Position numbers and translations under genes: made by a program. DNA of 53,780 nt. It comes from an uncultured Anaeromyxobacter sp. GTDB lineage: Bacteria > Myxococcota > Myxococcia > Myxococcales > Anaeromyxobacteraceae. Shown piece by piece: positions 1-53,780 of the stretch; positions within the stretch are counted from its first letter, which is position 1, and each line of letters opens with the position of its first letter. The notes beneath the pieces were generated by a model, which worked only from the letters and a program-made list of their open reading frames with translations, made no database searches and was not told the origin of the DNA. Where the stretch lies: assembly GCA_903904005.1 (NCBI GenBank), contig CAIVAR010000118.1, positions 1 through 53,780 of the forward strand. Reading direction: 5' to 3'.

Positions 1-192
1 GACCACGGTGGGGCGGGCGTCGCGGTAGAGCCGCTTCACCGCCTCCATGTCGACGAGGTCGTAGTCGCGGGAGCGCGGCACGACGATCTCCGTCGCACCC
101 CGGCGGCGCAGCACGTCCAGGACGTAGCCGCCCAGGAAACCCGCACCGCCTGTGACGACGACCCGCTCCGAAGGCCAGTGGATGGTGGGCAT
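1..192 (-). CDS. NAD-dependent epimerase, GDP-L-fucose synthase-like (partial)
   Basis: Only the first 64 codons lie in the window; the rest runs off the left edge. The start ATG is at 192-190. The protein opens with a short lead and a Rossmann dinucleotide-binding motif (VVVTGGAGFLGGYV) and continues with RDYDLVDMEAVKRLYRD, a pattern typical of GDP-L-fucose synthase (Fcl/WcaG), which epimerises and reduces GDP-4-keto-6-deoxymannose. It is divergent from the gmd homologue that begins at 255, and Gmd makes exactly the Fcl substrate, so the pairing supports the call. The YxxxK catalytic motif lies outside the window, so another extended SDR remains possible. Confidence 0.7.
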   Translation of the reverse strand, partial: MPTIHWPSERVVVTGGAGFLGGYVLDVLRRRGATEIVVPRSRDYDLVDMEAVKRLYRDARPTVV

Positions 193-254
193 CGGCGAGA
201 CATTAGCCCGGGAAAGTGGACCGCGAAAAGGAATCCGCGATACTTAAGACACCC
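193..254. promoter_or_regulatory. Divergent intergenic region fcl-like / gmd
   Basis: These 62 bases separate the divergent starts of the Fcl-like and Gmd-like genes and must hold promoters for both unless transcription starts inside the genes. The stretch around 228-250 is purine- and AT-rich relative to its surroundings, but I see no convincing -35/-10 pair. This is positional inference. Confidence 0.35.
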
Positions 255-1202
255 ATGCCGCGCGCCCTCGTCACCGGAATCGCCGGCCAGGACGGCTGGT
301 ACCTGTCGAAGCTCCTCCTTGGGAAGGGCTATGAGGTGGTGGGTTGTGGCCGACCCGGCACCCTTCTCGGGCCGCGGGGTGGGCCCCTCCGCGAACTGGG
401 CGTGAAGCTCGTGGAGATGGACCTGCTCGACCGCTACCAGACCCTGCGCGGCGTGGCCGAGGTGGCCCCCGACGAGGTCTACAACATGGCCGGCCACTCC
501 TTCGTTCCGCAGTCCTGGGACGACCCGGCCACGGCCATCCGCATCACCTCCTGGCCGGTGATCCACCTCATGGACGCAGTGCGCGAGGTCTCCCCGCACA
601 GCCGCTTCTACCAGTCGAGCACCTCCGAGATCTTCGGCCTCGCCACCACCTCTCCGCAGAACGAGGAGACGCCGGTCGCGCCGGCCAACCCGTACGCCGC
701 GGCCAAGGTCTTCGCCCACCAGCTCGTGGCCCTCTACCGGGCCCACTACGGCCTCTTCGCGTGCTCCGGCATCCTCTACAACCACGAGTCCCCACGCCGG
801 CCCCCCCAGTTCGTCACCGCCAAGGTCTGCCACGCCGCGAAGGCCATAAGCGCTGGGCGGCAGCGGGAGCTCTGGCTCGGCGACCTCGACGTGACCCGTG
901 ACTGGGGCTTCGCAGGCGACTCGGTCGACGCCATGTGGCGCATGCTGCAGCAGGCGAAACCGGCCGACTACATCATCGGCACCGGTGTCTCGCATACCGT
1001 TCGTGAACTGTGCGACCTGGCCTTCCGGCGCGTGGGGCTCGACTACCGGGAGCACGTGAAGCAGGACCCTGCCTTCATGCGCCCGGGCCAGCCCTCCCGC
1101 CTCGTCGCCGACCCGTCCCGGGCCCGCCGGGAGCTGGGGTGGCAGGCCACCACCGGATTCGAGGCGCTGGTGGCGATGATGGTGGACGGGGCGCCGGGGT
1201 AG
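255..1202 (+). CDS. gmd: GDP-mannose 4,6-dehydratase
   Basis: Extended SDR enzyme converting GDP-D-mannose to GDP-4-keto-6-deoxy-D-mannose, precursor of GDP-fucose, GDP-rhamnose or GDP-perosamine. The N-terminus has the Gmd-type nucleotide motif GIAGQDGWYL; further motifs are SSTSEIFG (active-site Ser/Glu), NPYAAAKVFAH (YxxxK) and YNHESPRRPP, the substrate-binding segment typical of Gmd. At 315 aa it is shorter than the usual 340-370 aa. An upstream in-frame GTG at 216 would add 13 residues, but the ATG at 255 puts MPRALVTG where family members begin, although no good Shine-Dalgarno precedes it. It is 18 bases upstream of rfbA on the same strand. Confidence 0.85.
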   Translation: MPRALVTGIAGQDGWYLSKLLLGKGYEVVGCGRPGTLLGPRGGPLRELGVKLVEMDLLDRYQTLRGVAEVAPDEVYNMAGHSFVPQSWDDPATAIRITSWPVIHLMDAVREVSPHSRFYQSSTSEIFGLATTSPQNEETPVAPANPYAAAKVFAHQLVALYRAHYGLFACSGILYNHESPRRPPQFVTAKVCHAAKAISAGRQRELWLGDLDVTRDWGFAGDSVDAMWRMLQQAKPADYIIGTGVSHTVRELCDLAFRRVGLDYREHVKQDPAFMRPGQPSRLVADPSRARRELGWQATTGFEALVAMMVDGAPG

Positions 1203-1220
1203 GGGGCAGAGTCACTACCC

Positions 1221-2108
1221 ATGCCTCCCAAGCGCAAGGGGATCATCCTGGCCGGCGGCTCGGGGACCCGTCTCTACCCGGCCACGCTGTCGGTCTCGAA
1301 GCAACTCCTCCCCGTCTACGACAAGCCGATGATCTACTACCCGTTGACGGCCCTCATGCTGGCCGGCATCCGGGAGATCCTGGTCATCTCCACGCCGCAG
1401 GACACCCCGCGCTTCGAGCAGCTCCTCGGCGACGGGAGCGCCTGGGGCATGCGCATCGCCTACTGCGTGCAGCCGAGCCCCGACGGGCTCGCCCAGGCCT
1501 TCCTCCTCGGGGCCGACTTCGTGCGCGGCGGTCCGTCTGCGCTGGTGCTCGGCGACAACATCTTCTTTGGCCACGACTTCCCGGAACTTCTCCACAAGGC
1601 CGATCGCAGGACGACCGGCGCCACCGTCTTCGCCTACGCGGTGACCGATCCCGAACGCTACGGGGTCGTCGAGTTCGACGCCAGGTTCCGGGCCGTGAGC
1701 CTGGAGGAGAAGCCCGCCAAGCCGAAGTCCCGTTACGCCGTCACCGGCCTCTACTTCTACGACGAGGCGGTGGTCGAGCACGCACGCGCCCTGAAGCCGT
1801 CCGCCCGCGGGGAGCTCGAGATCACCGACCTCAACCGCCGCTACCTGGAGGCCGGCAAGCTCGAGGTGGAGATCCTGCGCCGGGGCTACGCCTGGCTCGA
1901 CACCGGCACCCACGACTCGCTCCTCGACGCCGGTCAGTTCATCGCCACCATCGAGCGGCGCCAGGGGCTCAAGGTGGCCTGCCCCGAGGAGGTGGCCTGG
2001 CGGCAGAAGTGGATCGACGACGCCCAGCTGGAGCAGCGGGCCGCGGCGCTCGGCAAGTCCGGCTACGGCGCCTACCTCCGCGGGCTCCTCGATCACGGGG
2101 TGCTCTGA
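1221..2108 (+). CDS. rfbA: Glucose-1-phosphate thymidylyltransferase
   Basis: Makes dTDP-glucose from glucose-1-phosphate and dTTP, the first step of dTDP-L-rhamnose synthesis in the cytoplasm. The 295-aa protein is full length. It shows the nucleotidyltransferase signature [20 protein letters not shown] at residues about 11-30, DKPMIYYPL, and [10 protein letters not shown] with the metal-binding Asp. Its TGA stop overlaps the ATG of the next gene by one base (TGATG), suggesting translational coupling. It is the first gene of a compact rfbA-C-B-D operon. Confidence 0.96.
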
Positions 2109-2674
2109 TGAAGGTCACGCCAACCAAGCTTCCCGAGGTGCTCATCATCGAGCCGAAGGTCTTCGGGGACTCCCGCGGGTTCTTCTTCGAGAGCTACAAC
2201 CAGCGCATCCTCGAGGAGGCGCTCGGACGTCCGATGGGCTTCGTCCAGGACAACCACAGCCGATCGGCGCGGGGCGTGCTCCGCGGCCTTCACTACCAGT
2301 TGCCTCGGGCCCAGGGGAAGCTGGTCCGGGTGGTCCATGGAGAGGTGTTCGACGTGGCCGTCGACATCCGCCGGGACTCGCCGTCGTTCGGCCAGTGGGA
2401 GGGGGGCGTTCTCTCGGCCGATAACAAGCGACAGCTCTGGATCCCCCCGGGATTCGCCCACGGATTCCTGGTCCTGTCCGAGGCGGCCGAGGTCCTCTAC
2501 AAGACCACCGACTACTGGCACCCCGAGCACGAGCAGTGCATCCGCTGGGACGATCCGACCATCGGCATCCCATGGCCGCTCGAGGGGGTCATGCCGCTCG
2601 TCTCGGCGAAGGACGCCGCGGGCAAGCCGCTCGCCGAGGCCCGGGTGTTCGCTCTCGAGGACATCTCGCGATGA
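2108..2674 (+). CDS. rfbC: dTDP-4-dehydrorhamnose 3,5-epimerase
   Basis: Cupin-fold epimerase acting on dTDP-4-keto-6-deoxyglucose to give dTDP-4-keto-L-rhamnose. The 188-aa length is standard. Diagnostic segments are FVQDNHSRSARGVLRGLHYQ (catalytic His near residue 60), the DVAVDIRRDSPSFGQW strand, WIPPGFAHGF and VLYKTTDYW with the conserved active-site Tyr. The start ATG overlaps the rfbA stop and the end overlaps the rfbB start (ATGA), so the order A-C-B-D is one translationally coupled unit. Confidence 0.96.
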   Translation: MKVTPTKLPEVLIIEPKVFGDSRGFFFESYNQRILEEALGRPMGFVQDNHSRSARGVLRGLHYQLPRAQGKLVRVVHGEVFDVAVDIRRDSPSFGQWEGGVLSADNKRQLWIPPGFAHGFLVLSEAAEVLYKTTDYWHPEHEQCIRWDDPTIGIPWPLEGVMPLVSAKDAAGKPLAEARVFALEDISR

Positions 2675-3684
2675 ACATCCTCCTCACCGGCGGCTCCGGA
2701 TTCATCGGCTCGAACCTGGTCCGGCTCATCCTGGCCGAGCGTCCCGGCTGGCGCGTGGTGAACCTCGACAAGCTCACCTACGCAGGCAACGCCGAGAACC
2801 TGGCCGACCTCTCGGGCAACTCCCGCTACCGGTTCGTCCGGGGCGACATCTGCAACGGGGAGCTGGTCGCCGACCTCTTCCGCAACGAGCGGTTCGACGC
2901 GGTGATGCACCTGGCGGCCGAGAGCCACGTGGACCGCTCCATCCTCGCCCCCTCCATCTTCATCGAGACCAACGTCCGGGGTACGCAGGTGCTGCTGGAG
3001 GCGGCCCGTGAGTTCGGGGTGAAGCGCTTCCTGCACGTCTCCACCGACGAGGTCTACGGGTCGCTCGGCCCCACCGGCCTCTTCACGGAGAGGACGCCCC
3101 TCGACCCCTCGTCGCCCTACTCGGCGTCGAAGGCCTCCTCGGACCTGCTGGCGCTGGCCTACTTCCACACCTTCAAGCTCCCGGTGGTGGTGACCCGCTG
3201 CTCCAACAACTACGGGCCCTACCAGTTTCCGGAGAAGCTCATCCCGCTCATGATCGCGAACGCCGTCCGCGACCTGCCCTTGCCGGTCTACGGCGACGGC
3301 ATGAACGTGCGCGACTGGATCCACGTGGAGGATCACGGCCGTGGCCTGCTGGCCGCGCTCGAGCTGGGCGAGCCCGGGCAGGTCTACAACTTCGGCGCCT
3401 CGTCGGAGCGTCACAATATCGACATCGTCAAGCTCGTCCTGAAGCTCGTGGGCAAGCCCGAGTCGCTCATCCAGTACGTGAAGGATCGGCTCGGCCATGA
3501 CAGGCGCTACGCCATCGATTCGACCAAGGCCCAGCAGAAGCTCGGATGGGCGCCGCGGCACATCTTCGAGGACGCGCTCGCCGCCACGGTGGAATGGTAC
3601 GTGGAGAACCGCCCCTGGTGGGAGCGGATCATCTCCGGCGAGTACTTGAAGTACTACGAGAAGCAGTACGGGGCGCGGAAGTGA
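2671..3684 (+). CDS. rfbB: dTDP-glucose 4,6-dehydratase
   Basis: NAD-dependent SDR converting dTDP-glucose to dTDP-4-keto-6-deoxyglucose. The 337-aa protein carries GGSGFIGSNLVR at the N-terminus, the active-site STDEVYG near residue 124, YSASK (YxxxK) near 150, and TRCSNNYGPYQFPEKLIP, all hallmarks of RmlB. The start ATG at 2671 overlaps the rfbC stop by four bases. The 3' end overlaps the GTG of rfbD by four bases (GTGA). Confidence 0.96.
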   Translation: MNILLTGGSGFIGSNLVRLILAERPGWRVVNLDKLTYAGNAENLADLSGNSRYRFVRGDICNGELVADLFRNERFDAVMHLAAESHVDRSILAPSIFIETNVRGTQVLLEAAREFGVKRFLHVSTDEVYGSLGPTGLFTERTPLDPSSPYSASKASSDLLALAYFHTFKLPVVVTRCSNNYGPYQFPEKLIPLMIANAVRDLPLPVYGDGMNVRDWIHVEDHGRGLLAALELGEPGQVYNFGASSERHNIDIVKLVLKLVGKPESLIQYVKDRLGHDRRYAIDSTKAQQKLGWAPRHIFEDALAATVEWYVENRPWWERIISGEYLKYYEKQYGARK

Positions 3685-4580
3685 AGGTCGCGGTCACCGG
3701 CGCGAACGGCATGCTGGGCGGCGAGGCCGTGGCTCAGCTGGCCGGAAAGCACGAGGTGCTCGCGCTCGGGTTCGGGCCGTGCCGGCTCCCCCCGGGATCG
3801 TTTCACTGGGTGGACGCCGACCTCGGCGACGGCGTCTCGGTGGAGAGGGCACTCCTCGACTTCGGCGCGCAGGCCGTCCTTCACGCCGGGGCGATGACCG
3901 ACGTGGACCGCTGCGAGCGGGAGCCGGACGCCGCGTGGCGCGCCAACGTCGGAGGCAGCCACCAGGTGGCCAGGGCCTGCCGCACGCTCGGTGCACGGCT
4001 CGTCGCCGTGAGCACCGACTACGTCTTCGACGGCACCGCCGGGCCGTACTCCGAGGACGACATCCCGAACCCCCGAGGTGTCTACGCCCGGTCCAAGCTC
4101 GCCGGGGAGTGGGTCGCCCTTTCCCTCGTTCCCGACTGCGCCGTGGCCCGGGTGGCGGTGGTCTACAGCGGCCGTCCCGGGGCCAAGAGCACGTTTGCGA
4201 CCCAGGTTGTGGAGAAGCTCTCGCGTGGAGAGCCGGTGAAGGCCTTCTCCGACCAGTTCGTCTCGACGACGCTCGCGGCGAACGGCGCAACCATGTGCCT
4301 GGAACTGCTGCTCGAAACCGGCTACCGGGGGGTACTGCACACCAGCGGGAATGGCGTCGTGGGCAGAGTGAGGTTTGCGGGAATGCTCGCGGCGATCTTC
4401 GGGATTGCAGGGGAGATCGTGCCCGTGAAGACGTCCGATGGGAACCTGCCGGCACCCCGGCCGCTTCGGGGAGGGCTCACCGTCGATCGGGCGGTGACCC
4501 TGCTGCGGAACCCGCCACTCAGCATCGACGAGTCACTGCGCCGATTTCGGGACGAGTGGGAATGGAGGCGCCGGCGGTGA
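3681..4580 (+). CDS. rfbD: dTDP-4-dehydrorhamnose reductase
   Basis: NADPH-dependent SDR that performs the last step to dTDP-L-rhamnose. The protein is 299 aa from a GTG start that overlaps the rfbB stop; a longer reading from 3546 would lie inside rfbB and is rejected. Motifs: VAVTGANGMLGGEA (nucleotide binding), STDYVFDGTAGPYSEDD, and VYARSKLAGE with the YxxxK pair. It closes the rhamnose operon and is followed by a 315-base gap. Confidence 0.95.
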   Translation: MKVAVTGANGMLGGEAVAQLAGKHEVLALGFGPCRLPPGSFHWVDADLGDGVSVERALLDFGAQAVLHAGAMTDVDRCEREPDAAWRANVGGSHQVARACRTLGARLVAVSTDYVFDGTAGPYSEDDIPNPRGVYARSKLAGEWVALSLVPDCAVARVAVVYSGRPGAKSTFATQVVEKLSRGEPVKAFSDQFVSTTLAANGATMCLELLLETGYRGVLHTSGNGVVGRVRFAGMLAAIFGIAGEIVPVKTSDGNLPAPRPLRGGLTVDRAVTLLRNPPLSIDESLRRFRDEWEWRRRR

Positions 4581-4895
4581 AGCCCCCCGCACTTTGCGAG
4601 GCCCAGCAGGCTAGTCCGGCTTGCAATTCACTCCGCTTCTTCGAATCCCCGTCGGTAGTGCAGGGGAGCAACGGCCGATGGCGCCTGGAGCGACCAGGCG
4701 TTTCTCCAACGGGTTGGCGAGTTGCTTGAGGGGAGAATGAAGGAGCGGGAAACGGGGCAGCGAGGCGCCGAGATGGCGCGGGACTGGAACTGAGACTCCC
4801 GCGCACGGCGCTGGAAACCGACACGCTGGGAGCAGACAGTGCTCGGTGACGATCGATGAGGTTTGTTCGTCAAGAAGGAGTTATGCTGCACGATC
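4581..4895. other. Intergenic gap between rhamnose and nonulosonate operons
   Basis: This 315-base stretch holds no ORF with coding character. It includes a short hairpin (listed separately) just downstream of rfbD and presumably the promoter of the following nonulosonate operon. I see no clear sigma-70 hexamer pair. An AAGGAG at 4875-4880 is the likely ribosome-binding site for the next gene. Confidence 0.5.
4682..4703 (+). terminator. Candidate weak terminator hairpin after rfbD
   Basis: A perfect 7-bp stem, CGCCTGG paired with CCAGGCG, encloses a 5-base loop and is followed by TTT. It lies about 100 bases after the rfbD stop. The T-tract is too short for a strong intrinsic terminator, so this is a tentative call. 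Confidence 0.35.
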
Positions 4896-5906
4896 GTGAA
4901 CTCAACCTCATCGGTCCTTATTACCGGCGGCACTGGCTCATTCGGCAAGGCGTTCGTGGGGCGCTTGCTTGAGGCTGAGCCTAGGAAATCAAGGCTGGTC
5001 GTCTTCTCCCGTGACGAACTGAAGCAATTCGAGATGTCGCAGGTTTGGTCGGAGGCCGAGCACCCTGGAATCCGCTACTTCCTTGGGGATGTTCGGGACC
5101 TGCCGCGCCTCTCCCGGGCCATGGAGGGCGTCGATACCGTAGTGCACGCCGCGGCGCTCAAGCAAGTCGTGGCCGCCGAGTACAATCCATTCGAGTTTGT
5201 GCAGACCAACGTTGTGGGTGCGAACAACATCGTGACGGCCGCGCTCGCGGCAGGGGTGCGCCGGGTAGTCGCGCTGTCCACCGACAAGGCCGCGGCACCC
5301 GTGAACCTCTACGGGGCGACGAAACTCTGCTCGGACAAGATCTTCGTCGCGGCGAACAACATCCGCGGCGCCAGGGACGTCAGGTTCTCCGTGGTGAGGT
5401 ACGGGAACGTTCTCGGGAGCAGGGGATCGGTGGTCCCATTCTTCCTCCAGAAGCGGGCGTCTGGCGTGCTGCCCATCACCCATCCCGAGATGACACGGTT
5501 CAACATCCTGCTCGAGGAAGGAGTGAGGATGGTTCTCTGGGCCCTTGCGAACATGCGAGGGGGTGAGATCTTCGTGCCCAAGATTCCCTCGTACCGAATC
5601 GTCGATCTCGCCCGCGCAATCGGGCCCGAATGCAGACAGGAGATCATTGGGATCCGTCCTGGCGAGAAGATCCACGAGGAGATGATAACCGTGGCGGACA
5701 GTCACAACACCGTGGATCTGGGTGATTACTACGCCATCCTGGCCAAGTCGGGTCGAGGACGTGACGAGTACTGCGCGCAGACGGGGGCACGGCCCGTGGA
5801 GCAGGGATTCGCATATAGCAGCGGGTCGAACAATATTTTCCTCGGAGTCGAGGAACTGGCCAGGATGATCCGAGCCCAGTTCCCTGACACGATGGCCACT
5901 TCGTGA
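4896..5906 (+). CDS. pseB: UDP-GlcNAc 4,6-dehydratase (inverting), PseB-like
   Basis: Soluble SDR expected to make UDP-4-keto-6-deoxy-L-AltNAc from UDP-GlcNAc, the first step toward pseudaminic-acid-type nonulosonates. From a GTG start at 4896 it is 336 aa, matching PseB. An upstream in-frame TTG at 4863 would place the AAGGAG at 4875 inside the gene, so GTG is preferred, although the 15-base spacing is long. Motifs: ITGGTGSFGKAFV, FSRDELKQFEM, LSTDKAAAPVNLYGATK with a real Tyr in YxxxK (unlike WbpM-type enzymes), VRYGNVLGSRGSVVPFF and IRPGEKIHEEM. The stop overlaps the pseF start. Confidence 0.9.
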   Translation: MNSTSSVLITGGTGSFGKAFVGRLLEAEPRKSRLVVFSRDELKQFEMSQVWSEAEHPGIRYFLGDVRDLPRLSRAMEGVDTVVHAAALKQVVAAEYNPFEFVQTNVVGANNIVTAALAAGVRRVVALSTDKAAAPVNLYGATKLCSDKIFVAANNIRGARDVRFSVVRYGNVLGSRGSVVPFFLQKRASGVLPITHPEMTRFNILLEEGVRMVLWALANMRGGEIFVPKIPSYRIVDLARAIGPECRQEIIGIRPGEKIHEEMITVADSHNTVDLGDYYAILAKSGRGRDEYCAQTGARPVEQGFAYSSGSNNIFLGVEELARMIRAQFPDTMATS

Positions 5907-6610
5907 GAGCAGCGATCATCCCCGCTCGGGGTGGGAGCAAGAGAATCCCGGGCAAAAACCTGAAAGCCTTCGCGGGCAAGCCGATCATCGCCTGGTCCAT
6001 CGGGGCTGCCGTACGGTCGGGCCTGTTCGACAGGGTCATCGTCAGCACCGACGACGCCGAGATCGCGCGAGTTGCCCGCGAGTGTGGAGCTGAGGTGCCC
6101 TTCGTCCGTCCGGCGGCACTTTCGGACGACCACGCGACCGCCTTCGAGGTCATCCGGCATGCCATCGGATGGTTGAGAGGCGAAGGGGGCTGCCTCGAGT
6201 ATGCGTGCGCCATCTACGCCACCGCGCCGTTCGTACAGGCAAGGTGGCTTCGGGAGTCGCTGAGGACGCTTGAGGCCACGGACAGGAGCTACATCTTCTC
6301 GGTGACGTCGTTTCCGTTTCCCATCCAGAGAGGAATCCGAATCAACTCCAGAGGGGAGGTCGAGGCACTCCACGCCGAGCACTTCCTCACCCGCTCCCAG
6401 GATCTGGAACCCGCTTTCCACGATGCGGGACAGTTCTACTGGGGTCGGCCACAGGCCTTCGTCGACGGCCTGATCCTTCACTCTCCGGCCGCCTTACCGT
6501 ACGTTCTCCCCCGCTACATGGTCCAGGACATCGACACCCCGGAGGACTGGAAGCGCGCAGAACTGATGTTTGAGGCGCTCAGGTCCAGCGGTGAACTGGA
6601 GGTCTCGTGA
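5903..6610 (+). CDS. pseF: CMP-nonulosonate cytidylyltransferase, PseF/NeuA-like
   Basis: Activates a nonulosonic acid with CTP to the CMP-sugar used by glycosyltransferases. The 235-aa protein starts with IPARGGSKRIPGKNLKAFAG, the classical CMP-sugar synthetase signature, followed by VIVSTDDAEIA and ATAPFVQARWL (CTP/metal site). GTG start overlaps the pseB stop (GTGA), and its own stop overlaps the next gene, so it is in a coupled operon. Length and the closing VQDIDTPEDWKRAELM are typical of PseF. The exact sugar cannot be read from sequence. Confidence 0.88.
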   Translation: MRAAIIPARGGSKRIPGKNLKAFAGKPIIAWSIGAAVRSGLFDRVIVSTDDAEIARVARECGAEVPFVRPAALSDDHATAFEVIRHAIGWLRGEGGCLEYACAIYATAPFVQARWLRESLRTLEATDRSYIFSVTSFPFPIQRGIRINSRGEVEALHAEHFLTRSQDLEPAFHDAGQFYWGRPQAFVDGLILHSPAALPYVLPRYMVQDIDTPEDWKRAELMFEALRSSGELEVS

Positions 6611-7515
6611 GGCCCGTGCTCATCGTCGGTGACAGTGGACTCCTTGGACAGGCGCTCGTGACTGTGGGCCGTTCCCGCGGCCTTCCGATCCGTGGCGCAT
6701 CTCGGCGCTCGAGGGACATCCTTCTCGACGCAGGGAACCCGGAGGCTCTCGCAAACGTTCTGGACGAGATCGGTCCAGGAATCGTCATCAACGCCTCCGG
6801 GCTCGTTGACATCAACCAGTGCCAGGTCGACCCTGCCATGGCGTGGATGCAGAACGCGAGAATGCCAGGCCTCCTCGCTGAGGAATGCTTCCGGCGCACG
6901 GTCCAACTGGTCCAGGTGTCCTCCGACCACTTTTTCGTCGGCGACGGCGATGCCCCTCACGACGAGGACTCCCCAGTCACCCTGGTGAACGAGTACGCGC
7001 GGAGCAAGTACGCGGGAGAACTCCTGGCCCTGAGGTGCCCCGGTACCCTGGTAATCCGGACCAACATCGTCGGATTCCGGGGCCGGCCGGCTTCACCCAC
7101 ATTCCTGGAGTGGCTGCTGGCGGCCCTGGAGTCTGGCGCCCCGGTCGATTTGTTTGACGACTTCTTCACTTCGAGCATCTCCACGGCGCAGTGTGCCAAT
7201 GCCCTCTACGAGTTGCTCGACAAGGGAGCCACTGGCCGCGTGAACCTGGCCGCCCGCGAAGGGGCGAGCAAGGCACGGTTCGCCGAGGAGATGGCCCGGG
7301 CCAGCGGCCTGTCCATGAAAAGCTGCCGTCTGAGGTCGGTCCGCTCGATTTCCGGCGCTCCAAGGGCAGAGAGCCTGGTGCTCGACGTGGGGCGAGCCGA
7401 GCGGGCTCTAGGGTTTCCGCTGCCCTCACTTGCCGAGGTCGTTGCCCAACTGGCCGAGGAGTATCGGGGCCGCCCCATCAACCCAGGAGCGAAGCCATGC
7501 GGCACGACCCCGTGA
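6607..7515 (+). CDS. RmlD-like SDR in the nonulosonate operon
   Basis: A 302-aa short-chain reductase of the RmlD substrate-binding family: LIVGDSGLLGQALV at the N-terminus, VSSDHFFVGDGDAP in the TDYVF position of RmlD, and NEYARSKYAGE with the YxxxK pair. The start is GTG, overlapping the pseF stop by four bases. Canonical pseudaminic acid synthesis has no RmlD step, and this gene sits where a pseG hydrolase might be expected, so it probably modifies an intermediate such as a 4-keto sugar. Family assignment is firm; the substrate is unknown. Confidence 0.75.
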   Translation: MRPVLIVGDSGLLGQALVTVGRSRGLPIRGASRRSRDILLDAGNPEALANVLDEIGPGIVINASGLVDINQCQVDPAMAWMQNARMPGLLAEECFRRTVQLVQVSSDHFFVGDGDAPHDEDSPVTLVNEYARSKYAGELLALRCPGTLVIRTNIVGFRGRPASPTFLEWLLAALESGAPVDLFDDFFTSSISTAQCANALYELLDKGATGRVNLAAREGASKARFAEEMARASGLSMKSCRLRSVRSISGAPRAESLVLDVGRAERALGFPLPSLAEVVAQLAEEYRGRPINPGAKPCGTTP

Positions 7516-8573
7516 TCCACTTGGGTACGAGGGAGATATCGATCTCCGCCCCTACCTACTTCATCGCGGACATCGCATCGAATCACGATGGTGATCTCGA
7601 GCGGGCGAAGTCGCTCATCCACGTCGCCAAGGAGGCTGGTGCGGATGCTGTGAAGTTCCAGCACTTCAAGGCGGAGAAGATCGTCAGCGATCGGGGGTTT
7701 CGCGACCTCGGCAGGCAGGCATCCCACCAGGCCAACTGGGAAAGGTCCGTGTTCGAGACTTACCGGCAGTACGAATGCAACCGGGAATGGAGCCATGCGC
7801 TCGTGGATACTGCGCGCAGCGCCGGCATCGACTTCCTGACGACCCCCTACGACGTGGAGGCCGTAGAGGCGCTCGACGAGCACCTTCCGGCCTACAAGGT
7901 GGGTTCGGGCGACATCACCTGGAGCGAGTTCCTTGCCTTCCTGGCCCAACGAGGCAAGCCCGTCTTCCTTGCCACGGGCGCCGCGTCCATGGCCGAGGTC
8001 GAGCGCGCGGTCGACGTCATCCTCAAGGTGAATCCACGCATCGTGATCATGCAGTGCAACACGAACTACGAGGGGTCCGCAGAGAATTTCCGGTTCGTGA
8101 ACCTCCGGGTGCTCTCCACGTATGCGACACGATACCCCGGAATGCTCCTGGGCCTTTCCGACCATACGCCCCGACACGCGGCCGTCCTTGGAGCCATTGC
8201 CCTGGGGGCTCGGGTGGTGGAGAAGCACCTGACGGATGACAACGGACGGAAGGGGCCAGATCATCCATTCTCGATGAACCCATCGAGTTGGCGGGAGATG
8301 ATTGAACGGTCTCGGGAGCTCGAGATGGCCCTGGGGGATGGATTGAAGCGGGTCGAGGCGAACGAGAAGGAGACGGCCGTCCTGCAGCAGCGGTGTCTCC
8401 GGCTCGTGGCCGACCTGCCAGAGGGTCACGTGCTCGAGTCCGGTGACCTGGAGGCCTTGAGGCCGGCCCCGGATGGCGCCGTGAAGCCATTCGACTTGGA
8501 AACGTTAGTGGGCCGCCGCCTCGTTCTCGCCTTCCCGCGGGGCCACGCCGTCAGGCCCGAAGACCTGGAGTGA
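7497..8573 (+). CDS. Nonulosonate synthase, PseI/NeuB family
   Basis: Condenses phosphoenolpyruvate with a 6-carbon amino sugar to form a nonulosonic acid. At 358 aa it has the TIM-barrel NeuB domain (FIADIASNHDGDLERAKSLI, GADAVKFQHFKAEKI, YKVGSGDITW, LSDHTPRHAA, VVEKHLTDD) and a C-terminal SAF domain from about residue 298 (RPAPDGAVKPFDLETLVGRRL, corresponding to the RPGxGI-P motif). The ATG at 7497 lies inside the end of the preceding gene (19-base overlap). The IADIASNHDGD opening differs from the IAEIGxNHNG of classical NeuB, suggesting a divergent subfamily. Confidence 0.88.
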   Translation: MRHDPVIHLGTREISISAPTYFIADIASNHDGDLERAKSLIHVAKEAGADAVKFQHFKAEKIVSDRGFRDLGRQASHQANWERSVFETYRQYECNREWSHALVDTARSAGIDFLTTPYDVEAVEALDEHLPAYKVGSGDITWSEFLAFLAQRGKPVFLATGAASMAEVERAVDVILKVNPRIVIMQCNTNYEGSAENFRFVNLRVLSTYATRYPGMLLGLSDHTPRHAAVLGAIALGARVVEKHLTDDNGRKGPDHPFSMNPSSWREMIERSRELEMALGDGLKRVEANEKETAVLQQRCLRLVADLPEGHVLESGDLEALRPAPDGAVKPFDLETLVGRRLVLAFPRGHAVRPEDLE

Positions 8574-8576
8574 CAC

Positions 8577-9110
8577 ATGCTGAAGGGCGAACACGTCGGA
8601 CTGAGGGCAATCGAGCGTGCGGACCTTCCGAAGCTACTGGAATGGAGGAACCGGCCGGAGTTGCGCCGGCACTTCAGGGAGTACCGGGAACTCGGAATCG
8701 ACCAGCAGACGGAATGGTACGAAACGAAGGTGCTGAAGGACCCCTGCGTCCGGATGTTCTCGGTGGTCGATGCCCGGACCGGGGACCTGCTGGGAGCCTG
8801 CGGCCTTTGTTACATCGACTGGCCGAACCGCAACGCCGACCTGTCGGTCTACATCGGGGCGGCCGATCTCTATATCGACGACCGCCTCGCGCCAGATGCG
8901 GTCAAGGTCCTCCTTCGGTACGGCTTCGAGGAACTGAACCTGCACCGTGTCTGGTCGGAGATCTATGAGCTAGATGGTCCCAAGAAGAGGATGTTCGAGT
9001 CCCTCGGGTTTCATCTCGACGGACGCCACCTGGAAACCCACTGGTCGGAGGGGCGCTGGTGGGATTCGCTGTTCTTCGCGAAGATTGCCGACAGGACCGC
9101 CGCGTCATGA
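8577..9110 (+). CDS. GNAT N-acetyltransferase, PseH-like
   Basis: A 177-aa GNAT-fold protein starting three bases after the synthase. It has the RAIERADLPKLLEWRN opening and LNLHRVWSEIYELDGPKKRMFESLGFH, the acetyl-CoA-binding and C-terminal signature of the RimJ/PseH group. In pseudaminic acid synthesis PseH acetylates the 4-amino group of UDP-4-amino-4,6-dideoxy-AltNAc. Context (pseB, pseF, synthase before it, pseC after) supports that role; a different N-acylation cannot be excluded. Confidence 0.8.
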   Translation: MLKGEHVGLRAIERADLPKLLEWRNRPELRRHFREYRELGIDQQTEWYETKVLKDPCVRMFSVVDARTGDLLGACGLCYIDWPNRNADLSVYIGAADLYIDDRLAPDAVKVLLRYGFEELNLHRVWSEIYELDGPKKRMFESLGFHLDGRHLETHWSEGRWWDSLFFAKIADRTAAS

Positions 9111-9189
9111 CCGGTGATGGAGTCAAGCGCGTTCGATTATGGACGGACAGCCGCGCACCGGCGTCCGGTGAGCGAGTCAAGAAATCAGC

Positions 9190-10827
9190 ATGATCTTGGC
9201 CAAGATCCGCCGATGGGCGAGGTGGCTGACTGCCCGGTATCCCGATGACCGGCGAGTGACCGTGCTCCGGCAAGAGATGCGGCAGAAGGGGCCAGGGAAC
9301 GCTCCCGCGGCCGCCATGACCGTCGCGGTTGAGTGCATCGAGGACCGCTTCTACTACGGATTGTTCGGGGCCGTTTGCGGGGAACTGCGCAGTTCCTACG
9401 GGGCAGACGTCGAACTCGTGGTCGTACGTTCGATCAATGGAGCGGTGGGGAACGGATGGCAGCAGCGACTTGCACGGTCCGGCGTTGTCAGCGTCCTAAT
9501 GTCCAACCAGTGGGTCCGGGCGCTGCAGGGGATGGCGACAAGGGTAGCCTACCGAAGCGCCTCGCCGGGTCCTCCAGTGAGAGGCATCCTGGACTGGGTC
9601 CGAAGCGCAGCCGTCTGGAGAGAGGAGCGAAATCGATCAGACTGCTCCAATCTCCGTGTGCTCGATGTGCCGGTTGGCGATCTCGTCATCGATTCCTACC
9701 TACGGTACCGTCCTTCGCCCCGATTCGACCCTGGCGATCCCTTCGTGAGGCGGTTGATCTGGCAGGCGTACCGGGATGTGCGCAAGGCGAGGGCGTACTT
9801 CCGAAAGCGTCGCCCACGGTTCTACCTGACGTCCTACGCCACGTATCTCGAGCACGGCATCGCCACGCGCGTCGCCCTCCAGGAAGGGATCCGTGTGCTG
9901 TCGTTCGGAAACTTCCAGGACGTCGGGAAGGAACTCAGCGTCGGCGATGCGCTCCACACGGCGAACACGAGCGCCTACAGTTCGACCTTCGAGTCCCTGG
10001 AGGGGCAGGCGGCGCGGCTGGCCGAGGCCGAGGAGGCGCTGCGGGTCAGGCTTTCCGGGGGAGTCGACGCGGCGACCAGTTACATGAAGGTATCGGCGTA
10101 TTCCGCGAAGGCCGGCGCCGTACCGGACGTTTCCGACGCATTTGTCGTCTTCCTCCACGACTTCTACGACAGTCCGCACGTCTATCACGACTTCATCTTC
10201 CCGGACTTCTGGGCCTGGATCTGCTTTACGCTCGACACGCTCCTGAGGGCCGGGCGGAAGGTGTTCGTGAAGCCCCATCCGAACCAGATAGCCCTGAGCA
10301 GTGAGGTGCTCCACGAACTCGTCGCGAAGTATCCCAGGATCCCCCTCGTGCCCCCAACCGTCACGAACGTGCAACTGGCAGAGAGCGGAATGAAGTGCGG
10401 CATCACCGTCTACGGCACGGTGGGGCACGAACTCGCATACCTCGGAGTCTCCTCCATCACGTGTGCTAGGCACCCCCATCACGCATTCGGGTTCTGCCGA
10501 AATGCCAGTACCATCGAGCAGTATGAGCGACTCCTTCTCGACCCGGTGGAGATGCCGCTGTCGAAGGGCGAAATGCGCCGCCAAGCTCTGGCTTTCTACT
10601 ACATGCACAACCTGCACGGAGACGCTGGACAGCTTGCGCTTCGCGCCCATTTCGTGTCGTTCTGGACGGCTTGCCATGGTCCGGACACGCCGGACTTCAG
10701 GCTGGCTGAGCAGTTCCGTGCCCTTCGCGACCTTCCAGCGTTCCGGGAATTCGTCCGAAAGCTGGTGGCCACCCCTCTCAACCGTCGAGAGCATGATGAA
10801 GGCCACGCACACCTTGCTCTGCGGTAG
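9190..10827 (+). CDS. Capsule-type glycosyltransferase (KpsS-like C-terminus)
   Basis: A 545-aa protein resembling the capsule polysaccharide biosynthesis group (KpsC/KpsS, PF05159-like) in its C-terminal half: FVKPHPNQIALS near residue 360 and ITVYGTVGHELAYLG near 410, which mirror the phosphate-binding loop and the GS/TVGxE motif of these GT-B enzymes. The N-terminal half (ECIEDRFYYGLFGAVCGEL) is not recognised. KpsC/S add Kdo, another CMP-activated acid, so transfer of the CMP-nonulosonate made next door is an attractive but unproven idea. It is separated by 79 bases from the pseH-like gene. Confidence 0.6.
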   Translation: MILAKIRRWARWLTARYPDDRRVTVLRQEMRQKGPGNAPAAAMTVAVECIEDRFYYGLFGAVCGELRSSYGADVELVVVRSINGAVGNGWQQRLARSGVVSVLMSNQWVRALQGMATRVAYRSASPGPPVRGILDWVRSAAVWREERNRSDCSNLRVLDVPVGDLVIDSYLRYRPSPRFDPGDPFVRRLIWQAYRDVRKARAYFRKRRPRFYLTSYATYLEHGIATRVALQEGIRVLSFGNFQDVGKELSVGDALHTANTSAYSSTFESLEGQAARLAEAEEALRVRLSGGVDAATSYMKVSAYSAKAGAVPDVSDAFVVFLHDFYDSPHVYHDFIFPDFWAWICFTLDTLLRAGRKVFVKPHPNQIALSSEVLHELVAKYPRIPLVPPTVTNVQLAESGMKCGITVYGTVGHELAYLGVSSITCARHPHHAFGFCRNASTIEQYERLLLDPVEMPLSKGEMRRQALAFYYMHNLHGDAGQLALRAHFVSFWTACHGPDTPDFRLAEQFRALRDLPAFREFVRKLVATPLNRREHDEGHAHLALR

Positions 10828-10869
10828 GCACCGCGCGTCCTGCCCAGGGCACTCGGGAGTATCCTGCCG

Positions 10870-11769
10870 ATGATCGCCGCTCCCATCGCCTTGTTCGTTT
10901 ACAACCGGCCCGATCACGCACGGCAAACCATCGAGGCACTGAGGGCCAACCAGGGCGCCGATCGGAGCGACCTGTACGTCTTCTCGGACTCTGCCCGGGA
11001 CAACCAAGGTGTGCCCGCCGTACGAGAGGTGCGGGAATTCGTGCGTTCCACGAACGGCTTCCGGTCGGTGACCGTTGTGGAGCAAGAGTCCAACCTTGGG
11101 CTGGCGAACTCGATCATTCAGGGCGTCAGTCGCGTCTGCGGAGAGCGTGGGCGAGTAATCGTCGTCGAGGACGACCTCGTCACGTCCCGGTACTTCTTGC
11201 GGTACATGAACGAGGCGCTTGAGTGCTACGCCGAAGATGAGAGGGTCGCCAGCATCCACGGGTACTGGTATCCGGTGGATCGTCCCGTGCCGGAGACCTT
11301 CTTCCTGCGAGGAGCATCCTGCTGGGGCTGGGCGACCTGGGCCCGTGGCTGGAAGCTGTTCGAGCCAGACGGAAGGAAACTCCTGGGCCAACTGCAGGCC
11401 CAGCGCCTCACTCGGGAGTTCGACCTGGGGGGCGCCATTCCGTATACCCGGATGCTCAAACACCAGATCGCTGGTAGGAACAACTCGTGGGCGATCCGCT
11501 GGCATGCGTCGACGTTTCTGGCCAACCGGCTCCAGTTGTGGTCGGGCAGGAGCCTGGTTCGAAACATCGGGTTCGACGGCAGCGGGACGCACTGTTGGGA
11601 CACCGACGCCTACCGGGTCGGTACGGCGACAGTTCCGGTAGCCGTTGGCAACATCGCCATCGAACCGTCCGTCACCGCCCGCGCGGCGCTAGTCCACTAT
11701 CATCGGAGCACCCGGCCCGGTCTCGCCGAGAGGATCCGAGGACGCCTGCGGCGTCTGGTTCGCCGGTAG
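10870..11769 (+). CDS. GT-A family glycosyltransferase
   Basis: A 299-aa cytoplasmic GT-A fold enzyme with a nucleotide-sugar domain: IALFVYNRPDHARQTIEAL at the start, NLGLANSIIQGV, and VIVVEDDLVTSRYFLRYM near residues 95-112 with an acidic EDD metal site. SCWGWATWARGW is a conserved acceptor-side motif seen in many sugar transferases of this type. It lies between two other transferases in one direction, with a 7-base gap to the next. Donor and acceptor are unknown. Confidence 0.75.
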   Translation: MIAAPIALFVYNRPDHARQTIEALRANQGADRSDLYVFSDSARDNQGVPAVREVREFVRSTNGFRSVTVVEQESNLGLANSIIQGVSRVCGERGRVIVVEDDLVTSRYFLRYMNEALECYAEDERVASIHGYWYPVDRPVPETFFLRGASCWGWATWARGWKLFEPDGRKLLGQLQAQRLTREFDLGGAIPYTRMLKHQIAGRNNSWAIRWHASTFLANRLQLWSGRSLVRNIGFDGSGTHCWDTDAYRVGTATVPVAVGNIAIEPSVTARAALVHYHRSTRPGLAERIRGRLRRLVRR

Positions 11770-11776
11770 ACACCCC

Positions 11777-12784
11777 ATGACTCGGACCTTCTGCACCCTG
11801 TTCGACAAGAACTACCTGGTTCAAGGGGTGGCGCTGCATGCCTCCCTGCGGCGACACGCGAGGGACTTCCGTCTGTACGCGCTCTGCATGGACCAGGCTG
11901 CGTTCGCGATGCTCGAGAGAATGAGGAGCGACACGCTGATCCCGCTCAGCGTGGAGGAACTGGTCACACCCGAGGTCGACGCGGTCCGCGCGCGGACGAC
12001 CCACGGCCAGTTCTGCTGGGTCTGCCAGCCCCTGGTCTGCGAGCACCTCCTCGACCGTTCCGGTGTCGACTCGGTCACCTACCTGGAATCCGATTCGATG
12101 TTCTTTTCGGATCCCGAGGCCCTCTTCGAGGAACTTGGGGAGCGGTCGGTATCCCTTGTGCCCCACAACTACTCGTCCGAGTTCGACAACACGGAGACCG
12201 CCGGAAGGTTCTGCGTGCAGTTCAACGCCTTCCGGAACGACCGTCGAGCCAGGGCGGTACTGGCCGACTGGAAGCAGTCCTGCTTCCGGTACGATCGGTC
12301 GGCGCCCCGCGCGTATCCGGGCCAGACCTGCCTGGACGACTGGCCGGCCCGGTTCGAGGGAGTCGCGGTCATCCAGCATCGCGGGGCCGGCGTCGCCCCG
12401 TGGAACGTCCGGGGCTACCGGCTCGACGCGGGAAATCCACCGCGAGTGGAAGGGATGCCAGTGGTCTTCTACCACTACCACCAGTACGGCCGGCTCCGGA
12501 GCGGTCACCACGAACTGGGAAGCTATCCCCTGACGCCCGGGATCATCGATGCCTTCTATCGTCCGTACGCCCTGGCCATCGAGAAGGCCAGGCGTGATGT
12601 GCGGGCCATCGATCCCTCGTTCGTCCACAGGAGGGAATATCCGGATCACGGCACGTTCCTGGACCTGGTGCGCCAGTTCTCCGTGCCCCGTGCTAACGAC
12701 TATCTAGAGGTCGTGAAGAGGAAGTTGCGGGGGCGTTACAACGTTTTCCCCGATTCCTATTTCTCCTCCCGGGAGGACGGGTGA
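11777..12784 (+). CDS. GT8-like glycosyltransferase
   Basis: A 335-aa protein opening FCTLFDKNYLVQGVALHASLRRH, as in glycogenin/LgtC-like (GT8) retaining transferases that start with a surveyed-stranger pattern. YLESDSMFFSDPEALF near residues 100-115 contains the DxD metal site (DSM variant). The C-terminal portion has VFYHYHQYGRL, where a His for the metal site is plausible. The stop overlaps the following methyltransferase GTG by four bases. Substrate unknown. Confidence 0.7.
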   Translation: MTRTFCTLFDKNYLVQGVALHASLRRHARDFRLYALCMDQAAFAMLERMRSDTLIPLSVEELVTPEVDAVRARTTHGQFCWVCQPLVCEHLLDRSGVDSVTYLESDSMFFSDPEALFEELGERSVSLVPHNYSSEFDNTETAGRFCVQFNAFRNDRRARAVLADWKQSCFRYDRSAPRAYPGQTCLDDWPARFEGVAVIQHRGAGVAPWNVRGYRLDAGNPPRVEGMPVVFYHYHQYGRLRSGHHELGSYPLTPGIIDAFYRPYALAIEKARRDVRAIDPSFVHRREYPDHGTFLDLVRQFSVPRANDYLEVVKRKLRGRYNVFPDSYFSSREDG

Positions 12785-13545
12785 GCGGCTCGAGGGGAAA
12801 GTCATCCGTCCGGGCCCACCTGCGCCGACTGGCGGCATTCGTGCCGCTCGGGTGGCTCCCCCTGGACGGCATGCTCCGGCTGGCCCAGCGGGTTGCGGCG
12901 GGCCTGGCCGGCCTGGTCTTCTTGCGCGACTGGCAACTGGAAGCACGGGGGCGCCCCCAGTTCTTCAAGCACCAGATCAACCTGAGCCGCTGGAGCTTTG
13001 AGCCGTCCCGGTGGGCCTTCAGCGCACGCGGCGTCCATGGGCGCGAGCTCATGTTCAGGGGTTGCAGGGTGCTGGACCTATGCTGCGGCGACGGAAGCTA
13101 CAGTTACCTGTTCTTCTCGGACGTCGCCGGGAGGATCGACGCGGTGGACAACGACGCCTATGCCATCGATTATGCTCGTAAGTACAGGGCCGCCCCGGCC
13201 ATCTCCTACCAGAAGCTAGACGTCGTCGGGCAGCCTTTGCCAGCGTCCGGCTACGACGTCGTGGTCTGGAACGCGGCCATCTGCTATTTCCGCCACGACG
13301 AGATCCGTCTGATCCTGCGCAAGGTCGTCGCCGCCGGGAAGCCAACCATGAAGCTAAGCGGAATGCTGCCCCGGGCCAACCGCCACCCAGACCACAAGAC
13401 CGAGTTCGAGGACCGCGCGTCCCTGGAACGACTCCTCGGCGAGTTCTTCGCGGTCGTCGTCACCCGGGAGGTGGACGAGGGGCCGGCGGTCACGTTCCAC
13501 TTCCAGGCGTCGGATCCCCTCCAGTCGACAAAGGACCGTGCATGA
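12781..13545 (+). CDS. SAM-dependent methyltransferase
   Basis: A 254-aa class I methyltransferase: motif I is CRVLDLCCGDGSYSYLF near residues 95-110, followed by RIDAVDNDAYAIDYARKY (motif II acidic residue). The N-terminal 75 residues contain a hydrophobic stretch (AAFVPLGWLPLDGMLRLA) that may associate with the membrane. GTG start overlaps the GT8 stop, and its TGA overlaps the pseC ATG. It probably methylates a sugar of the repeat unit; acceptor not known. Confidence 0.75.
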   Translation: MSGSRGKSSVRAHLRRLAAFVPLGWLPLDGMLRLAQRVAAGLAGLVFLRDWQLEARGRPQFFKHQINLSRWSFEPSRWAFSARGVHGRELMFRGCRVLDLCCGDGSYSYLFFSDVAGRIDAVDNDAYAIDYARKYRAAPAISYQKLDVVGQPLPASGYDVVVWNAAICYFRHDEIRLILRKVVAAGKPTMKLSGMLPRANRHPDHKTEFEDRASLERLLGEFFAVVVTREVDEGPAVTFHFQASDPLQSTKDRA

Positions 13546-14714
13546 CCGCGAAGCACCCCGTTCGGCCGAAGGACCGGTTCCTCGTTTTCGGAATGCCGCC
13601 AATCGAGGACGAGGAGATCGCCGAGGTCGTGGCGACTCTGAAGTCCGGCTGGATCGGCTCCGGGCCCCGCGTCTCCCGGTTCGAGAGCGAATTCAAGCGT
13701 TACAAGGGAGCCGAGCACGCGGTCGCGCTGAACTCATGCACGGCCGCCCTGCACCTCAGCATGCTCGCCGCCGGAGTGAAGCCAGGCGACGAGGTGATCA
13801 CCACGCCAATGACGTTTTGCGCGACCGTGAACGCCATCCTCCACGCGGGAGGGATGCCGATCCTGGCGGACATCGACCCGGTCACGATGAACATCGACCC
13901 AGAGGAGGTGCGCCGGAAGGTGACCCCGAGGACCCGGGCGATCGTGCCCGTCCACTTTGCCGGGCGTCCGTGCGCCATGGACGAACTGATGGCCATCGCC
14001 CGGGAGCACGGGCTCAAGGTCATCGAGGATTGCGCCCATGCGATCGAGGCCGAGTACCACGGGCAAAAGGCAGGGATGATCGGCGACCTCGGATGCTTCA
14101 GTTTCTACGTGACGAAGAACGTCGTCACGGGCGAGGGGGGCATGGTCCTGGCCCGCAGCGAGAAGGACGCGGCCCGGATCAAGATCTTGGGCCTTCACGG
14201 CATGAGCAAGGATGCCTGGAAGCGCTTTGGAGACGAGGGATACCGGCATTACCAGGTGGTCGAATGCGGCTACAAGTACAACATGATGGACCTCCAGGCC
14301 GCGATCGGCATCCACCAGCTGGCCCGGGTAGAGAAGTACTGGGAACGGCGCTCGCAAATCTGGCGGAGGTACACGGAGGAACTGGCTCGCCTTCCGGTCG
14401 TCTTGCCCGCGGCTGCTGAACCAGATACGCGGCATGGCTACCATCTGTTCACCTTGCGCGTGGACGAAAAGAATAGCGGGATCTCACGCGACCGCTTCCT
14501 CGACGCCATGACGGCGCAAAACATCGGGGTGGGCGTTCACTACCTGAGCATTCCCGAGCATCCGTACTACCAGGGTGCGTTGGGCTGGAAGCCGGAGCAA
14601 TTCCCAAACGCCATGACCGTCGGAAGGTCAACGGTGAGCATTCCCATATCGGCCAGGCTCGACGACGCCGACGTAGGCGACGTCATCGAGGCCATCAAGA
14701 GGGTGCTTTCGTGA
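13542..14714 (+). CDS. pseC: PLP sugar aminotransferase, PseC-like
   Basis: DegT/DnrJ/EryC1 aminotransferase, 390 aa, expected to convert UDP-4-keto-6-deoxy-L-AltNAc to its 4-amino form using glutamate. The PLP Schiff-base lysine is K192 in FYVTKNVVTGEGGM; other family motifs are SGWIGSGPRVSRFE, ALNSCTAALHLSML, PVHFAGRPCAMDEL and IEDCAHAIEA. PseC is the only PLP aminotransferase in the window, so it completes the pseB-pseH route despite being four genes away from pseH. It overlaps the preceding methyltransferase by four bases. Confidence 0.85.
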   Translation: MTAKHPVRPKDRFLVFGMPPIEDEEIAEVVATLKSGWIGSGPRVSRFESEFKRYKGAEHAVALNSCTAALHLSMLAAGVKPGDEVITTPMTFCATVNAILHAGGMPILADIDPVTMNIDPEEVRRKVTPRTRAIVPVHFAGRPCAMDELMAIAREHGLKVIEDCAHAIEAEYHGQKAGMIGDLGCFSFYVTKNVVTGEGGMVLARSEKDAARIKILGLHGMSKDAWKRFGDEGYRHYQVVECGYKYNMMDLQAAIGIHQLARVEKYWERRSQIWRRYTEELARLPVVLPAAAEPDTRHGYHLFTLRVDEKNSGISRDRFLDAMTAQNIGVGVHYLSIPEHPYYQGALGWKPEQFPNAMTVGRSTVSIPISARLDDADVGDVIEAIKRVLS

Positions 14715-14737
14715 GCCGGGGGCGAAGGTAGCTTCCG

Positions 14738-15985
14738 ATGTCGATCGCGCCAGCCGCTTCGGAATCTTCCGCCCCGCTCCCAGCGGGTGCATACGCACCG
14801 ATCTTGACCGGGCTGGCTTGCGTCCTGCTGTTCCTGATTGTGAACCCGTTCCTGGCGCTATTCGTCGTGGCGCTTTTGGCACTGTATTACCGCGTACCGG
14901 CGCTGGCGTTTGTTCTGCCGGCGACGATTGCCTTCGGGCTCTTCTTCTTCTTCCGGGAGTACGGGATCGAGTGGTACCCGGAATCCGGCGACGACGTTCC
15001 CGCCTACATCGTGATGTACCAGTACAACCGGGGGGTCCCACTATCGGAACTCTTCACGCGCACCCTGGCGATGCCAAACGGTAACGAACCGCTCTGGCAT
15101 CTCCCGTGGTGGGCTTTGCTGAACGCCCTCAATGCCTCTAGCGAGACCTTCGTCTTTCTCCACTACATGGCGATATTCCTGGCGCTATTCCTGGCCATGT
15201 ACGCACTTTCCACCCGTGGCGTGGCGCCGTTTGCCCTCGTTTACCTGATGCTCATCCCGATTTCCGTAGACGGCGTCGCACACATCTGGAGACAGGAGAT
15301 GGCGTCGTTCGTGTTCCTTGCGGGAGCCGGGCTCTACGTGGTCCGGGGGAGGAGGATCGGGAGGTGGATCGTCTACCTCAGTCCGCTGCTCCACCTTTCG
15401 GTGATCTTCTTCGTGGGGGTGTTCCTGGTATTCGAGCGCATGCGCAGGCGCTCGATATTCGACGATCGGGCTCAGGTAGTCCGGGTGCTCGCCCTCATCG
15501 CCGTGATCGTGCCGGCGACGTCGGTGCTCCTGGTCTCGTTGCTCGACTCTATCGGGCTTGCCAGGATCATGGGGTACTTCGAGGGACGAGGAGTCGATCG
15601 CGTGAGGGTGTACCTCCTCATACTCGGCTATGCCGCGCCGCAGTTGATCGCCTACTGGAAACTACGGAATGACGACCTCAATCGCCTACTGCTGATGCTC
15701 TGCTTCTCCGTCTTCAGCCTGGTACTCGCACTTCCGGCAGCCAATGGGATCTACGATCGCCTGCTCATGTTCACGCTGCCCTTGCTGGCGCTCTACCTGT
15801 ATCGCTGCCTGGTGGAGAACTTCCCTGCCGACTGGCGCGGTCCGGTCCTCGCCTGCGTATTCGTCATCGGAGTGGCTAGGCTTTACGCCCCTGTGGCTGC
15901 AGGATACGGTCCGGGGTTCTATCTCGCGCACGGTCGGGCCTTTGACCCGTCGATGGGGATCGTGAAGATGCTCGCGACGTTTTAG
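14738..15985 (+). CDS. EpsG/Wzy-like polysaccharide polymerase
   Basis: A 415-aa polytopic inner-membrane protein with about 10-12 hydrophobic segments and a periplasmic-like loop containing WYPESGDDVPAYIVMYQ and PLWHLPWWALLNAL. The combination of an early D-x-P/E-rich loop followed by HLSVIFFVG-like segments resembles EpsG-family polymerases (Wzy-type), which join lipid-linked repeat units in the periplasm. Wzy proteins diverge strongly, so the call rests on topology, length and location among glycosyltransferases. Confidence 0.7.
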   Translation: MSIAPAASESSAPLPAGAYAPILTGLACVLLFLIVNPFLALFVVALLALYYRVPALAFVLPATIAFGLFFFFREYGIEWYPESGDDVPAYIVMYQYNRGVPLSELFTRTLAMPNGNEPLWHLPWWALLNALNASSETFVFLHYMAIFLALFLAMYALSTRGVAPFALVYLMLIPISVDGVAHIWRQEMASFVFLAGAGLYVVRGRRIGRWIVYLSPLLHLSVIFFVGVFLVFERMRRRSIFDDRAQVVRVLALIAVIVPATSVLLVSLLDSIGLARIMGYFEGRGVDRVRVYLLILGYAAPQLIAYWKLRNDDLNRLLLMLCFSVFSLVLALPAANGIYDRLLMFTLPLLALYLYRCLVENFPADWRGPVLACVFVIGVARLYAPVAAGYGPGFYLAHGRAFDPSMGIVKMLATF

Positions 15986-16028
15986 GCGAGCTGTGACGTG
16001 GTGCGACGCGATGGGAGGCATCCGGTAG

Positions 16029-16751
16029 ATGTTCAGCGATTTCCTGAAAGCTATGGGCCGCCACTGCGGGGTCGATATACGGCGGTTTCGCCCCTCCAGC
16101 TCCTCGGCCGCGCAGTTGCGCGCCATGATCCGCTGGCATCAAGTCAACGTCGTGCTCGACGTGGGCGCCAACGTGGGGCAGTTCGGGCGGGAACTGCGAA
16201 GCCATGTGGGCTATCGGGGGCGCATCGTGTCCTTCGAGCCGATGAAGGGCGCGCACGAGGCCCTGGTCCGGGCCGCTGCGTGGGACAATGCCTGGGAGGT
16301 CGCGTCGAGAGCCGCGATCGGGGCAAGGTTGGGGACCATCACGGTCAACGTTTCGGGAAACTCCGTCAGCAGTTCGGTGCTCCCGATGCTGGACTCACAT
16401 ACATCGGCTGCTGCCGATTCCCGATACCTGTCGACGGAAGAGGTCCCCATGGCGACTCTGGACTCGATGGCGTACGAGTACCTCCGAGAGGACTCCGTCG
16501 CGTTCCTCAAGATTGACACCCAGGGGTACGAGAGTGCGGTACTGGACGGGGCGGCGAAAACCTTGTCGCGTGTGGTCGGCGTGCAGGTCGAGATGTCGCT
16601 CGTGCCGCTGTACCAGGGGCAGGCCCTCATGCCGGAACTGGTCGATCGCCTTCAGCGCCTCGGATTCGCCCTTTGGGGCATCTCTCCGACATTCGCGCAA
16701 GACGAGACCGGGCGTATGCTGCAGGTCGACGCGACGATGTTTCGAGCCTGA
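16029..16751 (+). CDS. FkbM-family methyltransferase
   Basis: A 240-aa SAM-dependent methyltransferase of the FkbM family, which O-methylates sugars. Motif I is VNVVLDVGANVGQFGREL near residues 39-56, then GRIVSFEPMKGAHEAL; the FkbM signature FLKIDTQGYESAVLDGA is near residues 157-174, followed by VQVEMSLVPLY. It is the last gene of the rightward block before a 191-base gap. The modified sugar is unknown. Confidence 0.85.
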   Translation: MFSDFLKAMGRHCGVDIRRFRPSSSSAAQLRAMIRWHQVNVVLDVGANVGQFGRELRSHVGYRGRIVSFEPMKGAHEALVRAAAWDNAWEVASRAAIGARLGTITVNVSGNSVSSSVLPMLDSHTSAAADSRYLSTEEVPMATLDSMAYEYLREDSVAFLKIDTQGYESAVLDGAAKTLSRVVGVQVEMSLVPLYQGQALMPELVDRLQRLGFALWGISPTFAQDETGRMLQVDATMFRA

Positions 16752-16942
16752 GCAGGACCTGACGTATCCCCTCACATGAGGCCGAAGATCTCGCGGGTGA
16801 CAACGTGCTGACGGAGGAGTTCATAGGAGCGACGCATGAGGGGTCTGGCGCGCTCCTCCACATGTTGAGAATGATCACGAATCGCGAACTATCGTTTAGA
16901 TTCAAGGGCTTCGTTAATTCGATCAACAATGGGGCACAATAG
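16752..16942 (+). promoter_or_regulatory. AT-richer intergenic region, probable promoter
   Basis: A 191-base gap with clearly lower GC between 16860 and 16940 than the flanking genes, placed immediately before the epimerase pair. A TTGAGA at about 16864 followed by TATCGT after 19 bases could be a weak promoter, but the spacing is long. No ORF with coding character is seen. Confidence 0.3.
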
Positions 16943-17998
16943 ATGGGCATTGCATTGGTGACCGGCTCCGCAGGCTTGATCGGCTCCGAGACGTCCAGGC
17001 GTTTCCATGCAGAAGGCTTCGACATCGTGGGCGTGGACAACGACATGCGGGCGCGCTTCTTCGGGGCCGAGGCTTCAACGGCTCACACTCGCATCCGCCT
17101 GGAGCAGGATCTGAAGCGCTACCGACATGAGGGGGCGGACATCCGCGATATGGATAGCGTCGACGCGATCTTCTCGCGACTCGGCAAGGCGGTCGAGGTG
17201 GTGGTTCACGCCGCCGCGCAGCCCTCCCACGACTGGGCCGCGAGGGAACCGCACACTGATTTCACCGTTAACGCAAACGGGACTCTGAACCTCCTCGAAG
17301 CTGCACGGCGCCACTGCCCTGATGCGGTGTTCATCTTCACGAGCACAAACAAAGTCTACGGCGACACACCCAATCGGCTTCCGCTCGTGGAGATGCCGGC
17401 CAGATGGGAAATCGAGCCCTCCCATGCCTACGGCTTGGGCATCGACGAGACAATGTCCATCGACCAGACGAAGCACTCGCTCTTCGGTGCGAGCAAGGTC
17501 GCGGCAGACGTGCTTGTGCAGGAGTATGGCCGCTATTTCGGCATGAAGACCGGCTGCTTCCGTGGCGGATGCCTCACTGGACCTGCGCACGCGGGCACAG
17601 AACTCCACGGCTTTCTGGCCTATCTGATGAAGTGCACCGCGACCGGCCGTCCATACCGGGTCTTCGGCTACAAGGGCAAGCAAGTGCGGGACAACATCCA
17701 CAGCCACGATCTCGTCGACGCCCTCTGGCAGTTTGTTCAGGCTCCTCGCTCCGGCGAGGTCTACAACATGGGGGGCAGTCGCCACTCCCACGGTTCGATG
17801 CTGGAATCAATCCAGCTTTGCGAGGAGATCAGTGGCAAGACGCTCGACTGGACGTACGTCGAAGACAACCGCGTCGGCGACCACATCTGGTGGGTCAGCG
17901 ACGTGAGGAAGTTCCAGTCCCATTACCCGGCATGGAAGTACCGCTACGGCATGACGGATATCCTCTCTGAGATTCATCAGGCCCTCGTCGCAGGGTGA
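16943..17998 (+). CDS. NAD-dependent epimerase, CDP-tyvelose 2-epimerase-like
   Basis: A 351-aa extended SDR with [27 protein letters not shown] and [13 protein letters not shown], a set found in the CDP-paratose/tyvelose 2-epimerase group. The usual YxxxK is replaced by FGASK (Phe near residue 180) in [22 protein letters not shown]; if this is genuine, the enzyme lacks the general-acid Tyr and would use another residue. It is followed after 7 bases by a second SDR. The real substrate cannot be deduced; no CDP-sugar genes are visible here. Confidence 0.7.
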
Positions 17999-18005
17999 TT
18001 TGTCA

Positions 18006-19079
18006 ATGAACCTCCTCCTCACGGGAGTTTGCGGATTCGTGGGAAGCACGCTCGCCCGCGCGCTTTTGGAGTCGATGGAAGGCCTTGCCATCACCGGGGT
18101 GGATAACCTCATTCGACCGGGAAGCGAACTGAACCGCCGGGAGCTGGGGCGCCTAGGCGTGAAGCTTTTCCATGGCGACCTCCGCTGCCAAAGCGACCTG
18201 GACGCGCTGCCAGCGGCCGACTGGGTGATCGACTGCGCCGCAAATCCCAGTGTCCTCGCGGGTGCCGACGGGAAGACGAGCAGCCGGCAGCTCATGGAGC
18301 ACAACCTGATTGGCACGGTGAACCTGCTCGAATGGTGCAAGGCGGTCTGCGCCGGATTCATCATGCTGAGCACGAGTAGGGTCTACGCCATTGCGCCGCT
18401 GGCAGCTCTCCCCGTGAACGTGGTCGACCACGCATTTCGAATCGCGTCGAGCAAGGACTTGCCGGGCGGGGTGTCTAGCCAAGGGATCGCCGAAACATTT
18501 AGCACTCAGCCTCCCCTCTCCTTCTACGGGGCGAGCAAGTTGGCCAGCGAGGTCTTGGCGCTGGAGTACGGATCGGCCGGCGGGCTCCCCGTGTGGCTGA
18601 ACCGTTGCGGAGTCCTAGCGGGCGCCGGGCAGTTCGGCCGGGCGGATCAAGGAATCTTCGCCTACTGGGTAAACTGCCACCTCCGGCGGGAGCCGCTCCG
18701 CTACATCGGTTTCGACGGCCAAGGGCATCAAGTGAGAGACTGCCTGCACCCACGCGACCTTGTACCGCTGCTTAGAAAGCAGATCGCGGCGGGGGCCGAT
18801 CCGAAGATGCCAAGGGTCGTGAACGTTTCCGGCGGGACGGCTTCCGCGATGTCCCTTCGGCAACTCACGGCATGGTGCGACGATCGTTTCGGTTCGCACC
18901 CCGTTGGCAGCGATCCGCGTCCAAGGCCATTCGACTTGCCGTGGGTAGTGTTGGATTCGGGCCACGCAAGGGAAGCCTGGGATTGGGCCCCGCAAACACC
19001 CACCGAACAGATTCTTGAAGAGATCGCGGTCCACGCGGCGGCGAACAAGAACTGGTTGCAGCTTTCGACACCCACCTGA
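18006..19079 (+). CDS. NAD-dependent epimerase/dehydratase
   Basis: A 357-aa extended SDR: LLLTGVCGFVGSTLARAL, MLSTSRVYAIAP, and PLSFYGASKLASEVLALEYG with an intact YxxxK near residue 172. It shows the same overall plan as the preceding gene (GxGxxG, STSRVY, LNRCGVLAGAGQFG, VRDCLHPRDLV), suggesting an old duplication with divergent specialisation. The ATG at 18006 is preferred over a TTG two codons upstream. The pair probably acts on one nucleotide sugar in sequence; the substrate is unknown. Confidence 0.7.
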   Translation: MNLLLTGVCGFVGSTLARALLESMEGLAITGVDNLIRPGSELNRRELGRLGVKLFHGDLRCQSDLDALPAADWVIDCAANPSVLAGADGKTSSRQLMEHNLIGTVNLLEWCKAVCAGFIMLSTSRVYAIAPLAALPVNVVDHAFRIASSKDLPGGVSSQGIAETFSTQPPLSFYGASKLASEVLALEYGSAGGLPVWLNRCGVLAGAGQFGRADQGIFAYWVNCHLRREPLRYIGFDGQGHQVRDCLHPRDLVPLLRKQIAAGADPKMPRVVNVSGGTASAMSLRQLTAWCDDRFGSHPVGSDPRPRPFDLPWVVLDSGHAREAWDWAPQTPTEQILEEIAVHAAANKNWLQLSTPT

Positions 19080-19097
19080 TTCTCGACGAGCGGACTC

Positions 19098-19196
19098 ATG
19101 ACGAACGGAGTCCAAGACCTCAAAGCCATCTACAGTCGCCGCTTCGGGCTGACCTCGGCGTACCGCAGCCGAGTGTGGCAGGAGTTAAGGCATTGA
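19098..19196 (+). pseudogene. Truncated methyltransferase, N-terminal fragment
   Basis: An ATG 18 bases after the preceding SDR opens a 32-codon frame containing LKAIYSRRFGLTSAYRSRVWQEL and then stops. The IYSRRF...YRSRVW pattern is the usual start of a class I SAM methyltransferase found in polysaccharide loci, whose remaining ~200 residues are missing. A decayed transposase begins about 120 bases downstream, so an insertion followed by deletion is the likely cause. The family call rests on this short segment only. Confidence 0.5.
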
Positions 19197-19316
19197 ACTC
19201 CTGCACCAAGGTCGCTCGGCCCCTTGGCCCTGGCCAGATCATTCGCTGGGTGCTGCCCCTCATTTCCGATGGGCAAGGTGATAGAATCTAGGTTCGAGGC
19301 GATAAGGCTGCACCTC

Positions 19317-20031
19317 ATGAGCGCCCATCTTCTGACAGCGCCGACTGAAGGAGTGTGTCTCCGAGATTGTCGCCTATGACCTGCACCCCAATCGAGTTGC
19401 TTCCCTCTCCAACGTCGCGACGGGCGCGCTGGAAGGGTCAGCCCTCGCATCCACGCCATCGGCCGAGCCTTGGCGGTGGTTCTCAGGTCGCGGCAGGCGG
19501 TCCAGCAGGTTGACCGATTGCTCAGCAATTCAGACGTTCATCCGTGGCGGCTCTTCGCGAGTTGGGCGCGCTACGTGGTGGCGGACCGCGGAGAGTTCGT
19601 CGCCGCCCTCGACTGGACCGACTTCGACGCCGCCGACCAGTCCACGCCTGGTGCTTTCGATGATCACCAGCCACGTCTGTGCCAAGCCGCTTCTCCGGAA
19701 GGCGGTGGTGAAGCCCAAGGTGCATAGCATTTGCGACGAACACGAGGATGTCCCCCTGGACCGCCTTCGGAATGTCCTGCCCAAGGGCGTGAAGGTGGCC
19801 GTGCCAGTCGACTGGGGCCTCGGGATCCAGGCGCTCTACGAAATCTTGAAGGACCAGTTGGGCGTCGAGATCGTCGATCGCTTCGGCGGCATCGGTCAGG
19901 TCGACAGGGCCGACCGCGACGTGACCGATGCCAAGGACTCGGTTCCCACGAACGGGAAGCTTGCTTCTTCGCGCCGAGACCGGCCGGGAACAGTGAGGAG
20001 AGATGTTCCGATAGGAGAAAGTTGTCCGTGA
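19317..20031 (+). mobile_element. Decayed IS4-family transposase
   Basis: Reading across frames recovers a recognisable transposase: MSAHLLTAPTEGV, then EIVAYDLHPNRVASL, then (after another shift) IHAIGRALAVVLRS, QVDRLLSNSDVHPWRLF, ALDWTDFDAADQST, then in a third frame LVLSMITSH, NEHEDVP-like CDEHEDVPLDRLR and VLPKGVKV. WTDFD matches the first catalytic Asp region (DDE) of IS4 enzymes. At least three frameshifts and substitutions in ADRGFGD (here VDWGLGI) show it is non-functional. Terminal inverted repeats were not identified. Confidence 0.75.
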
Positions 20032-20127
20032 AGCCTTCGGGGTCATCTATGAATGAGGGGGTGGCTCTGGGTTGTGGGGCGTACGAGCCGAGATCATAAC
20101 TATGTCCAGAATACTAAGTAAGGATCT

Positions 20128-20904
20128 ATGAACCCTCCGGATAGGCCCGCCCGACCCGGCTTGCCGCTCACCCTTTTGAGCGTGGTAATCCCGGCGCGCA
20201 ATGAGGAGGAGGCACTGCCGAGTACGGTAGAGCACCTGCACCTGGAACTGAAGCTAAATCACATTCCGCACGAGATAGTGGTAGTTGACGACGGAAGTAC
20301 GGACGCCACATGGTCTGTGCTTCAGGACATCCAGAAGCGCATCCCGGAAATGCGGCCGGTCAAGAACGTGGGTTCGAATGGGTTCGGTCGAGCCATCACG
20401 CTTGGCCTCCGAAGCATCACCGGCGATGGCGTCGTGATCATGATGGCCGATGAATCGGACGACGTCCGCGACGTGGTACGCTATTGGCGTGTCCTGAACG
20501 AAGGCTGGGATTGCGTGTTCGGAAGCAGGTTTATGAGGGGCGGAGGAGTGATCGACTACCCGCGGTTGAAGTTGTTCATCAACCGACTGGCGAATCTCTT
20601 CATCCGGGTGATGTTCCGTATCCCGCTAAACGACACAACCAACGCTTTCAAGGCCTATCGCCGAGCGGTGACCCAGGGATGTGAACCGCTGATCTCACCG
20701 CACTTCAACCTTACAGTCGAGATCCCACTCAAGGCCATCGTGCGCGGCTACTCCTGGACGGTTGTTCCCATCACTTGGCGGAACCGACGCTACGGCGTCC
20801 CCAAACTAAAGCTCAAGGAAATGGGCAGCCGATACCTCTTCATCTGCGCCTATGTATGGCTTGAGGCGCATCTATCTCGGGGAGACTACCGGAAGAACCT
20901 TTGA
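20128..20904 (+). CDS. GT2 glycosyltransferase, Dpm1/polyprenol-phosphate type
   Basis: A 258-aa GT-A transferase: LSVVIPARNEEEALPSTV, IVVVDDGSTDATW, KNVGSNGFGRAITLGL, and VFGSRFMRGGGVIDYPRLKLFINRLANLFIRVMF, as in dolichol/polyprenol-phosphate sugar transferases. The usual DADLQ metal site reads MMADESDDVRD. An AAGGA lies 6 bases before the ATG. Such enzymes make polyprenyl-phosphate sugars for periplasmic transfer; the neighbouring polytopic membrane gene could use such a donor. No C-terminal membrane helices are present. Confidence 0.8.
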   Translation: MNPPDRPARPGLPLTLLSVVIPARNEEEALPSTVEHLHLELKLNHIPHEIVVVDDGSTDATWSVLQDIQKRIPEMRPVKNVGSNGFGRAITLGLRSITGDGVVIMMADESDDVRDVVRYWRVLNEGWDCVFGSRFMRGGGVIDYPRLKLFINRLANLFIRVMFRIPLNDTTNAFKAYRRAVTQGCEPLISPHFNLTVEIPLKAIVRGYSWTVVPITWRNRRYGVPKLKLKEMGSRYLFICAYVWLEAHLSRGDYRKNL

Positions 20905-20992
20905 GTCTAACCTGGCCTCGATGTCAGGATCAAAGCAATACTCGCGCCAGGATAGGCCGTGTCCCGCGGAAACCCCTTGCTTGAACCGGTGA

Positions 20993-22132
20993 GTGCCTGT
21001 GAAGCTTCTAGGAATAGTCGAACGTCTCATCTTCGAGATGCCCGCCTGGAAACTCGTCCTGATGATCCTTGCAGCCGTGCTTGTCAAGTCAGGCATCTGG
21101 GTGATTCCAACGATTGAGAGTTCACGGGCCATCGCGGCAAACCCCTTTGTCAACCCTTTCTCCGATTCGAGTCAGCACTTTCTGTTCTGGAACTGGTTGG
21201 GGCCCTTTTTGGCCTGGGTGGTCGGAGCTAGAAGCCGGCTAGCGTTCATCTTGTTCCACCTCGCGTTTTCCCTAGCGTTCACCTTTCTATTCTTTCGAAC
21301 TGTCTTTTCCAGATTTTCTGACAGGACGGCCAGATCGGCTCTAGTGCTGTTCAGTATTCTTCCCGTCTCCGCTACGGCATATTTCTGGGTGGGGTACGAC
21401 TCAATAACCTTATTCATCATGATGTTTGCCCTTGCGTATCCGCGACATGCCTTGGTCACTCTTCTCGCGGGAATAGCTCTGGGTATGCAGCACTTCGAGC
21501 AGGGGTTCTTCGCGGCGGCGGGTCTACTGTCAGCAGCATTCTTGAGCAAAAAGTACGATGAGGGCCCATTCAGCGACGCAAGGTACCCAGTGGCATTCGG
21601 TGTAAGGCTGCTTCTGGGCGTGACGGTGGGGAAGCTAGCCCTAATGGCGTTGTTTTCAATTTTCGCTATCAGTGTCAATTCGGGACGAATCCTGTGGCTT
21701 GGCGAGCATTTTGGCCTTCTGGTCAAAATGTTCTATTTTCATGCGCAGTATATCGTCTATTCGGTTCTTGGATTGGGCTGGCTGATCGCTATCAAGTACG
21801 CTGACCGTGGGCGGCGGGCGGTCCCATTCTTTCTGGCAATATTCGGGTTGTGCATGTTACTTCCAGTGTCTGGAGATCAGACGAGAGTACTCGCCATCAT
21901 CACATTCCCGCTGATTGCAGTTTCTTGGCTCCTGAACGAGGAGTTTCTGGAGACATTCTCCCGAACGGGCATTGCGATTGTGCTTGTGGTGTGGGCAATA
22001 ATGCCAATGGGTTGGGTGTGGGGTGGCATCCCCCTCTGGTCCGTATTTCCGGCCGATGTCGCCGTCTTAAGTAACGCCCTTTTCGGGCGCCCCGGAATTC
22101 CTGGAGGCGACTGGTGGCCATTTTATCGATAG
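20993..22132 (+). CDS. Polytopic membrane protein, possible polymerase or GT-C
   Basis: A 379-aa protein with a GTG start and about 9-10 hydrophobic segments. Not recognised as a named family. An early loop carries NPFVNPFSDSSQHFLFWNW and a later one QHFEQGFFAA. Its position after a Dpm1-like gene, and its size, fit either a GT-C glycosyltransferase or a Wzy-like polymerase. The gene is visibly less GC-rich than the rhamnose operon, which suggests separate acquisition. It converges on the minus-strand acetyltransferase 85 bases away. Confidence 0.6.
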   Translation: MPVKLLGIVERLIFEMPAWKLVLMILAAVLVKSGIWVIPTIESSRAIAANPFVNPFSDSSQHFLFWNWLGPFLAWVVGARSRLAFILFHLAFSLAFTFLFFRTVFSRFSDRTARSALVLFSILPVSATAYFWVGYDSITLFIMMFALAYPRHALVTLLAGIALGMQHFEQGFFAAAGLLSAAFLSKKYDEGPFSDARYPVAFGVRLLLGVTVGKLALMALFSIFAISVNSGRILWLGEHFGLLVKMFYFHAQYIVYSVLGLGWLIAIKYADRGRRAVPFFLAIFGLCMLLPVSGDQTRVLAIITFPLIAVSWLLNEEFLETFSRTGIAIVLVVWAIMPMGWVWGGIPLWSVFPADVAVLSNALFGRPGIPGGDWWPFYR

Positions 22133-22216
22133 GGCCACAGTCCGACCGTTCCATGTAGTACTTACGACTATCGTTCCGGGGAAGACATGGGGGGATACCT
22201 CTCTAGGATAGGATCT

Positions 22217-22840
22217 CTACTGGAAGAATGGACGGTAGTTGAGCACGTAACGGAGATCCTTCGTTCGAACCCCGATGCGGCGAGCGGGGATCCCCGCGAA
22301 GATCTCGTAATCAGGAATACTCTTTGTTGCCAGGGACGTCGAACCCAGGATGGCTCCCTTGCCGATCGTCACGCCCGGGTTGATCATCGCTCGCGCACCA
22401 ATCCAAGCGTAGTCCTCGATCAAGACCGAGGTGTAGTAACACCTGAAGTCCGGATCGTTCGCGAGGTGGGATGTCGTGAATATATAGGTCTCCGCGGTGA
22501 TGGAGACGTTGTTCTTGATGGTGACGGAGCCCATCACCACGCATTTTCGTCCAATCACCGAATGGTCTCCGATCGAGATGTCGCCCTCGAATCGCGTTCC
22601 CATGTGGATAAACGTTCCCCTGCCTACCGGGATGCGCAGCATGTATCGCAGGTAGAGAAGGCGGAGCCAGTAGGCCGGAAAAAACGTCACGACACAGTTG
22701 AAGAAGTAGAAGAGAAAGGCCTTCCCAATCGCGGCCAACCCCCGGGGGCCGAGATTGTGATGAGCGAAGACCACCAATGGATAGAGACGGAGACTTACCA
22801 GGAGGCGTCGGCCGGCCTGTCGGAGGCTCATGTCATCCAC
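22217..22840 (-). CDS. Left-handed beta-helix O-acetyltransferase
   Basis: A 207-aa hexapeptide-repeat acyltransferase: GRGTFIHMGTRFEGDISIGDH and GARAMINPGVTIGKGAILG show the [LIV]-G-x4 repeat, and IFTTSHLANDPDF carries the conserved active-site His of the NodL/WcaF/maltose acetyltransferase group. The N-terminal 60 residues include a hydrophobic segment. It is the last gene of a six-gene minus-strand operon and overlaps wzt by eight bases. It probably acetylates a sugar of the exported glycan. Confidence 0.8.
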   Translation of the reverse strand: MDDMSLRQAGRRLLVSLRLYPLVVFAHHNLGPRGLAAIGKAFLFYFFNCVVTFFPAYWLRLLYLRYMLRIPVGRGTFIHMGTRFEGDISIGDHSVIGRKCVVMGSVTIKNNVSITAETYIFTTSHLANDPDFRCYYTSVLIEDYAWIGARAMINPGVTIGKGAILGSTSLATKSIPDYEIFAGIPARRIGVRTKDLRYVLNYRPFFQ

Positions 22841-24107
22841 CAGACTCTACGTGAAACTCATGGTCGAGGTAGACCCGGCCATAGGCCGGAATGGTCGGGA
22901 GGAGGCATGGAGGAGCGACGGTTTCCTCGACGACGAAGTCAAGTAGATCCCTCTCGTAGAAGTAGAACGAGACGAAGGGAATGTCGATCCCGAAGCCCAG
23001 GGAGTATCTGCCCGAGCAGAGATTGAGCTTGTCGATCCGGCAGGTCACCCGATTCCTTCCCTTGCGAAGGAGCACGTCCAGTCCCTTCCTGGTCTTGGTA
23101 TTCGTCGCAAAGACGATCCCGTTGACGTCCGGGCTCGAGATCAAGAGCTCGATACCGATCCGGTCCACGTCCCTCCTGCACTCGATCTCGATGTCGATCA
23201 CCATTTCCTGGTGGGGATGAACGATTCCGCTCCGTTCCGCGTTAATCTGGATGCTGGTGACCACGAGTTCGATGTCGGGGATGACGATGGCTTGGAAGGA
23301 GTAGTCGCGGGATTCGCGTTTCGAGTAGCACGCTACGGCATCGGAGACGTTGCCATGGAACTTGAGCCTCCCGCGCTCCAGTACCATTCCCCGGTTACAG
23401 AGTTGCTGGATCGCCAGCATATTGTGGCTCACGAAGAGTACGGTGCGCCCCTGTTCCCTTGTGGCGTCGCCCATCTTGCCAAGGCACTTCTTCTGGAAAT
23501 CAGCATCGCCCACCGCCAGCACCTCGTCGACGATGAGGATCTCGGACGACAGGTGGGCCGCTACCGAGAACGCAAGCCGGACATACATCCCGCTGCTGAA
23601 TCGCTTCACGGGGGTATCGAGAAACTTCTCGACGCCGCTGAACTCTACGATCTCGTCGAACCGTGCCCGAATCTCCGAGCGGCTCATGCCGAGGATCGCC
23701 CCGTTCAGGAAGATGTTTTCCCGGCCCGTCAGTTCCGGGTGAAATCCGGTCCCCACTTCCAGGAGGCTGGCCAGGCGACCGTTGATTTCCGCCTGTCCGC
23801 GCGTGGGTTCGGTGATCCTGGAAAGAACCTTTAGCAAGGTGCTCTTCCCGGCTCCGTTGCGCCCGATGATTCCCACCGCATCGCCTCTCGCGATCTCGAA
23901 ATCGAGACCCTGGAGAGCCCAGAACTCCTCGATCACCCTTCCTGAGACGTGGGCGGACCCCGGACTCCACACGCGGCTGATCCGGTCCATGACAGCCCTG
24001 GCCCTGTTGACCAACACGTCCCGAAGCGCGGTGTAGGACTCCCGCCTCTCGTGACCGATGAAGTATCGCTTTCCCAGTCCTGTGGCAGTGATAACGGAGT
24101 TCTTCAT
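22833..24107 (-). CDS. wzt: ABC polysaccharide exporter, ATP-binding subunit
   Basis: A 424-aa Wzt/TagH-type ATPase: Walker A VGIIGRNGAGKSTLL near residues 80-95, FSSGMYVRLAFS signature, Walker B LIVDEVLAVGD and the switch His in LFVSHN. After about residue 260 there is a beta-rich C-terminal domain (SFQAIVIPDIELVVTSIQ) corresponding to the carbohydrate-binding domain of Wzt, which recognises the chain terminus in O-antigen exporters. It lies 3 bases after the permease gene. Confidence 0.92.
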   Translation of the reverse strand: MKNSVITATGLGKRYFIGHERRESYTALRDVLVNRARAVMDRISRVWSPGSAHVSGRVIEEFWALQGLDFEIARGDAVGIIGRNGAGKSTLLKVLSRITEPTRGQAEINGRLASLLEVGTGFHPELTGRENIFLNGAILGMSRSEIRARFDEIVEFSGVEKFLDTPVKRFSSGMYVRLAFSVAAHLSSEILIVDEVLAVGDADFQKKCLGKMGDATREQGRTVLFVSHNMLAIQQLCNRGMVLERGRLKFHGNVSDAVACYSKRESRDYSFQAIVIPDIELVVTSIQINAERSGIVHPHQEMVIDIEIECRRDVDRIGIELLISSPDVNGIVFATNTKTRKGLDVLLRKGRNRVTCRIDKLNLCSGRYSLGFGIDIPFVSFYFYERDLLDFVVEETVAPPCLLPTIPAYGRVYLDHEFHVESGG

Positions 24108-24110
24108 GTC

Positions 24111-24971
24111 CTATATCGTGTCCGCAAAGGTCTGCTCCATCGCCCGGAATCGGTGAAGTGCGTAGCCGAGCACGGACAGCGTGAAGACGACAGATACGGT
24201 CAGATAGACGCTGGAGGATGCAGACCAGCTCTGCCCGATGATGGACCAGCGGAAGCCGTCGATCACGGCCACCACGGGGTTGGCGTTGTAGAGGGGCCTC
24301 CAGCGGTCAGGTATTGCTGAGCTGCTGAAGCCGATGGGGGCAACGTACATGCCCACCTGGACGATGAAGGGGATGACGTAACGGAAATCCCGGTATTTCA
24401 CGTTGAGGGTGGCGAGGTAAAGCCCGAATCCGAAGGCCTGGAGGAACGCAAGCAGGGTGAAGAAGGGGAGGACGAGGACCCGCCAGGTTGGCGGGTACCC
24501 GTAGTAGGCCATCAATCCGACGAGAATCACGAAGGAGATCAAGAAATCCACGAAACTGGTGATGATGGCGCTCGCGGGGACGATGAGGCGGGGGAAGTAA
24601 ACCTTGGAAAGCAGGTTGGAGTTGGTGATCAGGCTTTCACTCGCGCCGGTCAAGGCCGACGAGAAGAACTGCCAGGGAAGGAGGCCGGCGAAAACCATGA
24701 TTGCATAGGGAGCAGAACTCTCCAACTTCATGCCCGCGACCTTCCCGAACACAACGGTGAGGATGACCATGGTCAGAAGGGGCCGGAGGACGGCCCACGC
24801 CACGCCGATGGCCGTCTGCTTGTAGCGAACCTTCACGTCGCGCCAGCTGAGGATGTAGAAGAGCTCTCTGAAGTGCCAGAGGTCGGACCAATAATTCTTC
24901 TCGGTACGTCCCGGCGCCACGATGACCCGATAGCTCGTTTCCATGATCTCCATCTCATGCCATCGTTTCAT
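24111..24971 (-). CDS. wzm: ABC polysaccharide exporter, permease subunit
   Basis: A 286-aa ABC-2 type permease with six hydrophobic segments and the family segments RELFYILSWRDVKVRYKQT, IGVAWAVLRPLLTMV and FAGLLPWQFFSSAL. It pairs with the downstream ATPase to move a lipid-linked glycan across the inner membrane. The far N-terminus has three possible Met starts; ATG at 24971 is used here, and one at residue 7 or 10 is also plausible. It lies 35 bases after a glycosyltransferase on the same strand. Confidence 0.92.
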   Translation of the reverse strand: MKRWHEMEIMETSYRVIVAPGRTEKNYWSDLWHFRELFYILSWRDVKVRYKQTAIGVAWAVLRPLLTMVILTVVFGKVAGMKLESSAPYAIMVFAGLLPWQFFSSALTGASESLITNSNLLSKVYFPRLIVPASAIITSFVDFLISFVILVGLMAYYGYPPTWRVLVLPFFTLLAFLQAFGFGLYLATLNVKYRDFRYVIPFIVQVGMYVAPIGFSSSAIPDRWRPLYNANPVVAVIDGFRWSIIGQSWSASSSVYLTVSVVFTLSVLGYALHRFRAMEQTFADTI

Positions 24972-25006
24972 CCATTGCCGAACGTGTCGAGGACCGAACC
25001 GATCAC

Positions 25007-26317
25007 CTAGGACGAAGGCGGCCAGTCGAAGCTAGCCCTCAGCGCCGGAACCGACCGAGCGATGGAATACTCTTCGCGGAGCCGCAGGATGCTTCCGCGA
25101 AAGGTCTGGAAGGTCGCGCGATTTGCCTCGTAGTTCTCGACGATATCCGCGAGTCGGCCAACGAACGCGTCGAGATCGTCGCAGCGAAATCCAATGGGCG
25201 CTTCCTCTGTGCTGAACTGCTCGATGCAATCGTTCTCGAAGTGGATGACGGGCTTCATGTAGGACAGCGCCTCGAAAATCGCATTGCTGCAACTGAGCCG
25301 GTAGCGGGTCCGGTCGTACAGGATGAGGAAAGCGTCGATGTCTCGGGCCTCGTGCTCCATCTCCTCCCGGGCCATCCATCGGCCACCCGACGGGCAGGTC
25401 ACGTTCGAGAGTTCGCCAGTCCCGCGACTGTCCATGCCGATGACCCGGATCTCGTAACGTCCGTGAGGGACCTTCTCGGCCAACTTGTACGCGACGTTGT
25501 GCAGGACGAGGGAGTCCCCGTAGCCGAACATCGCGAACTTTGGGTACTCGTTGACGGGCGCGTCCCGGGCCGGCGCAAACACCGTCGGGAGCGCAACCGT
25601 GAAGACGTTGAGCAGTTGGGTGTCGATATACCGGGAGGCATTCCTCGCCACGTGTGGAGAGAGCGCTATGTAGCGGATGTCGTCCGAGTGCCTCCACTCC
25701 ATCACGTGCTTGACCGAAAAGAACTCTGCCAGGCGACGCGGCAGGGGGAGACGAGGGAGCCGGACACGAGCAGCCAGGGATCGGATCACCCGGCTCGGGA
25801 TCTCTCCCGGTGCTGAGAAAAGCATCTTTCGAACCTGGGTTACCCGCGACGGGCCGGGAATCGAGGTCCGGGGCAACCGGAGAACCGGAGGCAATGGTAG
25901 GTCGTCGGCGACGGACTCGAACGCCGCATGGAGGACGAAGGTAAACTTGAATCCCGTGAACCTAGGCAGACCCTTCAACGTCTTCAGGACGTAGAGGATC
26001 TCCGGGTTGAATGACAGGAAGAAGATCCGGTTCGTACCGGCCCGCCACGCCTCGTCCAGCAGGCGACCAAGCCTCCGCCGGTAGGCGAGGATCCTGAGCG
26101 GGAAGAGGCGCTGAGCAACGGAGAACGGTCGGTACTCGATCCGATCGACGGACACCCCGTCGTGGAGAAGGATGCCCCGGATGGCTTCGATATGGGTCCG
26201 GTCGGCGTACAACCGCAAGGGCTCGTCCGGATAGGCAAGCCGGAGACCCCAGATGAACCCGCTGTTCACCTTCTCGTGGCTTCCCCCGACGCAGATCGGG
26301 TCGCAGACGACGATCAT
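25007..26317 (-). CDS. GT-B glycosyltransferase
   Basis: A 436-aa protein of GT-B type. The N-terminal part has CDPICVGGSHEKVNSGFIWGL and the C-terminal part has SNAIFEALSYMKPVIHFENDC, equivalent to the conserved E-x7-E / sugar-nucleotide region of GT4 enzymes. A longer reading upstream to 26662 would lie inside the neighbouring SDR; the ATG at 26317 overlaps the SDR stop by four bases (ATGA) and is chosen. It precedes wzm in the operon. Specific substrate unknown. Confidence 0.65.
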   Translation of the reverse strand: MIVVCDPICVGGSHEKVNSGFIWGLRLAYPDEPLRLYADRTHIEAIRGILLHDGVSVDRIEYRPFSVAQRLFPLRILAYRRRLGRLLDEAWRAGTNRIFFLSFNPEILYVLKTLKGLPRFTGFKFTFVLHAAFESVADDLPLPPVLRLPRTSIPGPSRVTQVRKMLFSAPGEIPSRVIRSLAARVRLPRLPLPRRLAEFFSVKHVMEWRHSDDIRYIALSPHVARNASRYIDTQLLNVFTVALPTVFAPARDAPVNEYPKFAMFGYGDSLVLHNVAYKLAEKVPHGRYEIRVIGMDSRGTGELSNVTCPSGGRWMAREEMEHEARDIDAFLILYDRTRYRLSCSNAIFEALSYMKPVIHFENDCIEQFSTEEAPIGFRCDDLDAFVGRLADIVENYEANRATFQTFRGSILRLREEYSIARSVPALRASFDWPPSS

Positions 26318-27189
26318 GCGATTCCCCGGACCATCATCTGCGCCAGGTCCCCGAAGCTGACGCGAGGCTCCCACCCAAGCGAACGGATCGTGGAGGGGTT
26401 GGAAACGAGGCGCCGGTACTCCGCGACGAAGTCCGGGCGCACGTCGACGTGCGCCCGCCAGTCCAGCCCTGCCAGCGCAAAGCAGGCCTCGATCCACGCC
26501 TCGATGGAGTATGCTTTCCCGGAGCCGATTGCGGCCTCGGAGACAAGTTCCTGCATCACGAGCAGGAAGATCGCACGGGCGACGTCCCCGGCAAAGGTCC
26601 ACTCCTTCTCGACGGCAGGATCGCCGACCAGGAGGCGTTCCCTGCTCCCCGCAGCGATGCAACGGACAGCCGAGGCGATCATCTGACTGACGTGGCCTGC
26701 GCTCCGGAGTGGACTCTCATGGTGAAAGAGGTAGCCCACATACACCCGGAGTCCGAGCGATCGGAAGTACCTCCCGGCTTGAACCGAATCCTGGCGCGAA
26801 ACCGCGTACGGACTGGACGGTTCGAAGGCATCGGTCTCCGAGATGGGCTCCCCGCGGTTCACGAACTGGACTCCGCTACCGGTCAGGAAGACCTTGGCAC
26901 GGGGAGCGTGGAGGCGGACGCTCTCCAACACGTTGAGCGTCCCTGTCGAGATGGTCCGGTGATTCTCGAACAGTGCCTCATGCCGGGTCGTCGAGGCCGC
27001 CGCCAGGTGGAACACGAAGGCGGGCGAATGGAGGCGGACGATCGCATCCACCTGCTCCCGGTCGCCGACGTCCGCACGGATCTGTCCGCCTGAGCGCGAG
27101 GCACTTACGGTATCGAGCCCGTTCTCCCTGCAGATCTCGGCCAGGTAATGAGCGGTCTGCCCTCCGGCACCGAAGATCAGGGCCTTCAT
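26314..27189 (-). CDS. Gmd/RMD-like extended SDR
   Basis: A 291-aa SDR with LIFGAGGQTAHYLAEICRENG at the N-terminus (an A-G-G-Q version of the Gmd GxxGQDGxYL motif), FLTGSGVQFVN and YLFHHESPLRSAGHVSQ, which parallels the YNHESPRR segment of Gmd. In the catalytic YxxxK motif the lysine is replaced by arginine (SPYAVSRQDSVQ). It may be a GDP-6-deoxy-sugar reductase or an inactive/altered homologue. It lies between the C-methyltransferase and a glycosyltransferase in the operon. Confidence 0.7.
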   Translation of the reverse strand: MKALIFGAGGQTAHYLAEICRENGLDTVSASRSGGQIRADVGDREQVDAIVRLHSPAFVFHLAAASTTRHEALFENHRTISTGTLNVLESVRLHAPRAKVFLTGSGVQFVNRGEPISETDAFEPSSPYAVSRQDSVQAGRYFRSLGLRVYVGYLFHHESPLRSAGHVSQMIASAVRCIAAGSRERLLVGDPAVEKEWTFAGDVARAIFLLVMQELVSEAAIGSGKAYSIEAWIEACFALAGLDWRAHVDVRPDFVAEYRRLVSNPSTIRSLGWEPRVSFGDLAQMMVRGIA

Positions 27190-27207
27190 CCGAGTAGAGC
27201 CACCCAG

Positions 27208-28467
27208 CTATCTCGTCACGACCCGGATCTCCGGGAGCGGGAAGATCATTCCTACGCCCGCCTCCAGGGTCGCCTTTTCGCGGGCCAGGAATTCCTCGGC
27301 GAAGTGCCACGGGAGGACGAGGTAGTAATCGGGCTTCAAGCGTCGCGACTCCTCCTCGCTGATGATGGGGATGTCCGTCCCGAGCGTCCGAGCGCCGAAC
27401 TTGTCGGGATTTCGCTCAGCGGCGCAGTCGACGATACGGCTATCGATTCCGCACCACTGGAGGATGGTGTTGCCCTTGGTCGAGGCGCCGTACACGTGAA
27501 TTCGTTTGCCCTCGTGCTTCAACTTGCGAAGGAGCGCGGTCAGTTTCTCGCGGTGAACATCGATGCGGTTCTGGAACGTGACGTAGGGCTTGTCGGTGTC
27601 GAGTTCCATGTCGAACTCGGCCTGGCGCATCTTTCTTATCTGACGAACCCAAGCGTCGTTCTTGAACCGGAAGTTCGACTTGTGCGCGACGAAGCAGCGG
27701 ATGCTGCCACCGTTGATCGCGTTCTCCTCGGCTCGGACGATCTTCAGATCGGCGGCCGCCATGATCCGTTCCAGGACCGAAAGGCTGTAGTACTCGAGGT
27801 GCTCGTGGCAGATCGTGTCGTACGAGTTGATCTCGAGCATCTTCGGCATGTACGACATCTCGAGAATCCAGATGCCCTCGGGTGCCAGGAAGTCTCGGAT
27901 CGACCTTGCGAAACCAACAGGGTCCTCGAGGTCGTAGAACATGGCGATGGACGTGATCGCGTCCATCTTGGTCTCTCCCAACTGCTGGCGAAGTTCCTCG
28001 GAAGGGAAGAGGTCGTGAACGACCGTGACCTCTCCCGGTGGCTGCGTCGCGACGTCGGACGGGTCGATGCCCAGTTTCCTGAATCCGGAAGGGTAGGCCG
28101 CTAGCAGCGTGCAGTCGTTGCAACCGATGTCGAGCACCACAGCGTCGGGCCGTTCAATCATCTGGCAGGCCGCGTCAGCAATGCCCTTTAGGTGATCCCT
28201 CATCGTCCGGTTGGTACCCGAGCGGTACCAGTACGCGGCGTAGAGGATCTCCGGCGGCACGGAGTGGAGCATCTGCAGGAGACCGCAAGCCTTCTCGTCC
28301 CTTGTCGGGTCGCAGCGAACGAGCGAACAATCGATCTGGCGAAACGGCGGCTCTTCCTTGCCCGGCTTGTAAAACGACCCCTGGAGATACTGCTTGCCGA
28401 GGTCGATGACGGGGCTGAGCGCCAGGGATCCACATACCCTGCAAGTCTTCCGATGGATCAGGTGCAT
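27208..28467 (-). CDS. Sugar C-methyltransferase with Zn-binding N-terminus
   Basis: A 419-aa protein with the three-part architecture of sugar C-3/C-5 methyltransferases (TylC3/NovU-like): an N-terminal zinc-binding segment (CRVCGS, later Cys residues), the SAM domain with VVLDIGCNDCTLLAAYP near residue 110 and CHEHLEYYSLSVLERI, and a C-terminal domain with HVYGASTKGNTILQWCG. These enzymes C-methylate 4-keto deoxysugar nucleotides. As first gene of the minus-strand operon it implies a branched-chain sugar. A 12-bp palindrome lies 6 bases upstream. Confidence 0.88.
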   Translation of the reverse strand: MHLIHRKTCRVCGSLALSPVIDLGKQYLQGSFYKPGKEEPPFRQIDCSLVRCDPTRDEKACGLLQMLHSVPPEILYAAYWYRSGTNRTMRDHLKGIADAACQMIERPDAVVLDIGCNDCTLLAAYPSGFRKLGIDPSDVATQPPGEVTVVHDLFPSEELRQQLGETKMDAITSIAMFYDLEDPVGFARSIRDFLAPEGIWILEMSYMPKMLEINSYDTICHEHLEYYSLSVLERIMAAADLKIVRAEENAINGGSIRCFVAHKSNFRFKNDAWVRQIRKMRQAEFDMELDTDKPYVTFQNRIDVHREKLTALLRKLKHEGKRIHVYGASTKGNTILQWCGIDSRIVDCAAERNPDKFGARTLGTDIPIISEEESRRLKPDYYLVLPWHFAEEFLAREKATLEAGVGMIFPLPEIRVVTR

Positions 28468-28473
28468 GGGGTT

Positions 28474-28485
28474 CGTGATATCACG
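28474..28485. promoter_or_regulatory. 12-bp palindrome upstream of the C-methyltransferase operon
   Basis: The perfect palindrome CGTGATATCACG sits 6 bases before the start codon of the minus-strand operon and in the divergent region to the next plus-strand glycosyltransferase. It could be a repressor operator. Perfect 12-bp palindromes arise by chance roughly once per 4 kb, so this is only suggestive. Confidence 0.3.
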
Positions 28486-28591
28486 CGAGCCTCCGGGACG
28501 TCAGGAAAAGGGTCCCGAACAGCGAGCATTGAAGCGTTCCGAGAGTGGCTCAGAGTTAGGGACAACTCCCGCGAAAGGAAGGAACGTTTGC

Positions 28592-29770
28592 ATGGAAGTG
28601 AAGGAAGCCAGGGTCGAAAGCAAGCCTGTCCTGCTCTACGTGATCACCTCCGCCAGTCGTCACGGGGCGCAGAAATACGTCTACGACATGGCGCGCTACG
28701 CCTGGGGCAGAGGAGACTACGACGTTCGAGTCGCAGTCGGTCACCACGGGGACCTCGTTGAGCGACTGACCGCTGTAGGGATTCCGACTTGCACGCTTGG
28801 CCTGAAGCGGGAGGTGGACCTGACGAGTGACGTCCGGGCCTGTATTGAACTCGCGAAACTCCTGCGCGACATCAAGCCATCGGTGCTGCATCTGAACAGT
28901 TCGAAGATTGGCTTCACAGGCGCTGTCCTTGGCCGCTTCCTGAGGGTTCCTCGCATCGTTTTCACGGCGCACGGCTGGCCATTCGAGGTCGCAAGCACTC
29001 GCTCCGCACGCAAAGTGTACACGGCGATGATGTACGCTACGGTGCGTGCAAGCCACTTGACGATTGCAGTCTCCGGCCAGATCAAGGCCGCCTGGGACGG
29101 CACAGGTTTGCTGGAGAAGATCACGGTCATCCACAATGGCATCGAGATTCCATCCCTGATGGCCCGTGAGGCCGCTCGCGCGAGCCTCGCATTCTCCCGC
29201 GTTTCCGGGATCTCCCATGTCGTCTCGATCGGGGAACTGCATCATCGAAAGGGGTTTGACACCGCCATCCAGGCGATGGCGCTTCTTGGGCGCGCCGACG
29301 TTCATTATCACGTCATCGGAGACGGGAACGAGCGGCCAGAGTTGGAACGCCTGATCGAACGACTAGGACTGAAAGGAAGGGTCTACCTCCACGGAGCGAG
29401 GGCAGACGCCGCATCGTATCTCGCGGCGGCCGACCTCTTCCTGGTGCCATCGCGAGTCGAGCCATTCGGATATGTGGCGCTGGAGGCCGCCTCGGCTAGG
29501 GTCCCCTTGGTCGCGACACGGGTCGGCGGACTGCCAGAGATCATCGAGGATCACGTCAGTGGTCTTCTTGCGGAGCCGGACGGACCCGAATCCCTTGCCA
29601 AGGCCTTGCAGCGGATGCTCGGAGCGGACGATGCCTTCCGTGCCCGAATCTGTTCCGCGGCACGGTCGCGAATCGAAGAGGAATTCTCGCTCGAGCGAAT
29701 GTGCAGCCGCACCTACGAGAGCTACTGGAGTGTGCAGCGATGCCGGCCGCGCGGAGAAGCAGGCTGTTGA
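28592..29770 (+). CDS. GT4 glycosyltransferase
   Basis: A 392-aa GT-B enzyme of family GT4: N-terminal LLYVITSASRHGAQKYVYDMA with the donor-side glycine region, HLNSSKIGFTGAVLG, VFTAHGWPFEVAS, VIHNGIEIPSLM, then C-terminal VVSIGELHHRKGFDTAIQAM, YHVIGDGNERPELERLI and the E-x7-E motif EPFGYVALEAASARVPLVAT. An AAAGGAAGGA lies upstream of the ATG. It is divergent from the C-methyltransferase operon and ends 100 bases before the convergent GT2 gene. Confidence 0.85.
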   Translation: MEVKEARVESKPVLLYVITSASRHGAQKYVYDMARYAWGRGDYDVRVAVGHHGDLVERLTAVGIPTCTLGLKREVDLTSDVRACIELAKLLRDIKPSVLHLNSSKIGFTGAVLGRFLRVPRIVFTAHGWPFEVASTRSARKVYTAMMYATVRASHLTIAVSGQIKAAWDGTGLLEKITVIHNGIEIPSLMAREAARASLAFSRVSGISHVVSIGELHHRKGFDTAIQAMALLGRADVHYHVIGDGNERPELERLIERLGLKGRVYLHGARADAASYLAAADLFLVPSRVEPFGYVALEAASARVPLVATRVGGLPEIIEDHVSGLLAEPDGPESLAKALQRMLGADDAFRARICSAARSRIEEEFSLERMCSRTYESYWSVQRCRPRGEAGC

Positions 29771-29870
29771 GAGAGTCGCTCCGAAGGATCGACAGATCCT
29801 GGAAGGCATGAGACCCGGACGGCTCGACCAGCGCCGACGAGGTCATTTCTTCAATAACCTGCCAAGGAGG

Positions 29871-30638
29871 TCAGCGAAAAAGCTTGTCATGAACGGCCTT
29901 TGCGCTGGCGCTTGCGCCCTTGAGAAGTCGAAGGAGTAGAAGCGGCAACTGACGGAGGAGCGGCTCGCCAACCATCAGTTGGGCCCGAAACAGCTCCGTC
30001 GCGCTTCCAGCCCAGTCGGCCTCGCTGGTTCCTCTCATCCCGATCGTCCCGGCCACGAAGTCGAGCTCGCTCCGCGTCGCCCCCCCCCTGCAGGCTTGGA
30101 GTACGAAGAGCGAATCCGCCGCGATCGGGAGCTTTCTGGAATAAAGGCCAAAGCGATCATGCAGGGATCGCCGAAAGGCTGTTCCAATCGAGTGGTTGGC
30201 AATGAAGGCCTTCTCGCCCACCAGCCACGAGGGGCCCCTCCTGATGCGGAAGAGGTACCGGTCGTATGACACTGGGGCAGCAAGAATGTCTCGAGGGGTT
30301 CCCTCAATCGCTGATCGAAAGCGGGCGATCGCGTCATCAGAGAATGCGTCATCCGCTCCGGCTACAAGGTAGTAGTCGCCCTTCGCCATTGACAGGCCGC
30401 GATTGAGCGCATCGTAAATGCCGAAATCCCGCTGGGACGAAATCCTGATGCGCAGGTCCGTGACGGAACGGAGCAATTCCAACGTCCCGTCCGTCGAGCC
30501 GCCGTCCGCCACGACCCATTCGAAGTCCGGGTCGGTCTGGCGTCGAAGGCTCTCGATCAGGCCCGGTAGCGTGGCGACGCAGTTGTAACCCGCCGTGACG
30601 ACGCTGATCGTCAACGCCCTCTCGTTCGACGGCTCCAC
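29871..30638 (-). CDS. GT2 glycosyltransferase (WcaA-like)
   Basis: A 255-aa GT-A enzyme: LTISVVTAGYNCVATLPGLI, WVVADGGSTDGTLELL and YYLVAGADDAFSDDAI with the DD metal site. The start is chosen as GTG at 30638 because AGGAGG lies exactly 7 bases upstream; an upstream in-frame ATG at 30692 would add 18 residues. The C-terminus is hydrophobic-basic (LLRQLPLLLLRLLKG). It is downstream of and co-oriented with the WbpV-like SDR. Substrate unknown. Confidence 0.82.
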   Translation of the reverse strand: MEPSNERALTISVVTAGYNCVATLPGLIESLRRQTDPDFEWVVADGGSTDGTLELLRSVTDLRIRISSQRDFGIYDALNRGLSMAKGDYYLVAGADDAFSDDAIARFRSAIEGTPRDILAAPVSYDRYLFRIRRGPSWLVGEKAFIANHSIGTAFRRSLHDRFGLYSRKLPIAADSLFVLQACRGGATRSELDFVAGTIGMRGTSEADWAGSATELFRAQLMVGEPLLRQLPLLLLRLLKGASASAKAVHDKLFR

Positions 30639-30745
30639 TTCATAACCTCCTGCAAGACTTCCTTCGTGTGAGGTCACCTTTGCCAGCAGCATACTTCTTT
30701 GGTCCCGGGAGGGAGCAAACGCAGGCGCAAGGCGTCCGACGACGA

Positions 30746-31729
30746 TCAAGTGGGAGCGTCTTGGACTGCCCGCCGGAGCCCCTCCTCCACCGAGATTGGT
30801 GGGTGCCAGTCGAGAAGTCGACAGGTCGGCCCGATGTCCACCTGCAGCGAACCGCAGAGGCGCTGTGCAACCTCCTTCCAGCCGAGCAGTGCCGCTGCAC
30901 TCCGGAGGAGATAAGGGGGCACTTGGAACAAGCGCACACGCAGACCAAGTGCCCGGCCTGTGCAACGAAGGAGTTCAGGCGTCGAAAGGTCCGTGCCGTC
31001 GCTGACGAGGAGGGTCTGTCCGCCAGCGCGCTCGTGGCGAAGGCAAACAGCGATAAGGTCCACGAGGTTGTCAACGGCAACGAAGCTGCGCCGATTGTCC
31101 ACGGAAGCGAGGGGCAGAGGGATGCCACGCCGGAGAATGTCAAGAAGCCGTCGGAAGTTCCCCGGCGCGCCTGGTCCAATCACCAGAGGAGGACGGACAA
31201 TTACAACTTGCAGGCCGGTCTCCAGGGCAGTCCGCCGCAGGCACTCCTCGGCCTCGAGCTTCGAGAAGGAATAGGGGGAGTGCGGCGCTGGCGGATCGGT
31301 GGCGGCGAAGGGCACTCCACGCGTCTCGGATCCGTTCACGCCGATCGAACTGACGAAGACAAGCCGCTTGACCTCCGCCGCCGCTGCCTGCCGTGCCAAG
31401 TTCAAGCTGCCTGCAACGTTCACGCGGCGGAAGTCAGCCAAGGGGTCGTTGACCACCTCGCGCAGCACATGGGCGCGGGCCGCGAGATGCACGACCACTT
31501 CGACGCCCTCTAGCGCCTTTCCCCAGTCCGTGGAAGGGCCGATGTCGCCAACCTCGATCGAGTGGTCGATGGACGAAATGCCTGGCCGAGTGCCGCGAAC
31601 AGCGCGGCGAACACGCTCTCCGCGCCAGGAGAGGTATGCACAGAGCCTTCGACCTATGAAGCCGTCGGCGCCCGTGACGAGGACGGTCCTTGCTCGGTGC
31701 TTCCATTCGCTCGCTGGGGTGTCCGGCAC
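30746..31729 (-). CDS. WbpV-like UDP-4-keto-sugar reductase/epimerase
   Basis: A 327-aa SDR from a GTG start: VLVTGADGFIGRRLCAYL, FVSSIGVNG, HSPYSFSKLEAEE (YxxxK) and VRPPLVIGPGAPGNFRRLL. This pattern matches the WbpV/WreQ group, which reduces UDP-4-keto-6-deoxy-GlcNAc (made by WbpM) to UDP-D-FucNAc or UDP-D-QuiNAc. It is divergent from a WbpL/WecA-like gene, the same partnership as in Pseudomonas O-antigen loci, and a WbpM homologue is 6 kb away. Confidence 0.8.
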   Translation of the reverse strand: MPDTPASEWKHRARTVLVTGADGFIGRRLCAYLSWRGERVRRAVRGTRPGISSIDHSIEVGDIGPSTDWGKALEGVEVVVHLAARAHVLREVVNDPLADFRRVNVAGSLNLARQAAAAEVKRLVFVSSIGVNGSETRGVPFAATDPPAPHSPYSFSKLEAEECLRRTALETGLQVVIVRPPLVIGPGAPGNFRRLLDILRRGIPLPLASVDNRRSFVAVDNLVDLIAVCLRHERAGGQTLLVSDGTDLSTPELLRCTGRALGLRVRLFQVPPYLLRSAAALLGWKEVAQRLCGSLQVDIGPTCRLLDWHPPISVEEGLRRAVQDAPT

Positions 31730-31757
31730 GTCCGTTTCGTTCCTTTCATCCTGAGGT

Positions 31758-31780
31758 CACGACCATTGTACGATGTCGTG
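31758..31780. promoter_or_regulatory. Inverted repeat in the WbpV/WbpL divergent promoter region
   Basis: CACGAC and GTCGTG flank an 11-base AT-richer spacer in the 95-base gap between two divergent genes. Such an arm arrangement may bind a dimeric regulator, or be part of two overlapping promoters. The evidence is symmetry and position only. Confidence 0.3.
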
Positions 31781-31824
31781 GCCACATTCTGGAGAGAGCG
31801 AATTCCCGAACGGCCCAGACATCG

Positions 31825-32865
31825 ATGACCCTTCCCCTCCTGATCGCCTTCCTCGGTGCCTGCCTCGCCTCCGGTCTGATCGTGCGCGCCACACGGGACG
31901 TCGCGAACCGTCGTTCCTTGCTCGACCATCCGAACGACAGGAGCTCCCACTCGATTCCCAAACCCCGGCTCGGCGGAGTGGGGATCATGGCGCCCGTCCT
32001 GGTCCTGGGGGTGGGGCTCATAGCCGCAGGGCATTCTCCGAGGACGCTCCTCGTACCCCTGGGCGCCACCGGATGCATCGCGCTCCTTGGATTGGTGGAT
32101 GACTTGCGTCCATTGCCAGCCAGGGTCCGCTTCGCGGTACAGGTGGCGCTGGCCTCCCTCGTGGTTGCCACGTCGTCGGGGCGCCTGATCGCGGGATCCA
32201 GTGTGCTCGGAGGGTTGCTCCCAGGGCCGGTAGTGGCTGCCCTGTCAGTGGTGTGGATCGTCTGGCTGACCAATTTGTACAACTTCATGGACGGAATCGA
32301 CGGACTCGCCGGCAGCCAGGCACTCGTTGCCTCGCTGGGGCTCATGGTGGTTGCCGTCGGGCTCGGTTCCGGCGCGAGCGGATGGCTCCTTGCTTCGCTG
32401 GCCGGTTCCAGTCTCGGGTTCCTTCTTTTTAACTTCCCGCCGTCCTCCATCTTCATGGGAGACGTGGGAGCGACTGCGATCGGCTTCTTCTTCGGAGCCC
32501 TACCGCTATTTCCCGAGGTGAAGCCCGTGCCGGTAGAACTCGTCGCCCTCGCGCTTTCGCTGTTCCTTCTCGACGCCACGGCTACACTGCTCCGCCGGGC
32601 TGCCGCCGGCGAGAAGTGGTACTCCCCACACCGCACACACCTGTACCAGCGGCCGGTGGCGCTAGGAAAGAGCCACCTCAGCGTCACCATGACGGCGACG
32701 GGCGCCATGGTGATCGTCGCCGCGTGTGTGGCCTGTTGGGGCCGAAGCAGCCCAGCAGTCCGTGTTGCCCTCGCCAGCGTTCCGCTTGTGCTCGTCGCGA
32801 CCGGGCACGTCATGGTGGGAAGGATGGAGCGCGCCGGTCAGGCCAGGGCGCGACTGGATGCTTGA
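31825..32865 (+). CDS. Undecaprenyl-phosphate GlcNAc/FucNAc-1-phosphate transferase (WbpL/WecA-like)
   Basis: A 346-aa polytopic inner-membrane PNPT-family enzyme that starts glycan assembly by moving a HexNAc-1-phosphate to undecaprenyl phosphate. Conserved motifs: DHPNDRSSHSIPKPRLGGVG, LGLVDDLRPLPA (DD pair), NLYNFMDGIDGLAG, SSIFMGDVGATAIGF and the C-terminal HRTHLYQR (HxxH motif). About ten hydrophobic segments. Its partnership with WbpV-like and WbpM-like genes points to UDP-FucNAc or UDP-QuiNAc as donor. The ATG at 31825 is chosen; a longer reading is unlikely. Confidence 0.9.
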   Translation: MTLPLLIAFLGACLASGLIVRATRDVANRRSLLDHPNDRSSHSIPKPRLGGVGIMAPVLVLGVGLIAAGHSPRTLLVPLGATGCIALLGLVDDLRPLPARVRFAVQVALASLVVATSSGRLIAGSSVLGGLLPGPVVAALSVVWIVWLTNLYNFMDGIDGLAGSQALVASLGLMVVAVGLGSGASGWLLASLAGSSLGFLLFNFPPSSIFMGDVGATAIGFFFGALPLFPEVKPVPVELVALALSLFLLDATATLLRRAAAGEKWYSPHRTHLYQRPVALGKSHLSVTMTATGAMVIVAACVACWGRSSPAVRVALASVPLVLVATGHVMVGRMERAGQARARLDA

Positions 32866-32940
32866 CGCAGGGTACCTGCTCGACGGTGTGGCCCCGATAA
32901 GGTATTGATCCGAGCCGGGCGGCGGCCAAGCCGCAGTTGT

Positions 32941-35310
32941 ATGCCACTCATGACCATTCACCTTTCCCGCATGATCCGGCGAGCCGCTCTTCTGGGGATG
33001 CTCGGAGCGCTCCTCGTTGCCCTGCCTGCCGGCGCTCAGGAAGCAGCCCCGCCCGGTACGGTGCCACAGCAGGAGGCCCTGGGTGCCGTCATAGGCGCCG
33101 GCGCCGGCGCCGGCCAGCGAGTCGAGACGCTGCGCTCTCCTTCTGCGATCCCGATGGCCCCCCAGGCGGTCGTCACTCCCTCGGCGCCACCCGCTGTCCC
33201 TGCGCAACCCCCCCCCACCGACTTCCAGCGTTTCATCGCCACCTCGGTGGGAGCGCTCCTCCCCGTCTTCGGCCAGAGCCTCTTCGCTGCCCCGCCCAGC
33301 ACCTTCGCGCCCCTGAGCGACCTCGCCCCGACCGCCGACTACGTGGTCGGACCCGGCGACGAACTCCGGGTCCGTGCCTGGGGCCAGGTGGACATCGACG
33401 TCAGCGCGGTGGTCACCCGCGAGGGCACCATCACCATCCCGCGCGTGGGCGTCGTTCCGGTGGCCGGCATCCGCTACCAGGACCTGAACGCCACCACCCG
33501 AGCCGCGGTGGGGCGCCTCTACAAGAATTTCGACCTGGCCGTCTCGCTGGGCAGGCTCCGTTCCATCCAGGTCTTCGTGGTCGGCCAGGCGGTGCGCCCC
33601 GGGCTCTACACCATCAGCTCGCTCAGCACGCTACTGAACGGCCTCTTCGCTTCGGGCGGTCCTGCCCCCACCGGCTCGATGCGACAGATCGAGCTGCGGC
33701 GCGCCGGGTCGCTGGTCGGCCAGCTCGATCTGTACGACCTGCTCCTCAAGGGGGACAAGTCGAAGGACCTTCGGCTCCAGTCGGGCGACGTGATCTTCAT
33801 CCCGCCCAGGGGCCCGGTGGCCGCCATCTCCGGGGGCGTGAAGACGCCCGCGATCTTTGAGCTAGCCAGTGCCGACACGCGCATCTCGGAGCTGATCGCC
33901 TACGCAGGCGGAACCACCACCACCGCCGACACCCAGTCGATCCAGCTGGAGCGGCTCGATCAGAAGCTGGGGCGGGTGGTGCAGGAGCTTCCCTGGGCGC
34001 CTCTCGCGCTCGCCACCCCGCTCCGCGACGGTGACGTGGTCCTGCTTCGCACCATCTCCCAGCGCTTCGAGAACGCCGTCACCTTGCGCGGCAACGTGGC
34101 CTTCCCGATCCGCACCGAGTGGAAGAAGGGGCTCACCGTGTCGGGTCTCATCCCCGACCGACGGATCCTGATCCCCGAGGGCTACTGGGCCCGGATCGGT
34201 GGCCTCACCTCCGAGGGGCCTCGTCAGAGCGGTACCCGCGCATCCGACGGGCTACGCCCGGATGGTACCCGCGCCTCCGACGGGCTACGCCCGGATGGTA
34301 CCCGCGCCTCGTCCCGGGACATGTCTGGGCGGCTCGCGGTCGACGTGGAGAATCTGCTCGACGAGGTGAACTGGGACTACGCCGTCATCGAGCGGCTCGA
34401 CCGCGCCCGGCTGGAGCCCCAGGTCATTCCCTTCAACCTTCGCAAGGCGGTGGTCGATCGCGACCCGGCCAGCGACCTGCCGCTCGAGCCCGGCGACGTT
34501 GTCACCGTCTTCTCGCAGAAGGACGTGCTCTCGCCCGCCGAGAAGCGCTTCCAGATCGTGCGCATAGAGGGCGAGGTGAACACACCCGGCATCTACCAGG
34601 TTCGCCCGGGCGAGACCCTTCGCCAGCTGGTGGCCCGCGCCGGCGGGCTAAGCAAGAATGCTTACCTCTTCGGCGCCGAGTTCAGTCGCGAGAGTGTTCG
34701 CAAGGACCAGCAGGCCCGGCTCGACGAGGTGGGGCGCCGCGCCGAGGCGGCGCTGGAGCGATCGTCCACGGAGCGGCTCGCACGGGCCACCTCCGAGGAC
34801 GCCACTGCGGCCAGGTCCCAGATGGAGACCCAGCGGGCCGCCATCGCCCGCCTGCGCGCCCTCCGTGCCTCCGGCCGCATCGTGCTTGGGCTGCAGCCGG
34901 ATGCAAGCAAGGTGGAGGATCTGCCCGACCTCGTGCTCGAGGACTCGGATCGGTTCTTCGTGCCCTACACCTTCTCGTCGGTGGGCGTCTACGGGGCGGT
35001 CTACGCCCAGTCGAGCCTCATCTACAGGCCCGGGAACCGCCTGGGTGACTACCTGGCCATGGCAGGGGGCCCCACCAGCAGCGCCGACTCGGGCAGCACC
35101 TATGTGCTCCGCGCCGACGGATCGGTCTTCGCGCGACGGCACGTGGGGCTCTTCGGCAGCTTCGACGGGAAGGTGCTCGCGCCGAACGACGCCATCGTGG
35201 TGCCCGAGGACTACAACCCGACCAACTGGGTCCGGGAGCTGAAGGACTGGTCGCAGATCTTCTTCAACTTCGGCCTGGGCGTGGCGGCGTTGAAGGTGCT
35301 GGTGCCGTGA
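32941..35310 (+). CDS. Wza-type outer-membrane polysaccharide export protein
   Basis: A 789-aa export protein, about twice E. coli Wza. A signal peptide ends near VALPAGAQ. There is no lipobox Cys visible. A Poly_export domain (TADYVVGPGDELRVRAWG) begins near residue 130, followed by several SLBB-like domains (VFVVGQAVRPGLYTI; VRIEGEVNTPGIYQV; GVYGAVYAQ). A coiled-coil-like charged segment lies near residues 575-650, and the C-terminal NWVRELKDWSQIFFNFG may be the membrane helix. A 33-bp tandem repeat is inserted near residue 430. The start could also be ATG at 32950 or TTG at 32905. Confidence 0.88.
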   Translation: MPLMTIHLSRMIRRAALLGMLGALLVALPAGAQEAAPPGTVPQQEALGAVIGAGAGAGQRVETLRSPSAIPMAPQAVVTPSAPPAVPAQPPPTDFQRFIATSVGALLPVFGQSLFAAPPSTFAPLSDLAPTADYVVGPGDELRVRAWGQVDIDVSAVVTREGTITIPRVGVVPVAGIRYQDLNATTRAAVGRLYKNFDLAVSLGRLRSIQVFVVGQAVRPGLYTISSLSTLLNGLFASGGPAPTGSMRQIELRRAGSLVGQLDLYDLLLKGDKSKDLRLQSGDVIFIPPRGPVAAISGGVKTPAIFELASADTRISELIAYAGGTTTTADTQSIQLERLDQKLGRVVQELPWAPLALATPLRDGDVVLLRTISQRFENAVTLRGNVAFPIRTEWKKGLTVSGLIPDRRILIPEGYWARIGGLTSEGPRQSGTRASDGLRPDGTRASDGLRPDGTRASSRDMSGRLAVDVENLLDEVNWDYAVIERLDRARLEPQVIPFNLRKAVVDRDPASDLPLEPGDVVTVFSQKDVLSPAEKRFQIVRIEGEVNTPGIYQVRPGETLRQLVARAGGLSKNAYLFGAEFSRESVRKDQQARLDEVGRRAEAALERSSTERLARATSEDATAARSQMETQRAAIARLRALRASGRIVLGLQPDASKVEDLPDLVLEDSDRFFVPYTFSSVGVYGAVYAQSSLIYRPGNRLGDYLAMAGGPTSSADSGSTYVLRADGSVFARRHVGLFGSFDGKVLAPNDAIVVPEDYNPTNWVRELKDWSQIFFNFGLGVAALKVLVP
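34228..34314 (+). repeat. 33-bp in-frame tandem repeat within the export gene
   Basis: Copies at 34228-34260, 34261-34293 and a partial one at 34294-34314 encode [S/D]GTRASDGLRP. Copies 2 and 3 are identical over the shared length, and copy 1 differs by a few bases. The unit is 11 codons, so length changes keep the frame. This resembles a recent slippage-type expansion. Confidence 0.9.
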
Positions 35311-35319
35311 GTCCGCCGT

Positions 35320-36519
35320 ATGGATAACGCGCCAAGCCCGTCGAACTCTTCCGGTCAGTTTCGCGATCCGGTGGTCAGGCCCATTGACCTCCTCATCTTA
35401 CTCGGCCGGAGCAAGCGAATGATCTTGGGCGTGACGTTTGGCGTCACGCTGGCCGCCGTCGGCTACACGCTCTTCCTGCCCAAGACGTTCACCGCCGTCG
35501 CACGGATCCTCCCGCCGCAGCAGGGCCAGAGCACTGCCGCGATGCTCCTGGGGCAGATCGGTGGCGGGCTGGGTGGCTTGGCGGGGGGAATTGGGAAGGG
35601 ACCGTCCGACCTCTACATCGGAATGCTAAAGAGCGAGACCGTCGCCGACGCGCTCATCGAGCGCTTCAAGCTCAGGGAGGTATGGAAGCCCAAGTTCCTC
35701 CTCGAGGCGCGAGGAAGGCTTGCGTCGAGCTCGACCTTCACCGCCGAGAAGGGCGGCATCATCAGCATCGAGGTCCGGGAGCGCGATCCGAAGCTGGCAG
35801 CCGACCTGGCGAACGCCTACGTGGAGCAACTCCACAAGCTCACCAGCACGCTCGCGATCAGCGAGGCCTCCCAGCGTCGGGTCTTCTTCGAGCAGCAGCA
35901 GCAGCAAGCGAAGGAGAAGTTAGCCGACGCCGAGGTCCGGCTTCGCCAAGCGATCGAGTCGGGTGGCCTGGTCTCGGTGGATGCCCAAGGGCGTGCGGTG
36001 GTGGAAATTATGGGCCGGTTACGGGCCCAGATCAGCGCCAAGGAGATCCAAATAGGAAGCATGAAAGCATTCGCTGCGCCGTCGAATCCGGATCTGCAGC
36101 GAGCGGAGCGGGAGTTGGTGGCCATGCGCCAGGAACTCTCCCGGCTCGAGGCGGGATCCCCGCTAGAGGATGTGGTCGACCGCAAGGAAGCCAAGGGCGT
36201 CGGTCACATCCGGCTCATGCGCGACGTGAAGTACAACGAGGTCTTGTTCGAAGCGCTAGCCAAGCAGTACGAACTGGCACGCGTCGAGGAGGCACGGGAA
36301 GCTCCAATCGTCCAGGTCCTCGACCGGGCCGTCCAGCCGGAGAAGGCGTCCGGCCCCAATCGCCGACTGATCGTCACCCTGGCCGCAGTTTGTGGGTTCC
36401 TGGCAGCCATGCTCTTCGCCTTCGCAAAGAACGCGCTCCAGACCGCCCGCCAGGACCCAGCCTTCGAGGGCAAGCTCTCCGCCCTCCGCGCCGCCTGGTC
36501 CCGCCGCAAGCCCGAGTAG
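35320..36519 (+). CDS. Wzz/Wzc-type chain-length determinant (no kinase domain)
   Basis: A 399-aa polysaccharide co-polymerase: N-terminal membrane segment near residues 33-52 after VVRPIDLLILLGRSKR, a Wzz periplasmic domain (FTAVARILPPQQG; SKLAADLANAYVEQL-like KLAADLANAYVEQL), a coiled-coil Gln/Lys-rich stretch (QQQQQAKEKLADAEVRLRQ) and a C-terminal membrane helix with preceding Pro-rich motif QPEKASGPNR. It ends soon after, without the Walker-bearing BY-kinase domain of Wzc. It follows the exporter gene by 9 bases. Confidence 0.88.
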   Translation: MDNAPSPSNSSGQFRDPVVRPIDLLILLGRSKRMILGVTFGVTLAAVGYTLFLPKTFTAVARILPPQQGQSTAAMLLGQIGGGLGGLAGGIGKGPSDLYIGMLKSETVADALIERFKLREVWKPKFLLEARGRLASSSTFTAEKGGIISIEVRERDPKLAADLANAYVEQLHKLTSTLAISEASQRRVFFEQQQQQAKEKLADAEVRLRQAIESGGLVSVDAQGRAVVEIMGRLRAQISAKEIQIGSMKAFAAPSNPDLQRAERELVAMRQELSRLEAGSPLEDVVDRKEAKGVGHIRLMRDVKYNEVLFEALAKQYELARVEEAREAPIVQVLDRAVQPEKASGPNRRLIVTLAAVCGFLAAMLFAFAKNALQTARQDPAFEGKLSALRAAWSRRKPE

Positions 36520-36538
36520 CGCCCGCGCCCTGCGCCTC

Positions 36539-37165
36539 TCAGAAGATCCAGCCGAAGCCCAGCTGTACCCCCACCCACTGGGCGTTCTTCACCTCGAAGA
36601 AGCTCGCCGTCGTCCACTGGTATCGCCCGAGCAGGTAGAACGCGAACGAGTCCGACGTGCTCAGCATGAGCCCGACCTCCGGATCCACCACCAGGTAGGA
36701 GCTGTAGCTGTTCTGGACCCGGTCCGCCGTCTGGATCCGCGTGGCGGTCCAGATCCCCCCCACGCCCACGCCCACGAAGGGCTGGAGCCTCGTGGAGGTG
36801 AGGTAGTAGTGCACCGTTCCACGCGCCGTGAAGGCGCCGAGGCGCCGGTACACCGGGCCCGTCACCGTGAACTCGGGGTACAGGGTGGTCGCCTGCGAGA
36901 AGTTCTGGTCGAACCAGTTGTAGTTCATGGCGACGCCCACCGAGAGCCGTTCCACGATTCCGACCTGGATCGCGAACTGCCCGCCGGCCGGGCTCACCCG
37001 GTTCACCCAGTTGTTCCGCAGCCCGTTCACCGGGATGCCGACCTCGTACCCGATCGCCCAGAAGCTCTGGTTCGGGTGCCAGGCATCCAGGAACCCGTCG
37101 GCTCGCGCCTGCGACGGCTGGACGAGGAGGGCGGCCAGCGCCAGGAGGAGGAGCGCATTGCGCAT
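36539..37165 (-). CDS. Outer-membrane beta-barrel-like protein
   Basis: A 208-aa protein with a signal peptide (LLLLALAALLVQPSQARA) and then alternating beta strands ending in an aromatic C-terminal residue (GVQLGFGWIF), the pattern of small outer-membrane porin-like barrels. ATG at 37165 overlaps the stop of the upstream gene (TGATG); GTG at 37168 is an alternative. Together with the lipoprotein upstream it forms a two-gene minus-strand operon. Function unknown. Confidence 0.7.
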   Translation of the reverse strand: MRNALLLLALAALLVQPSQARADGFLDAWHPNQSFWAIGYEVGIPVNGLRNNWVNRVSPAGGQFAIQVGIVERLSVGVAMNYNWFDQNFSQATTLYPEFTVTGPVYRRLGAFTARGTVHYYLTSTRLQPFVGVGVGGIWTATRIQTADRVQNSYSSYLVVDPEVGLMLSTSDSFAFYLLGRYQWTTASFFEVKNAQWVGVQLGFGWIF

Positions 37166-37803
37166 CACGGCGCGCCCCCCGTCACGAGATAGGGAGACTG
37201 GGCAAACGCCTGGTTCACCGACTCCACGGCGGTGAGCCCCGTCACGCTGCCCCCCGGCGGCAGGACCGCGTACGAGGCGCCGGCCCAGATGACGTCGAAG
37301 GCCGCTTCATTTCCCGGGGGAGGAGGGTTCCTGAGATCTGCGAGCGGCAGGAGCAGCGTCCCCACCGTGTAGGGCACCCAGGTCCAGGGCGAGTTGCAGC
37401 CGTAGTCGGGATAGCTCCACCAGCTCCACCAGTCGCATGGGTAGGCGGCGGAGCGCGCCACCTGGAGGACCACCGGGTTCAGGGCCAGGTCAGCGTCCGG
37501 GGGGACGAGCGGCGGGTTCTCCGGGTCGATCACCGCCACCATCACGTACCCGCGGGCAGCCATGTTGGCGTTGATCGCCGCAAAGATCGCCGGAGCCGGC
37601 ACGAAGGTGTAGACCGGGATTCCGACGACCTCCTGGTAGACGGCGAGCTTGTTCGTGATGGCGTAGGTCCGGTAGGCCCCGAAATCGGCCGCCGGATCAC
37701 GGTAGGTGATCACGGAGGTCCCCGTGACGACGGTGCTCGAGACGTTGTCCGAGCACCCGGTAAATGCGAGCGAAAGCACGGCGAGAATGGTGACTCGGTA
37801 CAT
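37165..37803 (-). CDS. DUF4136-like lipoprotein
   Basis: A 212-aa predicted lipoprotein: signal peptide with lipobox LAFTGC, then ITYRDPAADFGAYRTYAI, the opening typical of DUF4136 proteins, and DADLALNPVVLQVA. The ATG at 37803 is chosen because GGAGG precedes it by 8 bases; the GTG three codons upstream overlaps that ribosome-binding site. A Trp/Pro-rich middle (CDWWSWWSYP) is unusual. Function unknown; envelope location is inferred from the lipobox. Confidence 0.75.
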   Translation of the reverse strand: MYRVTILAVLSLAFTGCSDNVSSTVVTGTSVITYRDPAADFGAYRTYAITNKLAVYQEVVGIPVYTFVPAPAIFAAINANMAARGYVMVAVIDPENPPLVPPDADLALNPVVLQVARSAAYPCDWWSWWSYPDYGCNSPWTWVPYTVGTLLLPLADLRNPPPPGNEAAFDVIWAGASYAVLPPGGSVTGLTAVESVNQAFAQSPYLVTGGAP

Positions 37804-37877
37804 CCCACGCACCTCCGAAGGGGTAGTTATCCATCAACCGGCACGCGCGACCAAGCCCAAATCGGTCCTGCAGGTGG

Positions 37878-37889
37878 GGGTCTAGACCC
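37878..37889. promoter_or_regulatory. 12-bp palindrome in the lipoprotein/WbpM-like intergenic region
   Basis: GGGTCTAGACCC lies in the 218-base divergent region between the DUF4136-like gene and the WbpM homologue. It is a possible operator; symmetry and position are the only evidence. No clear sigma-70 pair was recognised here. Confidence 0.25.
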
Positions 37890-38021
37890 TTCCGGGACGT
37901 CAGAAATCCCCAGGAAGATCGTCGATTTCCCTGGCGGAACGGCGGGTATGTGCGGGGAAAATCGAGACCGTGTCCGGGAAGGGAAGTAAACTGTCGGTTC
38001 CAGTCCGGAGGGATCAGACGA

Positions 38022-39953
38022 GTGAAGGCCCGCGTCGAAGGGTGGAACACGAAACGCTTCTCCGCGCTGATGGCGCTCGACGCCCTCGCGACGGCGTTCT
38101 GCTACATGCTGGCCGCGGTCGTCCGATTCGAGGGGATGCCCCCTCCGGAATGGATGCCCGACCTCCGGGGCGCCTTCGTCGTCCTCGTCGCATCCCGGGT
38201 GCTCGTCCTCTGGCTCATGAAGATGCACCGCTGGTCCTTCTTCCTCTCGGGTCTCGAGGAGGCGGTCCGGCTCGGCGCCGCCACGGTGGGGGGCACGGTC
38301 CTCTTCGCGGTCCTCTGGTACGGCGTCCACGGCCACGGGCTTCCGGTATCCATCGTCCTCCTGGAGTTGCTCCTCACGAGCAGTGCCCTCGCCGCCATTC
38401 GCTACTCCCCCCGCTTCACCGCGAGCGCCCTTGGCGAGCGGCTCGACGACGGGCGGCAGAAGGCCCTCATCGTCGGCGCAGGAAGCGCGGGCGATCTGCT
38501 CTTGCGCGACCTCCGTCGCTCCCCGGAGAAGAAGATCAGGGTGGTCGGTTTCGTCGACGATTCCCCGCGCAAGCAGGGGACGACCGTGGGCGGAAGGGCG
38601 GTCCTGGGAACCATCGAGGACCTTCCCGAGATCATCGAGAAGTACGAAGTCACGCTGGTGATGGTCGCCATCATGGGGTTTTCCGCCGAGCGGGTGCGCA
38701 AGATGCTCGCCCTCTGCTCCGGCTCGAAGGCCAAGTTCAAGATCGTCCCGGCCTCGTTCACCCAGATGGACGACAAGATCAGCGCCGCCATGCTGCACGA
38801 TCTCTCGCCCGAGGACCTGCTGCCGCGCCTCCAGGTCGGCTTCGATCAGGAGGAGATCGGCATCAAGGTCAGGGGGCGCCGCATCCTGATCACCGGCGCG
38901 GCCGGCTCGATCGGCAGCGAGATCGCGCGGCAGGTCGCCTCCCACCAGTGCGCCAGGCTCATCCTCGTGGACATGAACGAGAACGGGCTCTACCTGGGCA
39001 CGCGCGAGCTCCAGGCCCAGTTCCCGGAGCTCATCGTGCGCGCCGAGGTGGCCGACATCCGCGAGCCCGACCGGCTCCTGCGTCTCGGAAAGAAGTACCG
39101 CCCGGAGTTCATCTTCCACGCCGCGGCCCACAAGCACGTGCCGCTCATGGAGGACGCGCCCGAGGAGGCGGTGAAGAACAACGTCTTCGGCACCCTGAAC
39201 GTGGCCCGCATGGCCGACGCCGTGGGGGCCGAGCGGCTCGTCTTCATCTCCACCGACAAGGCCGTTCGTCCCAGCTCGGTGATGGGGGCGTCGAAGCGGA
39301 TCGCCGAGATGGTCCTTCGCGACGCCGGGCGTCGGAGCAAGACCCGCATGACCGCGGTCCGCTTCGGCAACGTTCTCGGCTCGGCCGGGAGCGTCATCCC
39401 CATCTTCAAGCAGCAGATCGAGCGGGGCGGGCCGGTCACGGTGACCCACCCCGATTGCACGCGCTACTTCATGACCATCCCGGAGGCGGTGGGGCTCGTG
39501 CTGGTGTCGGGGCTGAACGACTACGGCGAGCTCTGCATCCTGGAGATGGGGAAGCCGGTGCGCATCGCCGACCTGGCCTACCACCTCATCACCATGGCCG
39601 GCTTCGTCCCCGTCCTCGAGATTCCCATCGTCTACACGGGGCTACGTCCCGGCGAGAAGCTCCACGAGGAGCTCATGACCGAGGAGGAGGAGAAGACGCG
39701 CGGGGTGCGCAACCGGGTCATGGTCGCCGACAGCCCCGCTCCTCCGGTCGACCTGAAGGAACGGCTCGTCGAGCTGCGCAAGCTGGCCGACGCCGGCGAG
39801 CCGCAGGCGCTCCTCCAGGCGATGCGGGACCTCGTCCCGTCGTTCCGTACCCCGGAGATCGAGCCGTCGGCGCCGGTGCTGCCGAAGAACGACGCCTTCG
39901 ACCAGGACGGCACGCAGCCGCCGACCTTCCCGGTGCCGCCGGGGAGGGCGTAG
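38022..39953 (+). CDS. Membrane UDP-GlcNAc 4,6-dehydratase, WbpM/CapD-like
   Basis: A 643-aa two-part protein. The N-terminal ~140 residues form membrane segments, followed by a nucleotide-binding-like domain (ALIVGAGSAGDLLLRDLR, VVGFVDDSPRKQG), then the SDR domain (ILITGAAGSIGSEIARQV, HAAAHKHVPLMED, STDKAVRPSSVMGASKR, VRFGNVLGSAGSVIP). The Met of VMGASK in place of the catalytic Tyr is the hallmark of the WbpM/FlaA1 S-M-K group. It makes UDP-4-keto-6-deoxy-GlcNAc, the WbpV substrate. GTG start at 38022 with GGAGG 10 bases upstream is preferred over 37950. Confidence 0.92.
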   Translation: MKARVEGWNTKRFSALMALDALATAFCYMLAAVVRFEGMPPPEWMPDLRGAFVVLVASRVLVLWLMKMHRWSFFLSGLEEAVRLGAATVGGTVLFAVLWYGVHGHGLPVSIVLLELLLTSSALAAIRYSPRFTASALGERLDDGRQKALIVGAGSAGDLLLRDLRRSPEKKIRVVGFVDDSPRKQGTTVGGRAVLGTIEDLPEIIEKYEVTLVMVAIMGFSAERVRKMLALCSGSKAKFKIVPASFTQMDDKISAAMLHDLSPEDLLPRLQVGFDQEEIGIKVRGRRILITGAAGSIGSEIARQVASHQCARLILVDMNENGLYLGTRELQAQFPELIVRAEVADIREPDRLLRLGKKYRPEFIFHAAAHKHVPLMEDAPEEAVKNNVFGTLNVARMADAVGAERLVFISTDKAVRPSSVMGASKRIAEMVLRDAGRRSKTRMTAVRFGNVLGSAGSVIPIFKQQIERGGPVTVTHPDCTRYFMTIPEAVGLVLVSGLNDYGELCILEMGKPVRIADLAYHLITMAGFVPVLEIPIVYTGLRPGEKLHEELMTEEEEKTRGVRNRVMVADSPAPPVDLKERLVELRKLADAGEPQALLQAMRDLVPSFRTPEIEPSAPVLPKNDAFDQDGTQPPTFPVPPGRA

Positions 39954-39981
39954 GGGGCAGCACGCGCTGGCGGAGGCCGTT

Positions 39982-40389
39982 TCACTCACCCAGTGGAACG
40001 ACATGTTCGCGGATGAACTCCGCCAGGCCGGACTTGGTCGAGGTGCCACGAGCTACCCCCAGCACCTGCTCGCCGAGGTCTCCCGGATCGGCGTCGAGCC
40101 AGAGGCCATTCAATCCGAGGAAGGCGATGGCCGCAGCCAGGCCCGTACGCTTGTTGCCGTCCATGAACGGATGGTTGCGCACCAGGTGGAAGAGGTAGGC
40201 GGCAGCCATCTCGGGGAGGCTTCCGTGCAGGTACTCCCGCTCGAAAGTGGCCCGCGGCGTCGCCAGGGCCGACTCGAGCAACCCGAGATCGCGAAGGCCG
40301 CCCGACCCGCCGTACCGCTCGACCTGCTCTGCGTGAAGGGCGAGGACCTCGTCGAGGGTCAGGAACCCCGGCTTCCTCCGAGGGGTCAC
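39982..40389 (-). CDS. doc: Doc-type toxin (Fic/Doc family)
   Basis: A 135-aa Fic-fold toxin with the core motif HPFMDGNKRTGL, where Lys replaces the Gly/Arg of AMPylating Fic enzymes, as in Doc, which phosphorylates EF-Tu. FLTLDEVLALHAEQVERYGGSGGLRD is the typical Doc N-terminus. Its start overlaps the antitoxin stop by four bases. Toxicity and target are inferred from family knowledge. Confidence 0.88.
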   Translation of the reverse strand: MTPRRKPGFLTLDEVLALHAEQVERYGGSGGLRDLGLLESALATPRATFEREYLHGSLPEMAAAYLFHLVRNHPFMDGNKRTGLAAAIAFLGLNGLWLDADPGDLGEQVLGVARGTSTKSGLAEFIREHVVPLGE

Positions 40390-40613
40390 TCGGCGAGTCG
40401 CTTGAAGGTGCCGGCGTACCGCTCGTGGGCCCGACGCATGACCTTCCGCAGGTGCTCGGTTCGCTTCGCCGAGCGGACCGGGGACACGACGATCACGTCC
40501 CCGTCCGTGGACACGGCGAGTGGCGTGGTGGCATCGATCCCCGTCGCGGCGAGGAGTCGGCGATCGAGGATCAGGGCCAGGCTGTTCCCGGTGCGAGTGA
40601 GTTTCTTCGCCAT
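40386..40613 (-). CDS. AbrB/MazE-type antitoxin
   Basis: A 75-aa protein with KKLTRTGNSLALILDRRLLAATGI, the swapped-hairpin AbrB/SpoVT DNA-binding signature, and a charged C-terminal half (VRSAKRTEHLRKVMRRAHERY) suited to bind the toxin. Doc is more usually partnered by Phd, but AbrB-type partners for Doc also occur. The start ATG at 40613 is only about 9 bases downstream of a TATGAT -10 box, suggesting a leaderless mRNA. Confidence 0.85.
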   Translation of the reverse strand: MAKKLTRTGNSLALILDRRLLAATGIDATTPLAVSTDGDVIVVSPVRSAKRTEHLRKVMRRAHERYAGTFKRLAE

Positions 40614-40614
40614 G

Positions 40615-40650
40615 GTACGAACATCATAGCACGTTCGTTCGTACTGGCAC
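40615..40650 (-). promoter_or_regulatory. Promoter/operator of the antitoxin-doc operon
   Basis: Inverted repeat GTACGAAC (40615-40622) and GTTCGTAC (40637-40644) flanks a TATGAT box (minus strand, 40628-40623). A weak -35 candidate GTGCCA (40650-40645) lies 16 bases upstream. This fits autorepression by the AbrB-type antitoxin dimer. The perfect 8-bp arms around the -10 make it stronger than the other palindromes in this window. Confidence 0.65.
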
Positions 40651-40698
40651 GGCGGCGCGGGGAGATCTGAGGGGCAGCCGAACCCCTGCAGTTACGGG

Positions 40699-41261
40699 AT
40701 GGCAAGCTCTCCGGCCGAACTCGGACGTGCCGTTCGCCGCCGCCGTCGCGAGAAAGGGCTCACGCAGGCGCAAGCGGCCGGTCTTTGTGGAGTCGGGACG
40801 CGGTTTCTGAGCGAACTGGAGCGGGGGAAGCCCACCGCGGAGGTCGGCAGGGTACTGCGCGTCCTCGCCGGACTCGGCTTGCAGCTCCAGGATCACTCGG
40901 CCCACCCCGCGCCGGACCGCCACGCCCTCCTGCGACTGGTGGTCCTGAACGCGCTGATTCACAACGCCGACGCCCACGCGAAGAACCTGTCCCTTCTCCA
41001 CGCCCGCGGAATCATTCGCCTGGCTCCGTTCTACGATCTCCTCTCCACCGGCGTCACTGGGAGCGGTTCGCCGACGAGGTCCACGTCGGGTGACGCCTGG
41101 TGCTGGACTCGGTGGGGCAGATGGCCGCGGCGCTGCCCGCGCTGGCAGCCGCGCTCGCGGAGGAGCAGGCCCAGGCCTTCGGGCCGTCGGCGATCGTGGC
41201 GCGCATCGCGTCCGGCGTGACGGCGCGGTGCCGGCTCGCCGTGCAGGCTTCGCTCCGGTGA
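40699..41261 (+). pseudogene. Decayed hipBA-like gene
   Basis: The frame from ATG 40699 encodes an XRE-type HTH (ELGRAVRRRRREKGLTQAQAAGLCGVGTRFLSELERG) joined directly to a HipA C-terminal core piece (VVLNALIHNADAHAKNLSLL, RLAPFYDLLST). Then the sequence shifts frame: HWERFADEVHVG in a second frame and LVLDSVGQMAAALPALAAAL ending in SLR-stop at 41261 in a third. The N-terminal kinase half of HipA is missing and at least two frameshifts are present, so this is a deletion-fusion remnant of a HipB-HipA locus. Confidence 0.8.
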
Positions 41262-41408
41262 CGGGCTCTCCCCTCCGTACGAGCGTCGCCGGACATGCTT
41301 GGCTTCCACTTCCGGCTCCCTCGCGCCGCGACCCTCGACGCAGCGCTCGCGCTGAAGCCCGCGCTGGTCCTGATGCAGTAATCCACAAGCACAGCAAGAG
41401 GACAGCGC

Positions 41409-41540
41409 ATGCCGTCGTTTCTCGGTCTGCCCCCTGAGGAGCGGAGCAGGGCCTACCGAGCCGCCACGCCTGCCACCTGGCGCCTGGCGCCTGGCGCCAG
41501 GGATTGCATCACGGCGTCAGCTTGTAGGTGCGCTCGATGA
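41409..41540 (+). pseudogene. Possible AbiEii-like nucleotidyltransferase start, truncated
   Basis: An ATG preceded by AGAGGA 6 bases upstream opens a 43-codon frame beginning MPSFLGLPPEERSRAYRAAT, like the N-terminus of AbiEii-type nucleotidyltransferases. After about 20 codons it runs into a repeated CCTGGCG sequence and loses similarity, ending inside the antisense of the SEC-C gene. This is a tentative remnant based on a short segment. Confidence 0.25.
41472..41500. repeat. CCTGGCG direct repeats forming a hairpin
   Basis: Three near-contiguous CCTGGCG units end in CCTGGCGCC-T-GGCGCCAGG, a 9-bp inverted repeat. It lies just downstream of the SEC-C gene stop (minus strand). It could act as a transcript-end structure; there is no T-tract on either side. 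Confidence 0.5.
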
Positions 41541-43878
41541 TGGCGGCGAGATCGGGCCCCTTCCAGTGGGGCGCTATCCAGCGAAGGCTCCTGTCCACCC
41601 AGCTCGGCGCCGCCCTCCGCCAGTGGCCGCGGACCATGAAGCGCCGGAGGACCTCGCGGCCGTCGGGGATCCGCTCGAGCGCCTGCATCCGGCGGAGCTG
41701 GCTTATCTCGATGGTGCCGGGGAGGAAGTAGACGCTCTCCGAGCTGATCTTCTGCGGGGGGCTGCTCGCCCTGGACGAGGTCGCGGGCGGGGCTCGCACC
41801 GCTGCCTCCACGCCGGCGCTGGTCGCGTACAGGATCGCGTTCAGCACGATGCGGACGAGGCCTCGCAGCGGGTCCGTGTCGGGAGGCAGGGGCTCGATGG
41901 CAGGGCGCGGTGCGACCCGGTCGAGCCAGTCCTGCACGGGCACGTCGTCGGACAGCGGGATGTCGTGGCGCAGCAGGCCGGGAAGGTCGGCGCCGAGCGC
42001 ATCGGGAGCGAACGACAGTTCCAGCGTCCGGGCCTCGCCGTCCTGGGTCTCGGCGACGTACACCGTGAGGACCCGGAGAAGCTGCCCGCGCAGCGGCGAG
42101 CCGGCCTCCCGCGCGACGAGCCGCTCGGTCAGCGACAGGACGTGACGGTCGGTGAAAACGAGCGCGAAGGAGGGGAAGGGGGCGCGAAGCTCCCGCCCGA
42201 CCACGTCGAGCTCGGTGTGGTGGAGCATGAAGGAGAGCGCCTCGTCCACCCAGAACGCCTTGCGACGGTGAAGCTCGAAGTCGGTCACGAGGCGCAGCCA
42301 CTCGAGGACGACGGCGGCGGGCGCGGACTCCTCGCGAAGGAGCCGCTGCACGTCCAGGCTGGAGCGAAGGTCCCACTCGGTGCCAGGCTCCCGGCGGCGC
42401 TGCTCGGCCAGTGCGTGGCACAGGGGGCCGCTGCCCGGCACGAGTTCCGCCACCCGCTCGTGGGCGAGCGGGGGAGGGTGAGCCGGGGCCGCGCGTTCCT
42501 CCAGCCCAAGCTCGCTCCACATCCACGACGGGTCGAACGCCGGGATGTCGGAGCGAAGCGACTGCTGGTACATGCGATCGAGCTGGTGCAGGAGGTCCAC
42601 CAGGGCGCCGCGCCGCGCGGGGTCGCTCGCCGCCTCCCGAGGAGTTCGGCCGTCCAGGAGCGGGACGGGCTCGTCGAGCCAGGCCCGGTAGTGACGGGCG
42701 TAGTGGTTCTGGGACAGCTGCTCGGCGACGTCCCGCGGGATCTCGGTCGCGCGGGGGCGTGAGGGACCGGGCGTGCCCCTCATCTCCGCGCGGAGCCGCT
42801 CCCGGATCCCCATCGTCAAGTCCTCGTGGGTGGTGGAGCGGTGGCGTGTCCCCCCTGCCGCGAGCCCTTCCACGAGCAGGCGCCCACGCTCTCCGCGCTC
42901 CGCCGAGTTGCTCTCGATGACGAGGCCGTTCCCGTCGAGCACGAGGCGGCCGAGGGAGACCGAGGAGCCGCGGGCATTGTTCCCCGACCAGGACCACTCG
43001 GTCGCGCCCGTGCCGTCGCGCGTCAGCCCAACGCAGTCGTCGAGTGCGGCGGAGAGGGCGTGCGCATCGCCGACCTCGAAGTGGACGCGGGTCATGAGGA
43101 GGGGCTCGTCGTCGGTGTTGCGCATCTCCGGCACGATGGGGTCGAGGACGGCGTTGGCCCACGCGCCGTGGAAGAAGGGAGCCATCTCCTTGTAGAAGGA
43201 GAGGACGTCGGCGCGCCGGCTCTTCTCGAAATGGTCGGCGCGGTGGGCGGCCAGCTGGCGGGTCACGCTCTCGTGCAGGAGGGGCGGCAACTCAAGAAGA
43301 CCGGCCTCGATCTCCGGCTGGCCGGAGGCGCCCCGGGGCGCCACGCGCGCGGCCACGAGGTCGAACCGGGAGATGAGTCGGGAGCCCGACTGCTCGTGGA
43401 CCGTCACCCGATCGCCCTCCATCACGTCACGCAGCGTGATGGAGACGCCCGGCACTGCATCGACCACCTCGTAGAGGCGCATGGTGGTGCCGCGCATCAT
43501 CTCGAGGAAGGCCCTCCCGCCGGCGGGCATCTCGCAACTCTCGAGGAAGCAGTCCGCCGGGGACAGGCCGTCGCGGACCGGGCGGTCGAAGGCGAACCAG
43601 AAGTCGAAGACCTGGTCGCTCGCCATGTTCAAGTTGGCGTCGAGCTCGTCGAGTTCCCCTGCCCGGTCGGCGAGTCTTCCCCAGAACACCCGGTGGGCGG
43701 CGAGGAGATCGTCGCGGAATTCGTGACCGACGAACCTGCCGAGGCCGGCGATCGCGAGCGACCGATCGTTCCGGGAGAAGATCGGAAGAACGTGCTTGTC
43801 CTGACAGCACTTCTTCCACTTGCGACCGCTTCCGCAGGGGCATGGGTCGTTTCGGCCAGGGCCGGTCACGGGGGTCAC
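41509..43878 (-). CDS. SEC-C motif protein of unknown function
   Basis: A 789-aa protein opening with the zinc-binding SEC-C motif CPCGSGRKWKKCC at residues about 12-24, followed by a long unrecognised body. A segment VPLLDGRTPREAASDPARRG near the middle resembles toxin-binding folds seen in some SEC-C proteins, but I would not assign it. GTG at 43878 is used; GTG at 43869 is an alternative. It is divergent from the SNF2 helicase with 105 bases between starts. The antisense reading beyond 43878 to 47619 is a shadow of the helicase gene. Confidence 0.75.
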   Translation of the reverse strand: MTPVTGPGRNDPCPCGSGRKWKKCCQDKHVLPIFSRNDRSLAIAGLGRFVGHEFRDDLLAAHRVFWGRLADRAGELDELDANLNMASDQVFDFWFAFDRPVRDGLSPADCFLESCEMPAGGRAFLEMMRGTTMRLYEVVDAVPGVSITLRDVMEGDRVTVHEQSGSRLISRFDLVAARVAPRGASGQPEIEAGLLELPPLLHESVTRQLAAHRADHFEKSRRADVLSFYKEMAPFFHGAWANAVLDPIVPEMRNTDDEPLLMTRVHFEVGDAHALSAALDDCVGLTRDGTGATEWSWSGNNARGSSVSLGRLVLDGNGLVIESNSAERGERGRLLVEGLAAGGTRHRSTTHEDLTMGIRERLRAEMRGTPGPSRPRATEIPRDVAEQLSQNHYARHYRAWLDEPVPLLDGRTPREAASDPARRGALVDLLHQLDRMYQQSLRSDIPAFDPSWMWSELGLEERAAPAHPPPLAHERVAELVPGSGPLCHALAEQRRREPGTEWDLRSSLDVQRLLREESAPAAVVLEWLRLVTDFELHRRKAFWVDEALSFMLHHTELDVVGRELRAPFPSFALVFTDRHVLSLTERLVAREAGSPLRGQLLRVLTVYVAETQDGEARTLELSFAPDALGADLPGLLRHDIPLSDDVPVQDWLDRVAPRPAIEPLPPDTDPLRGLVRIVLNAILYATSAGVEAAVRAPPATSSRASSPPQKISSESVYFLPGTIEISQLRRMQALERIPDGREVLRRFMVRGHWRRAAPSWVDRSLRWIAPHWKGPDLAAIIERTYKLTP

Positions 43879-43983
43879 CGTAGCCGCAACTGCCAGGCGA
43901 CGCCAGAATGCGTCGGAATGCCAAGGCCCCCCTCTCCACGTCAGACCGCCCGGGTATGAGAGTCGCCCATCCGGAGCCCGTCC

Positions 43984-46900
43984 TTGCCCAAGCCCGCGCC
44001 GTTGCCCAATCTTCTCGACCGGCTGACATCCCTGGCCATCCACCTCGCCTTCCCTGAACAGGCGCTCGCCGCTGGACGAGAGGCGGTGGAGCGGGGGCGG
44101 GTCGCGCGACCCGCCATCAAGCTGACGCGCGCGGAGGCGGTCGTGGCCGGAGCCGGCCGGCGAATGCACCGCGCCCGGCTCTCGCTCGTGGACGACGAAC
44201 TCAGGCCCTCCTGCACCTGTGGCGAGAAGCGGTGCGAGCACGCCGCCGCGCTGGGGTTGCTCCTGCTCGGAGAGGCGCGAGCCGAGGGGGCCGACGAGGA
44301 GGACGAAGTTGCGCCGCCGCGGGAGGTCGAGCGTCGCCGTCGCGAGTCCCGGGGCGCCTCCGAGTTGTTCGAGATCCGTCGCCGGCCGGGCGGGCAGGGG
44401 ATTCGCGGAGCGTACGAGGTCGCGTCCCCTTCCTCGCGCGCCTACCTCGTCACGCTGCGTGCACTCGACCTCCCTCACAACGGCTGCACCTGCCCCGACT
44501 TCGCGACGAACCTCATCGGGACCTGCAAGCACGTCGAGGCCGTCCTTCACCACCTGCGAACCGACGCGCCGCGTCGGTGGAAGCGGGCTCTCGGGGAGCC
44601 GCTCCCGGCGAGCTATCTCCACCTCGTCTTCGAGCCCGAGGAGTCTCTGGGAATCCGGCTCCCGGAGGGTGCCCGGCCCGCGGAGCGGCGGCTTGCGGCC
44701 CGGTTCTTCGGTCCCGATGGACGGCTGCGGGGCGACCTCGAGGAGATCTGGCCCGAGCTCTCGCGGTCGGCGGTGGAGGCGGGCGTCGAGGTCCCCGGCG
44801 AGGTGGTGAGGCTGGGCGAGCGCGCCATCGACGCCGCGCGCGGCGAGCTTCGAAGGCGCACCGTGGAGGCGGAGGTCCGGGGAGCCGGCGCCGAGCAGCC
44901 CGGCCTGCGCCGCAAGCTCTACCCGTACCAGGTCGACGGCGTCGCGTTCCTCGCCTCGCGCGGGCGCGCGCTGCTCGCCGACGAGATGGGGCTCGGCAAG
45001 ACGGCGCAGGCCATTGCCGCCATGGTCCAGCTCCGGCGACGTGGCGAGGTGCGCAGGACCCTCATCGTCTGCCCGGCCTCCCTGAAGCACCAGTGGCTGC
45101 GGGAGATCCGCGAATTCTCCGGACTCGGTCCGGATGACGTCCTCGTGGTCGGCGGTCCGCGGGAGGCCCGGAAGGCGGCCTACGCCGAGGCACCGCCGGT
45201 GCTCGTCACGAGCTACGAGCTCGCACGGGCCGACGAGCGGGAACTCGAGGACCTCGCGCCCGACCTGCTCATCCTCGACGAGGCCCAGCGGGTGAAGAAC
45301 TGGCGGACCCGCACCGCCGCCGTGGTGAAGGGGCTTGTCACCCGCTTCGCCTTCGTGCTGACGGGGACCCCGGTCGAGAATCGCCTCGACGACCTGTACA
45401 GCCTCATGCAGGTGGTGGACCCGCACCGCTTCGGGCCGCTCTGGAAGTTCAACGACGAGTTCACGACGCTCGACGGAAACGGCCGCCCCACCGGCTACCG
45501 GAACCTGGACCTCCTGCGCGAGCGGATCGCGCCTGTGATGATGCGTCGCCGCAAGGAGGAGGTGCTGAAGGACCTTCCCGCCCGGATCGTCTCGCGGCTC
45601 ACCGTCCCGATGACGGAGGAGCAGGCGTCCATCCACGATGACGCAGAGGAGACGGCGCGTCGGCTCCTCGCCATCCTCCGGAGGCGCCCGCTCAATCCCG
45701 TGGAGGAGCAGCGGCTCATGCGCGCCTTCCAGCGGATGCGCATGGCCTGCGACGCCGCCGGGCTCGTGGACAAGAAGACGAAGGGTGCGCCCAAGCTCGA
45801 CGAGCTCGAGCGGCTCCTCGAGGAGATCTGCCTGGGGGACGGCCGCAAGGTGGTCGTCTTCACGGAATGGGAGCGGATGCAGGCCATGGCCGCCGAGGTC
45901 TGCGAACGGCTCGGCATCGGCCACGTGCGGCTGCACGGCGGGGTCCCGTCCGGCTCGCGCGGCACCCTCATCGACAGGTTCCGCGAGGACCCGAAGTGCC
46001 AGGTGTTCCTCTCCACGGACGCCGGCGGGGTGGGGCTGAACCTCCAGGTGGCGAGCCACGTCGTGAACCTCGACCTCCCCTGGAATCCGGCCGTGCTCTC
46101 GCAGCGGATCGCGCGGGTCCACCGGCTCGGGCAGCGCGAGGCCGTGAACGTGGTCCTGCTCGTCTCGGAGCACAGCTTCGAGGAGAAGATGGAAGGGACG
46201 CTCGACGGCAAGCGGGCCCTCTTCGCGGCCGCGACCGGAGACGACCAGGAGACGGTGGAGATCGAGCGGTCGTCCATGGCTCGCCGGATCGCGACGCTGC
46301 TCGCCGGTGAGTTCGCGGCTGCCACTGGGAAGCCGGTTCCGGCGGAGGGGGTCGACGTCGAGGAGGGCGTGAAGCCTCCCCGCGACCTGGTCCGGGAACT
46401 GAAGGAACGGGCCGGGGGGAGTCTCGAGCAGGTGGTCCGGCTCGCCGACGGGCGGGTGGTGGGAGTGGTCCGGGGCGAGGCGCCGGCCGACGCGGTGGAT
46501 GGCGTGATCTTGCTTCCCTCCCGGGCCGTCCTCGCCATGGAGCCCCTGGGGAGCGCATCGCCGCTTGCCGGTGCGGAGGTTCTCTTCCGGGCGCAGGCGG
46601 GGGAGGGGGCCACCGACCCGGTGATGGTGGCGCGCCGGGGGCTCGTCGCGCTCGCGGAGCGGAAGCGGGCAGGCGCGACGGCGCTCATCGCGGCGGACCA
46701 GCCGGGCGAGGCGCTGCCGCTCCTCCGGGAGGCGATGGCGATCGCCTGCCGCGCGCTCGATCCGCGCGGTGACCCCGGGGCAGACCCGGCGGCGCTCCTT
46801 GGCGCGATCCATGGCCACCTCCTCCCGGAGGGGATCCTGAGCGACGCCGAGGCGTCCCTCGTCGCGGGAGCCGGTGAGGCTGCCCGGGCCTTCGGTTCGT

Positions 46901-47007
46901 CCACCCTGGTGCCTCCCGTGCGGCTCGTGGCGACCATCGTGGAAGGCGCCGCGGCGTTGCTGGCGCGGGCGCGGGGGGCGGTTGCCGACGTGACGCCGAG
47001 GACGTAG
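43984..47007 (+). CDS. SNF2-family helicase with SWIM-type zinc fingers
   Basis: A 1007-aa DNA-dependent ATPase. The N-terminal region has two Cys/His metal-binding patterns, CTCGEKRCEH near residue 78 and CTCPDF...CKHVEAV near 170 (SWIM). The SNF2 core follows: RALLADEMGLGKTAQ (Walker A, about 332), LLILDEAQRVKNW (DEAQ box, about 432), FVLTGTPVENRLDDL, and the helicase C part STDAGGVGLNLQ and RIARVHRLGQ. A ~230-residue C-terminal tail is unrecognised. TTG 43984 is the likely start, with no in-frame ATG nearby. Targets unknown. Confidence 0.88.
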   Translation: MPKPAPLPNLLDRLTSLAIHLAFPEQALAAGREAVERGRVARPAIKLTRAEAVVAGAGRRMHRARLSLVDDELRPSCTCGEKRCEHAAALGLLLLGEARAEGADEEDEVAPPREVERRRRESRGASELFEIRRRPGGQGIRGAYEVASPSSRAYLVTLRALDLPHNGCTCPDFATNLIGTCKHVEAVLHHLRTDAPRRWKRALGEPLPASYLHLVFEPEESLGIRLPEGARPAERRLAARFFGPDGRLRGDLEEIWPELSRSAVEAGVEVPGEVVRLGERAIDAARGELRRRTVEAEVRGAGAEQPGLRRKLYPYQVDGVAFLASRGRALLADEMGLGKTAQAIAAMVQLRRRGEVRRTLIVCPASLKHQWLREIREFSGLGPDDVLVVGGPREARKAAYAEAPPVLVTSYELARADERELEDLAPDLLILDEAQRVKNWRTRTAAVVKGLVTRFAFVLTGTPVENRLDDLYSLMQVVDPHRFGPLWKFNDEFTTLDGNGRPTGYRNLDLLRERIAPVMMRRRKEEVLKDLPARIVSRLTVPMTEEQASIHDDAEETARRLLAILRRRPLNPVEEQRLMRAFQRMRMACDAAGLVDKKTKGAPKLDELERLLEEICLGDGRKVVVFTEWERMQAMAAEVCERLGIGHVRLHGGVPSGSRGTLIDRFREDPKCQVFLSTDAGGVGLNLQVASHVVNLDLPWNPAVLSQRIARVHRLGQREAVNVVLLVSEHSFEEKMEGTLDGKRALFAAATGDDQETVEIERSSMARRIATLLAGEFAAATGKPVPAEGVDVEEGVKPPRDLVRELKERAGGSLEQVVRLADGRVVGVVRGEAPADAVDGVILLPSRAVLAMEPLGSASPLAGAEVLFRAQAGEGATDPVMVARRGLVALAERKRAGATALIAADQPGEALPLLREAMAIACRALDPRGDPGADPAALLGAIHGHLLPEGILSDAEASLVAGAGEAARAFGSSTLVPPVRLVATIVEGAAALLARARGAVADVTPRT

Positions 47008-47067
47008 CACGCGCGCCGGCATCGGCGGGGAACCGGACGCGATTCCCGCTCGCCGCGGCGGACCTGC

Positions 47068-47073
47068 TATCTT
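47068..47073 (+). promoter_or_regulatory. -10-like box immediately before the nucleotidyltransferase GTG
   Basis: TATCTT is followed by only 6 bases and then the GTG start at 47080, with no Shine-Dalgarno between. This spacing is typical of leaderless transcripts. No good -35 was seen, so the promoter is tentative. Confidence 0.4.
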
Positions 47074-47079
47074 TTCCCG

Positions 47080-47586
47080 GTGGCAAAGCTCTTCTACGAC
47101 GACGTCCTCGCCGCCCTCGCCCGGGCGGGCGTGGGTCACGTGGTCGTGGGGGGCATGGCGGTCAACCTGCAGGGAGTCCCGCGGTTCACCTCCGACCTCG
47201 ACCTGGCGGTGGCGATCGACGGGACGGCCCTCGCGACCGCAGCCGGCGTGCTCGAGGCGCTGGGGATGCGATGCCGCCTCCCCGTGTCGCAGGACGACCT
47301 GGGCCGGCCCGACGTCGTGCGGGGATGGGTGGAAGATCGGAACCTCAGGGCCCTCACCTTCGTCGACCCCGCCCAGCCGCTCCGGGAGGTGGACCTCGTC
47401 ATCGCGTCGCCGGTTCCGTACGGCGAGATCGAGCGAACCGCCGACCGGATGACATCCGGAGCGCTCGAACTGAAGGTCGCCAGCATCGACGTGCTCATCC
47501 GGATGAAGACCGGCACGGGCCGTGCGCAGGACGCCTCCGACGTGGACGCGCTCCGGCGCATCCAGGAGGCCCTCCGTGGCCGATGA
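47080..47586 (+). CDS. Nucleotidyltransferase-fold protein (AbiEii/DUF6036-like)
   Basis: A 168-aa protein with a GTG start: HVVVGGMAVNLQGVPRFTSDLDLAVAID has the GG...DxD pattern of minimal nucleotidyltransferases, and a conserved later segment LELKVASIDVLIRMKTGTGRAQDASDVDALRRI fits the same group. These often act as toxins paired with a small partner. The next gene overlaps by 11 bases, consistent with such a pair. Catalytic acidic residues appear intact (SDLDL). Specific activity unknown. Confidence 0.75.
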   Translation: MAKLFYDDVLAALARAGVGHVVVGGMAVNLQGVPRFTSDLDLAVAIDGTALATAAGVLEALGMRCRLPVSQDDLGRPDVVRGWVEDRNLRALTFVDPAQPLREVDLVIASPVPYGEIERTADRMTSGALELKVASIDVLIRMKTGTGRAQDASDVDALRRIQEALRGR

Positions 47587-47761
47587 ACGACCCCTCCGGG
47601 GCTTCGCCCACCACCACACGGACGAGGAACTCCGCGCCTACGCCGCGCTCACACCCGAGCAGAAGATGCGCTGGCTCCACGAGGCGTGGGCCTTCACCGC
47701 CGCGACGCTGCCCGCCGATCGACGCGAGGCGTGGATGAAGATGCGGCGCGGGGAGATCTGA
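47576..47761 (+). CDS. Small protein partner of the nucleotidyltransferase
   Basis: A 61-aa protein starting at GTG 47576 inside the end of the nucleotidyltransferase gene. It contains HTDEELRAYAALTPEQKMRWLHEAWAF, a helical segment recurring in small proteins next to such nucleotidyltransferases. A role as antitoxin or modulator is inferred from the overlap and pairing only. Confidence 0.6.
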   Translation: MADERPLRGFAHHHTDEELRAYAALTPEQKMRWLHEAWAFTAATLPADRREAWMKMRRGEI

Positions 47762-47943
47762 GGCGCAGCCGCACCAGGCCAGCCGCGCCAAGAAGGGTCG
47801 CATGACGGGGATCACGTCACATCCGTGACCGTGGGTCGTCACTACAATGACACCCACGTACGTAAGAATACGTATGGCAGAGACGGAGAGCCCGTACCTA
47901 CGCTGGTGCGAGGGGAAAGAGCCACCAGGCGAGGGAGAACACG
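47762..47943. other. Intergenic gap with TACGTA repeat
   Basis: The 182-base stretch contains TACGTA-AGAA-TACGTA at 47859-47874, a perfect inverted repeat, and a TACAAT -10-like box at 47843-47848. Together they could form a regulated promoter for the small genes downstream. No coding frame convinces me here. Confidence 0.4.
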
Positions 47944-48126
47944 ATGACCCCCCAGACAGACCTTCTCGAGACGGAGCCCCGCGGGGGCGTCCACATGGTG
48001 CGGCGCCTGGCCCAGATCGTCCTGGGAGCGTGCGAGACGCTCCGGGAAGCGGAACGTGGCCAGGCGATGGCGCAGGAGGCCAGGACGGCGCCCGAAGCTC
48101 GAGTTGACGTGCAGTCCAGCCGTTGA
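47944..48126 (+). CDS. Small hypothetical protein
   Basis: A 60-aa frame starting at ATG 47944 with GGGAG 6 bases upstream. The sequence (VHMVRRLAQIVLGACETLREAERG) is predicted helical and is not recognised. It may be translated, but an in-frame conservation check would be needed to trust it. It precedes another small gene by 13 bases. Confidence 0.4.
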   Translation: MTPQTDLLETEPRGGVHMVRRLAQIVLGACETLREAERGQAMAQEARTAPEARVDVQSSR

Positions 48127-48139
48127 AGGCCCCATCGCC

Positions 48140-48361
48140 ATGAGCCAATCCTTCGCAGCAGCAGGGGAGTCCCGACTCATCGAGCACGCGGTCGGGATCC
48201 TGCGTGAGGCGCCCGGGGTGACGTCCGTCTCCTGGTTCAGCGACGGAGCCTCGATCGCCTCGGCCCGGGTCTTCGGAGAGTGGGTGACGACGGAGGCGCC
48301 CACTCCGCTCGAGGCGCTGGTCCAGCTCATGCGAGAGGTGGAGGAGCTGCCGGCCGGGTAG
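48140..48361 (+). CDS. Small hypothetical protein
   Basis: A 73-aa frame with ATG 48140: SRLIEHAVGILREAPGVTSVSWFSDGASIASARVFGEW, alternating helix and strand pattern that looks like a small alpha/beta domain. No family recognised. It is the last gene before the Kelch lipoprotein promoter region. Confidence 0.5.
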   Translation: MSQSFAAAGESRLIEHAVGILREAPGVTSVSWFSDGASIASARVFGEWVTTEAPTPLEALVQLMREVEELPAG

Positions 48362-48481
48362 GGGCGTGGTGAGCTTGCCCCGGCCCCTGTCGGGGCTGCC
48401 CCATCAGGTCACGGACAAACACGGAAAGTGTTCGCCCTCCGGGTGCTAAGGTCCTCTTCTTCGAACTTCTCAGGAGGACGC

Positions 48482-50392
48482 ATGGCCTCGAATCGTCGTT
48501 TCCGGTTGGCCCACACTCCCGCCATGTTCGTCGCCCTCGCCCTGGCGGCCGCCGGCTGCAAGAGCAGTTCCGCCCCCGCGCCAACGGCTCCCGTCATCAC
48601 CGCGTTCACGGCCACGCCCGCCACGGTCCCGGCGGGAAGCCCGTCGAGCCTGGCCTGGACGGTCACGGGCGCAGACTCCCTGTCGATCGACCACGGGGTG
48701 GGCACGGTGACCGGGGCCAGCATCCCCGTCATCCCCGCAGCCACCACGACCTACCGGCTGTCGGCCACCAACGCGGTCGGCACGACGACCGCCGACGTGA
48801 CGGTCACCGTGACCCTTTCACCCCCCGCGAACCTCACCTACTCGTTCAATCCGGCGACCTACGCCGGGGGAACGCCCATCCAGAACAACCTCCCCGACAG
48901 CACGGGCGGCCCGGTCGCGAGCTATTCCGTCTCCCCGGCGCTGCCGATGGCCCTGGACCTCGATCCGGTCACCGGCATCATCTCGGGAACCCCGTTCGAG
49001 ACCTGGCCCACCACCGACCACACGGTGACGGCGACCAACGGCGCGGGCTTCACCACGGTGATCCTCCGCATCACGGTCACTGGCCCGACGGCGCCGGTCA
49101 TCACCGTCCAGCCCGTGAGCGTCGGCGTCGTCCCCCCGGCTCCGGCGACCTTCCAGGTGACCGCCACGGGTTCGGGACCGCTCCAGTACCAGTGGAAGAG
49201 GAACGCCGACTTCATCACCGGTGCCGACGCGAGTTCCTACACCACCCCGCCCACGGCAACCTCCGACACCGGCGCCGTCTACAGCGTCGAGGTGAGCGAC
49301 GCGTTCGGCAACGCCGTACTGAGCAACGGCGCGACGCTCACCGTCCAGGGCTTCACCGCGACCGGGGCGATGTCGACGAAGCGCGTCTACCACACCGCCA
49401 CGCTGCTCGACGACGGGAAGGTGCTCGTGACCGGGGGCACGAACGGGATCTCGACGCTGGCCACGGCGGAGATCTACGACCCCGACACCGGCGTCTTCAC
49501 GGCCACGACCCGCGCGATGAACACGGCGCGGCAAGGCCACTCGGCGGTCCGGATAGCGGACGGCAAGGTGCTCATCGCGGGCGGAAACGCGGGGGCTGCC
49601 ATCCTCGCCACCGCCGAGATCTACGATCCCGCGACCGGGACCTTCGCGGTCACGGGGAGCATGCCCGACCCGAGGGAGGACTTCGTCGCTGCCCTCGTCA
49701 CCGGCAACAAGGTGCTCGTGGCCGGGGGGTTCGGAGGGAACCCTCGGGCGCAAAGCCCGCTCGCCACGGCCGCCCTGTTCGACCCCACTGGGAACGGGGG
49801 TATCGGCGCCTTCACGGCGACGGCATCCCTGGGCACGTCCCGGGACACCCCGATGGCCGCGACGCTCCAGGACGGCAAGGTCCTCGTCTTGGGCGGCGTC
49901 GGCAGCGGGACGGGAACCCTCGCGTCGGCGGAGACGTTCGATCCCCTCTCGCCGGCCTTCACGTCGACGGGGGGCATGACCTTCGCTACCTGGAAGGGAA
50001 CGGCGACCGTGCTCGCGAGCGGGAAGGTCCTCGTGGCCGGCGGTCAGCCCGGGTTCGACACCGTCGCCACGGCCAACCTCTACGACCCGGGGCCGCGTTC
50101 CTTCGCGGCTACCGGATCGATGGGCTCGGCCCGCGCCCTCCAGACCGCATCGCTGCTCTCCGACGGAGTGGTCCTCGTCGCCGGCGGCGTGCTCGGCACG
50201 ACGCTCCTCGTGACCCCGGAGTTCTTCAACCCCACGTCCGGCACCTTCGCCCCGGCCACGGCACAGAACCTGATCACGGGGCGCTACAGCCACACGGCGA
50301 CGGTGCTGGACGACGGCCGGGTGCTGGTCGTGGGTGGAAACGGCGCAACCGGCCCGCTCTCCTCAGCGGAGCTCTGGACCTCGGTTCGCTAG
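48482..50392 (+). CDS. Kelch-repeat lipoprotein with Ig-like domains
   Basis: A 636-aa protein with AGGAGG 4 bases before the ATG. Signal peptide ends in the lipobox LAAAGC. Residues about 35-115 and 120-200 are Ig/cadherin-like beta domains (ITAFTATPATVPAGSPSSLAW; SPALPMALDLDPVTGIISG), about 210-295 a further Ig-like domain, and from about 300 to the end are six to seven Kelch-type blades with the repeated HTATLLDDGKVLVTGG...TAEIYDP pattern. Probably an outer-surface or periplasmic lipoprotein; ligand unknown. Confidence 0.85.
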   Translation: MASNRRFRLAHTPAMFVALALAAAGCKSSSAPAPTAPVITAFTATPATVPAGSPSSLAWTVTGADSLSIDHGVGTVTGASIPVIPAATTTYRLSATNAVGTTTADVTVTVTLSPPANLTYSFNPATYAGGTPIQNNLPDSTGGPVASYSVSPALPMALDLDPVTGIISGTPFETWPTTDHTVTATNGAGFTTVILRITVTGPTAPVITVQPVSVGVVPPAPATFQVTATGSGPLQYQWKRNADFITGADASSYTTPPTATSDTGAVYSVEVSDAFGNAVLSNGATLTVQGFTATGAMSTKRVYHTATLLDDGKVLVTGGTNGISTLATAEIYDPDTGVFTATTRAMNTARQGHSAVRIADGKVLIAGGNAGAAILATAEIYDPATGTFAVTGSMPDPREDFVAALVTGNKVLVAGGFGGNPRAQSPLATAALFDPTGNGGIGAFTATASLGTSRDTPMAATLQDGKVLVLGGVGSGTGTLASAETFDPLSPAFTSTGGMTFATWKGTATVLASGKVLVAGGQPGFDTVATANLYDPGPRSFAATGSMGSARALQTASLLSDGVVLVAGGVLGTTLLVTPEFFNPTSGTFAPATAQNLITGRYSHTATVLDDGRVLVVGGNGATGPLSSAELWTSVR

Positions 50393-50752
50393 GCGGCCGG
50401 TCTCGCTGCGCTCGGGGAGGGCGACCAGCCCGGCGGGACCTGTCCGCCTGTCGGCAAGGCAAGGCTGTGGGACGGGGCCTGCGCTGGCCCGTCGCCCTTC
50501 TCTGCTCTCCGAAGATCGTCGCACCTGGCCAGGAGGAAGAAAGCCAATCGTCGGATCATGCGAGAACTCCAGCCTGGGATGAACAGCGAGCAGCCGGCAG
50601 GAGGCTGCCGCTTTCGGGAAATTATGAGAGCTGCATAACACGTACCCGTTCAGGTCAGGCCCAAGTATTCATGGTTACAGGGAAACGTTCCTGCGGCCGG
50701 AAGGGCGAGAATTACCCCGGGTTGAGAAGGACTCAGAGCAGCGTCTGTGCCT
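50393..50752. other. Non-coding gap after the Kelch gene
   Basis: This 360-base stretch has no convincing ORF. A hairpin CGGCAG-GAGG-CTGCCG at 50595-50610 followed by CTTTC may be a weak transcript terminator. Around 50610-50730 the base composition is more AT-rich than the neighbourhood. Nothing else is recognised. Confidence 0.45.
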
Positions 50753-51643
50753 TCACCGACTCCCTGGGTCCCCGTTGGCAGGCCGGCGCGAGGTCGTCAA
50801 CCCAGCTCCGCGAGCAGCCGTTCCAGGCGCGCCTTCAGCCGATGCCGGGTGCAGCCGCTCACCCAGGTCGAGTGCGAGGAGAACCCGGTCCCCCAAGCTC
50901 ATTCGCCGGATTCGCTCCCGCTCCGAGGCATCGGCCATCTGGGCCGCGTTGCTGAGCCGCTCCGATCTCGGGAGATTCCGCCGGATCCTGGCCCGCAAGG
51001 CGTCGTCCGCGATGTGGAGAGGGAACACCGCGGACTTTCGCCGGTGGTCCCGGAGCTCCGCCACGTGAGCCGTGAGCCCCGTGAACCCGGATGCGTCGGC
51101 CGCGAGCTCGACCACCATCACGAGTTCGGCCTTGAGCTTCAGCCTGCGTGCCTCCTCCTTGAGGGTTGGCCAGCTGAGCCGTTTCCGGTGCTTCACGATG
51201 ACCACGGGCAAGACCTCGAGGAGCGAGGGTGCGCGCCCCGCCAGGCGCAGTGCCCTGACGAGAGTCACCTCGAGTGTCAGGTGCTGGCGTGCCTTTCGCG
51301 CGCCGAGCGGTGCTCCGAAATGGGCGAGCGACTCCATGACCTCGTGGTCCGAGTCGTCGCTCGGTGAATTCCCCGCATGCGCGAGCGTCAGCAGTTGCAC
51401 GAGCAGCCCGACTGCAGGATGGGCGCGATTGGCTCGGACCAGGTCCGCGCCGCCCACGGACTCCACGTTCACGAGTCCCGCTGCTGCCAGGTTCCTCACC
51501 TCGACGGCCACCGTGTGCTGCGAAAGGCCGACGCGTCGCGCGAGGCCACTGAGCGAGTCGGAGACGTCGTCACGGAGCACGGTCTCGAGGAGCGCCGCGC
51601 GCGTTCGGGACTGGAACAATGCCTTGGCGAGGTCGCCTGCCAT
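50753..51643 (-). CDS. Winged-helix transcriptional regulator
   Basis: A 296-aa protein with an N-terminal winged helix (ALLETVLRDDVSDSLSGLARRVGLSQHTVAVEVRNLAAAGLVNVESVGG), similar to ArsR/MarR-type DNA-binding domains, and a longer unrecognised C-terminal part of about 200 residues that could be a sensor. A candidate promoter is directly upstream (see that feature) with an inverted repeat between its hexamers, suggesting autoregulation. Confidence 0.7.
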   Translation of the reverse strand: MAGDLAKALFQSRTRAALLETVLRDDVSDSLSGLARRVGLSQHTVAVEVRNLAAAGLVNVESVGGADLVRANRAHPAVGLLVQLLTLAHAGNSPSDDSDHEVMESLAHFGAPLGARKARQHLTLEVTLVRALRLAGRAPSLLEVLPVVIVKHRKRLSWPTLKEEARRLKLKAELVMVVELAADASGFTGLTAHVAELRDHRRKSAVFPLHIADDALRARIRRNLPRSERLSNAAQMADASERERIRRMSLGDRVLLALDLGERLHPASAEGAPGTAARGAGLTTSRRPANGDPGSR

Positions 51644-51682
51644 TCGTCGGTTCCTGGTCCCCGGGGCCTGGGTTCATGGGAA

Positions 51683-51711
51683 AGAGTAGTCAAGATATGA
51701 CTAGATCTCAA
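51683..51711 (-). promoter_or_regulatory. Sigma-70-like promoter with operator, for the winged-helix gene
   Basis: On the minus strand TTGAGA (51711-51706) and TACTCT (51688-51683) are separated by exactly 17 bases. An inverted repeat TAGTC...GACTA at 51687-51703 overlaps the spacer. The predicted transcript starts about 33 bases before the ATG at 51643. The hexamers match consensus at 5/6 and 4/6 positions. Confidence 0.6.
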
Positions 51712-51745
51712 TAGATGTCCCTCATCAACCGAAGGCCCGAACCGC

Positions 51746-52087
51746 TCAGAGCCCCAGGAAGAGGCGCAGCCCCTCGTCGATCGCGGTGAGTTCGGCGGGC
51801 TCGACCGTTCCGAAGACCCGCCGCACCCGCCGCTTGTCGACCGACCGAACCTGATCGACGAGCGCGAAGGAGGTCTTCGCGAGCCCGCTCACCCCGGGCG
51901 ACAGCCGTGGATAAAGGGCCCCCTCGCCCGGTGTTCCGGTCACCGGTACCACCGCGAGGAGGGGGAAGCGCTGGTCGCCGTTCACGGCCGAATCGCTCAC
52001 CACGACGCAGGGGCGAAGGCCGCGCTGCTCGTGTCCCCGGGTGGGGTCGAACTCCACGAGAACGACGCCTCCACGGCCGATCTTCAC
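51746..52087 (-). CDS. MazF/PemK-type mRNA interferase
   Basis: A 113-aa toxin from GTG 52087: IGRGGVVLVEFDPTRGHEQRGLRPCVVVSD is the standard MazF/PemK N-terminus, followed by LAVVPVTGTPG and LAKTSFALVDQVRSVDKRRVRR, the RNA-binding/catalytic core region. It overlaps the antitoxin stop by four bases. Family members cut mRNA ribosome-independently; target sequence unknown. Confidence 0.88.
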   Translation of the reverse strand: MKIGRGGVVLVEFDPTRGHEQRGLRPCVVVSDSAVNGDQRFPLLAVVPVTGTPGEGALYPRLSPGVSGLAKTSFALVDQVRSVDKRRVRRVFGTVEPAELTAIDEGLRLFLGL

Positions 52088-52386
52088 GCGGAGTCCCTCG
52101 TCCAGCCCTTGCCGTCCACCCAGCGGACCCCCTTGCCAGCCGACGGATCGAGGAGCCCGTCGGCGTCGACGGGGAGGGTACTTCCCCATTCGGCGAGCCC
52201 CTCCTCCGCCACCTCCAGGCTCTCGGCGTGCGGAGTGGCGATGGAGGCGAGCAGGGCGGCGCGCCTCCGCCGGGCGAGCTCGCTCGCCACCGCCTCGGCG
52301 ATGAAGCGGCTCCGGTTCTGTTCGACCCGGTCGATGCCCTCGACCAGGTCTCTCGGAAGGGTCACGGTGACACGCTCGCTGGCCAT
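52084..52386 (-). CDS. Ribbon-helix-helix antitoxin (MazE-like)
   Basis: A 100-aa protein with an N-terminal RHH DNA-binding motif (RVTVTLPRDLVEGIDRVEQNRSRFIAEAVASELARR) and an acidic C-terminal part (EVAEEGLAEWGSTLP) that probably neutralises the toxin. Start ATG 52386 is about 12 bases from a TATGAT box, so translation may begin on a nearly leaderless mRNA. Toxin follows with four-base overlap. Confidence 0.85.
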   Translation of the reverse strand: MASERVTVTLPRDLVEGIDRVEQNRSRFIAEAVASELARRRRAALLASIATPHAESLEVAEEGLAEWGSTLPVDADGLLDPSAGKGVRWVDGKGWTRDSA

Positions 52387-52388
52387 AT

Positions 52389-52427
52389 AGTATGAGGAAT
52401 CATATGATCATACTCTGTCCGGGGCAA
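52389..52427 (-). promoter_or_regulatory. Promoter/operator of the mazEF-like operon
   Basis: Minus-strand TTGCCC (52427-52422), 17-base spacer, TATGAT (52404-52399). The inverted repeat AGTATGA (52389-52395) and TCATACT (52408-52414) overlaps the -10, a position suited to autorepression by the RHH antitoxin dimer. Predicted transcript start is about 5 bases from the start codon. Confidence 0.65.
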
Positions 52428-52432
52428 CCGCG

Positions 52433-52599
52433 CGGCCAACGCGGCCGGGGAGAGCCGGAGCACGGTCTTCCTTCCGGTGTCGGCCCCGACCGTCCCGCCG
52501 GACGACCCGGTGGAGCTGCACGCCCGGGGGCTCTCGGGCGGGGGCGTGGTGATTTCCTGGAGCCTCTCGGCGCGCGCGAGCAGCTACATCGTCGAGTGA
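52433..52599 (+). pseudogene. Fibronectin-III-like gene fragment
   Basis: One frame reads RAANAAGESRSTVFLPVSAP...VELHARGLSGGG and VVISWSLSARASSYIVE and then stops, which matches the end of one FN3-like domain and the start of the next in secreted proteins. It has no start codon or signal and is squeezed between the toxin-antitoxin promoter and the dehydrogenase gene, so it is likely a remnant of a disrupted surface protein. Confidence 0.45.
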
Positions 52600-52603
52600 C
52601 GGG

Positions 52604-53780
52604 CTACGCCTTCACCACCCGTTTCGGTCCGCCACCCCGGGGGAACAACCCCGCGACCAGGTTGCGCGTGTCCACCACGAGTTGTAGCCCCTCGAACAGC
52701 GCCGGGTCCTTGAAGAGCTCGTGGGCGGTGGACACGATCACGGCGTCGTACCCGCGCCACGCCGCGTTCTCCTTCGCCACCGACTTCATCCCCAGTGCGC
52801 GCTTGCGCGTGACCGGCGTCACCGGGAAGAACGGATCGCAGTAGTCGACCTTCGCGCCCGCCTCCTGGAGGTGCTCGATGATCTCGTACGACGGTGACTC
52901 GCGGTCATCGTCGACGTTCGCCTTGTAGGCGAGGCCGAGCACGAGCACCTTCGACCCCCGAACCGGCTTCGCGTCGTCGTTCAGCGCCTCGGCGATCTTG
53001 CCCACCACCCAGCGCGGCATGCTGGTGTTGATCTCGCCGGCGAGTTCCACGAAGCGGGCCCACTGCCCGTGCTCGGCGGCCTTCCAGGACAGGTAGAACG
53101 GGTCGAGCGGGATGCAGTGTCCACCCAGGCCGGGGCCCGGATAGAAGGGCATGAAGCCGAAGGGCTTCGTCTTCGCCGCCTCGATCACCTCCCAGATGTC
53201 GATGTCCATCCGGTCGAAGACGGTCTTGAGCTCGTTCACGAGCGCGATGTTCACCGAGCGGAAAACGTTCTCGAGGAGCTTCGCAGACTCGGCCACCCGC
53301 GCGCTCGACACCGGCACCACCTTGGCCACGCCGGTCTGGTAGAGGGCCACGGCGAGGTCGGTCGACGCGGCGTCGACGCCGCCCACGATCTTGGCGGTGG
53401 TCTTCGTGTCGAAGTCCTTCCGGCCCGGATCTTCACGCTCGGGCGAGAAGGCGAGGAAGAAGTCGGGACCGCAGCGCAGTCCGCTTGCCTCGAGAATCGG
53501 CCGGAGTTCGTCGTCGGTGGTGCCCGGGTAGGTGGTCGATTCCAGGATGACGAGTTGCCCCTTGCGGAGCCGCTTCGCGATCTCCCGCCCGGTGGTGTGG
53601 ATGTACGAGTTGTCCGGCTCGCGGTGCTTGCCGAGCGGCGTGGGGACGCAGATGGCGATGGCGTCGCAGTCGCGAAGCCCATCGAAGTCGGTCGTGGCCT
53701 TGTACCGCCCGCTCTTCACCGCCGCGGCGACCCGCTCGGCCCCGATGTGCTTGATGAACGACTCCCCCTTGCCAAGCGCC
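52604..53780 (-). CDS. UDP-N-acetylglucosamine 6-dehydrogenase, WbpA-like (partial)
   Basis: Nucleotide-sugar dehydrogenase missing its N-terminal Rossmann start, which lies beyond the right edge. Visible motifs are AICVPTPLGKHREPD, LESTTYPGTTDDELRPIL, SPEREDPGR and PFYPGPGLGGHCIPLDPFYL with the catalytic Cys, followed by LVLGLAYKANVDDDRESPS in the C-terminal domain. This set is typical of WbpA/WecC-type enzymes that oxidise UDP-GlcNAc to UDP-GlcNAc-uronate. It likely belongs to the polysaccharide locus, but it is separated from it by the accessory region. Confidence 0.85.
   Translation of the reverse strand, partial: ALGKGESFIKHIGAERVAAAVKSGRYKATTDFDGLRDCDAIAICVPTPLGKHREPDNSYIHTTGREIAKRLRKGQLVILESTTYPGTTDDELRPILEASGLRCGPDFFLAFSPEREDPGRKDFDTKTTAKIVGGVDAASTDLAVALYQTGVAKVVPVSSARVAESAKLLENVFRSVNIALVNELKTVFDRMDIDIWEVIEAAKTKPFGFMPFYPGPGLGGHCIPLDPFYLSWKAAEHGQWARFVELAGEINTSMPRWVVGKIAEALNDDAKPVRGSKVLVLGLAYKANVDDDRESPSYEIIEHLQEAGAKVDYCDPFFPVTPVTRKRALGMKSVAKENAAWRGYDAVIVSTAHELFKDPALFEGLQLVVDTRNLVAGLFPRGGGPKRVVKA

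Follow-up and report, generated by a model that had tools for sequence, protein, structure and literature searches.

Tandem repeats in a predicted disordered loop of a putative KpsD-like exporter from an uncultured Anaeromyxobacter

The exporter gene and its surroundings

The window analyzed here is the whole 53,780-nucleotide stretch of contig CAIVAR010000118.1, from an uncultured Anaeromyxobacter sp. whose source genome comprises 4.56 Mb in 186 contigs. Open reading frame analysis, Poly_export and SLBB matches and alignment with a same-genus relative, L007, place an OPX gene of 786 codons at 32950-35310 on the forward strand. The frame of about 789 residues described in the first-pass annotation is real and ends at 35310; an ATG at 32941 gives 789 residues, and the ATG at 32950, which the alignment with L007 favors, gives 786.

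The next gene after the exporter (35320-36519, forward strand) encodes an adjacent co-polymerase of 399 residues with Wzz and GNVR domains, in which no kinase domain was recognised. Exporter and co-polymerase genes are adjacent at 23 of 24 orthologous loci, the remaining one (L030) ending within the exporter, and they are adjacent at the G004 locus too. A polysaccharide ABC transporter pair occupies 22833-24971 on the reverse strand, with a Wzt-like ATPase at 22833-24107 and an ABC2 membrane protein at 24111-24971, and genes for a WecA-like transferase, glycosyltransferases and sugar-nucleotide enzymes are present in the window as well. We infer that this is an ordinary surface-polysaccharide locus and that the exporter serves polysaccharide export in its organism.

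Convergent to the exporter pair, the reverse strand at 36539-37812 encodes a possible small outer-membrane barrel (a weak PagL-like match below cut-off) and a DUF4136 protein; the same two genes stand beside the exporter pair in L007, with 90% and 93% identity. A 654-residue protein with Kelch repeats is encoded at 48428-50392 on the forward strand, and three further Poly_export genes are present in the source genome (G000 contigs 73, 139 and 185).

Domain architecture of the exporter

Pfam recognizes a Poly_export domain (PF02563; E 2.7e-17, 63 bits against a cut-off of 28) at 33328-33549 on the forward strand, together with the SLBB families PF10531 and PF22461 above cut-off. The full-length structural model, built with 21 sequences, has a mean pLDDT of 73 and a pTM of 0.37. 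In comparisons of this model with known structures, residues 130-372 resemble Wza (2J58; Z 13.2), Wza entries being the top-scoring folds, and residues 534-757 (34549-35220, forward strand) resemble GfcC (3p42_D; Z 10.4, rmsd 4.9, 178 residues aligned), a module that Foldseek also matches at E 7.7e-9. Pfam matches and fold comparison together confirmed the initial identification as an OPX protein with several SLBB domains. At E up to 1, the Pfam GfcC_C family (PF06251) matches 11 of 21 orthologues and is not among the families reported for the window protein. Within the predicted GfcC-like module, two consecutive helices (residues 581-612 and 615-637) form a hairpin at 34690-34860 on the forward strand (residues 581-637), which matches the part of the protein that had been described as coiled-coil-like.

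As a candidate for class 1 (Wza), the protein carries the GfcC-like module after its SLBB domains in the place of Wza_C (PF18412), which is not among the six families listed for it at E up to 1. A C-terminal helix, residues 757-784, is predicted at pLDDT below 50; it bears on the outer-membrane-spanning helix of class 2B. By eye, the N-terminus is hydrophobic and ends AGA-QE, without a nearby cysteine; a Sec/SPI signal peptide is reported for about 83% of class 2B OPX proteins. Median lengths given in PMC9603273 are 378 residues for class 1 and 824 residues for class 2B. The exporter had been called unusually long, which holds only against Wza; its Wza-like and GfcC-like make-up is that of class 2 OPX proteins, and against the class 2B median its length is ordinary. 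Our best reading of the models is that it is a KpsD-like (class 2B-type) OPX protein, the helix that would settle 2B being a low-confidence prediction.

A 33-bp tandem array within the exporter gene

An array with a 33-bp period was found by TRF at 34231-34310 (2.4 copies, 97% matches). Its score of 153 is the highest of the 11 tandem arrays in the window, the next scoring 50. The two complete units, at 34231-34263 (residues 428-438) and 34264-34296 (residues 439-449) on the forward strand, both encode GTRASDGLRPD and are identical at 32 of 33 bases, the distinguishing base being A or C. They are followed by a partial third copy of 14 bases (34297-34310, forward strand). A 21-base part of the unit matches twice in the window, against 0.01 matches expected by chance. 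The 11-residue mid-protein tandem unit with near-identical DNA copies, as first noticed from the sequence, is therefore real and in frame. The fragmentation of the source assembly into 186 contigs might suggest that the assembler introduced the second unit or resolved it wrongly, but the whole array spans only 80 bp, the two units differ at a distinguishing base, the frame stays open and the flanks align cleanly with L007. We regard such an artefact as very unlikely.

The unit contains, by eye, an imperfect inverted repeat (CATCCG...GGGC TAC GCCC...GGATG), a feature that would suit a mobile or REP-like palindromic element, dispersed over the genome, that had entered the exporter gene. However, a search of the 4.56-Mb genome at up to 3 mismatches found no 33-mer beyond the two copies of the array (the reversed control gave 0 matches), and a 23-base core searched in 25 genomes returned the two copies in the window and three 3-mismatch matches elsewhere, against one for the reversed control. 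The predicted single-strand fold of the unit is no stronger than that of shuffled sequences (z 0.15), a value that also speaks against a DNA hairpin as the cause of the array. An inserted element of this kind is scarcely credible. As to a local origin, the core of the unit may stem from a stretch just upstream (34175-34196, forward strand), to which 20 core bases can be aligned without mismatch if two gaps are allowed. This is a weak, post hoc match of modest score: of 2000 control 20-mers, 0.25% scored as high within the local 300 bp and 2.3% over the whole gene.

L007, from an uncultured Anaeromyxobacter, is the closest named relative of the exporter gene, with 84% protein identity and a difference of 6.9% in the gene. 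In the alignment L007 lacks exactly 66 bp, or two units, at the array but still has the 14-base partial copy, in which a single base differs. Its loop measures 38 residues against 60 in the window. The expansion had been described as recent. The array itself stands, but its recency is unproven, since the single difference between the copies (1 in 33) is not separable from the 6.9% divergence of the gene (P about 0.36 at 6.5% divergence). Two units could also have been lost from L007 by slippage deletion instead of gained in the window. G004, the next relative, offers nothing in its loop that compares with the array and so does not separate gain from loss.

The same-genus relative carries a second exporter gene, L061 (G002 contig 270, about 383-1282), a single open frame in which residues equivalent to about 14-235 are followed at once by those equivalent to about 719-786. 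A complete co-polymerase gene of its own lies downstream. L061 is either a short form that exists in nature or a chimera made in assembly.

The array lies in a loop of a predicted third SLBB domain

Modeled alone, residues 370-532 (34057-34545, forward strand) are predicted to fold as a third SLBB (beta-grasp) domain, split by the repeat-bearing loop. Structural re-alignment of this model to WzaB, Wza and GfcC gave Z scores of 7.1-9.0, against 5.0 for the best unrelated chain. For the domain alone, Pfam returned no match (34057-34539, approximately residues 370-530), and Foldseek alone returned nothing at E 0.001 or below, its best hit being at 1.5e-2. The array falls between two helices of the modeled domain. 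Predicted confidence drops below pLDDT 50 at residues 419-456 of the full-length model and at model residues 51-66 and 68-87 of the domain-only model, and the beta-grasp core around the loop is largely above 85. In these models the array belongs to a disordered stretch that leaves and re-enters a single SLBB domain, and does not space stacked domains apart.

This position bears on the proposal that the repeat could tune periplasmic spacing. Lengthening of the channel is unlikely, because both ends of the loop are fixed in one domain, an argument drawn from position. Phase behavior had been suggested as well; on/off switching by copy number is also unlikely, since the 33-bp unit is a multiple of three and keeps the frame within the coding sequence.

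Arrays and loop length across orthologues

Loops were compared in a starting set of 53 proteins, the window protein and 52 orthologues. Near-duplicates and fragments (L011, L020, L029 and L087; n=4) were removed, proteins that were incomplete or without the NW[DE]YA anchor (L071, L085, L089, L096 and L098; n=5) were dropped, and three with duplicated modules (L027, L088 and L097) were set aside, leaving 41. L030 has no ORF over 400 residues. Among the 41, window included, loop length ranges from 25 to 110 residues with a median of 39; it is 52 residues in L015 and 31 in L017.

Tandem arrays with a TRF score of at least 50 are present in the loops of nine of the 41. Their periods are 33 bp in the window, 18 in G004, 90 in L010 (also seen as 45), 63 in L024, 15 in L026, 9 in L072, 12 in L075, 6 in L091 and 18 in L092; L097, with its duplicated module, has nine copies of an 18-bp unit. 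By eye, the units are unrelated in sequence between orthologues. Repeat content thus varies among relatives of the window gene. We also considered a phase-variable (contingency) gene acting by frame or promoter shift, and found all ten of the loop periods, counting L097, to be multiples of three.

At the same TRF threshold, nine arrays fall in the loop (2088 residues, counted in the 41 proteins), three elsewhere in the folded protein (27,901 residues) and seven N-terminally (5100 residues), the latter two totals being drawn from all 44 proteins. For the N-terminal region, up to 130 residues ahead of the DFQRF anchor were counted, some of which may be untranslated codons. Fisher tests gave odds ratios for the loop of about 40 relative to the rest and 3.1 relative to the N-terminal region, on the assumption that residues are independent and for a region picked because the window has its array there.

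In L010, a repeat unit agrees with the conserved SLBB segment beside it at 34 of 45 bases, and no other place in the gene gives more than 22; to judge from this sequence likeness, the L010 repeats clearly derive from the neighboring SLBB strand. L027 (= L087), L088, L089 and L097 each give two overlapping BLAST alignments over the third SLBB region, as if the module were duplicated, and L027 has two NW[DE]YA motifs. Of 195 genomes of the phylum, six have long orthologues, including that of the window; long orthologues also occur in several betaproteobacterial groups, a distribution that makes horizontal transfer plausible. In literature listings on OPX-protein repeats, and in passages of PMC9603273 and PMC6821194, we saw no OPX loop described as carrying repeats.

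Interpretation

The window gene carries an array in a loop, the two units are absent from the nearest relative, and orthologues carry unrelated arrays in the same loop. The explanation that we consider best, and quite probably correct, is that a class 2B-type exporter has a repeat-prone, mutation-tolerant loop, and that the array reflects ordinary drift of this loop and not a switch. Short stretches of DNA would be duplicated there in tandem by replication slippage or unequal recombination, copied partly from the edges of the loop itself. The resulting arrays would persist because a disordered loop can take up codons in any whole number, and local duplications would accumulate and decay, other lineages having grown different repeats at the same place. 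Both the slippage mechanism and the near-neutrality of the repeats are inferred, and a selected role for loop length is possible.

Such a role would take the form of tuning, in which selection acts on the length of the loop: loops of different length would touch the co-polymerase, the polymer or peptidoglycan differently, and repeat number would in this way adjust export. Consistent with tuning, loop length varies fast (60 versus 38 residues between the window and L007, 52 versus 31 between L015 and L017), repeats recur in unrelated forms and the OPX and co-polymerase genes are kept together at 23 of 24 loci. However, the units of different lineages (GTRASDGLRPD, GQ, KSKE, TTT and EREREQ) share neither sequence nor charge pattern, and many orthologues have a loop of 25-40 residues without an array. 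Moreover, a loop within a domain should not add axial length, whereas duplications of an SLBB module, as suggested for L027, L088, L089 and L097, might. We therefore think it improbable that the repeat tunes the exporter. The wider proposal, that the SLBB loop of long OPX proteins is a conserved, codon-preserving expansion hot spot, seeded by its own flanks and adjusting export or envelope contact through its length, seems to us similarly doubtful; if true, the loop would serve for slow tuning over evolutionary time, by a route separate from phase variation.

Under the preferred reading of a tolerant, repeat-prone loop, the insert in the window would be one case of recurrent, lineage-specific expansion and not a unique event, and the repeat finds its place within a recognised class of long exporters. 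Two routes of size change can then be told apart. Growth of a disordered loop should leave the channel no longer than before, whereas duplication of a whole SLBB module might extend it and is the better lead on how exporters span periplasms of different depth.

Comparison with known exporters

With class 2B OPX proteins, typified by E. coli KpsD and described in PMC9603273, the window protein shares the succession of a Poly_export domain, several SLBB domains and a GfcC-like module, and a length near 800 residues; an ABC transporter is encoded in the window too. The C-terminal helix that completes this succession in class 2B is a low-confidence prediction here, and Pfam GfcC_C has no match in the window member. 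Its likeness to Wza of E. coli (2J58), a class 1 OPX protein, covers residues 130-372 (Z 13.2); unlike Wza, it is about twice as long, has no Wza_C match, ends in a GfcC-like C-terminal module and has no lipoprotein cysteine that could be seen in its N-terminus. GfcC itself (3P42), which residues 534-757 match with Z 10.4 over 178 aligned residues, is a stand-alone protein in the same source, whereas in the window protein the same predicted fold is part of the exporter.
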